DNA of 64,000 bases from Ptychodera flava (taxonomy: Eukaryota; Hemichordata; Enteropneusta; Ptychoderidae), in NCBI RefSeq assembly GCF_041260155.1, contig NC_091940.1, positions 25,534,370 through 25,598,369 on the forward strand, given 5' to 3'. Position numbers and translations under genes: made by a program. The notes beneath the pieces are model-generated. The model worked only from the letters and a program-made list of their open reading frames with translations, made no database searches and was not told where the DNA came from. Positions 1 through 64,000 of this stretch are shown piece after piece (the first letter of the stretch is position 1; each line of letters opens with the position of its first letter).

Positions 1-99
1 CAGATTTTTTTTCTCAGAGCTACTTTCTTTCCATACTGCTATAAATAGTACATGACTTTTTAATTTTGCCACCTTCCCACCCCAATCTGTCGAAAGGCA

Positions 100-690
100 G
101 TTTATTTCATTCCTTTTTTCTGTAATTTTTCTCTACTACCGGTCGCGAGGTCACGTTCGTGGCTGCAACTTTTCGTGTTGAATTTTTGCCGACATTTTTC
201 TCCGACACCGGCCGCGAGGTCGTGGCTTTCAGGCTTTAGACTTTTTTCAGTAATTTTTCTCCACGACCGTGAAGAAATGGCTTTCAAGTTAATGACTGTT
301 TTTTTATTTTCTCTCCACGATCTATCGCCAGGTTGTGGCATTAAAGTGCCATTGATTTTTTACAATTTTTCTCCACAAGACCGGTTGTGAGGTCGTGATT
401 TTCAGATTTAGTCGTTTGTCAGTAATTTTCTCCACGACTGGTCGCCAGGTCAAGGCCTTCAGTTGTTGTTTTTTCTTCTTTTGTTTTTTCATGACCGTTG
501 GCCAGTTCATGAATGTAAAGTGTTGAATTTTTTCTGACTTTTTGTCCACGACTGGTGGTGAAGTCGGGGTAGACTTTCACGCTTGTGATTTTTTCGGTTA
601 CTCTCCACGACCTGTCGCCCGGACGTTGCTGTAAAGTGTTGAATTTTTCCCAAAAGTTTTCCTAATAACTGGTCGTGGCTTTCAGATTTT
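100..690. repeat. Degenerate tandem repeat with a palindromic core
   Basis: A unit of roughly 50-65 bp recurs about ten times, each built on TTTTTCTCCACGACCGGTCG followed by a G-rich half that mirrors it (for example GCGAGGTCGTGG) and then TTTCAG plus a T-rich spacer. Each unit can fold on itself because CACGACC and GGTCGTG are complementary. Units are diverged, so the array is old. Open frames across it are artefacts of the repetition. Confidence 0.65.
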
Positions 691-3600
691 GACAATACTC
701 AATTATTTTTTCCAATACTGCACCAAGTAGACAGCAGAAAACGGCTACTCGGATTCGCGATCTCTTCTTACCTCCGTGGCGGTTTCTAATTACCGGTAAC
801 TTACGTTTGAAGTAACCAGACTGTTCAATGTGAGTTGTGAGAACGGGAAAATTTTATAACTGTACTTTGAAAGGATAAATTGAAATTTCATTTAGTGCCC
901 CCTTGAACAAGAAAGTGTGTTTGAAGTTTAATTTAGTGCCCCGGAGAACATGAAAGTGTGTATATATAACTATTGTTTGTTAGATGAGGGACACTCCATT
1001 AGAGTCGGACAGATGAGTCGTTTCCGGTCGTCCGCTTTGTGTCTCCTCCCTCTCCAATGGAGAACGGTGCTTTGAATTATCTCGTCATTCGTTCATTCTT
1101 TTTCTATATGTAACTGAAAAAAAACTTATACTTTGAATCGGCAATTTTCGATAACCATTCTTTGTCATAAAAAGAGTTAACCGTATTTTAAAACCAGCGT
1201 TGTAATGGCTAAATAGGCGGAGCAATGTCGTCATACAGTTTTCTTCGGGCGTTTGAAATCCAACATCGTTTTTTTTTTCAAGTGATAGCAGCTAGCTTGC
1301 AATGCTGATCAAAATCTTTTGCCCAAATAGGCAATCATTTTGGCAAGTTGAGTTCGTTTGTCACCAGGCGATATTGAAGATGTGTTCAACCACGGTGGGG
1401 GACCGTGGTTCAGCTCCAAACATGGCCTCCCGTAACGTTGTTACTTATAATGGAGCTACCAAAAGAGCCATGCTTGTACAGCTTCCTTCGGTAACTGGTT
1501 GAGCCATGTGCCCTCTTTTTACTTCTGAATTTATCGATGTGTCTGTGTATTCGTCGGAAACACCAAGTTCGAAATCCTATCTAGAGTTCGGCAACGCTGA
1601 ATTCCGGTTCAAAGTTATAAGGTTGGAGGCAAAGTGTATCCATGGGCAGCAGCTCATACAAACGTACGGTAGATCAGACCCCCTAGCGATACCCCTAACT
1701 TCCTCAACCAAACACGAAAACTTTACGTCATCAAATGTCAAGCCTCTCTGAGGAATTCCGATAGGTGGCGTTTCCATATCGCTAAAATGGCGTCATACAC
1801 ATCAGTTCATAAAACATCTATTTTTAGGAGAATGAACAGCACATTTTTCATCTTTTCATCATAAATGTTACAAAAATAATCCTCTTCAACTTTTAAAGGC
1901 AGGTTGATGTTTGGGTGGACTATCCCTTTAAGTTTGGGCAAACATTTATTATTTCTCTTGCTCAAAATTTCATATGCAGTCCAAGTGGACAGTTTCTTAT
2001 ACTTGTAGAAACACCCCTCAATGAGTACATTCTGACGAACTTGTTTTAGTTTGGAAGTAAAATCACAAAAATTATGCTAAAAGATACAGCTATTGGGCCT
2101 TTAACAGACAGTTGTGCTGAAGAATTCATTGCATCTTGAAGTAGGACTTAATTTGCCTAAAATGCATAGCACTTACCAAATTTTGTATATTTTTCAAATA
2201 CCCAAAGTTTGATGACAGTATTGTTTTATTTTCATATGAATGGTACATTCATTTCATAATGCATTGTTTGTAGTGAGGCCTTATAATACACAGTCACTCT
2301 CTTTAGCAAAAATTATTCATAATAATTAGGATGCTTTGCTAGAAATGGACAATTGATATTCTATATCATAAAATATTGATGCAATCAAAGTATAGACTTC
2401 AGATCTGTAATACCAATAAATTAATACTTTTTCTAAATACCATATTCCCAAATGTGAACAACTTCACACAGGCCACCCAACTCAGATGTCCAGTAACCAT
2501 AGAGTTTGGAGTGGTTTGTTCTCAGGTGAAAATTCTCCTTTGTCAACTGCATGAACTTGGTCACTTTGGATGGATGGATGGAATAAGTTCGAAGTTCATA
2601 GACTTTGTCCACTTGACCATTCTGATTGGTGGTTGAGAAATTCTTGGCAGTCTGAATGCTTGGCAGTGTGTATCTACCGGGAGAAAACTGTTAAAAATTT
2701 GTCTAATGTTAACACATGGTAAATAGCCTTTTTATTGGCCACCAAATATCAAACTGAATACTACTCACACAATAAAAAACGTACAATGGACGAGAATCTC
2801 CCAATGATTGTATATTTCCCATTCTTTTCAACCCCAGAAAAATTCTGCTAGGCGCTTGCTCAAAGATCACCTTGATTTCAAAATCTCAGTAAAGGTTGGG
2901 ATGGATGCTTGCGAGGGCTTGGATAAATATATGTAAACCAGATGACTCACTAGTGGATCACACACGGATGATAGTCATTTAACTGCTGCAAGTCCTTATA
3001 TTGTATATTGCTTATTTAATATTTGATCGTAATGATTCAGGTGCAAAGCATTGGCACTTGCAATTAAGTTCAACAGTTTCAGAAAAAAGTAATTCTTCAT
3101 TGTACTTTTGTACTTTCTTGAGTTTATCATTATTTTTCCCCTTTGAATAGAGCCTAGTAATGTGATGTAACTATCCTGACTTACAGATGACACAACGATC
3201 TATTTGTTAAACTGGTTAAGTTTTAGTGGTCATGCATTTCTACCAATCTGAAAGTATAAGTATAGACACAAATTGTTTGCCATGTTGTCATTAACCCTTT
3301 CAGGATATACATCCATTTGAACTGATTCCTCAAAACTAGGCCATACGGAATGAAAGATGTAATGTTTACAAATTCCCTGTAGCTGGCAGCTCCAGAGCCC
3401 ATGGAAGCCATACCAATCAGACAGGATTGTGTGAATCACAACACAAACTTTTGTCTCCCTTTCCAAATGTATTTTCAAGATTCTACTTTTTATGACAATT
3501 GTTTTGTTTTTTGGGGGTTTTTTTCACATTTAGCTTGCAACAGATTTTGTCGAAAATCCTCCAGACCCCTCCGCCCCACCCCCCCTCGATATCAAACGGT

Positions 3601-3743
3601 AAACCCCTTACAGGACTATGACTTCATCAACTTCAAGTTCCTACGGTTCAGCGAAACGCGGACTGTGACAGTGTAGGTGATTCACACCTCTTGACAATGG
3701 TTTATGGTACCTGCTTCACTATTGATGCCTTGCCAGCCACATA

Positions 3744-3919
3744 CACAGGCGTACGGAATGTTTCCTAGATCGTCGTCGGATGGGAAGTGACTGACACTGT
3801 ACTGTGAGGCCGAAGGCCGAAAATTCTTATACAGTACGAGGTTCGGCCTTCGGCCTCACAGTACAGTGTCAGTCACTTCCCATCCGACGACGATCTAGGA
3901 AACATTCCGTACGCCTGTG
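3744..3919. repeat. Near-perfect hairpin, 78 bp arms
   Basis: Left arm 3744-3821 and right arm 3842-3919 are reverse complements along their whole length by eye, around a 20 bp loop. A short direct repeat, CCACATACACAG, lies at 3737-3748 and again at 3921-3932, as expected of a target-site duplication partly overlapping the left arm. This could be a fold-back element or a hairpin-forming MITE. No protein is encoded. Confidence 0.8.
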
Positions 3920-6900
3920 GCCACATACACAGAGTCCCCGTATTAAATGTAGGTCGTACACAATGTATCATGCAATGGCGGCATGGCATCAACTTATCCT
4001 GAGTCCTGTAGTGTAATATCGTTGCCCTGAAAAAAAGTTTACTCGGATTGAAACAATCTTTGCATTTCGCTTTCTAAAACTGAGAAATTACCAAATTAGA
4101 ACTTACCAAAGGTTGGAGTTTGGCAAGCCTTTTGAGATGCTGTAAAGGAAACATGGTGTGTTATTTTTGTCAGTGACCGATGACCTGTACTGGTTACAAA
4201 GTGGACAGCTGCGCGTATGATTGACAGCGAAGCGCCTCGCTCAGCTGAGGAGTTTGCACGCTTAACCTTTGAACTCTCCCATTGGACCCCCTAGTATTAT
4301 AATTGTAAAAGTAAGGTTTCTCTTCACATGATTGATGAGAGGTGATGAGCGCAACTGAGAATTTGTTTGTCATCAATATAACATGGAATGGTGTTTGTGC
4401 AGAAACATTGCATTTATATGTTGAGGTAACAAAGAATTTAATGGAACGATGGAAATACAAAATGCTTTGTATAGATTTTTGTCTCATATCATTGACTGCC
4501 CCTGGCTGCAACTTCAATTGATGACTTTGTTTTTATTTTTGTTTTATATGTCAACTAGTTTCTTAATCTACTCCCCAAAGCGCGTTGAGATACACAGTAT
4601 TGAACAGCCTGTAAACTCCCCCTGTAAATGTATAGGTTGCATTAATTGTTATTGTTGACAATTAGTGAATGAGGCTGGACTTAACTTCAAACATGAACAA
4701 TAAAGGTGTGCTATACATGTAAATGCATACAAGCTGTGTTGAACTTGTTGAAAAGCTGAATAATGGGTGTTTCGATATGCCTAGGGGAGTAAAACAAGAA
4801 CTTACAGTTGACACACACAAGAATTGTGCATTATTTATCACCAAAAGTTACAGCAGCTACAGCTACATGCATTACAACTTTTGCATACTAGATTGGTGGT
4901 GACTGGAAATAGAGCTCTGGCATGTGTAAAATATCTTGTATCTAAACTTGAGTAATTTCAATTACAATTCAATTATGTGGATCTTGATAACAATACAATC
5001 CACATCTACACTCAATTGCATGTGTATCATATGAGATATTCCATCTCACGTCATTGGGATTCTATCATTCCTAACTTTGATATCCATCAACATGCAGCAG
5101 TTGTGACTTCGGACACCGTAACATATATTGCAGATTCAGCATGAAAGCAGACTTTATTCCAAGGATTGTGTTGCAATATAATGACAAGTTGCAGATATTT
5201 TTAGATCTTTTCAAAAAATTAAATCGAGTTACTTGTAATGGCTGCATTATTACACTGTCCGTTTGTGTTTCTACATATGACAATCATTTTGAATAGTTTC
5301 AGTTCTTGTCATTCTGTTGGTTGTATCATTGTCGAGCTGGCGCTGAACAAAGATTGTTTTAGAGGGGATATGCGAGAGTGGTTGGAGCATATGCATGATT
5401 TCTAAGTGATGTAATTACCAATTGTAGGTATTCTGATATAGAATGAGGCTTAGTTGGATTTTCACTCTTCCAAATTTTTGTCGAGGAAGGGGGAGGGGGA
5501 GGGGGTTGAGGCAGTAATGCAATAAGTTGTTTACTGAGCGCATTCTTTAATTATCCTCTGCCCCAATAGGATGATTTTCCTAATCAGAGAGGTGTCTGTA
5601 AAGACAGATACCCGGTAAATGTATGTGTGTGTGTGTGTGCACATGTACATATACATGTATGTGTATATGTTTGTTTGAGCACACTGTATAATGTAAATAC
5701 AAAAACCAAAACGTCAGACAAATAATCTAACTGCTCTGGTCCCGAACAATATCTGGCATTTGCACCAAATTAACTTCAGCTTGCACTCATAGTAAGTCAT
5801 TCACTTTTTTGGGCTCTATCGGTATCACCTCTGATCTACTAAATATTAGTAAGGCTTTGTCCCATTCTCAAGCGATGTGGAACGTTAACATGACATGTGT
5901 CACGTAATCATGCCTCACTGGATGTCAAAGGTCACAAAGACAGTTCTGTACCAGGTATATCAGTTTTTGGAATTTGAAACCCTGTGAGTACAATGCATTG
6001 TTTGCACTGTACTTTTCGTGTCACTTTGTGCCATCTGGCCACACGTACAAAGAGTACTGATAATTTGTGTCAAATTATGACACTTTGACGTTCTACTCCT
6101 GTTTCCTGTAAATAACTGAGATCACACCAACTCATATGTATTCTGTTGTGATCAATTTTTATTTATTTCTCACATTTCTAAGCAAAACATAGACAATGTA
6201 GTGACAGCAGAACTGGCCTATACCAACACCTTAACTAAATGTGTTTCTCTCATACAGCGATGGACAATAACATTGTGTGCTACTCTCTATGGTGAATTTT
6301 CAGTAAAAGCTACTCAAAATAAATAACTCGCACAACAATCATACAATAAACATTATCTGTACACTACATTTTCATCTAAGCGAATCAATAATTCTGGATT
6401 ATGGTATGTTCAATTTAATCCTACACTGGATTAGATTAGCCCAAAAGTTTTTATTTCTATTAAATTCAAAATTGATCCTGCACCTTAAATGAGGAAATTT
6501 TTATCAATCTCATTATGTTGTTTTCTATTTCATAGTCATTTTAACAATACCTGTGAAGTTTAGTGTTTTATTAAAATTTACATAAAGACCAGTTCAAAAT
6601 TAAATATGTTGAAATATCTATATGAAGACAATACCTGTTGTAAATTACAAAATGGGGTCAAGCAGAGTACTAGCTCAAAGGATAGCTTTCTTAACTGGAA
6701 AATATTTTTACCAAATATTTTTCCCTCGTACTCTAATAATAGATTTGTTTTTTTTTGTAATGGTACTTAATGAAAGCGGTAAAGAATACAAGCAATATCA
6801 CTCGAAAAGTCACACATGGACTCGTTCATCAGCATTGTAACGGTTTGAAAATCTTGAATGCTTGCTTGGTAACAATTGTCATATTCCTTCTCTGAAGTGT

Positions 6901-7788
6901 GCATAAATTAAATATGTCTGTGATGCTTTTTTTTCTGTCTGGGGCTTTTATTTTTACGATAGAGGATTAAAAACACAACATAATCTGCAGTTGACACTGA
7001 AGTTTCAATGGGCAAATATAAAAAGCGTGTGTTACCTATTACCTAGTTTCATAATAAATACACATCGTTTGTATAAAAATTAAAGACTTGCGCCTTGTTT
7101 TCCATAATCTACCTGATCTAAGATAGATAAGATTTGATTGAATTGGGATGTACGGTGCAAATGCAGTGACATGAATTAAACAACTCTTTGAAAAGAGATG
7201 TCATAATTGGGTAGAGCAAAATTTTTTTTGTTCAGAAAATGGTAGCATTAAAAAAATCACTGTTGAAAAGATGCCTTTGAAAATCTTCAAGGTACTCGTA
7301 AATTTTTGTAAAGTGTATCCAGATGACATTGTAAAAAAAGCTCTACCCATTCTTGGGAGACTTGATTTTGAGATCACATATAACAGTGCTTTTGCTTCAA
7401 TATGGGAACACAAGTGATAGGTTTTTCTACCTCTATAACAATTTTGTCTTCAATACAAAACAATGTGATTGCTGTTAAGTGAGGGAGGTCTGGACAGAAA
7501 ACCCCTGAAGCATTTTACTACTTCCTACTTGAAAAAAAGAAATCACTGGAGTTCTTACACTTTAATTATTCGTTACATTATTTTATATGACCAGCTCCCA
7601 AATCCAAATAATAGTCAGACTATCATGTTGATGACATGGGGAGTAAAATTCAAAGAAAATGATACTAGACAAATTCGCTCCATTTTTTTTACATCTCACA
7701 GACGATGACTTGGAATCATAAGCTCATGTTCTTTGCATTGTAGACTGCAATGATGATAAAAGTAGCCGCTGATATACGTGGATTGTGA

Positions 7789-10700
7789 CTACTTGGTTGC
7801 CCACTTCATGTCATCAGATCTTGGTTTGGAACCAGTAGCTTTCTCAATAAGCCACTCAGCACCCCTCCAGAAATTGATGCTTTCGAGGGGGTAGTTAAGC
7901 CAGCCGGTGGTTATGCAGTAGTAACTCTCGTGCGGGGAGACGTGATGGATACGGTGATGCTGTCGCGGAAGAATGATGTGCCAGTCCTGGAGGAAGGTCA
8001 CCCACTTTGGCAGTCCGAAGTAGGTGTGCGACCACTTGTGGAACTGATTCGTCAGGGTGACAAAGATCACCAGGGCCACCAGGAAACAGTCAAAACTATA
8101 GTTCTCCTGCAACTGTTCTGGGCTTTGTGTCATGTATTTGTATGTCAGCCACACTAATCCAGGTAGAGTCGCTGCACAGTTGTCGCCGTTGACTTCAATA
8201 AAATCGTGTCTGGTGATGGATGTTGGATCAATGTGATGTTCACGGAATGGACGAATAAAACCCTGTGGAGAAAAGAAAGGCTTCAGTAAGTTGATCGATC
8301 ATGATCAGAAATGAGGTTACAAGACTGTCCCTGAGTTAAACAAAAACAGTCAAAGCTTTACAATTAACATGTGTTTGAAGCAACTCATTCTGATAACTCT
8401 ATCCACATTATCATTGGTATTTCTCACAATGCATTAAAAAGATCTGGAAAGAAGCCTTCTTTCAAAGGGTTTGAAATCAAGTGTTATCCGAAGTGGATAC
8501 ATTTGCTCCTTTCAATCACAGCTTATGCAACAAAGATGAGTTAATAATTCAACCACCGTCCCTCCATTTTGTGGAGGGACCGTGATTCAACATAGGTTAA
8601 CTCATCATTAAAACTGACAAACATGTTTCTATTAACATGGTATTGCATTGGTCGAAGGGCTGAGAATAGAATTTCAAAACAAAGAACTTGTACTTCAGAA
8701 GCTGAATAACAATGGAGGTTATACACAAAAAAATCAGACTTAACATTCATTTCAGCTTTTCTTAATACCTATAATTACAGAATTACAAACAACAGTTTTC
8801 AATTTTGCTGCACAAGAAAGTGAGATGTTAAGTACGATCAATGTAATTGATACTCACTGCACCAACGACAGGCATGTCCACAGAGCCCCACGTATCTGCT
8901 CCCCAGTGAACTAAACCTGAAGCAAGGTCTGCTGCCAAGATGCCAAGAACTGCAAAGACAAGGCAGAAAGATACAAGTAACCAAATGTGCAAATAAAAAC
9001 ACTGAACTTAATAGAGTCTGAGATGTCTTAAACTACCATTTTTTTATTACATGTGAGTCAGTAGATGACTGCCATAAATTTTCAGAGCCATGAGGTGATT
9101 GGGCATATCACACAATCAAAGAGAGACAAAAGAAAATCAGTGAGATCAAAGTACATCAATCAAATAAGCAATATTAATACATGTACTTTGGCTGCCTCTT
9201 TACATGCATTTTTAGCCTTTGATTATGACGTTTCTTTTCAAGCCACACTATTTTTCAGTATTGCTACAAGCTCCTGAACCAGGAATATTATAACAAAGTT
9301 AAATACAAAAAATAAATTTAGACAAGTATAAATAAAAATTTAATAAAATGTTGATTATAATATATATCTACACCAACTATAAAAGCTAGTCATGAGTCTG
9401 GACTGAGCATTTTTTTTTAATTTTGCATTCAAAAAATTATTTGTTAAATAAATTGAACTGATGAACATGCTGACAGAGTAATCAACAGGGTTTGACATTC
9501 ACTTCTTCTACAGTCAGACATTTAAAGAAAGAGGTGGCCATGTAGCATCTGAAATATATGCTTATCACCTAATGGCCGCTCAAAACAACGGCAAATGTCA
9601 GTCAATAGGTAAGCATGATATCATACATGATTAAAACCAAGTCAGCATTTGTTGACATGGAAAACCACAACAAACACAGCTTTTAATTTGACCCTTCATA
9701 TTCTTGATGTTCTAATTTTAACGATCTTCACAACTAGGAAATTGGAATATACACTAAATTCACCTTGGCATTCAAGGACTTTCAGGGACCCTTTAAGGAA
9801 CTATCAAGGATTTTCTGAGGTTAAAAATGCCATTTTCAAGATATGATTTTTTCATTATATCATTTTTATGTATTATTTTACATAATACTTTCACAATATC
9901 ACAACTGATCATCTAAATTATGGCTGGATTATCAGTTTTCCAAGACTTTCCAGGACTCAACTTCATTTTCAAGGACCTTTCAAGGACTGTCCAGGAGGCA
10001 TTAAATGTTACGACTTTCCACGAGGATGCATACCTACTAAGGTTTCTACAGTTCATGAAACCTTTGCATGCATGGCAACAACATGAATATAGACAGTGAT
10101 AGGATACGACTCCTAGAAATGTTAGCCCAAACAGTTGGCATTTCAATCTGCAGAAGAATATTACCAAAATTTATCAAATGACAAAAAATCTTCCTTGGCA
10201 TATCTTTGGATTAATCTGTTGTGCTGTTCTCGGAGAAAAATACAGTATGAAGAAAGATGCGCTGTTGAAGAATCACTTATCAATGATCCTTTGCTGTCTC
10301 TGTGATACTTACTTGTTGCGGGTAAAATAGCGCCTATATTGTCCAACCTGAAGTGGACTCCCATTTGGAAAAACACATAACAAAGAAGGACTATGTAGAC
10401 AGCTACACAAATCACTTCCTGTGTTCGTTTTCCTGAAAAAAACAAAACACCAGTGTGATATGAAATTTCCGACATTAAACTGTTAATCATTTATGTAACA
10501 CATGTAGGCTAGCTCATCGCATGCCATATCAGAAATGTTTTGGGAAATATTTACCAAACAGTATCTGTAATAATTTCTCTTCCTCAATCTGAGCACAGAA
10601 TGACAGTGATCTGAATTTGTACTTGCACTATCATTTACCCAATATCATTATCTCTTATAATTTCAAAAAAATCATGGACTACAGTCACCACTTTCATAAT

Positions 10701-11604
10701 GTTTATGAGTCTGCAACAAACCACGCCCAAACAGTCTCTCTGTTGCATGCCTGACAACAGGCTATGCATGCCGTGTAAACTGATACAAATTGTTAACTAT
10801 TTTTTTTTAAATTTTTAATTGAGTTAAGCTAAAGTATTGCAAGCAAAATACCGGGGAGAAACTGAAAATTTACGTATTGTAAGAATTCTCTTTCTTGACA
10901 GCTGTACAGTTTAACATGGACGTACTGTGGTACGTCCTCGGTCCAGACAATACATGCAATATTACAATCGCAGTGCAAGGTCAAAGTCTACTTGTACTAC
11001 AGTGCCAACCACGATGTGGAGTGACCGTGTAACCAACTCCTAAAATGTGTTCATGCGTCTTTCATTAAAAATCTAGATCTTTATTGGAACTACTTCCTTA
11101 TGCTTATGTTGCACGCTGCATCGGTGATACCGATGGTTTCCATGATACAGGCTATTGCATGCGACCGTGCGATGACAGGCCTATAGGTCGTGAGATACAT
11201 TGTAATTGTTTACGTTGCTACAGACATTGCAGTATACAGAAAACGCTTTCCATAACAGGCATTTGTGAAAAAAGTATGTGCGAGGAAACATGCTAGTTAC
11301 ACAAGTGTAACTCCACCTTGCGCGTTGTTAATATCACGTAACGGGTACGCGGGTTCATGCTAGGTCGCCTGTTACATCACTGTGTCACACTCGCCTTTTG
11401 TCTCCTGTCATCGTACGTACATCGACGTGTTTTTTTCAAAATCTCACCTGTGGAATATAGTCCAGCCAGCTCTTTCGCACCTTCATGACTAGGACCCCAT
11501 CTTGCTTTGTCACGCGACTTTCCATTAACCTGATTTAGGTTAGGATCGTCCTCTCTCATAGCGTCCCCCTTCACACCACTCCTCTTCACGACCGGCTCCG
11601 CCAT
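7789..11604 (-). CDS. PEDS1: Plasmanylethanolamine desaturase 1 (TMEM189/CarF family)
   Basis: This enzyme makes the vinyl-ether bond of plasmalogens in the endoplasmic reticulum membrane. Four exons on the minus strand join in phase: 11448-11604, 10313-10432, 8858-8949 and 7789-8262, giving 280 aa against about 270 in human. The first ATG (11604) follows no upstream in-frame ATG and is followed by a hydrophilic N-terminus. Hydrophobic segments lie near residues 59-78, 90-106 and 182-197. The histidine-rich motifs of the lipid desaturase family are all present: VHWGADTW (residues 106-113), REHHIDP (130-136), HKWSH (198-202) and HHRIHH (225-230) with H234 after it. The C-terminus DDMKWA matches the vertebrate protein. 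No truncation or frameshift is seen. The gene is divergent from MTG2 across a 424 bp gap. Identity is by remembered human sequence and is strong. Confidence 0.95.
8535..8606. repeat. Imperfect 72 bp hairpin in PEDS1 intron 3
   Basis: The sequence runs from GATGAG to its complement CTCATC, with a well-paired centre (CGTCCCTCCA against TGGAGGGACC) around a short T-rich loop. Size and shape resemble a small hairpin MITE or a pre-miRNA. The motif GAGGGACCG also appears near 32988 and 50702, so a repeat family is more likely than a microRNA. Confidence 0.5.
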
Positions 11605-12028
11605 CTTCAATTATCACCTGATTTAAATCGTATGCGCACGCATACCCGAATATATTATTTACATTTATTTATGAAACATGTAAGTTACATAAACTACAAA
11701 ATATGTATTTTAACCTAATAAGTAACGCCATCGCAAAGATTTTCGGAAACACTTATTCAGTACATTTCTTTTCGCACAATACAAAAATTTGCCCTAAAAT
11801 TCTCCCGCCGCAAGGGAAGTTGCTGGTAACCTTTGACCCGTAAATTACAACCACGCGTCTTCTGCTAGATGAGCGTGCAGGGTGAGGTGCCAAATTTTAT
11901 AGAGTATGCAACAAGGTTGACGTCAACGGTCAGAAGTGGCTTTTATTCAGACAAGTAATATTTTTCCTATACATTTTAGTAGTTCACGAACATAAAATAC
12001 AACTCGCTGTCGTTCTTCATTTATTCTG
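11605..12028. promoter_or_regulatory. Shared bidirectional promoter of PEDS1 and MTG2
   Basis: The start codons of the two divergent genes are only 424 bp apart, so both promoters must lie here or overlap first exons. A perfect CRE/ATF palindrome, TGACGTCA, sits at 11918-11925, about 105 bp before the MTG2 ATG. No convincing TATA box is placed for either gene. The CRE call is a sequence match only. Confidence 0.6.
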
Positions 12029-15000
12029 ATGATGAGTTCACAACTGACAAAATATCTCGTTTTGAGGCGATGTTTCCACCCAAAAGACATTGCAAGTCGT
12101 TGGTTCGACTGTGTAAATGTGACAGCCAGTTGCACACTTGTCAGGAAATACTCGACGAAGCGAAAGAAGACGAAAAGGAAACTGACCGAGAAGCAGCTGG
12201 TATGTAAACTCCGTAATGTAAACATAACTGCAGAGGTGGGAAAGAGGTGTTAAGTGCGGGTCCGGTAATCCAAAGGTACATACATTCGTTTATAGTGTGT
12301 GTAATAAACAATAGATTCATTTACGATCAGAAGTAACTGATAAAGTAGTCCCTTCCTGGCCCCGCTACTGTCTGTGATGGAGATCAAATTGACAGTGTTT
12401 TCATTCTGTGGCGAAACAGTAACAATAATAATAGGTTCTCCAGCTCGTTACATGACAGCCCCAGTAACTTAGCTCTCTCTATTTTACCCGCATGAAGTTT
12501 GGTATATTTTACTCAATTATTTTATTCCTCTCGATATTACCTGAACAACAAAGTATTCGTCCTCAGCTTACAACATGTGGACATATCCTGCATTCTGCTA
12601 ATCAACAAAGCCTGTTGCAAGTTGTTTACAAGTAATATTGAAAACAATTAAAATTATCATGTCTGAAGTTGAATTCAGTTGTCAACAATAACAAGTGGTC
12701 AACAATAACAACTGGCTAACAACATATATTTAAGCAATATACCACACCCAGTGACAGTATACCACGAGATTTTGACCAGTTCACAACATATGTGCACGAG
12801 CGATAGCAAGTGCACATGTGAAGTGATAGGAAAGGTCAAAATTTAGTGGTATTCCTGATGCTGAGGTGGTTTCTTGCTATTACATCATAATATTGAATTG
12901 AAATTCTGGCATGAAATACACAAAGGGAATTTTTCCTTAGCTGAAAGCTCGTGCCCAGCCTGTTCTAACTGCACATGTGCTGTATTGTGCATATAGCACA
13001 GTTATTTTCATGTCTCGACCAATCAGATCACAGTATTGGTGTTTGACCATGCTTGAATAGCTGTACCATGGTTTGTTGAAAAAAATGCAAACACAGTAGA
13101 GTAACTCTGATGCAGAGCATGAATTCATCAAGAAACAGCAATCTATACAAAACTGAACAATAATATTGAAAAACCTGTCAGAAGCTACACACATGGGAGC
13201 TTGCATCACATCACAGCAACAACAGCCAACATGTCAGGGATGTTGGGTGAACACTCTACAGGAACCCTTGGGGAGAACCATTTGATTTTAGGGGTGGGGT
13301 TGGATGACACATACTTTCTTCTCACTTCCCATTTTAAATGATTTTGAAAAGTATGCTTCATTGAGAGAGGAGGTAGCATTTTTGTACAACTTTCCACTGA
13401 TTATGTCCTCAGCTGTACAGAATAATATGATGGAAAATAGGGAGACCAGTTGCACCTGTTTTATGAAACAAATGGATATTGATTTTTTCCAAATACAAAA
13501 GATTAAAGAAATTTACATGCTGACTTTTTCAGAGAATGACCCCTTCATTTTCTCATAAGTTGCTTCCCAAAAGTATGGCATTTGTAGTACACACAGAATG
13601 CAGAATGTGACTTTATGGTCATTTAACAGTTTCTTTGAAATTTATACTGAAATATCGGAACATACTTTTAATGAATATAATTAATCAATTATCTTGAGAC
13701 TTCACATTATCGCTTTTATGCAGAGCTAAAAAAGTTATAAGAAAACTAACGTTTGTTGGTACAAATCACTGAAATCAAACTGAATAGTGGGTAAATTGTT
13801 GTACACTGTCGTATTACTTTTTTTCTACGGTTCTCCCCTCACAGAAAAAAGTAATACGATAGCATAAAAGACCAACCTATCTCTACATCGGATATTAATC
13901 AGATTGCAGTTGTAGCTGTTATTGTTGAACACCGCAATTTTTTTTGTTGAAGATAACAAGATACTCCTTCATTTTTAATACCAGAGTAGACATTTCATAG
14001 ACTGGAGACGTGTTACTGTAACTGGCGGCACAGGTGGAGATGGCTGTGCGTCAATGCTGCGTTCCTCAAGAAGCCACTTTGGATACCCAGATGGAGGCAA
14101 CGGTGGACACGGAGGTCATGTCATTTTTAAAGGTGAGGAGAAATGGAATTCTGTGATGCTACTGGGAACAAATTTTAAGGTAAACACAAGACAATTGCAA
14201 AGCATGTTGCCTGACGTATAGTACAGGGCAACGTGTGACACAACTGTCAGAGTGCATACCTTTCAGTATTTTGATAACAAACTTACTACCATATATACAT
14301 CTCACATTCACAACTTGGGTGCTTAATTGGTTGTGTTGTGGCTATCTTCTGATCAGAACAATTTTTCTCTCAATTTCAAATGCAAGGATGGATTATGTAT
14401 GGAACATTCAAAATGCAAGACAAATCCTAACAATCATTTAGTGGGTCCCTTGCCACTGTTCAATAATAAAAAGCAGAGGCATTTGCAAATTTGGCACTCA
14501 GTGCTTGGGATGCCTTGAAACAGCCAGTGATAAGGAACGTGTATTCCATGCAGCCTTGTAATGTTTTATTCACCACCAGGAATAGTATTTTAGTAAATAG
14601 GTACAAACTTTGTTACCATACTTAAACTCATCAGACTGTATTAATACTCACAAAGAGTGTCTGAAGTCGTATCCCAAGTTTGATTTCAGTTTAATATGTA
14701 AAGATGGTTTAATATATGTAAATTAATACCTTGGGTGTGTATAACCTCTCACAAGATTCTTTGATATATAAATCATAATGTAAATTCATTTGACTCTAGT
14801 CATTACAAAAAGACTGTGCTCTCTGGAAAAAAAGCATGTACGATGTACTACCATTCTCTCGATCAAAAGTTAGGATCTTGCCTCAATGTTTTGCTGTATA
14901 TCTGGTACGGTTGCAAAAGTGATATATGACCTGTGGAAAAGTATACACAGCCTCTCCGCAAGGGCACCGTGAAAAGTAGAACGTCCCATTGACTCTTTAA

Positions 15001-18000
15001 CTTATGTTATTTCACTGAATAAGAATCCAGTCCTTTAATGCAGTGATGTTTGTGTGATGGTTTAAGTTCATCATAATGCTGATTTTCCTTACAGCTGAAA
15101 AGAAGATAATTTCATTGGAGTCCGTAAGACATCGGTACATGGGTGATGACGGTGGTAAAGGCGGCAAACAAAATTGCGACGGCAAGAATGCCAAACCTAC
15201 CATTGTCAAAGTAAGCGTGTACTTGGTAATTGTGGCGTTTAGTGTTAACACAATGGCACATTATTACGCCTGAAACAAAATTAATGTGTCAGAAGGGAAC
15301 GTCTGAGATTATATGTTTGCTTATTTGCTGGAAACTGAAAATAATGCATGGTTGTGCATAAAATAGAACAAATTATATTACGTGAAGAAAAGTTAAAAAC
15401 AGACAGTTAAATTTCTTTGATATGGTGCCTTATATGTTAGATTTTCAGGTCCAAGTTGAATCAAAGCTTTCAGACTGTTACGTACAGTTATCTGTTTTGT
15501 ACATTAATTGACATTTTTATGTGCAGTGGGAATGTATTTTTACAATTTCTGTTCAATGTTCAATGTTTTCTTGGTAATTGTTCTGTATACTTGCAAAATG
15601 TTGTCATGTTCAGCCTAGAAATAGCATTTTGTAAATCTTTAACATAGTAAAGACAATAAGTATTGCAACAGACATTGATTTGCTACTATTTATTAATTTG
15701 ATGATGAAGTAGTCAATCACTACACATGAACAGGAATTGAATATTTTGTATCTACTTTACAATTTGTGTCATTTATGTTATCCTTCTCATTGTTTAGGTT
15801 CCTGTTGGAACCATGGTGAAAGAGGACGGCGTTGTTCTGACTGATTTGAAAACTGAAGGTGATCAGGTAAATGAGACACTTGAGTTGAAAATTCTGGTTA
15901 GGAAGAAAATCATTTCGTATAAAACTTATTCCGACCTGTTGACCATATTGACAGTTCTACCACAGGGAAGCTCACTAATCCTGCCAGAATGCTGAACTTG
16001 CCAAGGTACATTTGTGTCATTCACATCTGCATAATTCACATCAGGAAGCAGCAACATTCTCAAGATGTCTGTAATGTGAGATCAGTTGCTCTTTAGATAT
16101 ACCACATTACAACAAAAGAAAGACCTTAAAAAATCTTCATTAAAAATATTGAACAGTAGTGGTCAGCTGTATGGAAAGCAGTAGTCAATAACTGATTTTC
16201 ATTTGATGGCCAAATGAAAGAAGTGTACCACTAAAGCTGTCTATAGCTAACTAGTGTTCCCGTTGGGAACATTACTGACAAGCCTCTTTTACCATATGCA
16301 GATATATGCAAATTGGTAATAACCAAGTACATCATAATTTAAAATAGCTCATGGTCATTCCGTTTTATAGAGGGAGACCATAAATAAAGTGAAGCGACCA
16401 TAAATAGCCGGATGAAGCAATGACCTGCTTGGCTCATCAGCCACCCCCCGCCCCCAACCATCATCACCACCACCACCTCTTCCCCCGCCTCCGTCCCCCA
16501 CCTCCCATGCTACCTATACCTTGGTATTTACTGATGTATTATGCTGATAACCATATAACATGCCATTGCATGTATATGTGTGGTATTTACCCATAGTTCA
16601 TAGCAGCACATGGAGGAACCAGCGGCAAAGGCAACTCTTTCTTTGTATCCAATGAGAACAAGTCACCAATGCATGCCACAAAGGGGTCACCTGGACAACA
16701 AAGATCATTGGATGTTGAACTTCGAATCATGGCCCACACAGGACTGGTGAGTTCAACGACTGACTTTTAAAATTGGATTGTAAACACAGCTCATATCAGA
16801 GTAAAATAGGTTGGTTTATTAATTAATTAATGTTTTTAGTGATGACCATGTAAAGTAACATCTACACAGGAGAAATTACCTATAAAATACTATTGATTCA
16901 GGTAGCAATATTTGAGACCAAAATAGAGCTCTTCACTATTACTTGAGCTCCAACCAAGGTGACATGTGCAAATCAAATGAAGGGCCAATTTGAATTATTT
17001 GGATGATGAACTCAGGGAGAAAGCAGGTATATGTGATATTAGTCAAGCTAAAGAATATCTTTTAAAGAACATCTTAAACATTTGTGTTGATATCTGAAAT
17101 TTTGTGTTCATTGCTACTAAGGTATTCCAAAGTTAACCCTGCAACTGAAATAGCAAACTGTCTATCAGCAGAGTATGTTTACAGAAGAGAGAAATTTCAT
17201 CCATACTTATTTAGGGTCTTGATTGATTCACAGGTTGAAAATAAAATTGAATGGTTCATTGTCTTGGTGAATGGATTGTTTTAATACTTCATTTTCATTT
17301 TAGTTCATTGGTTCACCAATAGCCTGAAAGACTTCAGATTTGTTTTGTAATCTCTGTCAGATTGGCTTTCCAAACGCTGGAAAATCTTCTCTACTGAGAG
17401 CGTTGTCACGAGCAAAACCTGCAGTGGCTGCATATCCGTTTACAACACTCAATCCGCATGTTGGTATTGTGGAATATGATGATTTGGAACAAATAGCAGG
17501 TGGGTAAAGAATTGTCGCAAGACATTTAAGACGGACCTCTGTGCATATTTCATCTGTTGTACCACACATCTTGCAATGAAAGTCACAAATGACGTGAATT
17601 GTGTTCATGACAATCCTCACTCCCTATCATTTCAAAATGTTTAATTGTTTTGCTTTCATCAGAGTAAGAGAATTTGTTACGGTGACTGAATCATGCAAGT
17701 TCATTGCCTATGTATTATAAAAATATATCTGTGATGTAATGTGTGGTGTATACTGAAAATTATGCCATCAGAGTATAATTTACAAATTATGTCTTCAGCA
17801 GGATTTGAGTTCATAGTGATAATTTCCCACTCACATAAGTCATGTCAACCTATTAGTTAGTTCATGACATTAAAATAGCCCAACGTAATCTACATAAAAA
17901 CAAATGGAGATTTTGGTAGCTCACTCTTCATCCTAATTATGTAACTTGTGCAATGTGAGATGTGCCAAATATGTGAATGCGTCGTTTGTAAAGTCACCAG

Positions 18001-18711
18001 TTAAGCTCTAATTTTTTTTGAAATCCTGTTATATATCAAAACCAAAGACAGAGAGCATCTGTACGGAAAAACATAGATACAACATAAACATATGGAACGC
18101 TTGGGATATTTACTCAAGAAATAATTTTCAGTGATGAGAGAGAGATGACAATAGCTTTTCAATTTCACTCAGTACCATGTAGATTGAAAGATCCGTCGCT
18201 CGAGGGCACTCTGTACCCCCAGTAAGGGGGTGAGGCATAGACAGCGCCCTTAAGTGATGGATCTTTCAATTTGAGTACCATGCAACTGTAATTATCCGGA
18301 GTCTCTTCAATATCTTTTTACTTTCCAGTGGCTGACATTCCTGGTCTCATACGTGGCGCGCATCTTAACCGTGGACTTGGCCATTCATTCCTGAGGCACA
18401 TAGAACGCTGCCAGTGTCTGCTTTATGTGATAGACTTGTCGGTGGGGGAACCCTGGACTCAACTCTCTGATTTGAAATTTGAACTTGAACAGTACCAGGA
18501 GGGTCTGTCAGAAAGACCCCACACAGTCCTCGGGAACAAGATTGATCTGCCGGAAGCTGCGGAGAATTTGAAAAGACTCGTGGAGCATGTAATGCTGCCA
18601 GTAATGCCAATATCAGCTCAGTGTGGAACTAATATCGCAGAGTTAAAAGAGCAACTGAGGGAACTGTACGATGCAAATGTTGCCAATACAGTGGAAGATG
18701 TGGAAAGCTGA
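12029..18711 (+). CDS. MTG2: Mitochondrial ribosome-associated GTPase 2 (Obg family)
   Basis: MTG2 (GTPBP5, ObgH1) is a mitochondrial GTPase that acts in late assembly of the large mitoribosomal subunit. Seven exons join in phase: 12029-12199, 13985-14132, 15095-15210, 15798-15866, 16597-16746, 17361-17499 and 18329-18711, giving 391 aa (human about 406). Two consecutive ATG codons (12029, 12032) could start it. The first exon is rich in basic and hydroxyl residues, as in a mitochondrial presequence. Exons 2-5 encode the glycine-rich Obg fold ([39 protein letters not shown]). The G domain has G1 GFPNAGKSS (220-228), G2 in YPFTT, G3 DIPG (267-270), G4 NKID (334-337) and G5 SAQ (360-362). The protein ends soon after G5. 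No defect is seen. Confidence 0.95.
13809..13859. repeat. Short hairpin in MTG2 intron 1
   Basis: TCGTATTACTTTTTT and its near-exact complement AAAAAAGTAATACGA flank a short C-rich loop, a stem of about 15-18 bp with one slipped T. No function is inferred. Confidence 0.5.
16441..16507. repeat. C-rich, low-complexity tract in MTG2 intron 4
   Basis: A run dominated by C, with CCA and CCCC blocks, about 90 bp before exon 5 (16597). It is simple sequence and could form unusual DNA structure. No coding content. Confidence 0.6.
18180..18273. mobile_element. 94 bp MITE in MTG2 intron 6 with 9 bp direct flanks
   Basis: ATTGAAAGATCC near the left end is matched by GGATCTTTCAAT near the right end, and the pairing continues imperfectly inward to AGGGC/GCCCT. 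The block is flanked by the direct repeat AGTACCATG (18171-18179 and 18274-18282), which reads as a target-site duplication. It is about 55 bp from the splice acceptor of exon 7. Family not assigned. Confidence 0.65.
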
Positions 18712-20282
18712 AATCTAATTTTTCTATCATAGTTATGATTGTCATTATAATTCCTGAACATTTTAATTATCCTGACCACTTTCGATATTTGGTCTTGGCC
18801 AAAGGCAAGGCAGGCAGACTCCTGCGTATGTCTAAGAAAGCCTTCAAAATATCTCATGATCAAGTGTAACCGATCATGAATCATAGTACTTGAATGCTGT
18901 AATTCAACATTGAAATATTTGAAAGATGCAGAAAAACTTAAAATTATCAAAGTACATTAATCTCACCACTTTGGATGTAAATTTTTATGGCTACATGTGT
19001 ATAGTACATTCAACCTGTTCATCCCCATTCTCTGTGAAATGGTCCCCAATCACTATTGAAAACAATGGGCTTTGGGCCAAATCATGGTGGTAAAAGGGTA
19101 AATGATCCATCTGTATTTAGGGTTACCTTAGTCTCAGACTGGCCATTGAGAAGTGTGTTTTCAGTCTCAAAATGGTCATCATGGAGTGGCCATAGGCTGA
19201 GAATGGTCGTTAGTGAACGGTCAAGGTGATATTATTGACAGAAATGGTTATTGAGAAAACTGTTCTAATGGGGACACATCATAGGAGTTACTGAAAGTGT
19301 TTTATATTGTCAATCTACAGTGAATGATCATGTAGGTATGAGTAAAAAACAAAAAGTCATGGTTGACAACTGTTGAAGCATCTCCAAGTTTTATTATAAA
19401 AAGTTGAAAGCTGCATGTACAATAAACTAACACATAGTTGAATACTGGTATATCTGGCAAGTACTGAGTATCAAAGGCAGTTCTTAATTGATTATATAAA
19501 ACTACAATTTGTTTATGATATTTCAAATATCTATAAGCTGATCATGAAGCAAAACATAATGGGAAAAATCACATGAAAAGGTCTTTTTTCTTTCTGAGAT
19601 GAAGTAATATGATGAGTTTTAAAAGACATCACATAGTCTTGAGTATTTCTTGGAACTCGTACGATTAACATTAAAAGCCTGATTGATAACTTAATGCTAC
19701 TGAATAAAACACTGAAATTATTACTCAACACTTTTGATAAGTAATTTGAGGACGGTAACAAGATCAAAATGGTTCTCTGTGACTGATATTACGTTACTCT
19801 GATTACATACAACACAACAACAGCAGTTTGATACCAAACAACCAGTTTGGTAAAAATCCAACATTTTAACCCTTTGAGTGCTGTTATTTTTCCAAACCAA
19901 ATTTTACTGCAACATTTAACTAGGTTTTATGAACTTTTCTGTATTTTTTTTGGATAATTTTGGGCCCAATGGACATCATTTTTCATTGGCTACAGTTTTT
20001 TATCAAAATTTTGGCAAAAATCTGAAAAAATTTGACTGGGGTACATTTTATAAAGGTGAGAAAAATTGACTTTGGCACTCAAAGGGTTTTTAATACAGAA
20101 CCTCAACTCAACTTTGGTAATATTACCCTGTTCCCAATGACAAGTTTTGTCCATAATCAAAATCATCGGTAAAATCTGAATAGATTCTGAATGTAAAGAG
20201 CTGGACAAACCATAAAACACACTGAAGAAAGAAAACATACTAAAATGTAAATCTGTGAGTCTAGACTGCTTTCAGGAACCTT
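18712..20282. other. Tail-to-tail gap between MTG2 and PARP2
   Basis: No exon is recognised. It should hold both 3' UTRs. An AATAAA at 19421-19426 is a possible plus-strand poly(A) signal for MTG2, about 710 bp after its stop, and a minus-strand AATAAA (TTTATT at 19390-19395) is a possible one for PARP2; neither is certain. A piggyBac-like MITE lies at 19870-20086. Confidence 0.5.
19870..20086. mobile_element. piggyBac-like MITE, copy A
   Basis: The ends are CCCTTTGAGTGC and GGCACTCAAAGGG, inverted repeats of about 12 bp. The left flank is TTAA (19866-19869) and the right flank is a near-TTAA in a T run. TTAA targets with CCY-starting ends are the piggyBac pattern. The interior, about 217 bp in all, closely matches copy B at 20953-21168 (for example CATTGGCTACAGTTTTTT in both). 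Confidence 0.7.
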
Positions 20283-23200
20283 CTACTTGAAGTGAAATTT
20301 GATTTTCACAAGATATCGCATTTTAATCTGATTTGTGTTGTATACAATATACTCATTGTAATTCAGGGTGTAGCCCTGTGGGTTGGTAACTCCAGTGTTG
20401 ATGCCTTTGCCAAGCGGAACCACTGTACCATCAGACCTGTGGAATATCAACAATGAAAGAAAAAAATTTCTAATAACTTGCTTGAATGCACCTTGGAACA
20501 CTTTTTGAACCAAAACTTTTACAATACTTTTTAGGATTGCTTGTGTGGAGCCAATTTGTAGCCTGTTGAGAAAATAAATTATATTTTTGCTCTTTTGTTT
20601 TTGTAAAAATTGGAAAACTTATTTTTCCCAATGTAGCTAACACTTGGTCTAGCAGCCATTCAGTGACCTGCCCCATTGCACAATTGCATAAACAACTCTT
20701 TTGGCTGTCCTGCATTTATTGCTTCAGTTACCTCATATTTCAAAACGAGAAATTACTCATGAGAATAGTCACAGGTGTTTCCCTCTAGAGTTTAAGAATG
20801 TTGCTGCATTCATAGGGAATTCTGGTGACATCATGATGTGGTGTCATACATTTTGTATCCATGGCTGAGGAAAGCTGGTCCTTCCACCAGCAAATCATCC
20901 TTGACACAAGCATTGCTCCATGTCATGTGCTCATCATGTCAACAAGTATTAACCCTTTGAGCGCTGTAATTTTTTCCCGCCCAAATTTTAGTGCAAAATT
21001 TTACCAATTTTTATGAATTTTTCTGTAATATTTTTATAATTTTGGACCAAATGGACATGACATTTCATTGGCTACAGTTTTTTCTAAAAATTTTGGCAAA
21101 AATCTGAGAAAAATTGACTGGGGTTTATTATATAAAGGGGACAAAAATAGACTTTGGCGCTCAAAGGGTTAATTTGTTCTTATTTGAAGAGTGCTATCTT
21201 TTGTGGATACCATTCATACTCACGTAGTGTGATTTTTGGAAGGATCTGGTGCAATCCGTCCCAATCCCTTGACACTGTGCTTCCCTGCAGGCAGCTTGTC
21301 AGCCTTGTAATCAGCATTGAGTAGTTCATTTGCTGTACCAAGTGATACCTGTAAAATTCATGTACAGACAACATGGGCATGACAAGTGTTATCTTATGAC
21401 AATAAAACTCATGTCCTACTTGTGCGGAATTTCCTTAACACAAAAAATTTTAGTAGATCAATTTGACCAAGTCAGGTCAGTCTTTTAAAATAATGTTGTC
21501 TGTTGAACAAAACTGCATTTTCCCTATGTTTTAAAGTACTGGCCCACAGTATAACAACATACATGGTACTCAAAATCATTTACATCCAAACTGTCTGAAT
21601 GCAAGTTTCATCACTTTGTCAATTTTCCAATCAGGACAACTTTTACACATACAGGATGAGCTATATATATATAAATCAGTTGAATATATCTCCTCGGTTT
21701 CATCAGCAGAATTCCTGACTGCCACTGAAGATTGGCTACATATTCACCAAAAATGGCCAAACATTTGAAGAAAATGGTATAATTTTCATCGCTATATACC
21801 TACTCATATTCTCAAACACCATGTACAGTGAAACTGCCATTACAATAATCTGACTTACCTCACTGAGAAGGCAAAGTCCGACATCTTTAGACTTGGTTGC
21901 AAAGCAATAGTTGGCTGATTTTGATGACATGTCAGCGAAGTACACACCTTTCCCAAACTGAAGGCAAAATAAATACATCGTGTCAGCTTATAATGCAACA
22001 CCGAGCATTACCTTGTGAGTTCCAGCTACACTCCAATCAGTTTGCTTGGAGCCCGACAAGTGGAATGGACTGGAAAGTTTGGCTGCCAACAGATGGTGCA
22101 AAATAATTCTCTTTTTCTGCAGCATGGTATGGTTTGATTATCAAATATAGGAGACTAAGAAATGCAGATGGTACAATGACCTGCTGTAACATGACACAGT
22201 GAAAAGTAATATCCACCTGTCAAAATGAGTGATTTATCTGCTCTGAGTGCCAACATCTACACAACTTGATACTGACTGTGTCATTTCAATATCACATTAC
22301 ATACACAGAATTAACCTCTAGTCAAACACAATATTGGCTCAGCCTGTTGAAGCAAAATGTGATGCTTTTTCATGGAAAAGGTGAATAGCCATTGCATTTT
22401 CTTTTTGTTCCACTGCACAGCACAGTGAGTTCAAGATTAAGAGTACCAAAAATTACGAATACAGGTAAAGCAATCATCCTATGTGAAAAGGAAGGTAATA
22501 GGAAAACCACAGCTTACCAGCCATGATGTATGATGCATCTTCTGTGTATCAGGTAAAAATAATACATGGTATTTCCAACATAGGGGGCGCACTTTCAATA
22601 TACTTACCATGTAACCAGTCACTGGAGCTTCAGGTGGAGCAATTCGCAGGCCTTTACTAAGAATTCCCATGTAATTCGTCAGACGTGATCCATGCCATAA
22701 CAACATTCTAAATAAATAAAATACAAACAAAATACATGGGGTTTTCAGCTGTGCCAAAATTTTTGCCAAAATCTGAATGAAGACAAATGGGTGGAGAACA
22801 AGGACCAAATTTCCAGCCAAATATAGAACTACAACAAATGAAATTCTACATCAAGTACTTAGATTGATGTGACGATGACTGCACCCGGTCAGTTTGTTGC
22901 TGTTTGGGATGCAGATTTCTTTGCAAGGCGATTGGGTAACATGTAGGTGAACGGTTATTGTGTAGGTGATTGGGTACCGTGTAGGTGACTAGGTACCATG
23001 TAGGTAAATGGGTACCATGTAGGTGAATGGGTACCGTGTAGGTGACTGGGTACAGTGAAGGTGACTGGGTACCATATAGGTGATTGAATATACCGGTAGT
23101 GTAGATGAATGATTAACATGTAAGGTGACTGGGTACCAATTTAGGTGACTGAGTACTGTGTAGGATGGATACAATTGTGGGTGAATGGGTACCACAGACG

Positions 23201-26200
23201 TAAATGGGTATCGTGTAGGTAAATGGGTACCATGGGGTGTCACTTCGAATCCCATTATAAAATAACCATATCATGTACATTACAAAGTCTATTTCTCCCA
23301 TGAAATAAAGAGAATACCTGTTTCCATAATCTTTAAAAAGTTCTTGCTCCTTGTCCTTGTCCACGGCAAAGACATCCAGGACTTCCATTTTGTATTGATT
23401 GTGTGTGATTGCGTGAGTGTTCTTGACATAGTCGCACACCAGCTGTAAACAATGCAGAAATCCAAACTTGTCATTTCTCTTGAGTAAATAATATGTAAAT
23501 ATCGATAAGGAAAAATGGATCAAAAAACTGGAATGAAAGATTGATAGCACAATACTTGTTGTCTGAGCAGCTCAAAAATCTACACTCTGACACTGGTCAC
23601 AAGATAGTTTGTCAGGATAAGTTTCATCACATGACCTAACGTAGAAGTCTACATAATGCAGGATATTTGGAAAGATAAGGACATGCATACAAATACACAC
23701 TGAAATGAAAATGTCACACAAGAAGAAACACCTTTTACCTTAAACTCTGGATCTGTTTTTTCTAATGGGTTGAGTTGACATTTCATTGCACTGTAATGTC
23801 TGTCAATAGGATTAGCAATTTCTCCGGTTTCGATTTGATGATGTTCATAGCTATTTGGATGTCACCCAGTGCCTGTCAGTGAACAACACAGTCCAGGTTT
23901 AGTCATTGTGTGCTAAAATGCATCATGTTATCATGTGTGAAATATGCCTACTTGGAAATACACATTTTCAGGAAAACCTCAGTAAAATCTTGATGCTGAA
24001 ATACTGTAAAAGGAACTTTGATCCATTGTGCCACTTTTAACAAGCCATTTCCATGCCAGCCCTCAAACTACTTTACTTTATATTAAGTTTATACACTGTT
24101 CATAGTCTTCTACGTACATTTGATTGTGCAAAATTCAAACTGTACAACCCTTTGTTTTATTGTACAAAAAATACCTCACTAGATTTCACAACACTGTCCA
24201 AAATTTGAAGAACTCCATGTCCTTACAAGGAAAAGTTAGGCACATTTATAATATTATAATTGGCTACATGCAGTTCATTACTGTTAAAAATTATTATTTT
24301 AATGTCTTTTCAGATCAAAGGAGGAAACAACATGCCAACTTACTTCCAGAAGGTCAATTTCTCTCTGTAAATCATCTTCACTGCGTATCACAGGGGGCCG
24401 CTTCATTCTGAAAAATTCAGTCAAATGGTAGAATTCTTTTAGTTAGTTCAGTTTTTGTCTAAAGATGTACAAACAGTAGCATCACTTGGCAAACACAGTC
24501 CCACAAGTCAGTGCGCATCAATGGTTTTGAAGAAACAACAAAATAAACCTGCCTGACACTTGCAAACAAAATACTAAAAGTTCAGCTGTGAAAAAACATT
24601 ACAACTGGACACAGATCACAACAATAGTTTTTGTTAAATATTAGTGATATTCCCTATGATATAACAATGCAATCGACTGAAAAGTCAGAGGCAAGGTACT
24701 CTGTTTCTCAAACCAATATTTATATTCATAAACCCATAGCAAACCAACTGCACATAATATAATATAGGTTTATTGAAATCTGCAAAGAATCAAATAACGG
24801 ATTCGGAAGGTTTGCTTGTTTTGGCAACTTAACAAAGCTAAATCTATTTTCTCCACAGTTGATGACAGAAATTGTCTGAAGCACATTGTGACAAGCCATG
24901 TACCATTTGAGTCTCTTTTCCGTGCAGGAGGTAAACAGAAACATGGGGAAGTTGTACAAGTTCAGTGCATTATATCCTGTCAAATATCCTTACAACTGGA
25001 CTTACAGAGATTCAACTGTCATTTCCGAAGCTAAGACCACAGTCAAGTTCAATGAACATGCACCTGGGTATGTACTATGACACGCCATGCCAATCACGCT
25101 GTACACTGCACAGCATAATGCAATCCACATAGATGACACTAACTTACCCAAAGTCATGTGGTATCCTGGTATAATATGCATCACACGCCTGGATGAGTCT
25201 GTTTCCAATGATGTTGTTCTTGATGCAGTGTTCAATTTCTTTCAAGGCACCAAGACCTGCTTTTATTTGATCGTCAGTCAGTTTGCCGAGCGGGGCTTTT
25301 TTTGCGTCATATTTCATCTCGATCACGGTATCTTCCATGGCTTTGACATTGCAAATCATTTCAACAAGAGCCTGAAATGGAAAGATTTCTCTTTTAATAT
25401 CTCAACAAAAAAGACTTATAAATCACTGCCGAGTCTTGCGATCATCCCATGAAAATGAATTCTTAGGTATTTCCAAAGGTAAATGAGCAAAGATCTGGGT
25501 TAATTCATTGAACTACTTGATAGTTTTATATCAGTTGAAAATTACACAATTCAGATTTACTGAATATTGTTGTAGTAGATTGTGTCAAACGGTCAATTCA
25601 ATTAAATATTATGTCATGATATACTGACTGAGAAGAGCCATCAACTGTGAAGTACATTGCTTCAACTATAGCAGCAGACACAAAATCCAAGAGTGAGGTT
25701 TTTGCTAGTCCTCATTCATTTACACACACAGTGCCTGACCTCTTCAGACAAAGTGAAAGCAGATTGTATAGGTGAAGCTTCCAACATGGTCACAAGACGA
25801 TTTCTGACCCATGAAGGAAAGAAAACTGGCACGGCATTCAGTGATAAATTACCTGGAGTCGTTTATCCAGCTTGGAGTCCGGAATCGTAGTCTCTTTCTT
25901 CTTGGCTTTTGACTTGGAGTCTGTTTCAGTTACATCGTCCTGCGAGACACACAGCTTTTGATCAATTATACTGAAATGTACATGTATCCTCAACTTTCAA
26001 TCAATGACACTGCTAAACTATCCCTACTTCCAGTCATTGACAGTATGTCAATTTCCAACAAGTGACATCACTAACTGTCTTCACTTTGAATCAATGAAGC
26101 GGCAAGGTCTATCTCTCAATGATTAAGACTGCACAGTATCTAAATTTCAAATCATTAACAGAGGAAAAACTTAAACTTTCAATACATGGAACCACACAGT

Positions 26201-29200
26201 TACCCCATTTTCAATCAATCAGGGAAACAAAATGTTTCAGCTTCTGATTACTTAAACTGCAAAGCTTGCACAAAGTGTCTCTAATTCTACTTCTTATCAA
26301 TGGTATGTCAAGACATTGCCACTTTTAATGGATGAGACTGCATGGTAAACGAGGTCTACAAGACATACACAGTTCACGTAGCCTGCTGGGAAAGCACAGT
26401 CGTCTTAACAGAAAGTACACAGCACAATATTACCAAGACTGAGCCACAGTCCCTTCAATGTCAAAGTCGATGCTCATTACAATGCAAGCAGCAATCTTCT
26501 ATAGACTAAAATACACGAAGCTGAAGATACAATGAAATCTACACAGAGATACATAGGAAACGCACCTTGGCACTGTAGTCCATTTCAACTATATCATATT
26601 TGCCCTGGACTTTTGTAAAAGAGTGTCTGTTGGCCCAGTCGTTGAGCGTCTTGTCACGAAATTTCTTCATAAATACTTTTTTAGCTTCGTCAAGGTCAGG
26701 GCCGCATGCAACTAGATTACTCTGTCCTGCCTTCCCAACTGCAATAGAAATACAGCTTTATCATCAAGTGAAATTATTTTTCACTAAATAGACAAGTCAT
26801 AGTAAATGACATAGTCCCCACTTGATTATGAATTTGAAAACCATCAGCGGAAATGGACATATTGGATTGTGTCACAAAACAAATCTACGTGCATATGTAT
26901 GACATAGGAAGTAATCCTTGTACCAAGTTTGAAAGTTTTAAGTTTGAAAAGAAATCACTCCAGGCGTCTCTGAGATATCTGCATGAATGGACAGACGGAC
27001 AGACATGACCATAAATCCCTCTGGACATTGTCCGTGGGGATTAATAAGCACTTTTGATTCAATGAGTGCATTTCCACCTACTACTCACACAAGATAACAT
27101 TCAAACAAAGTCTTGTAATAAATTTGTACTTTTTGTTCAAATTTCTGTAAACAAAAAACATTAGGTACGCCTAACCATTCTTTTTTGTGGAACACTTACC
27201 TCGTCCCCACCTCTGCCAAACACTGAACACATTTTTCCCCTCATCCTTCAACAGCTGAATAAGGTAATATTTGTTGTTGTTGTTCATAAGATTGGTCTGC
27301 AATAGAAAACATGACTCTATTTTAAAGTCATCTCTCACAGTAACAAATCAAAGATTATGAATTCTTTCAGAGCAAGCATTCTTTCATTCTACCACTAACT
27401 ATTAGTGGTTCAGGATGGTCCTACTTAACTTTGTTATGGTAATCACAAACATCCCACGAACCTGGTAATGTATTACCTTGAATGGAAATGATTATTGGAC
27501 AAGTTTACTGTTAATGTCATATTTCACAAGATGCTATCAGGAGTTTCTGAACAAAGAATCTCCTCTATGTTTATGATAAGTATGATGCAGATACAGGTTT
27601 TTACTATGATACCTGACAGGGGAGAATTTGAAAGTCCACGGGAAGAATGTGAGAGGCCGATGGGGAGAACATGAGAGGGGTGTCCCCCCTGCGGCATCAA
27701 AAATTTTGAGACGTTGTGATGTGAGCAAAAGTGCAATCTGAAAGACGTGTCAATTTGTTTTGCACTAGGTAAGACTGTTTGAAAGTGACATTGAACACTG
27801 GTATTTTTATTACATTTTTTTGCAAATCAGTGTTTGAGTCACAATATTCAATAATCCAACAATGACAATACATTTGTACAGGGTAAAAACAGCTCTCAGT
27901 GTGCCGGAGATTGCAGATCAAATAATTTGCAGGAATGGCAAAATTAAAGCTAAAAATCAATCATTAAAATCACCAAAAACATCCATTAATTCTACTCCAC
28001 TTCATGGAGAACAGCACAGAACTCTATCTCTCAATGTAACTTTAATATGAAATTTGAGGAAAATTGAATGTTTGCAACTTTGAGATTTTACAGCCAGAGA
28101 AATGATCTCGCCAGCTGTGCAATTTCTCCGGCTGCCGGCTTCTGATGAAAAGCCTGAGATACACCAATTATGAGCCAGAACTCACTTCATGCTTGATAAT
28201 CAATAAGCCACTGTGTTATGAGACAGAGTTAGGTTATCAATGTGACAATTATTTCTCTTTCTGCCCTCTGTATGGTTGTACACATTTTGAAACTCACAGA
28301 ATTAGACATTTGTGCAAACTTTCCTGAAGAAATCTTTACACCATTCTTTTTTCAAAATCAAGAATAAAGTTAGGGGCACCATGCAATTCTGGTATTAGAA
28401 AAACAAAGAGCCTACAATTACTGATACTTCAAATTCAAATATGGCCATTATTCTTTTCACTGACTTGACAGGGAAAAAGTAAATTTCTCTGATTTTCACA
28501 AAAACACAACAGTGAAAACTTCATTTACTCAACAGGGTTTCAAAATGCGTACACACAAGCAGCAGGATAGCAAAATACTGCAAAAATTTGAAAGTCTAAA
28601 ATCTGTCCTTGAGGCATGCGATGGCAAAAAAAGTGGCTAGAACGTGTATGAAATTACAGTTCTCCTTTCTGACAGGCGACTAGCGACTGCAAACTTACCT
28701 GATTCAGCATTACATCGTAGATATCATTGCCTTCCCAGAAGACTTCTGCCTTTCCAACTTTAGCGTGGCATTCTGGATCCACTGGTGCTTTGCCTTTCAT
28801 CACCACTGTCTTGATATCTGTCAATCATGACATCACAGTAAACGTTTATCTATGTTAGCTGTTAGGACAGTGAACTTCATAACAATCCAAACTGAAAACA
28901 GTTTATTAAAGTTCTATTCATGATTTGAATCTCAGTATCAGGATGGCTTCCCCTGGACATTTTCAACCTAGACATTTCCAACCAATCAACTGGTACTAGT
29001 TTTAGAGATAGGGTTTGGGTAAGCGTCCTGTGGGTAAGTCCCGGGGTTGACTGTCCTAGATACGGAATCTCACAGAGCCAGGTTGTCAAAATAAAGTACA
29101 TGGACAGGGATAAAAAAATTGACTTTCGTATTTACCATTTAAATGTTGTTGCTATTATTCCAAATATTCATCAATAACATTATTCATTTTGAAAGAAATT

Positions 29201-32200
29201 TGGTTAATCATCCAACCACATGCAAAACAAGCCCTGTAATTAAACCCCTGGATACATAAAATGAGCTTGAGCTGATGTAATATTTATATTTGGGCACAAA
29301 CAGTGACATGTTGCTCGCCAATTTAATCTTATAATTAAATTGGCTAGCAACATTTATATTTGGGCACAAACAGTGACATGTTGCTAGCCAATTTAATCTT
29401 ATAATAACTGAACTTTGGCCAACAGTTTGGCAAATTGTGCCCAATCGTAACGTAACTATCATAAGTTTTTCTTATTTAACTAAAATAAACAAGTCTCCTG
29501 AATAATATACCTACTTTTAGCTTCTGATTTTGAAGTTGAGGGTTTTACATCACCATCATCGTCATCGTCATCATCATCATCCACCTTCTCCTCTTTGACT
29601 TTCTTTTTTGTCTTCTGACTTTTCTTACCGCTGGTTTTCTCTGTGTTAGTGGACGCTGAGCCATTAGACTCTGATACCTTAGCTTTAGCCGGTTTGTGAT
29701 CTAGAGAGAAATGGATTGCACACATGACAGCAAATTATACGATAATTATCTGACAATGATGTATATTTAAATTCATGTCATTTAAGTTATTTATAAATTA
29801 CTTTTTCTTATTTTTTATTCGGCAAATCACCAGGCACAATGGTCGATGACAAAATAAACTCTGACAAAACCACACACACAAACAAACATTAGCAGAGTGA
29901 TAATTCAAAATCAACAAGAAATCTACACGGGGGAAATAAAAAGGTGAGAAAAAAATATCGGGATTCATTTCTGGGTGCACAATATCATTCAAACATAGGA
30001 TTAGTCCAGAAACCTTACATGCTGTCAGATCCAGTTGATGTTTTCAAACTTGTTAAATCCACTGGTTACTGACTGTACTACTGTTGATGGGGTCGACTTC
30101 CAGTTCTCAGCAATATAAAGACATTTCAATTCAACAAAACTGAAACAGTGGAATTAAATTAATTCAAACCAACTCACCAACTTTGATTCTTTCAACAGTT
30201 CTTGTAACCTTGGTAACATCATTCAACTGATCCATCTTCTTTAAATCGATGGTGTATGATCTGTGGAATGCGACAATACCAACACTCTCTTCTCCAGCCT
30301 GGTATGACATTTCTATGGTTATTGTATCATTCGCTGTGTACGGATTCCACCGGTTCTTTTCATCCTGCCACTGCCATACATAGTCTGTAGCATGCAAGAA
30401 TATCTCTGGCAATTATTATTCACAATTTTATTTGTTTACTTCTGATCAATCATCCAACAGGCACAAGCCCAATGCTACGAAGATTAAAATGCCTCACTAT
30501 TATAAAAGTTCACAACTTTATGCTTGAGTCTAAAACTGTAACATTGAATTCATCATCCTGAACTTAGAGGGTCTTTAAATCACCATCCTCTGATAGGGAG
30601 TACTATACCCAAACCAATGCCAAAGAATGCAAAGCAAAGAGGGTTTTGATCGTTCAGCAAACAGAAATAGCACTATGACATGACGACTGTCATCAATTCA
30701 TACTAGCATGTCCAACCTTTACGTCTATTTTACCATGTTTGTTGCAATTAAACAAGTCATCGTTGATGACACAGTCCCCACTTGTTAATGGGTATTTTGA
30801 TTACAGGTCCTCAGAGAGGATAGAGTCCTCTTCATTAGGTCTGTGATAAAAAATACTTTTGAATGAATTCACTTGATACCTGTCTGAGTTATGGTTCAGG
30901 ACATGAAAAAAATTGTAACAAAATGGTCGCACAGTGGCCATATTGGATCGCATCACAAAACAAATTGATGTGCATAGCTATGACATTGGTCAATGTCCTT
31001 GTACCAGCTTTGAATAAAATTGGTCGAAACATGCGGATATGCCTGAGAAATGGCTCTGTACATGAAAAAATCGTAATAAAATGGCCGCCTGGCGGCCATA
31101 TTGGATCGTATCACAAAACAGATTGACGTGCATATGTATGACATAGGTCAATGTCCTTGTACCAACTTTGAATAAAATCAGTTGAGATATGCCTGAGTTA
31201 TGGCTCTGTACATGAAAAAATCGTAATAAAATGGCCGCACAACGGCCATTTTGGATCGTATCACAAAACAAATTGCCGTGCACAGCTATGACATTTGTCA
31301 ATAAGCTTGTACCAACTTTGAATAAAATCGGTTGAAACGTGCCTGAGTAATAGCTCTGTACATGAAAAAATCTTAATAAAATGGCCGCCTGGCGGCCATA
31401 TTGGATCGTATCACAAAACAAATTGACGTGCATATCTATGACATTGGTCAATGTCCTTGTACCAACTCTGAATAAAATCGGTCAAAACATGCCTGAGTAA
31501 TGGCTCTGTACATGAAAAAATCGTAATAAAATGGCCGCCTGGTGGCCATATTGGATCGTATCACAAAACAAATTGATGTGCATATCTATGACATTGGTCA
31601 ATGTCTTTGTACCAACTCTGAATAAAATCGGTCGAAACATGCCTGAGTTATGGCTCTGTACATGAAAAAATCTTAATAAAATGGCCGCCTGGCGGCCATA
31701 TTGGATCGTATCACAAAACAAATTGACGTGCATATCTATGACATTGGTCAATGTCCTTGTACCAACTTTGAATAAAATCGGTTGGAACATGCCTGAGTTA
31801 TGGCTCTGTACATGAAAAAATCGTAATAAAATGGCCGCCTGGCGGCCATATTGGATCGTATCACAAAACAAATTGACGTGCATCTGTATGACATATGAAG
31901 TAATCCTTGTACCAAGTTTGAATGAAATCGCTCCAGGCATCTCAGAGATATCTGCGTGAACGGACGGACGCACGGACGCACGGACGGACGCACGCACGCA
32001 CGCACGGACATGACCAAACCTACAAGTCCCCCGGACGGTGTCCGTGGGGACAATTAAAATCAATCCTCTTTCTATCAGGCTCCATAGACAAACCATAGAA
32101 ATAAACACAACTTGGGAGAAAGGAATAAGTTACGATTTGTGGAAATATATCTCGGCTTCAACTGAAGATGCTGGCATTCAAGGCATAAAATGAGAAAGTT

Positions 32201-35085
32201 ATTTGGGCATTCAAATAGAGTGATTCCAAATTTCTGACTGTATTTCAATCAAGTTTAAAAGCAATTTATTTGCTCTGTGTAGTCAAACTTAGAGGGCAAT
32301 GGTACGTTGGCAGCATCATGAAAATTTTGAATCGTTGGTTTAGCTAATCTTGCAGCTGATTTTCTCTAAAATATCCATAAAGAAGCCTGTTCACATCTAG
32401 GCCCAGGGCCGGCCAGAACTAATCCGGCAGAATGTGAGAAGATAAGCTAATCTTTTGTCCGCGTTCACATTACGTTCAACGCTGTCCTAGCCTAGACCAT
32501 TTGGTAGCGTCTAGCCGACCTTTGACCTTATACAGGTCACAATTTCCCTTTGCCATAACTGTTAATAAAATTTAATTTAAAACTGACAGTCAAGCTAAAT
32601 GCCATTAAATTGGAAAGCACCAAGAAATTACCTTTTATCATAAGATTGTACCTATTGGACCTCCCTAGGTGGTTTCTTTTGAACCATAATTGTGTACTTA
32701 AAGGGTCTTCATTCATGACATCACATAAGATGACCCAGATTTGACCTTTCAGAAAACCTCAAATTTTTCTCCTTTTTCCTTGTATTCTGACTCTGTTTGT
32801 GAAAGTTTCCTTTGAAATAATGGTTTTTACTATCAAACTGAGTAATTGCAGGCCAAACTTTGATTCAAGCAAAGTAGATAAAACTGACTAAAAAGGACGA
32901 CCGGTACGCGGAACTCACAGACGCAAAGCCAAGCCTCAGTGTATTCATCATTCCTCCATGATGTACTGTAGCACGGTCCGTCTGAGGTACTGAGGGACCG
33001 CGATTGCAGAATCAAACAGCAACAATGTTTGCTTCACGTACAAGGGAATTTGTAACTTTGTAGAAAGGAGAGTAAAGTGTTTCAATACATTGTAACTTTG
33101 TAGGAAGGAGGGTAAATTGTTTCAACAGCTTACAACATTTATTGTAAGCTGTAGTTTTCTGTTGAGGAGGCATGGTGACATGATTTCATGAGAAGAAAAA
33201 AACATAAGAGCTGCAAAGACGTCAATATTTTGCTATTTTGTAACCAAGTAGAACAGAGCTATTTTATCGGCCGGCCATATCTAAAGCGGTACACTCAGAG
33301 AACTAGAGAGTGGCAGAGCGTACGTACTGTGGCCTAATTGAAATTCACTTGTCTGTCGGGCTGGGAGAATGTTGTTTTCACTTGCCCGGAGTCAAAATTC
33401 ACTTGTCACGGGCGTCGGGCGGCGAGAATTTTCGAGCCCTGCACTGCATGTCAACTACAGAGGGCGTCAACTGGGACCTGAGTAGGACAAAACGCGTTCA
33501 CATACGCTGTTTACTGCTCGGCCAGAGACTTGGGTCGGCCACAAACCACCCCTCTCGACTAGGACAGAAATTGTCCGGACAGAGGCCGGCCAGAACCGTT
33601 CACACCTGTTTTTTGGTCGGCCACGAACCTGGCTAGGACAAGGGCCTAGTCTTTTTTGGCTAATGTGAACGGCCCTAAAGGAACTAGCTGACAGCAGAAA
33701 CATGGCAACTGGACATACCAAAAAAGTATTACATGCAATTCTTCATTGGAATTTAATTTTGCTATTTTTTTAATGATCAATGTAATCCACAGACTTAAAT
33801 TATGCTGAAAATGCTAAAAGCAAATACTCTTATGTTTAACTAGCAAATCGGTGAATTTAAATCTGAGTGACAATCTTCAAAACACATGAATCGAATAGCA
33901 TCACTGTGAAAATTAATAGTAAGTCATTGAATTGAAACAGGACCAAGACCAAGTACCACATGCACAGTCACTTGTGGTTCAGTACATGGTGACAGCCTCT
34001 GTGACGTGACAGGTGTTTGTCTGCTGTGTACCTAACCACAAGCGACTGTGCCATGTACAGGTATTGATACTTACAGTCACTTGCATCCTTGACAAGACAC
34101 CGGATTCGCCTTTCCCAGCCCGTTTTTGCGTTTTTCTGCACCATCTTGTCAAGCAAGATATTGAACTTCACTTTATTGACAGTCATTTCCACTTTCATTT
34201 CATCCTGGTCGTAACTGTCGTTGATCTTCTGCAGCATGTCCTCGCTGAAGGCGGTCCAAGTCTCTCCATCGTCTTCCCATTCCCAAGACAACGACAAGCT
34301 GGTTTTCGGTTTCTTGGCAACCGGTGCTGCCGCTGCTGCAGCTGTACTTGAACTTGCCGCAGCTGGGAAGAAAATCGGGGTTTTTTTTCAATTGATTCTT
34401 GATAGGAAATAATTCTTTGCATACAGCATATCACGGCCGAGAAGGAGTACGTCGAGGATGTCAAACTGGTTCTTTTAAAATATGGTCCATATCCGACTAA
34501 ATTTCAATACCACGAGTATTATATATACTTACATGCACAGTCACTCGTGATCTATTCAGCTCTTGGACTATTCGCCTATAGACGTGTGTACATAAGTACA
34601 CACATCTATAGGCGAATAGTCCAAGAGCTGAATAGATCACGAGTGACTGTGATACATGCATGTATATATATAGCTGCAGTACAGTAGCTCGAGGTTTTGC
34701 CTGGGTATTTGGGTCGGACGTTTTGCCGTCCGACCCAAATACCCAGGCAAAACCTCGAGCTATATATACAGCCTGCCGGTCGCACAAATGACGCGGCGAA
34801 GACGATTGACGTGTTGTTGTTCTGCACGGTACACCTGTGTGCTTATATGTGAAGGCATGGATATACACTATGCACTATGAACGTCTTCGTATACCGTTAC
34901 GTTTGTTGGTCACAATATCACTATCATAGCCAGGGCAACATAATTATAACTTACAGGTAAATATCAACAGGTTGGGTGAACGGTGACCCTAATTTATGGT
35001 AAATTATCGCAAAACCACCAAATTTCATTGGAATTCTGTCGTTAAAAAACTTGCATTCACCTGCTTTCCTACGTCTTGGAGGCAT
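20283..35085 (-). CDS. PARP2: PARP2-type poly(ADP-ribose) polymerase with two N-terminal WWE domains
   Basis: Predicted nuclear DNA-damage poly(ADP-ribose) polymerase. Sixteen minus-strand exons: 35061-35085, 34075-34362, 30178-30384, 29515-29700, 28699-28817, 27200-27296, 26566-26738, 25853-25939, 25148-25371, 24344-24407, 23739-23872, 23318-23442, 22608-22707, 21859-21957, 21224-21348, 20283-20436. Expected length about 735 aa (human PARP2 583). Order: basic start [11 protein letters not shown] 1 (about 33-103, [12 protein letters not shown]); WWE 2 (about 105-173, [13 protein letters not shown]); Lys-rich and Asp-rich linker (174-235); WGR (about 240-360, [20 protein letters not shown] then WGR); regulatory domain (about 395-530, [16 protein letters not shown]); catalytic domain (about 535-735). 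Catalytic H-Y-E residues are present in LLWHGSR, SSKSANY and YNEYIVYN. All junctions keep phase, but exon 11 (23739-23872) lacks one base for frame continuity near 23828-23830, a T run; a sequence error or allele is likely. Introns hold several mobile elements. The WWE domains are the oddity, since vertebrate PARP2 has none. Confidence 0.92.
20953..21168. mobile_element. piggyBac-like MITE, copy B
   Basis: The ends CCCTTTGAGCGC and GCGCTCAAAGGG form a 12 bp perfect inverted repeat flanked on both sides by TTAA (20949-20952 and 21169-21172), the piggyBac target duplication. At 216 bp it has no coding capacity. It sits in the last intron of PARP2, 56 bp from exon 15, about 0.9 kb from copy A. 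Confidence 0.8.
22926..23235. repeat. Minisatellite of about 19 bp in PARP2 intron 12
   Basis: Diverged tandem units of the form GGTACCATGTAGGTGAATG, with variants GGTGACTGGGTACC and GGTAAATGGGTACC, run for about 300 bp. The array starts about 80 bp past the exon 12 donor (minus strand). Long frames through it are artefacts. Confidence 0.75.
26793..27040. mobile_element. Short pearl-like element (one core unit) in PARP2 intron 6
   Basis: It starts CAAGTCAT and contains AGTCCCCACTTG, then one core with CATATTGGATTG, CACAAAACAAAT and TCCTTGTACCAA, then a GGACAGAC-type microsatellite, ending TCCGTGGGGA. The same start, core and end occur in the 1.3 kb element at 30753-32050, so the two are family members. 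The eight flanking bases on each side are similar but not identical. Confidence 0.7.
29283..29405. repeat. 70 bp direct duplication with inverted centre, PARP2 intron 4
   Basis: About 53 bp starting TTTATATTTGGGCACAAACA at 29283 repeats at 29353 with one visible mismatch. The 17 bp between carries the reverse complement of the unit's inner part (AAATTGGCTAGCAACA against TGTTGCTAGCCAATTT). It sits about 110 bp upstream, in plus coordinates, of the linker exon. Confidence 0.7.
30753..32050. mobile_element. Long pearl-like element with seven 150 bp core repeats, PARP2 intron 2
   Basis: The element starts CAAGTCATCGTTGATGAC, which contains the hairpin GTCATC/GATGAC, and ends TCCGTGGGGA. The 8 bp flank CAATTAAA occurs on both sides (30745-30752 and 32051-32058). 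Inside, the core starting near CTCTGTACATGAAAAAATC repeats at about 30893, 31052, 31202, 31352, 31502, 31652 and 31802, spaced exactly 150 bp from the second on. It is followed by an ACGG/ACGC tetranucleotide tract at about 31961-32010. A tandem 150-160 bp core followed by an ACGG-type microsatellite is how pearl elements of molluscs and echinoderms, linked to Helentrons, are described. No transposition protein is seen; the open frames rich in Arg-Pro-Ser-Val are artefacts. Confidence 0.75.
33958..34058. repeat. Imperfect hairpin just inside PARP2 intron 2
   Basis: Left arm near ACATGCACAGTCACTTGTGG pairs with CCACAAGCGACTGTGCCATGT on the right with a few mismatches. It begins about 16 bp past the exon 2 donor on the minus strand. 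Its outer motif CACAGTCACT is shared with the hairpin at 34536, so the two may be related. Confidence 0.6.
34536..34651. repeat. Near-perfect hairpin, 55 bp arms, PARP2 intron 1
   Basis: Arms 34536-34590 and 34597-34651 are reverse complements with one mismatch by eye, around a 6 bp loop. Arms this long and alike point to a recent fold-back or to selection for pairing. Confidence 0.85.
34686..34761. repeat. Perfect hairpin, 35 bp arms, PARP2 intron 1
   Basis: Arms 34686-34720 and 34727-34761 match exactly in reverse complement around a 6 bp loop, 34 bp after the 55 bp hairpin. The alternating TATATATA next to both sides (about 34663 and 34762) extends the similarity. Confidence 0.85.
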
Positions 35086-35250
35086 AGCTACCGATCAGGG
35101 TACAGAACTGCTATGTCAGCCTTTGACAGTTCTGGCTATTTAAAGCCACCGTGAGTGAGAGAGATAATGTACGACAGAAGCAAGTATGAACTTGTTCACC
35201 AGCTGATTCATTCCCGCCAAATATTCGTCATCGCTTTCTGAGTACAACGT
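35086..35250 (-). promoter_or_regulatory. PARP2 5' flank with an E2F-like site
   Basis: TTCCCGCC at 35211-35218 matches the E2F consensus and lies about 126 bp upstream of the PARP2 ATG. A growth-linked factor at a DNA-repair gene would be unsurprising. No TATA box or transcription start is visible. Sequence match only. Confidence 0.3.
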
Positions 35251-36125
35251 CATGTAAATTTGTTGAACATTCGAACTCTGAGGGACTGTGACGTTTATTA
35301 CTACTATATAGTAAAAAGAATTCAGGTTGACCTATTTACGCCCGGATCTTTTTTTCACCTCGTTCTCCAAGCAATGATCGTAAAGAGACCCTGTTTTGTG
35401 GCCACACGTTCTCTTCTCATTCAGGAACACGGTGGTACAGTAATATGTTGATAAAAATTCATAATTTTGATAAAAAATGCGATTTTTCAAAATCTCTCGC
35501 AAAATCCCGTGTACTCTCGCTTACCCTAACAATTGACGGTGCCCCCGCGCGAGAAATTATAATAAAGGCAAATATAAACAAACACAGTCGCATTTAATGA
35601 GGTACATTTTGGTAGGTTTCTTGCAGATCATTCTGACATTCACCTGATTTAATTTGTTTGCTTCAATTATCTCCGTGTTTGCGATTAATAATTATAATAT
35701 CCCGTCTCCGGTGGGGGGCTCGCGACCGACTTTTTGTTTGTAAGTGCGCACGACCGCTATACGTGACCCCCGTCGCTTACCCTATGTTCTAACGGAACAA
35801 ATTCAGAACAAACGAAAACCGCTAATTTCAAGTATCTTTACGCGTATAATGTCCCGAAACATGTTAATTTACTCCAGCCATACCTTTGTTTACTCGTCCC
35901 GTCTTTAAAATTGTGAATGGGTTTGATTTAATGTGAATTAGCGACATCAAACGAACACACCGGACAAGCCGCGGAGTCGCACCCCCGACCATGTGTTACC
36001 TGTGCAAACAAACATGAACCTGTGACCGAAACGGTATACGCTCGTAAAAGAGGCGTAGATTTAGATCAATAGATAGGAATATGATGGGAGCCATGAGCTT
36101 TTAAAAATTACAACATTCAAACAAC

Positions 36126-36344
36126 ATGAACTATTCAAAACTTCCAATTTTTAAAAGATATTTCGATTTCGCGCGCGTCGCCAAGTCGGTCGCGGCCCAG
36201 ACGTACAATGAGGTCAACGAACTCCTGTGTATGTTACAAGCCGATGAAAGGCGCGCCGTATCTCCTGGCCTGGGAAAAATATATGTGCATATCGCGCAAA
36301 GTGAGGAGTTTGTGAAAGGATGTTTGGATATGTCAGAAAGATAA
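36126..36344 (+). CDS. Doubtful small ORF, 72 aa
   Basis: An ATG-initiated frame of 72 codons in the CpG-richer stretch upstream of PARP2. Its composition is protein-like (KSVAAQTYNEVNELL, KIYVHIAQSEEFVKGCLDMS) with few low-complexity runs, unlike most open frames here. I recognise no family. It could be a single-exon gene, one exon of a longer gene, a decayed copy or chance. No splice partner is evident. Confidence 0.2.
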   Translation: MNYSKLPIFKRYFDFARVAKSVAAQTYNEVNELLCMLQADERRAVSPGLGKIYVHIAQSEEFVKGCLDMSER

Positions 36345-38502
36345 AGTTTTACAATGAGTAGGGATGTAGAGTATTTCTTTTCAAGTATTGCTGTTAAATT
36401 GCCGTGATTAAACATATCCAGTCCGGCCGGGGCTGACACCGCCGGGATGGAGTGGCGGAGGTCGATCATCACACGGAAGGACGTGAAAATGTTCTGATGC
36501 GACGTAGTCTGTCCCTTAGTTTATTCTCAGTGCATGGAGCCTTAGCTTATTATTTACGCGTTTGGAAATGTGTGATTTACAAAATATCCGCAAAAAAGTA
36601 ATGCGAGATAGTAGTAAGAAAACTTTACATGGTATGATCTATCAACGCCAACGCCGGTCTCTGGGTAAATATTGTCGAGGCCGGGTGATCGTACTCAAAC
36701 ATCCCCAGGAGCTCGCTTTGTTCAAAGTTGCGACTTGGCATCAATGAATGACTTTCCTTCAGGATGTCAATAAAATAAATCCAAACTATCATTGGATGAT
36801 ATTTTAAAAAAAAAGCCCTCCCATATCACTCGGGTTGATTGTCTTCTCTAAAACTTGCGCAATGATTGGTCCTTTCCGAATATTTCTCAATTTTATACCA
36901 CGTGGGGGAAGTTCATCAACAACAAGGTCTGTGAGTGGTTTGCAAATTGCAACTTTCGTCTCACAAGATTGTCAATCAAACAGTGTCGCGTCCCACGTTT
37001 TGTCTCCGCACTCCAGGGTGAAAAAGAATCACTTTGCGAGCAGACAACGAACATTTTTAATGAATTGATCATTTTTCAACATCAAAAGTTATATAAATGA
37101 CAACTTTAACTCACAAAAAATAACATGATGATGAGACAAAGATTGAATGAGGGAAAGTCCTGACACATTTCTATGAAATCCAGGATAACTATTTGTACTG
37201 TTGTTTGTTGATAGTTATAATTTCCAACGCGTCTGTATCTTTTTAGGTCATAAATACAACACTTTACTCGATCGTTCCTTTAGCAATGACTCATACTTTA
37301 ACATCTGCATAATTTATTCTTCAACACAATAGTCACTTTTCTTTGGCTATGGTACGTCCACTCTCTCTCGAAAGAAATTATGACACCTTCAATATCCAGA
37401 AAACAGTGTAGCACATAGGATTGTTTATTTCAAATACTACATGAATATGCAGACAAAAATCAATAGATGAAAATTTTGTTCAATGCTATACATGTATATC
37501 ATTGATATAGGAAATATACCAGTGTATCCAGAAATACCAAGTGTACAAATATAGTGTGAAATAAATTTGGCATCTACTTGAATTTTTAGGGGTGCCCAGA
37601 AATAAATATTAAATAAACATTATTTATTGCTTGGTATGCTTTTCACAAAACTGATGAAGAATGAATGAATGAAAGTCAAGGTGACATTTTAGTATGATTA
37701 CGTTTAGCTGTGAATACCATGTTGTGGACTACAGTTTGAAATAAGATAACCAAGGTGAAAATCAGCAAGCCGTAGATCTATTATTAACCCTATTTGAAAC
37801 TGTCCCTCAGCTACAACATCATGTATTCACCTGGAGATACAAGAATCTCATCCACCTAAATCTAACGGTACCCTTCAAACCACAAGTTGTCTGAGCTCCG
37901 CCAGTGACCAAAGAGACACAATGAACAAAAGATGCCGGAGAATCATAATTTTATTTATTTTATCATTTCTTCCCGACCTTACTTTCATTTTCGGACAAAT
38001 GATAGTATAATATGGAAGGGATTGAGAGATATCAATCCCCAACTCTTTCTGTATATTACAAAATCACAAATAACTGAAAAAACATGGAGAGGCTTAATCA
38101 CGTCATGGTCTCCAAACCGATTCTGTAAAATAGTTTACCCTAATTGCCTTTTTGGGAATGTGCAACTTTGTAATCAACTTGCTGTGTGTATTTCAGGTGA
38201 GATAAACACTTGCGAGTGTAAAATTGGCGTCATCCTCATACTCACTTCAGCTTCACAGGGCAGGTATGGATTTTGGGTGTGAGATGCCGCGGTGTCATTT
38301 TTTTCACTAGACTGACGACGGTCAGATCTGACTATTCCCGACAGTACAAGCATCATATCATGCATTTCCAGTTATCTCTTTCACAAACATTCATTCATTA
38401 GGGTTTTGCGAAGCATCTTGTGCTGAGGAAATATGTTTTCATGAGAGTGGATTTCATGTGGAACGAGTTGATTCCTCCAGGCAAGCCACGTTTAGAATTT
38501 TT

Positions 38503-38545
38503 ACAGACAACCTAGTACAACCAGTGGTTGTGCTAGGTTGTCTGT
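38503..38545. repeat. 43 bp palindrome
   Basis: ACAGACAACCTAGTACAACC pairs with its complement ending at 38545 around a one-base centre, with one mismatch that would be a G-U pair in RNA. Too short a loop for a typical microRNA precursor. Confidence 0.6.
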
Positions 38546-40217
38546 TCAATTATTTATCTGCGGCGAAGGCAGGTACAGCCGCGTCGTAACCCGAGGGGAG
38601 CGGGCGCCGAGTTACCGAATTGCGCCTCCAACGGTTCAGACGAGAATTCACACATCCCAGGCTGACAGCGTCATTAAGTGTAGTTATAGTGACACACATC
38701 TGGAACACTGAACTGGACCGTTCCCGGGAACCGTTGATAGTATCCTGACAGGGTTGGAAAACTTTGAGGGAGAAGAGGTGTTTGTTGGTTTGTTTGTTTT
38801 GTTGTCTGCTTTTTTGTTTTTTGTTTTTTTTTCTTTTGCTTTGCTTTTACAGTGAACGCCAACTTAGAATGAAAGATGAAATTGATCTCACATGTAATGT
38901 TATCACGCCGTAATTTAGGGGTTGCACTTTCGTTTAAGTGTCGCTTCTGTTTACATAGAATTAAAATTACAGCTTTATATGAAGGGGAAAGGGTGAAAAA
39001 GAAAAACACAGTTCTTCCACGAGAATCGTGTAGCTTTACCAACTGAATGCATAGATGTACGAGTCCGACCATTCATTTAATGATTGACATTCATATTTGT
39101 TCGTTCGTTCCTTTTTATTCTTACAGTTATTCGTACTTTAACCTAACACAGCCTGAATGTATATCGTAACCGGAGAAGACTGAAGAAGATTATGCCCACA
39201 CTAAACAATTGTAAGAATCAACGTAATCCTAGGATTTCATTTGTTTCAAAATAGACCGGGCTCCTAAGCAACCCCCGTTGTTTTCATATCGGAGATTGGT
39301 CCAAGTTTCTTTTGAAGTACCACATTTTATCTCTCAAGGGTCTTTCAATTATAAGTAAAATATTCCGAAACAGGATGGGATTCGTAGAGGCTGTCAGAGC
39401 TTTAGATTAAAAAATAAGGTTTATATATCAATGTGTTCAATATGTGTTCAATTAAGTTTAGTCTTTTATTTAAAAAGATATGCATTTAAATATAATCAAT
39501 AATCTGTAAAGAAACAGCACACAGTGTTTTCGGAAAGAAAGAAGCCTGGCCTGGCCTGTTGGCAGATGATAACCATGGCCGTGGTAGCAAAAAGAGGCAA
39601 CTTTTAAAGGACTTTTTAACTGGTAATCATTCTATATATTTTCCAGGTTAATTTATTTTTCTTCTGACCATACACAAACACTAGATCATGTTATTTTTGA
39701 AAAAAAGGTACACCGAAATGTAGCGCAAGTTTTGCTGTATTCGATTTGATGCAATACAATCAAGACAATATGTGTTCTTGTAGGTAAAACACTCTTGAAA
39801 ATATGAAACTTCGAAGAAAGAATTGTGTGAAATATTATCAACGTAAGGTCATAATATAGAGTGCCGTCTCTCAAAACAAATCCCGCAACTTATATTTCAG
39901 CGCCAAGTTACGAGTTTGTTGTTCTCCTGCTCGATTAGAATGTACCATGACTTCTCCCTAGCCTTTGAAATCTTCACCAGGTGCAGTGTCGCTGACGACC
40001 TCACTCCTCTTGTCACTTTTATTCTTCTCCCCGGAAACTCTACGACATGGAAAACCGCGACAACATACAGATACTGAGTAACTCAACAACATTCACATCT
40101 TTGGTGACGTCATCGTTATCACTAAAATGTACTGAAAATGGTTGCTACGCATAAGTATTTAAGTTTATATCGCTGACTTAATTCTGACGATTTAGTTTAC
40201 CGAATAAGGGTGTGTCT

Positions 40218-40223
40218 TTTATT
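40218..40223 (-). promoter_or_regulatory. Poly(A) signal of lectin/EGF/PAN gene copy 1
   Basis: AATAAA on the minus strand about 100 bp after the stop codon at 40324. The same signal in the same context is kept in copy 2 at 59046-59051, which supports it. Confidence 0.5.
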
Positions 40224-40323
40224 GAATAAATCGTTGTCTACACAAAAGACGTCAACTTGCCCTTTTCAACCTGAATTTCCTGTCTATACTGAGATCTCAT
40301 CTTAGCACATATATGTGTGGATA

Positions 40324-41431
40324 TCACGGGCCATCTACCCTGTAATATTCAAACTCAGCGTCTGGCAGAAGTTCAGAAGAAGTCAGCAGTTCGTCAAAGA
40401 GGAAACAAGCAGACTCCGTTGAAATCAGGTTATCGACATTCTGGTAATGGAAACTTTGACAGCCGTCGTTTGCGGTGCATGCGTGCGCACAGCCAACGAC
40501 GGTCGAGGCAGTCGTCTGTATCAAGGGCGTGACAGCCGGTCCAACCATTCCGTCGCCTTCCTTAAAAAATAGGCCACTACGAAATTTGACAGTTCGCTTT
40601 ATTTTGTGTGGTGTTCCTGAAGCAAAGGATAAAATTGGGTGATTAGCCATACATCACGTAAAGGGAACACTGAAATTTATGAAAGGGAATAGTGACTGTA
40701 TTTGATATTACGGTACAACAACTGCAACTTGACAATGTATTTAATCATTTTTGACCAAGAAAGTACAGTTTCTTCTATGTTAATGTAAATCTAATCTTGA
40801 GAACACAATGCACAATAAGTGATGTTATTTATCACTTGTCAAATGGATGCTAGTCTTGATTAAAATTTGTTGTCAACAATAACATACAGTAGAACTAAGC
40901 GAAATGGACTGACTGTGAGGGCAAGGTGAATACCAGGCATTTCGAAACGATTTTTGGAGTAGAATACTGTATGTTTTATAAACAGAAATGAAACAATGGA
41001 AACAACATCAAAACTTAGGGCTTTCAAATGTAATTTTTACTTCAGCAAAAGGCAAAAATTGTAAACAACACGTCATGTTGTGACATCCTATGTGCATGTT
41101 AGAGGCCATGTAGAATAATATCTACTTAAAACACTTTAAAGTTCCAGTTTACAAGTATGGCCAAACAGCGATTCGATAAATTGTGCATGGATGAGAGATT
41201 CATTATCTGAGGATATTTAAACGAAAATAAATGTCGAGGGGGACAGTCGCTTGTGATAAATACTTCACACAGACACACACACAGATACATATACACACAC
41301 AAAGAAACAGAATTACACTCACCTGCTGTGCAAGTGAATTCACTTTCACTGTAACCCCACCAGGTATCGTCACAATTACACACATCATTGTCACAGAATC
41401 CGTGTACGCAGCCAGCGTCTGAGAGACAGAC

Positions 41432-41475
<44 letters not shown>

Positions 41476-44400
41476 ATACTACAAGAACTGAATATTGTTG
41501 ATGCGACGAAGTATAACTCGGCTCAAGTCTGTGATTCCTTGCATACAAAATAGTGCCCTCTACGTATCAACATGCGACACCCTGGTTGGAATGCACCGAT
41601 CAAAAGTATATACATTTAAAACAAATTGACTTCGATAATTTCAGGCTTTTCGGAAATGGTTGAGCAAAAAAGCGAGCAGCATTGATCAAACAGTAATCGC
41701 ACCAGAAATTTGACCGTGAGATCCAAATTTGTAAGACAGCAATGTTAACAGACACACATAGCTTGGCAGCAGCACACAGTCCCTCCGTCAAATAACCTAA
41801 CCTTTATTCTGTTATTGAACTCAAAGTATTTACAAGATGAAGAATTGTCTTTCGAAATGCGCTCACTTTGACAAGTCTCACAGCATTTCGCAGTCGTTGA
41901 CGCGACTTCATAGAAACAGATCTTGAGTTGTAGCCGTTCTAGTTCTGTTTTTTGTTGTGAAAACACACGGTGATACCAAATCATACTATCAATTGTAAGT
42001 ATTAGTTCTATTCTAATCTAATTTCAGTACCCAGACGATGACACAAAATTCATATGAACTCGGCCTAACATGGACAAAATACGTATAGAAGTACAAACTG
42101 CATGTCATTTCAGTCATTTGTTAGGTACTCACCCGTGCACAGCCCGTCACCGTCTTTACCCCAACCATCCAAACACATACAACTGTTCAGGAAGCAAGTT
42201 CCATGATAACAGTCCGCGTCGACATCGCATACTGGATCAGGAGAGAAGGTACAGTGGAAAAAATGTTTTAATATATTTCAACTGGCATCTCTGAGCACTG
42301 ATTTGCTGTTTGAACACGATGGCTGATAAAGAAACTGGTGTTAACGTTTGATATCATGATCATTTTCATTATTCTAGAGATATAAGACATTTTCTTCTCC
42401 TCCTCCTCTTAAGACGCTGAAAGAAAGGGAACTAGCTTTGTCATAACAATGCATTGTTTATAATATGTGATGTAAATAGTTGACGAATACTTTCTAGTCA
42501 GGACTATTATTATTATTAAATTGTCAACATTTACGAAGGTAGAACGAGCCTTGGGACAGATAGTCGGACTCACAAATTTTTCAATATTCTTTTAGTCTAC
42601 CACTTGTTGGGGCTTATTTTCTGTACATGAAATTTTCAACAGCTTAAGTTATGCAAATTGGGAATTTTATTTTTCCCGCATTCAGATAACACAGGGATGG
42701 CGGTTATTTTCATTTCAAATATCGAAAAATATTGGGTAATTTGTTTCCCTCCTACCGAAATTTGCACGGCCACCCTTTATTATTAAAGAGAATTATGGTT
42801 TCAAGTTTGCTTGAGGAAAGTTGGAGCAAAAGTTCAAGTCTTTCACTTTCGAGGCGCGAACTACCTTAGGGACGATTCAGAATTTACTTCCAGGGGGAGG
42901 GTGGAGGATTTTCTATTTTCTCGGTGATTTTTTTCCATGGCCCCCCCCTAGTAAATTATAGAAAAAATCTATGCCCCCCCCCTCATCTATCTGTTTTTTT
43001 CCATGGCCCCCCCTAATATATACATGCATGCTTATAGGTACAATATAGACATATCTAGTCTAACAAGTTGCAGGAACTGTAGGGCCTAGTGGACATTAAT
43101 CGATGATATAACAAATCATATCAGGGTTATGTGACTATAAAAAGAATGATTTGCAGGGACTGCAAGTGGCACACTTTTGGAAAGGTAGCAATAAACATAT
43201 CTGGTTGTAAATTTCTAAAGAAAAGTTAATTACTAAATATGAATACTTTTTTCGTTATGTCTCACTGATACATATGATGCACACAAAGACAAGCAAAGAT
43301 GTCAGTTAGAAATGGTGAACAGAAAATCAGGGAGCAGATAATTGGCAAAGTGATATATATCTTGAAGTTTAATGGTACATCATTTGCAGATATCCAGATA
43401 TTTCTGGAAAGTGAGATGTACATGTACATGCACACGTTCACTGGTTCAGCATACATTTTCATTTGATGATGCTGAATATTTGCAGACTCACGGTGAAAGT
43501 TTTAAACATTGGGAATTAAAATTGGTGAAAGCCAACTTGTTTTTAATTTTCTCTTTTTTTTCTAATTTGGTTATCATAAAACCAAGTAGCTGCCACTGAA
43601 AGCAAAAATGCTGAGGAATATTTTAGAACATTTCTTGGACAAAACACCTTATCCAAAACATGAATTCACATTTTATTCTGCTCATTCCATTCACAATCCA
43701 ATGTTCATATTAAAATGCAGACAACCCTGTGCAAGTCAAAATTCACATTTTGTCAGCAGTATTTTTCAAAATTGACAGAGCATGCATATTTCAAATTTTT
43801 TTAACAAACTTAATTTTAAAATAGTCATGATGCGCATGTTTTCAGATGACACGAAACAATAAATGTTAATTTGTTTTTTTGCCTTTTCTGCCAGCCGCCA
43901 CTGTGAAATCTTTGATTATACATATCAGAATGAATGGGACACATAAGTATTAGCATCAATACACAATGTGTAAGCCTATCCACATTTCTCCTAGCCTCAT
44001 ACACACTGAGATCACTTCTTGGACTACAGCAAATTTCTTGTGTACACAATATTTCAACAATCCGACACCATAGCATTGGCGCAGTGCCACATGATCTTCT
44101 GGATGCACATACAGGATTATTGGAAAATCAACCCTATTGTAAATTTTTCACCATATATTTTTGACATTAATACATAATATTTTTATTTTCAACATTAAAA
44201 AACTATTCGCTGAAAAGCACCTTGAAGATGAGACGGCCATAAATTTATTTTCAAAAAGTTTATAGTAGATGTAAGCACTGTAAAAAGTTATGTAGAACAT
44301 TTAAAAAATTTAGAAAGGGTAAAATTGATGAGAATGAAACATAGAAAAAAGGAGCAGAAAAGAAGAGTAGCAGTAGCAGTAGTTTACTCAAAGGATGAAG

Positions 44401-47400
44401 TGGGTGTATATTTGGGGTAAAAAACCTCAATTTTTGTATGAATGATAAAAATTTATTTAAGTCAAAATCTAGACAGTATTTTCTGAAATGTAATATTTCA
44501 CTTGAAAGGAGAGTATTCATGTAGAAAAAACAACTATTTTATTTGGCATTATCCATCCTCATTTTAAAATTGTAGGGGTTTAAAGACTGACACTCTAATA
44601 ATTGATTGAAATCATGATCAGCAAAATTAAAATGCCTCTTATTCAAAATGCCTCTTGTTAAAAATGTAAGAGCTTTATTGCCAAACAAAACCAATTGATA
44701 GTTGTTGTGTTATATAGCATTTAAAAAACATAATGTGAAATTTCAGAAAATTTGACCCAGCCGGAGTGGAGTTAAATTCTTTGGAAATTTTGAAATTGGG
44801 AGGCAAAAGAAGCCAAGAAATTGGGTGATTTGCATACATTTGCATAAATTAACACTTCTTTATCATGCAACTTTCAACTGCTTTACAAGCTACAAGGTAA
44901 ACCCAACCTTAAAAAGACATTTGCTGTAATTTTTAGCATTTGTTCAATGTTCATTTCTGTGTATCAGCATTTGTTTGTTATTCTATCACTACATAGAACA
45001 CCCAATGCTGTATTTAGCAACATACCAGTGTGAACATAAATGACCATTGTTATTGTTGATAAATGAATTCTAGTCTGGACTTGATCTGAGATCTCTTTTC
45101 AACAAAAACAACCCTGACTGTTCACTGTATGGTTTGTATTGACATGCTAAATACTGGACATTTCATAACGCTTCAGGGAGGAGAACAAGATACTGCTATA
45201 GATGCATAAAACAAACCACTGTGAATATTACCGAATTTGGCAGCTAAAGGAGTTTAACTAAACATGTTGAGTTTATCTGTCACCCAGGTAGCGTCTATGG
45301 TTCTCTTTTGTAGAGATCAGAAATTCTAGGCAAATATTGAATTGATGTTTTTATTCCTTGGCCCCCCCCTAAAAGATTGTGGTATTTTTGTCTGGCCCCC
45401 CTAAATTTTCTTGGGGAAAATGGGTGCCCCCCCCCCTGAAAATCCTCCACCCCCCCCCCTGGAAGTAAATTCTGAATCGTCCCTTAAATTCGGACGTAGT
45501 ACACATACAGGTTGTGTTGGCACGTCGAATACTGGATATTTTCCATTATCGCCAGCCAGAGCATAATGACCTGCGCAAAACGGGTAGCGTTAAGCTGTTG
45601 CCGCAAAGAGGCACGTCGTTTACGACGATGAACATACTGAAAAATACGTAACAGTTCAGCAATGCATAGCTTAGCACAGCATATGAAGCATAGGACACTG
45701 ATGGCGCTGTTTCAATGGCCTCCAGAACTCAGTAGCCTGCATGAAATATGAAAGTTTGGATCTTGGGAACAATCAAATGAACCCTTTCGCTGAAATTTTG
45801 TGTATGAATACTTTCGGCGTCTGAACACGGCACAAATTTCCAACAGAAGCGCCGCTCTGTCACGAACAGGACATAACGTATAAAAGCCATTGCAAAGACC
45901 TGTGTACTAGCTAAAGCAACTGCTGTAACACATCATACAAAGACAACACTACCGATCAAGTAAGCAGCCAGGAACGTGTATTCAAAATTTGTTTGCGTAA
46001 AATTGTTCCGTGGAAAAGAGACTAAGAATGTCTCACAGTAACTTGTGCGGGCAGAAAAAGAACACGAACTTTTTTGTGCTACAGCATGAATTTATTTCTA
46101 AGCTTTCTCGTCATAAAAGGAGGGCAATCCTGAGATGATCCGAATAAATTAAATAAAATAGAACCCTAACTTTTGTGTTCGTGTTAGGTAACACTTTCCT
46201 TTTCGTCTTGAGTGTTACTCAAAAGAAAGCGGTCTGTAGCATCCCGGCCCGTTCCCTCCCCATTCATGTGTTTGCACGGAGGGACAGCACAACAATTCTG
46301 CTGATTTGATGTAAGGCTGTTTGCACACATTGAGGTATATAGAACCACCTCCACGATTTGCCATATGTTTGAATGGAAGTTTACTTGTATCAGAAATCTA
46401 AATTTCTATGTGAAGTATGTTTTGGGGTTTTCTGAGTATGGTGGTTTATTAGCCCTGCATACCGTGCTGCGTTCCCGCCGTTATACCGTGACGGTGGTGG
46501 TGGTTATGTGGTGGGAGGGGCGTAGAACACCGGGAACACACAGCTCGGTACGCAGGGCTAGGTGGTTTATTAGTTTGTTTTGTTGTTTTCTGTGTTGGCC
46601 CACAGACATAAAACTAGCTGTTTGACTGTGAGGCTGCATGTCTTTTCGTCAAAGTGTTAATATATACCTTATTACATACCGGTGCAGGCCAAGGTGATAG
46701 GGTCGACTGGAACACCAGGATCGTCACAAACACACGCTCCGCCGACACACGAACCAGCCCCACAAGCTCTGTCGTCAATACAAGCTACAGGAAGTTTGAA
46801 TATACATAAGATCACAGCCATAGATGACAAAAGTTCGTATTTTTGTTTGTTTGTTTGTTTGTTTGTTTTTGGTTTGTTTTTAAGCACAAATTAGCATTAT
46901 GGCAAAGATCATCTAGTTGCATTATAAGAGCGTCACGAAAACAAAATTTCATGGCATTCTTTAAAACAAAAATGTCCTGTTATAAGAAATTATTTTTTGA
47001 CAATTTTCGAAAACGTCATGTTCAAATTTATAGAGTAGCCACAGTCTAGAAGCAATCTATACATAGTAACAACAACTGCACTTTGATAATGTTAAATCAT
47101 TTGCACATCTTCCCAGGTCGTAGTTTTCGATCGAATGCTTTGGCGATACTGATTTACAACACACCTCGTCGCTCTGCCTCTCTGTTCGTCTGCTTGTTTG
47201 TTTGTTTGTTTATTTATCCGATTTGTTTTATCTACAGTGTTGGTAACACCTCGATTTAGACAATATATCTAGTTCGTCTAATGCCAACGTGTCAAAGCAA
47301 ACCACTGCAATCTTTCATTCATGTCGGAAGACTCCAGTATCGCCTATACGTGTTCAAGAAACACTCATTGAAAGAAAACAGATAGAAGTCCAAACAGCAC

Positions 47401-50400
47401 GAAAACGATTTCCCTTTAGCCGAAAACCTGAAATTTCATGAATTTTCATTTTAAAAAAGTAAAAATATCAGTTAAATTATGAAGATGTTCAGATTTGGAG
47501 AAGTAATTTTGCTTTAGTTGCCTTTGCATATTCCATTGCTGATATTTATGAGGAAAACATTAATTTTAAAGCATTTGGCAGGAAATCCCATACTTTCAAG
47601 TATGGTGAAAAAAATCAACACTGATCAATGGTGTAAACATTTTTCCAAATTACAAATGTAAAACTGATCACTAATTTGTTTAAAATTAAAATTCAAAAAT
47701 TTCAAAGAAATGTTGATATCAGTACTCAATCACAGAAAAATTCACAACGAAAAAATCACAATGTGACATTTATGTTTTTAAACCAATTTTTGTGTGTTAT
47801 CTTACACTTAATGGGTTTTGTACTGTGAAGCCTATAATTGTTGCATAAAAAGCATCGATGGCAATTATGAAATAGATTTACAGGAATTTCCACTAAAACA
47901 CATGGGACTTCTTTCGTTTATGTGGTCATTCAAAGTTAGTTCTCATACAAATCAAGAAATTTCTTGCAACAGAAACAACCAACCATGCAAGAAATTTCTT
48001 ACAAGGGACACACCCATCCATGCAAGAAATGTCTTGCATGGATGGGGTGTGTCCCTTGCAAGAAATTTCTTGCATGGATGGGTGTGTCCCTTGCAAGAAA
48101 TTTCTTGCATGGGTGGGTGTGTCCCCTGAAAGACATTTCTTGGACACACCCACCCATGCAAGAAATTTCTTGCAAGGGACACATCCATCCATGCAAGAAA
48201 TTTCTTGCAAGGGACACACCCATCCATGCAAGACATTTCTTGCAAGGGACACACCCATCCATGCAAGAAATTTCTTGCAGGGGACACACCCACCCATGCA
48301 AGAAATTTCTTGCAAGGGACACACCCATCCATGCAAGAAATTTCTTGCAAGAGACACACCCATCCATGCAAGAAATTTCTTGCAAAGGACACACCCACCC
48401 ATGCAAGAAATTTCTTGCAAGGGACACACCCACCCATGCAAGAAATTTCTTGCAAGGGACACACCCATCCACGCAAGAAATGTCTTGCAGGGGACACACC
48501 CACCCATGCAAGAAATTTCTTGCAAGGGACACACCCATCCATGCAAGAAATTTCTTGCAACAGACACACCCATCCATGCAAGAAATTTCTTGCAAGGGAC
48601 ACACCCATCCATGCAAGAAATTTCTTGCAAGGGACACACCCATCCATGCAAGAAATTTCTTGCAAGGGACACACCCATCCATGCAAGAAATTTCGTGCAA
48701 AGGACACAAAAAGATACACTTCATAAGCAAAATATTAAAAAAAAATCTTTTATTGTCTTGTTTATAATGAAACAATATCCTTCACAAGTTGAATGTAAAC
48801 AGAAGTATATAGTTGCACTGTGGGGTCTGGAATTATGCTTGATACATTTTTTATCAGAAAGGTTGCTAGAATTGGTCCCCAATGAAAAAATTTAACCTCA
48901 GATTTATTCTCTTGATTGATGTTTGTACTTTATTAATATTCTTCACAGTTCGTGAATATGAAGTGAACGTACAATTAGGAAAACCGCTTTTGCCTTCAGA
49001 CATGGACAAAACATTTCCTGCTATGGAAGGGACATACCCATCCATGCAAGAAACTTCCTGAATGGGTGGGTGTGTCCCTTGCAAGAAATTTCTTGCATGG
49101 ATAGGTGTGTCCTTTGCAAGAAATTTCTTGCATGGATGGGTGTGTCCCTTGCAAGAAATTTCTTGCACAGGTGGGTGTGTCTCTTGCAGGAAATTTCTTG
49201 CATGGATGGGTGTGTCCCCTGCAAGAAATTTCTTGCATAGATGGGTGTGTTCCTTGCAAGAAATTTCTTGCATGGTGGGTGTGTCCCTTGTAAGAAATTT
49301 CGTACATGGGTGGGTGTGTCCCTTGCTAGAAATTTCTTGCATGGGTGGGTGTGTCCCTTGTAAGAAATTTCGTGCATGGGTGGGTGTGTCCCTTGCTAGA
49401 AATTTCTTGCATGGGTGGGTGTGTCCCCTGCAAGAAATTTCTTGCATTGATGGGTGTGTTCCTTGCAAGAAATTTCTTGCATGGGTGGGTGTGTCCCTTG
49501 TAAGAAATTTCTTGCATGGGTGGGTGTGTCCCTTGCACGAAATTTCTTGCATGGGTGGATGTGTCCCTTGTAAGAAATTTCTTGCATGGGTGGGTGTGTC
49601 CCTTGCACGAAATTTCTTGCATGGGTGGATGTGTCCCTTGTAAAAAATTCTTGCATGGGTGGGTGTGTCCCTTGCAGGAAATTTCTTGCATGGGTGGGTG
49701 TGTCCCTTGTAAGAAATTTCTTGCATGGATAGGTGTGTCCTTTGCTAGAAATTTCTTGCATCGATGGGTGTGTCCCTTGTAAGAAATTTTTTGCATGGGA
49801 TAGGTGTGTCCTTTGCAAGAAATTTCTTGCGATGGCACACCCACCCATGCAAGAAATTTCTTGCAATTGACACACCCATCCATGCAAGAAATTTCTTGCA
49901 ACGGACATGGCTCAGAGTTGCAGGAAATTTCTTGCAAGGGTGGGTGTGTAATTTGACTTGAAAAATAACGAAATGCCTGTTGCTTGCATATTTGCACATA
50001 TTTCCATGGAAAATCATATTAAAGGATATATTATATATTAAATTTAGTTATTTCCATAAAAATATCTTAAACTATCAAGAAAGTTCAACCACTTTTGATC
50101 AAATCAGAAATTTATGGTGAAATTATCAAGTAAAGCAGAACTGAATATTATAACCAGTTATTTAAGTGGAAATATTTCAAAAAAGTGTGGTTTTCGTTAA
50201 TTGGGAAATTGTTTTCGTGCTGTTTCCATTTCTTACATTTGCACGTCTTGGTAGCTGGATCAACCGTCCAGTACGGCTTGCATTTACACACACCTGATGG
50301 ACTGCATGTTCCGCGAATACACGTCGCATCCGAGCTACATATCGCTGTAAATGAACGTTGAAGAGTCAGATGTTTTGTGAACCTGGTTGCCGATATACCT

Positions 50401-52054
50401 GACGGATTCACGAAGAGTATTATTTCGAACCCAATATTTGCTAATTTTCGCTTTGTGCCTGTAAAATTTTCGCTTTGTGATTGACATACAAATCAAAAAT
50501 AGTGGAAATCATCAAAAGTTAAGTAACTCATCTTTAAACTTTCTTGATGATGTGAACCATGAACAGTCAAAAGGGGCAAGAAAAAATTCTTCCTTTTAAC
50601 GCTACTTTTTCTCAGTCCATGTAATACCGATCAGCGACGTCATAGGTGCTTTGATATCGTTTATTTCCAAATGAATGTTTTCTGCTCATGTGCAGCAGTG
50701 GAGGGACCGTGGCAGCGTGCTCGGAAAGTTACATCTGCGTGAAAAAATGAGCACGGCATTTAAATCAAACAGTAAACGTCTCCACTTAAAAGTTCCTTTT
50801 AAGCTAACGTTAAACGATACAACATTTTTTTAATTCATTGCCATATAAAATTTATGTAATACTCTGACAAGCTCAATAAGAGATTACTATTGATTTCGAT
50901 TATGTTTGTTGGTCTGTCAGTTGTGTACTTACGTATCACTGGCCCGATCTTGCACCATACAGCCCTAGTCACACCATCACATGTGTATCTTCGCCATGTG
51001 CTTCCGTCATTCAGGGACATGTAAAAACAGTCCTTGCTATTATCCACGGGGTCCTCGCGATTGATGTTGGTGTACTGGGCCAGAGTCGAACGGTCAGAGA
51101 GTTCCACTTGTCCGTCGGTTTCAAGCGTGTTTTGACCTAACCATGGAACGTTGCTGTAGGAGAGAGTCGTGGACACAATTGTGGAAATAAATCTGTCTAA
51201 AAATTAAGAACGATGCTTCAAGCGTCTCAATCTGTACATATACGTGTCCTTTGAATGCAAATAAGCAATTATTCAAGACACTGTTGCATCATCAATAAAC
51301 AGCTGGTAAAACAGTTTCGTGGGACGTTTTCATCATCAAACTGCAGTGAAATACAAATCTGCAGCAGTGTACTGATATACATGCCTAAATTAATCTTAGC
51401 TCGTTTTCGTTGTTTTGTTCAACACAGTTTTCATTCTTTGCAACTCTGCTGTAGTAATTAAAACTGTGTAAAACAACTTAAAAACAACGAAAACGAGTTA
51501 AGCTGCAGATTTGTATTTCACTGCATCTTGATGATTGCAATCCCCGACGGAACTATTTGAGCAACTTTACATGACTCAACGGTGTATTGAATAATTTTCT
51601 ATATTTGCACAAACCGCCGATCCTTGACAGTCAAGTTATGGTGCGTAATCCAGGCCAAAATTAGCACCTAACATTTTGTCCGTGTACTGTGTACATGTAT
51701 GCATACGTTCACTTTGATGCATACTAAAATTCGGTTTCTACGCTCGGACATGTGCCCAGCAACCTTTATTAATCATTTACCCTAGCCCATTGAGGAAAAA
51801 AGGGAGCCCCAAGCAGGTGGGTGGAAGTGTCCGGCTGGTGAATGTTCGAGACAATCGCCGAAATGTATTGAATTGCCTTTTCTAGAACCTATCTGTTTTG
51901 AGTAGTATCATACCGTAACCACGGAGAGGTTCTGGACAATGAATTGCCCGCCTCCAAAATGCAGACTGAATGACTATTCAACGACAAACACTATGAGCAT
52001 GCCCTATAGCTAGCTATTTATGTAAATGAGCTATGGATCTGTCTGTCTCCCTGG

Positions 52055-52131
<77 letters not shown>

Positions 52132-52684
52132 CTTACCTTGTTGAGCGGGACACAATCTCGGCGTAAATGACAAAGTTTTCATCCTCATCTTCGACGTCAA
52201 GGAGACCACTGTTTACACTTCCGAACGTTGGCTCGCAATAACTCACCTTTGATGCAGACCAACTAGCGACCGTGCCTAACGAGGAGTAGCAAGATCCCGT
52301 TCGTGGATTGAAAAAAGGCTCAGCCGGACCGAAATTGAGATGACCGGTGTACGGGCAAGTAGCTGAAAGAGCGATATATATTTCTTCCACATTATTTTGG
52401 GGATACAACCCGAGAAAGATAAAAATATTGATCCGTCTGCACTCATGCACATACAGCAAGATGAATTGATAAATTCGATAGGCAGATGAAACAATTAAGT
52501 ATGGTATACCAAACAGACAGACGAAAAGAATGGTAATCAGGTTTGCCCATACATATGTACAATTCAATACAATGAAATGTGAAATACAATTATTTGTTCA
52601 AATCTCAAAGCCTATTTTTAACTTAACACCAAATTGTACCACACTGTTCGTCACGCCTATAATATCTATATTACACATACACAC

Positions 52685-52763
<79 letters not shown>

Positions 52764-53952
52764 AGTATACAGATGTCCTCGTGGGAAATTACAGTGCTCG
52801 ATGCTAAGCAGAGCGTTATAGATAATAACTCAAATTACTTCAAGAACAAAGTAATGAAATCTCTTACCTAAGTTTCATGCATCCTGTAATCTTCAGACAG
52901 AAGTGAAAGGATTCCTAGCAACACTCTCATTTATAAAAACATATAAATATATAACAAACATATAAATGAGAGTGTTGCTAGGAATCCTTTCACTTCTGTC
53001 AAAAGATTGCAGGAAAAATGAAACTTAAGTAACAGATTTCTCTACTTTGTATGTATGTATGTATGTATGTATGTATGTATGTATGTATGTATGTATGTAT
53101 GTATGTATGTGTGTTTTGTTATTACCGTTTTCCCAGTCATGTGTATCTAATATTGAATATTGTCTCATGAAAACGTATAAAGTATCGCCACCGTCGGCAT
53201 GTTCCAAACACAAAACGCGATGATACGTCATGAAAAAACCATAGTATGAAGAAGAAATGTTACTTTTTCCCTTCAACACCCCTTCCACCCTGGAGATATA
53301 TTCTAGACTCAGGTTGAAAGACTGAAATAAGCTGGAGCATGGTTAAAAACACCTTTCCCTTAGTTTTTCTTGTAAAATGATAGATAACTGACGATTTCCA
53401 TAAAGCATGGTGTCAACAACCTCATGCCGCCCACGCTTCTGCTATAAATGTTGCAGCTATGTTGACGTGATGCGTCTACATATCATGCATAAAATACATT
53501 GATTGTAAACAAGAAAGTTGCAAACGCCAAGTGCCGACGAGCCCCTCCCTTTCAGCAATGAATGATAAAATGTCGTTGAACCCCTCTTTCGAGGGACATG
53601 GTGTTCAAACTAAGGAACACAAACTGATAATTGTATTTTACTCACAGAGAGTTCCTTCTCGTAGCCATTGGGCTGGCTCTGCAGCATTCTCTTGGCCGAT
53701 GAGGGCGTAACCCTGACGGCAGATATATCCAGTCTCTTCACCACAGTGAGCATTGAGCCAGTGTCCGTCGTTGTCTTCCTGGACGCAGACTTTATCAGTG
53801 TCGGAAACCGGCTGGCCCGCTGCCCAAAGCGAAGGTGGGCTCAATGAATCGCCGTTGAACCAACTCCACTGGCCGCTAGACCTTTTACTGACACCAATCC
53901 ACGCAGGAGACTGTTTGTCTGCGAAAAACCGAAAGTATAGACTTTACATATG

Positions 53953-54007
<55 letters not shown>

Positions 54008-57000
54008 ATACGTATGTATGTATGTATGTATGTATGTATGTATGTATGTATGTATGTATGTATGTATGTAGGAGGTAGGTAGGTAGGTAGGTAGGTAGGT
54101 AGTAAGTATGTACGTACACGTATGTATGTGCATAAGTATGTACGTATGTATGTACGTACGTACGTACGTGTATGTATGCAGGGGTTTCATTAAGAGCCGG
54201 CAGCCGGCGAAATTGACCGGTTACTCACACGATTTCGCCGGCTACTTTTGCGGAAATTTGAACTCTTTAATAGCTAAAATATTTTGTACCTTCTGAAATG
54301 ATACGGACAAGTTTCACAGGCTGTGTAATCAAACTTTTTAATGGCTTTTATTTGAAACAAAATTTAGAAGACGAGCGACTACCACGATCGCCTTGTACTA
54401 CGATGCAGCACGATCTTGCGCATACTGCCTCAATAAAAATCGGATTTGAAAAGAACGATTCTATTGGCTACCTGAATTGCTGATTCCTATGTGGTGACCT
54501 TTATATACGCCCATGAAAACGGGCATACTACACCTGTCGGCCGTTTTTAGCTATCTCAAAATGGTCGATGAACAAATGAAGACGGAAGCGATAGCAAGGT
54601 CAGGCTTCGTTCTACGATCCTCGGTTTTGAAGTGGACCAAGAAACAAGAGAAGGATAATTACGTGGATTTAAACTGTTTTCGAAGGCAATGACCTGATTT
54701 TTTCTCACGAAAAAACTTCCCGATTACAGTTCGAATTTTAGTAAGCCGACGTGCGTTGCACTGCGGTAGGCTTAGATGTGAAGGTATATAACCAGCTGGA
54801 CGTATGATATGTACTACTTTTCGGTCTATCGACGCCAATAAGAATGTCGCTCAGATTGGTTACAATACGATCAGACCTCTAAATTCACTTCAAAAACGAT
54901 CGTCTGGTTAATCCATATATTGATTAACATACAAATTTTCACATCTTATATCAAGATTCTTACTTTGCATACCCATATAGTCAACTAACCTTTAGGGTCT
55001 TTGATTCTATTTGCAAAATATGGTAATGATTGTCCGTTTTCATCATTATTGTTTCATAAATTATCCTGTTTACCTCCCCAGTGGTATAAAAAATTTTCAT
55101 CTGCAGATTTCCATACCAAACATCAAGGTTCTTAATTTTAAGCATTACATTATACATTAATGAAAAGTTTCTCATTTACTGTGCTTAAAATATGAGTGTT
55201 TCATCCAGGATGGCATCAACGAGGGGGATTTTCCCTCTTTACCAGAAAATTTCGAGGGGCATTTCACCAGTTCATGTGTTCTACGTGTACCTCTATGGTG
55301 TGACTGGCACCATTTCATTGGGGGAGTGGTCCTCCTTGACAAATAAATTGGGGGTGCCAACATTTCAACAGAGCTAGAGGGGGAATCCCCTATCCCCCTG
55401 TCTAGATGTAACACTGTATAATGTCATCTACATATCAAATTTATATCATTAATAATTATAAATTATTATAGTTTACCTGCTAAAAGCATAGAGGCTCTAA
55501 AAACGTCAGTTTTCTTTGTTCAAAATATCGTCAACATTACCACATTTTATCATTTTTAATTATGAATTTTCATATTTAGGCCTAATCCCCCAGGCAAAAT
55601 GGCTTTTATGATATGAACACAAATTGCCCTGGAATACTGCTGATAATTCTCCTAAAAAAACTAGAAATTCAAGTGACTGTGAGCTGTAGTAAAAAAGTGA
55701 ATTTTAGCTCATTTTTCAGGGTTTCCGGCCTTTGGCTGGGAGGGGGAACACCCCCTCCCGGACCCTCCCCGACCCGACCGCTTTGTGGTCTGGCCACTGC
55801 AAGCCGCCTACTTTTCCATCATGGCCCCCTACTTCAAAACTTAATGAAACCCCTGTGTATGTATGTATGTATGTATGAAAATAATATCTAATCCTGACAA
55901 TAATGTATGTAATTAATAGAATAAATGAAATTAATAATAAAATCTGACAAAACCGATATGATAGGACAGAAAAACTGCCCCATAGAAACTTTTGGGATTC
56001 ATTCCGGTCCTGGCCAAGATATGTCAAAATGAGCTATCATTATCATTAAGTAAAATTGTCTATCTCCCCGTCCAACAATATCTGCCACCGATAACTGTGA
56101 GCCGATGACGAAGAATATGACATTATTTAATGTAGTTGTAGTTTGCACATGAGAAGTGGTGAAGAATATTCCAATTGTTACAAATTGATCGACAGCTAAA
56201 CGTTTTCAAGCGTTAGGATAAGATCAATACGCGATGTTTGGATTATAATATAGAAGGCAGTCGTACACGAACTAAAGATAAGCCGATAGGGTAGGTAGGT
56301 CAGGAACTTCCACTTTTTATAGTTCAGTGTAACCCATAAAAGAAAACAACAGCAAAATTCGGTAAAATCATGGGTGATTTTTGAAAATGAGAAAAAAATA
56401 TGGGTCAGGAAGTTTTAAATAGGGTAAAGTCGGGTTACCGGAAATACACATTTTTTATTTGGCCTAGTAAGAGTACTTATACTTTTTACAATTAAAACGA
56501 TCAGACCAATTATTGCAGATGTGGAAAGTAAAATACGCTGATTTGAAACGTCATTTAGTTTGAGCGATTTCTAGATCAAGTCTCAATCGAGCTGCGGGTA
56601 CGTATGTTAACGTGATGCATGAGGGGAAAAAAAGAAACAACCAAACACCTGTAAACATTCCGCTCTGAGATGAGGAGGTATACTTAGCCAATGTGCCACC
56701 TCTCGATATACAGTCTGAGTGAGCCGCCAGCCAATGTTTTGGCTCGCTGAAGTAGGCAAAGCAGGTACCATCAACTTCTTGCCAAGTGTTGGGGATACAC
56801 ACACAGTAGACGGCTGCGAATATTGAAGCAGGTATACAATATTAGGCACCGCGGAAGTGCCAAAAAATGAAGCAAGAGCAAGACAGCGGAAACCGGTTGA
56901 GCCAATGTCAAACTCCAAAACGCTTTTACTATTTTACAGAAACAACGGATCAAATTGTCTTTATGGAATAGGCTAGTCTGGTTTATTTGGCTATAATATG

Positions 57001-57160
57001 CACCAACTTGCACATTCGTTCTCACCAGTACTTGGCTATAAAAGTGGCCCTCACGAACTAAAGAACTCGTCTTGCAATTACAAAATATTGAATACTTAAC
57101 ATATCTAAAATTTCATCACGTGTACGTTGATCTTTGGTGTCATCTTCTAGTCCATTCTGT

Positions 57161-57220
<60 letters not shown>

Positions 57221-57374
57221 ACTCCAACTTAAGAAAGCAGAATAATTGAGCTATTCATTATAAATTAATATTTATGAATTTATGTATTGCTGAAGCAAAA
57301 TGGGCTAAAAGAACGTTGTACCAACCTGTAATGCGTATAGTGAACAGTATGAGATATAGCTGGTAATGTAACAT
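40324..57374 (-). CDS. Secreted C-type lectin / EGF-like / PAN domain protein, copy 1
   Basis: Ten minus-strand exons join in phase: 57326-57374, 56649-56813, 53646-53918, 52137-52362, 50933-51153, 50237-50344, 46680-46784, 42133-42231, 41323-41430, 40324-40616, giving 548 aa. Residues 1-16 (MLHYQLYLILFTIRIT) look like a signal peptide. CTLD 1 is about residues 20-150 (WIGVSK, WSWFNGDS, GHWLNAHCGEETGYIC). A second lectin-like domain is about 163-311 (CFYMSLNDGSTWRRYTC, AVWCK). Four EGF-like modules follow (about 311-451), each six cysteines in its own exon bounded by phase-1 introns, the pattern of exon shuffling. The last 96 residues are PAN/apple-like (CAHACTANDGCQSFHY, ACFLFDE). Likely an extracellular recognition or matrix protein; ligand unknown. 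No membrane anchor is seen. No exact orthologue recognised. Introns carry several mobile elements that copy 2 lacks. Confidence 0.85.
41434..41474. repeat. (GA)n microsatellite
   Basis: About 20 GA units next to the acceptor of the EGF 4 exon (41323-41430); on the gene's strand it is a (TC)n polypyrimidine tract. The copy 2 counterpart at 60361-60455 is more than twice as long. Confidence 0.9.
42869..45483. mobile_element. 2.6 kb PIF/Harbinger-like non-autonomous DNA transposon
   Basis: Terminal inverted repeats of about 45 bp (42869-42913 and 45439-45483) start GGGACGATTCAGAATTTACT and differ at one position by eye. The flanks are TTA at 42866-42868 and 45484-45486. A 3 bp TTA/TAA duplication with ends starting GGG is the PIF/Harbinger habit. 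Inner ends have poly-C tracts (CCATGGCCCCCCC). The interior is AT-rich with no transposase frame, so it is non-autonomous. The same intron of copy 2 (near 61883) lacks it. Confidence 0.8.
46451..46560. mobile_element. 110 bp MITE with 11 bp target duplication
   Basis: The ends are AGCCCTGCATACCG and CGGTACGCAGGGCT, about 14 bp inverted. The sequence GGTGGTTTATT lies on both sides (46440-46450 and 46561-46571). Copy 2 has the unoccupied form, GGTGGTTTATAAG near 62848. The insertion is GC-rich within an AT-rich intron. The last base (A46560) may belong to element or flank. Confidence 0.8.
47957..48710. repeat. 35 bp minisatellite, first array
   Basis: Units are the 16 bp palindrome GCAAGAAATTTCTTGC plus a 19 bp asymmetric part AAGGGACACACCCATCCAT. 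About 21 units lie here, mostly in plus orientation, with a reversed patch at about 48034-48140. Neighbouring units differ by one or two bases. Open frames of 170-290 codons on both strands are by-products of a 35 bp period, and I do not call them genes. Confidence 0.9.
49026..49950. repeat. 35 bp minisatellite, second array, inverted
   Basis: The same unit as the first array but mostly in the opposite orientation (GCATGGGTGGGTGTGTCCCT between palindromes), about 25 units, flipping back at about 49830-49905. A 315 bp unrelated spacer (48711-49025) separates the arrays. Confidence 0.9.
51332..51535. mobile_element. 204 bp inverted-repeat MITE in lectin gene intron
   Basis: ATCATCAAACTGCAGTGAAA on the left pairs with TTTCACTGCATCTTGATGAT on the right, and inner blocks TAGCTCGTTTTCGTTGTTTT and AACAACGAAAACGAGTTA also pair. 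It lies about 180 bp upstream of the exon at 50933-51153, in the intron between the two halves of the second lectin domain. Family unknown. Confidence 0.65.
52064..52127. repeat. (CT)n microsatellite
   Basis: About 30 CT units directly beside the donor of the exon at 52137-52362. Confidence 0.9.
52688..52760. repeat. (TA)n microsatellite
   Basis: About 36 uninterrupted TA units in the intron between lectin domain 1 and 2 exons. Confidence 0.95.
52846..53050. mobile_element. 205 bp inverted-repeat MITE
   Basis: Arms of about 95 bp run from ACAAAGTAATGAAATC on the left to GATTTCTCTACTTTGT on the right. The inner part (GAAAGGATTCCTAGCAACAC) is perfectly matched. The loop is AT-rich. It sits between the (TA)n tract and a (GTAT)n tract of 53048-53110. 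Confidence 0.75.
53048..53110. repeat. (GTAT)n microsatellite
   Basis: About 15 GTAT units beginning at the right end of the 205 bp MITE, as if grown from its terminal TTTGTATG. Confidence 0.9.
53955..54110. repeat. Compound (GT)n(GTAT)n(GTAG)n microsatellite
   Basis: Three successive simple repeats, with further GTAC/GTAT motifs to 54178. It starts about 35 bp upstream of the acceptor of the exon 53646-53918 in the gene's orientation. Confidence 0.9.
54179..55855. mobile_element. 1.7 kb hAT-like non-autonomous element
   Basis: A 16 bp perfect inverted repeat, CAGGGGTTTCATTAAG at the left and its complement at the right, bounds the block. It interrupts a GTAT microsatellite, which continues at 55856. 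CAGGGG ends are typical of hAT elements. The flanks are both TGTATGTATG-like, so the 8 bp duplication cannot be read apart from the microsatellite. The inner ends are GC-rich (AGCCGGCAGCCGGCG). No transposase frame. Confidence 0.7.
57163..57217. repeat. (CT)n microsatellite
   Basis: About 26 CT units in the first intron of lectin/EGF/PAN copy 1. Confidence 0.9.
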
Positions 57375-59250
57375 GGCGTGTTCGTATATTGTGTTGTTCG
57401 TCGGCTTCTGGTGAAGTTCTTAATGCGGATTAATGTCACAGGTTTTCTTTAACTTGCCAAAAATTAATTCGGATTAAGAAAAATTATCGATTTTTTTCTC
57501 ATACTTTTCCACTTTCGTGTGGTGCTTTGCGTAGCGTTGTTTTTGTTTCCCACGCCGAGGTAATACATCGGGATCGCATTTCAAATCCGTATAAAGCACT
57601 TCTTTCATGGTAATCAAACGCTTGTACGCTATGCAGTATACATCAAACTAAAGCTATAGCAAAGTATTGAATCGATATAGCCAAGAGTCAGGAAATTCAA
57701 CACAGAAAAACCTAAAACTTTATTACTCCATCGAGATATACGAAACGGAAACAACGATACGTAACAAGAGTACAAAGGATTCTCACTGAGATAGATCGGT
57801 GAATGCCATTGGTCCACGATTTGTTCCTTCAAATAATGAAATACGCTGCCGTCCAATGAGATCACCAATAACATCATGGTCTCAGCGAAAGCACTGTGAG
57901 TTTCATTGCCTAGTGGGAAAATGACACGTGCAATTCCCAACAGTGCTGTTACTTAAATATGCAGGCGACACTTTACAATCGATATTTCCAATTAAACGAT
58001 GAACTAGGTATGGTGGATGTAGTCCGCTGTTGTGACGGCAACAAATCCAAACACCACGATAGTCTGCCTGTAAATCATAAAGTGCGCCAAATACCATGAA
58101 TATATTTCCGGCAAGTCAGAAGCAGATTGTGCCCACGGTGAGCTAGTTTACAAATCAACGAATAGGGAGTCCATTTGTTTCAAAAAGAGACAGAACAGGC
58201 CCCCACAGATCCCCGTTGTTTTCATAACAGAGATTGTCCCAGTTACTTTTGAAGTACCACATTTTATCTCTCAAGGGTCTATAAATTTTAAAGTCTTTCT
58301 TGCAGGTAAAATACTCCTGAAACAGGATTGAAATCTTTAAGGCTGTCCGTCACAGATTTAAATGATAAAAAAAACAAGGTGTATATATCAAGGTGTATTT
58401 AGTCGTTTATTCAAAAAGATATGCAGTAAAATATACATTGTGAAGTGTGTCACAAGATTTAGAACTTGCCTCCTGTAAAGAAACAGCACACACTGTTCAC
58501 GGAAAGACAGAAGCCTAGCGTGGTCTGTTTGCAGATATGATAACTATAACAGCAGTAGTTGAAGAGGCAGCTCGTAAAGAAGTACTTTTTAACACGTAAT
58601 CATTCTAGATATTTTTCAGGTAAGTTTATTTTTCCTTGTTTCCATATACAAATACTAGTCTAACATCACGTTAATTTTGAAAAAAGTAGCAGCGAAATCG
58701 AGCGCATGCTTTTGCTGTATTCGATTTGATGCGATACTACCAAGACAATATGTGTTCTTGTGGGTGAAATACTCTTGACAACATTAATCTGTCTTTATGA
58801 AGAATATCACCGAACAGTTTTCGACAAATCTCGAAGGCTGATCAAAATCCCGTGGATTTAATGACGTAAGGAAATAATATAGAGCGCCCTCTTGCGTGAA
58901 CGGAATGTCAAACAAATCCCACAACTTATTTCAGCGCCAAGTTACGAGATCTTTGCTGACGTCATCGTCATGATTGAAATTGTTTGGCATAAGTTTGTAA
59001 GTTTATGTTATATCTGCAATTTAGTTTTCCGAAAAAGGGTATGTTTTTATTGAATAAAGCGTTGTCGTTATCTATGCATAATTGCGATGACGTCACTTTG
59101 TTTTCAATAAGAATATCTACACAAAAGACGTCAACTTGCGTAAAATCGCATTTCAACCTGAAATGACTGTCTATACTGAGGTTTCGTTTTAGCGCATACT
59201 GTTTATGGTGTACTTGTTGATTGTCCATCTTAGACTATCTGTGGATGTGA
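57375..59250. other. Gap between the two lectin/EGF/PAN copies
   Basis: It must hold the promoter of copy 1 (near 57375) and the 3' UTR of copy 2 (near 59250). The duplication joint is near 58172. I place no TATA box with confidence and see no exon here. Confidence 0.5.
59046..59051 (-). promoter_or_regulatory. Poly(A) signal of lectin/EGF/PAN gene copy 2
   Basis: Minus-strand AATAAA about 200 bp after the stop, in the same context as the copy 1 signal. Confidence 0.5.
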
Positions 59251-63754
<4,504 letters not shown>

Positions 63755-64000
63755 CTGTAAATGAACGTTGAAGAGTCAGATGTTTTGTGAACCTCGTTGT
63801 CAATACACCTGATTAATGAATGGTGTTCTTTCGAACAAAGTACTTACTTGCTAATTTTTGCTTTGTCCTTCAAAATTTTCACTTCGATGTTGACATACAC
63901 AAATTAAAAATTACAGGCAAAAGTTCGGTTACTACTCCTTTAGAGGTTGTTGAAAAGGGGAAGAAATCTTCCTCCAATTAACTCTACTTATATTCTATTC

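Follow-up and report, generated by a model that had tools for sequence, protein, structure and literature searches.

A predicted PARP2-type gene with two N-terminal WWE domains in the hemichordate Ptychodera flava

WWE domains and PARP2 in published work

PARP2 homologues bearing WWE have been reported in many non-mammalian animals, with frog and fish among the examples, in the survey of Perina et al. 2014 (PMC4245714). On birds the available text of that survey contradicts itself, a bird being named as an example of WWE-PARP2 and PARP2 yet being called lost in birds, and we therefore rely on frog and fish only. Elsewhere, in the portions of the papers available to us, Citarelli et al. 2010 placed human PARP2 in a clade with only WGR, PRD and PARP domains and assigned WWE to clades 2 and 3 (PMC2964712), and a 2005 paper ties WWE to another PARP subgroup (PMC1266365).

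In mammals, the N-terminal region of PARP2 was described by Chen et al. 2018 to bind poly(ADP-ribose) (PAR) and to be required for PARP2-dependent PARylation and branching. According to the text available from the same study, this region recognises PAR made by PARP1, whereby PARP2 reaches sites of damage, and is necessary for PAR-driven activation (PMC6089979).

The present analysis concerns a window of 64,000 nucleotides from P. flava (contig NC_091940.1, positions 25,534,370 to 25,598,369), for which an earlier note, made from the sequence alone, had described a PARP2-type polymerase with two WWE domains. The note had set this architecture against vertebrate PARP2, a contrast that holds for mammalian PARP2 but not for the vertebrates as a whole, WWE-PARP2 having been published in frog and fish (PMC4245714). 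Its statement that human WWE-bearing PARPs lack WGR agrees with the available text of two sources, which give zinc fingers, macrodomains or WWE plus PARP for them (PMC4245714, PMC11269756). Like the gene studied here, these human proteins (PARP7, 11, 12, 13 and 14) combine WWE with a PARP catalytic domain (PMC4245714; the WWE of PARP14 is from PMC11269756), but they belong to clade 3 and not to clade 1, and the available text of the survey mentions no WGR for them (PMC4245714).

The WWE-PARP2 architecture is thus already known, in print since 2014, and the gene is an ordinary one; the idea that such a fusion is unusual is corrected by the survey text (PMC4245714). The homologues described there have the same WWE domain(s) N-terminal to the WGR, regulatory and catalytic domains, a comparison made by description, as the available text does not give the number or residues of WWE per species (PMC4245714). 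In the open-licence literature text searched, no number of WWE domains was stated for WWE-PARP2, and no hemichordate, echinoderm, lancelet or mollusc was named as having it.

Gene structure and the PARP2-type body

On the minus strand of the window a model of 16 exons was assembled, with its start codon (ATG) at 35085 and a stop codon ending at 20283. Exon borders were picked by eye from the sequence and the splice signals were then checked, with GT-AG borders found for all introns (15/15). Exon 1 (35085-35061) contributes the ATG and a short basic start, MPPRRRKA, and is followed by the donor GTGAAT; an in-frame stop is located at 35097, four codons 5' of the ATG. An Ala-rich stretch, a KKPK basic patch and WWE domain 1 are encoded by exon 2 (34362-34075), and WWE domain 2 by exon 3 (30384-30178), both with AG/GT borders. 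Exon 4 (29700-29515), a Lys-rich and Asp-rich linker whose phase fits both exon 3 and exon 5, lies partly within a stretch that aligns weakly to solved PARP2 (from PARP2 residue 57 onward). The WGR domain is divided over exons 5 (28817-28699), 6 (27296-27200) and 7 (26738-26566), and the PARP regulatory (helical) domain over exons 8 (25939-25853), 9 (25371-25148), 10 (24407-24344) and 11 (23872-23739), the last with an internal frameshift. Exons 12 (23442-23318), 13 (22707-22608), 14 (21957-21859), 15 (21348-21224) and 16 (20436-20283, with the stop codon at 20285-20283) encode the PARP catalytic domain. For exons 2-4 the coordinates of the earlier note were exact, but its span of 29515..34362 omits exon 1 and the PARP body.

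Two of the introns contain repeats. Intron 1 holds two near-perfect long hairpins (34536-34651 and 34685-34762), whose arms are 56 nt (98%) and 36 nt (100%) long and whose spacers are 4 and 6 nt, respectively, and intron 2, between both WWE exons, holds about seven tandem copies of a 150-bp unit (30858-31930).

When each domain was searched by itself, exon 2 matched Pfam WWE (PF02825) with 46.6 bits (E 4.5e-12) and exon 3 with 63.6 bits (E 2.3e-17), the curated cut-off being 21.1 bits, and the matches persisted in the unspliced stop-to-stop frames (1e-11 and 4.1e-17). The rest of the gene model, searched in two parts divided at the exon 11 frameshift, matched Pfam WGR (E 1.8e-23), PARP_reg (1.7e-41) and PARP (7.2e-75). 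The Pfam search that the earlier note had proposed thus finds, as the note had read, one WWE domain in each of exons 2 and 3, and together with the PDB matches it upholds the order of two WWE, WGR, regulatory and catalytic domains of PARP2 type.

Among the best 60 of 71 PDB matches of the catalytic part, PARP2 came first (E 6.4e-93) with 313.7 bits, as compared with 263.6 bits for the best PARP1 and 110.7 for PARP3. For the part comprising the linker, WGR and helical domains the corresponding scores were 355.8 bits for PARP2, 162.7 for PARP1 and 96.8 for a WGR fragment of PARP3. Judged from PDB bit scores, and not from a tree, the body is PARP2-type, with PARP2 as a nearer match than either PARP1 or PARP3. 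Solved PARP2, presumably the human or mouse protein, has the same WGR, helical and catalytic domains and was the best PDB match for both parts searched. The His of LLWHGSR, the Tyr of GVYFADM and the Glu of NYNEYIVY align to identical residues in solved PARP2 5dsy, and we take them to be the catalytic triad. The name H-Y-E triad is used in the available text of PMC2964712. DNA-break-activated synthesis of poly(ADP-ribose), expected of PARP2 as a clade 1 DNA-repair PARP, would be a putative activity of this body. The two WWE domains of the present gene take the place of the short basic region described at the N-terminus of human PARP2 in the portions of the literature at hand (PMC4245714, PMC6089979).

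Whether the WWE exons belong to the same product as this body can be judged from the joins between them. Exons 2-5 all begin in phase 1 and hence join in phase, and no phase conflict occurs as far as exon 10; with the AG/GT borders this agrees with the earlier claim that exons 2 and 3 join in phase to a PARP2-like body. The locus could instead encode a short protein with the two WWE domains, terminating in intron 3, and separately a PARP2 without WWE that begins just upstream of exon 4. Such an arrangement would be served by a stop that is reached four codons after read-through past the exon 3 donor, by one AATAAA/ATTAAA-like site in intron 3 (at 29819), and by an in-frame ATG at 29725, eight codons before the border codon of exon 4. 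A single poly(A)-like site is, however, close to the 0.81 expected for this intron by base composition, the exon 3 donor (GTGAGT) and the pyrimidine-rich acceptor of exon 4 have matching phases, and the fused order is in print for PARP2 homologues in the survey text (PMC4245714). We consider two separate products very unlikely; alternative products at the locus are possible, but unsupported. Splicing of the WWE exons to the PARP body, as predicted from splice signals, phase and the published homologues, is the supported reading.

The joined coding length of this spliced model is 2 modulo 3, and the shift can be traced to exon 11, where the frame entering from exon 10 is closed by a stop, and the one that leads on into exon 12 is open only from a point within the exon. 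A pseudogene, that is, a copy disabled by this frameshift, would explain why exon 11 is without a single open frame and why the joined length is no multiple of three. On the other hand, PDB searches revealed close similarity to PARP2 on both sides of the shift, the 15 other exons have open frames and intact splice sites, and we judge that a single indel more often stems from an error in sequencing or assembly, so that a disabled copy appears very unlikely. Because the other 15 exons are open, the simplest reading is that the frameshift is probably a sequencing or assembly error, and a polymorphism is possible.

Several other features were observed in the window. Exons of an OBG-type GTPase are located at 13979-18708 on the plus strand, convergent with the PARP2 gene; five frames match GTP1_OBG or MMR_HSR1, one of which (15058-15270) is below the Pfam cut-off. 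A Lipid_desat domain (7792-8298, minus strand, E 2.8e-57) is, we assume, likely that of a TMEM189/PEDS1-type desaturase. Two PAN-domain frames on the minus strand (40327-40653 and 59254-59694), about 19 kb apart and near-identical by eye, possibly represent duplicated lectin-like genes, together with the C-type lectin domains located at 50838-51203 and 53641-53943. A 35-bp unit containing the palindrome TGCAAGAAATTTCTTGCA is arrayed at 47953-48708 and 49045-49901, with about 47 copies summed over 35-bp rows. A tRNA search of the sequence found none.

The WWE pockets and their likely ligand

The closest solved sequences of the two domains are the tandem WWE of DTX1 (8r5n), the WWE of TRIP12 (9bkr) and that of HUWE1 (6miw), with which they have pocket residues in common; these three proteins are ubiquitin ligases, whereas the WWE carrier here is a PARP. 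Exon 2 had its best solved match in DTX1, via the second WWE of that protein (1.2e-08), and exon 3 in the WWE of TRIP12 (7.5e-14).

The exon 2 and exon 3 domains were aligned with the WWE domains of TRIP12 and HUWE1 and with DTX1 WWE1 and WWE2, and ligand contacts were mapped from the available text of PMC11269756, the W-x-D-D stretch serving as anchor for the residue numbers. The mapping reproduced 8/8 HUWE1 and 8/8 TRIP12 residues, three of each being the anchor itself. Seven HUWE1 contact positions were compared (W1619, Y1658, Q1667, N1669, T1672, N1674 and R1676), where Q1667 is our own assignment of the conserved Gln left unnumbered in that text (PMC11269756). Six of the seven are kept in the exon 3 domain, with Val at N1674, and five in the exon 2 domain, with Phe at Y1658 and Trp at N1674. 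The same alignment gave 6/7 for TRIP12, 6/7 for DTX1 WWE2 and 5/7, the same count as for exon 2, for DTX1 WWE1, a domain that has been solved with ADP. Phe at Y1658 was seen in exon 2 only among the six domains, and would mean the loss of one phosphate contact. Most ADP-contacting WWE residues are accordingly present, and the exon 2-3 pair would be a candidate binder of ADP-ribose or PAR.

The position of RNF146 Tyr107 is occupied by Trp in both domains, and HUWE1 positions 1621-1622 read DD in exon 2 and DE in exon 3. In the alignment, the RNF146-type features, namely a Tyr at Y107 and neighbouring residues that are not acidic, are thus absent from both. In the available text of PMC11269756 the lower affinity of HUWE1 and TRIP12 for iso-ADP-ribose is ascribed to the Trp and acidic positions. 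From this likeness, the two pockets are no less likely to target terminal ADP-ribose than iso-ADP-ribose. Trp likewise occupies the Tyr107 position in DTX1, yet that text reports a preference of DTX1 for iso-ADP-ribose and potent binding of PAR, with TRIP12 binding PAR much more weakly than DTX1 (PMC11269756), and the residues by themselves therefore settle neither the target nor the strength of binding. The pockets probably favour terminal ADP-ribose or the ADP moiety, or both modes, as in HUWE1, TRIP12 and DTX1, over the iso-ADP-ribose mode of RNF146. Binding of iso-ADP-ribose, proposed in the earlier note, is plausible but not specific, in that the decisive positions resemble HUWE1, TRIP12 and DTX1 and not RNF146.

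Proposed role of the WWE pair

Taken together, the locus is with high confidence read as one WWE-PARP2 gene with a PARP2-type body, the tandem WWE of which would bring the enzyme to PAR. By analogy with the mammalian N-terminal region, we infer that the WWE pair most likely recruits PARP2 to existing poly(ADP-ribose). The pair would bind ADP-ribose units of PAR initially produced by PARP1, or else by PARP2 itself, and this contact would bring PARP2 to the damaged site and then hold the enzyme there, while WGR would sense the DNA break and release the autoinhibitory helical domain. In this respect the WWE pair may correspond, as folded domains, to the short N-terminal region found in mammalian PARP2.

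A further-reaching proposal, which we regard as unlikely, is that the ancestral animal PARP2 was a reader-writer of PAR, with the WWE pair reading chain ends or branch points, and that mammals lost the folded reader while a short basic tail kept the job. If this were true, the gene would suit the study of how PARP2 chooses its branch sites. As compared with the short mammalian region, the two candidate binding domains here could allow PAR reading to be dissected by point mutations in a defined pocket, and such a dissection would address the part played by PAR reading in PARP2 recruitment and in chain branching.
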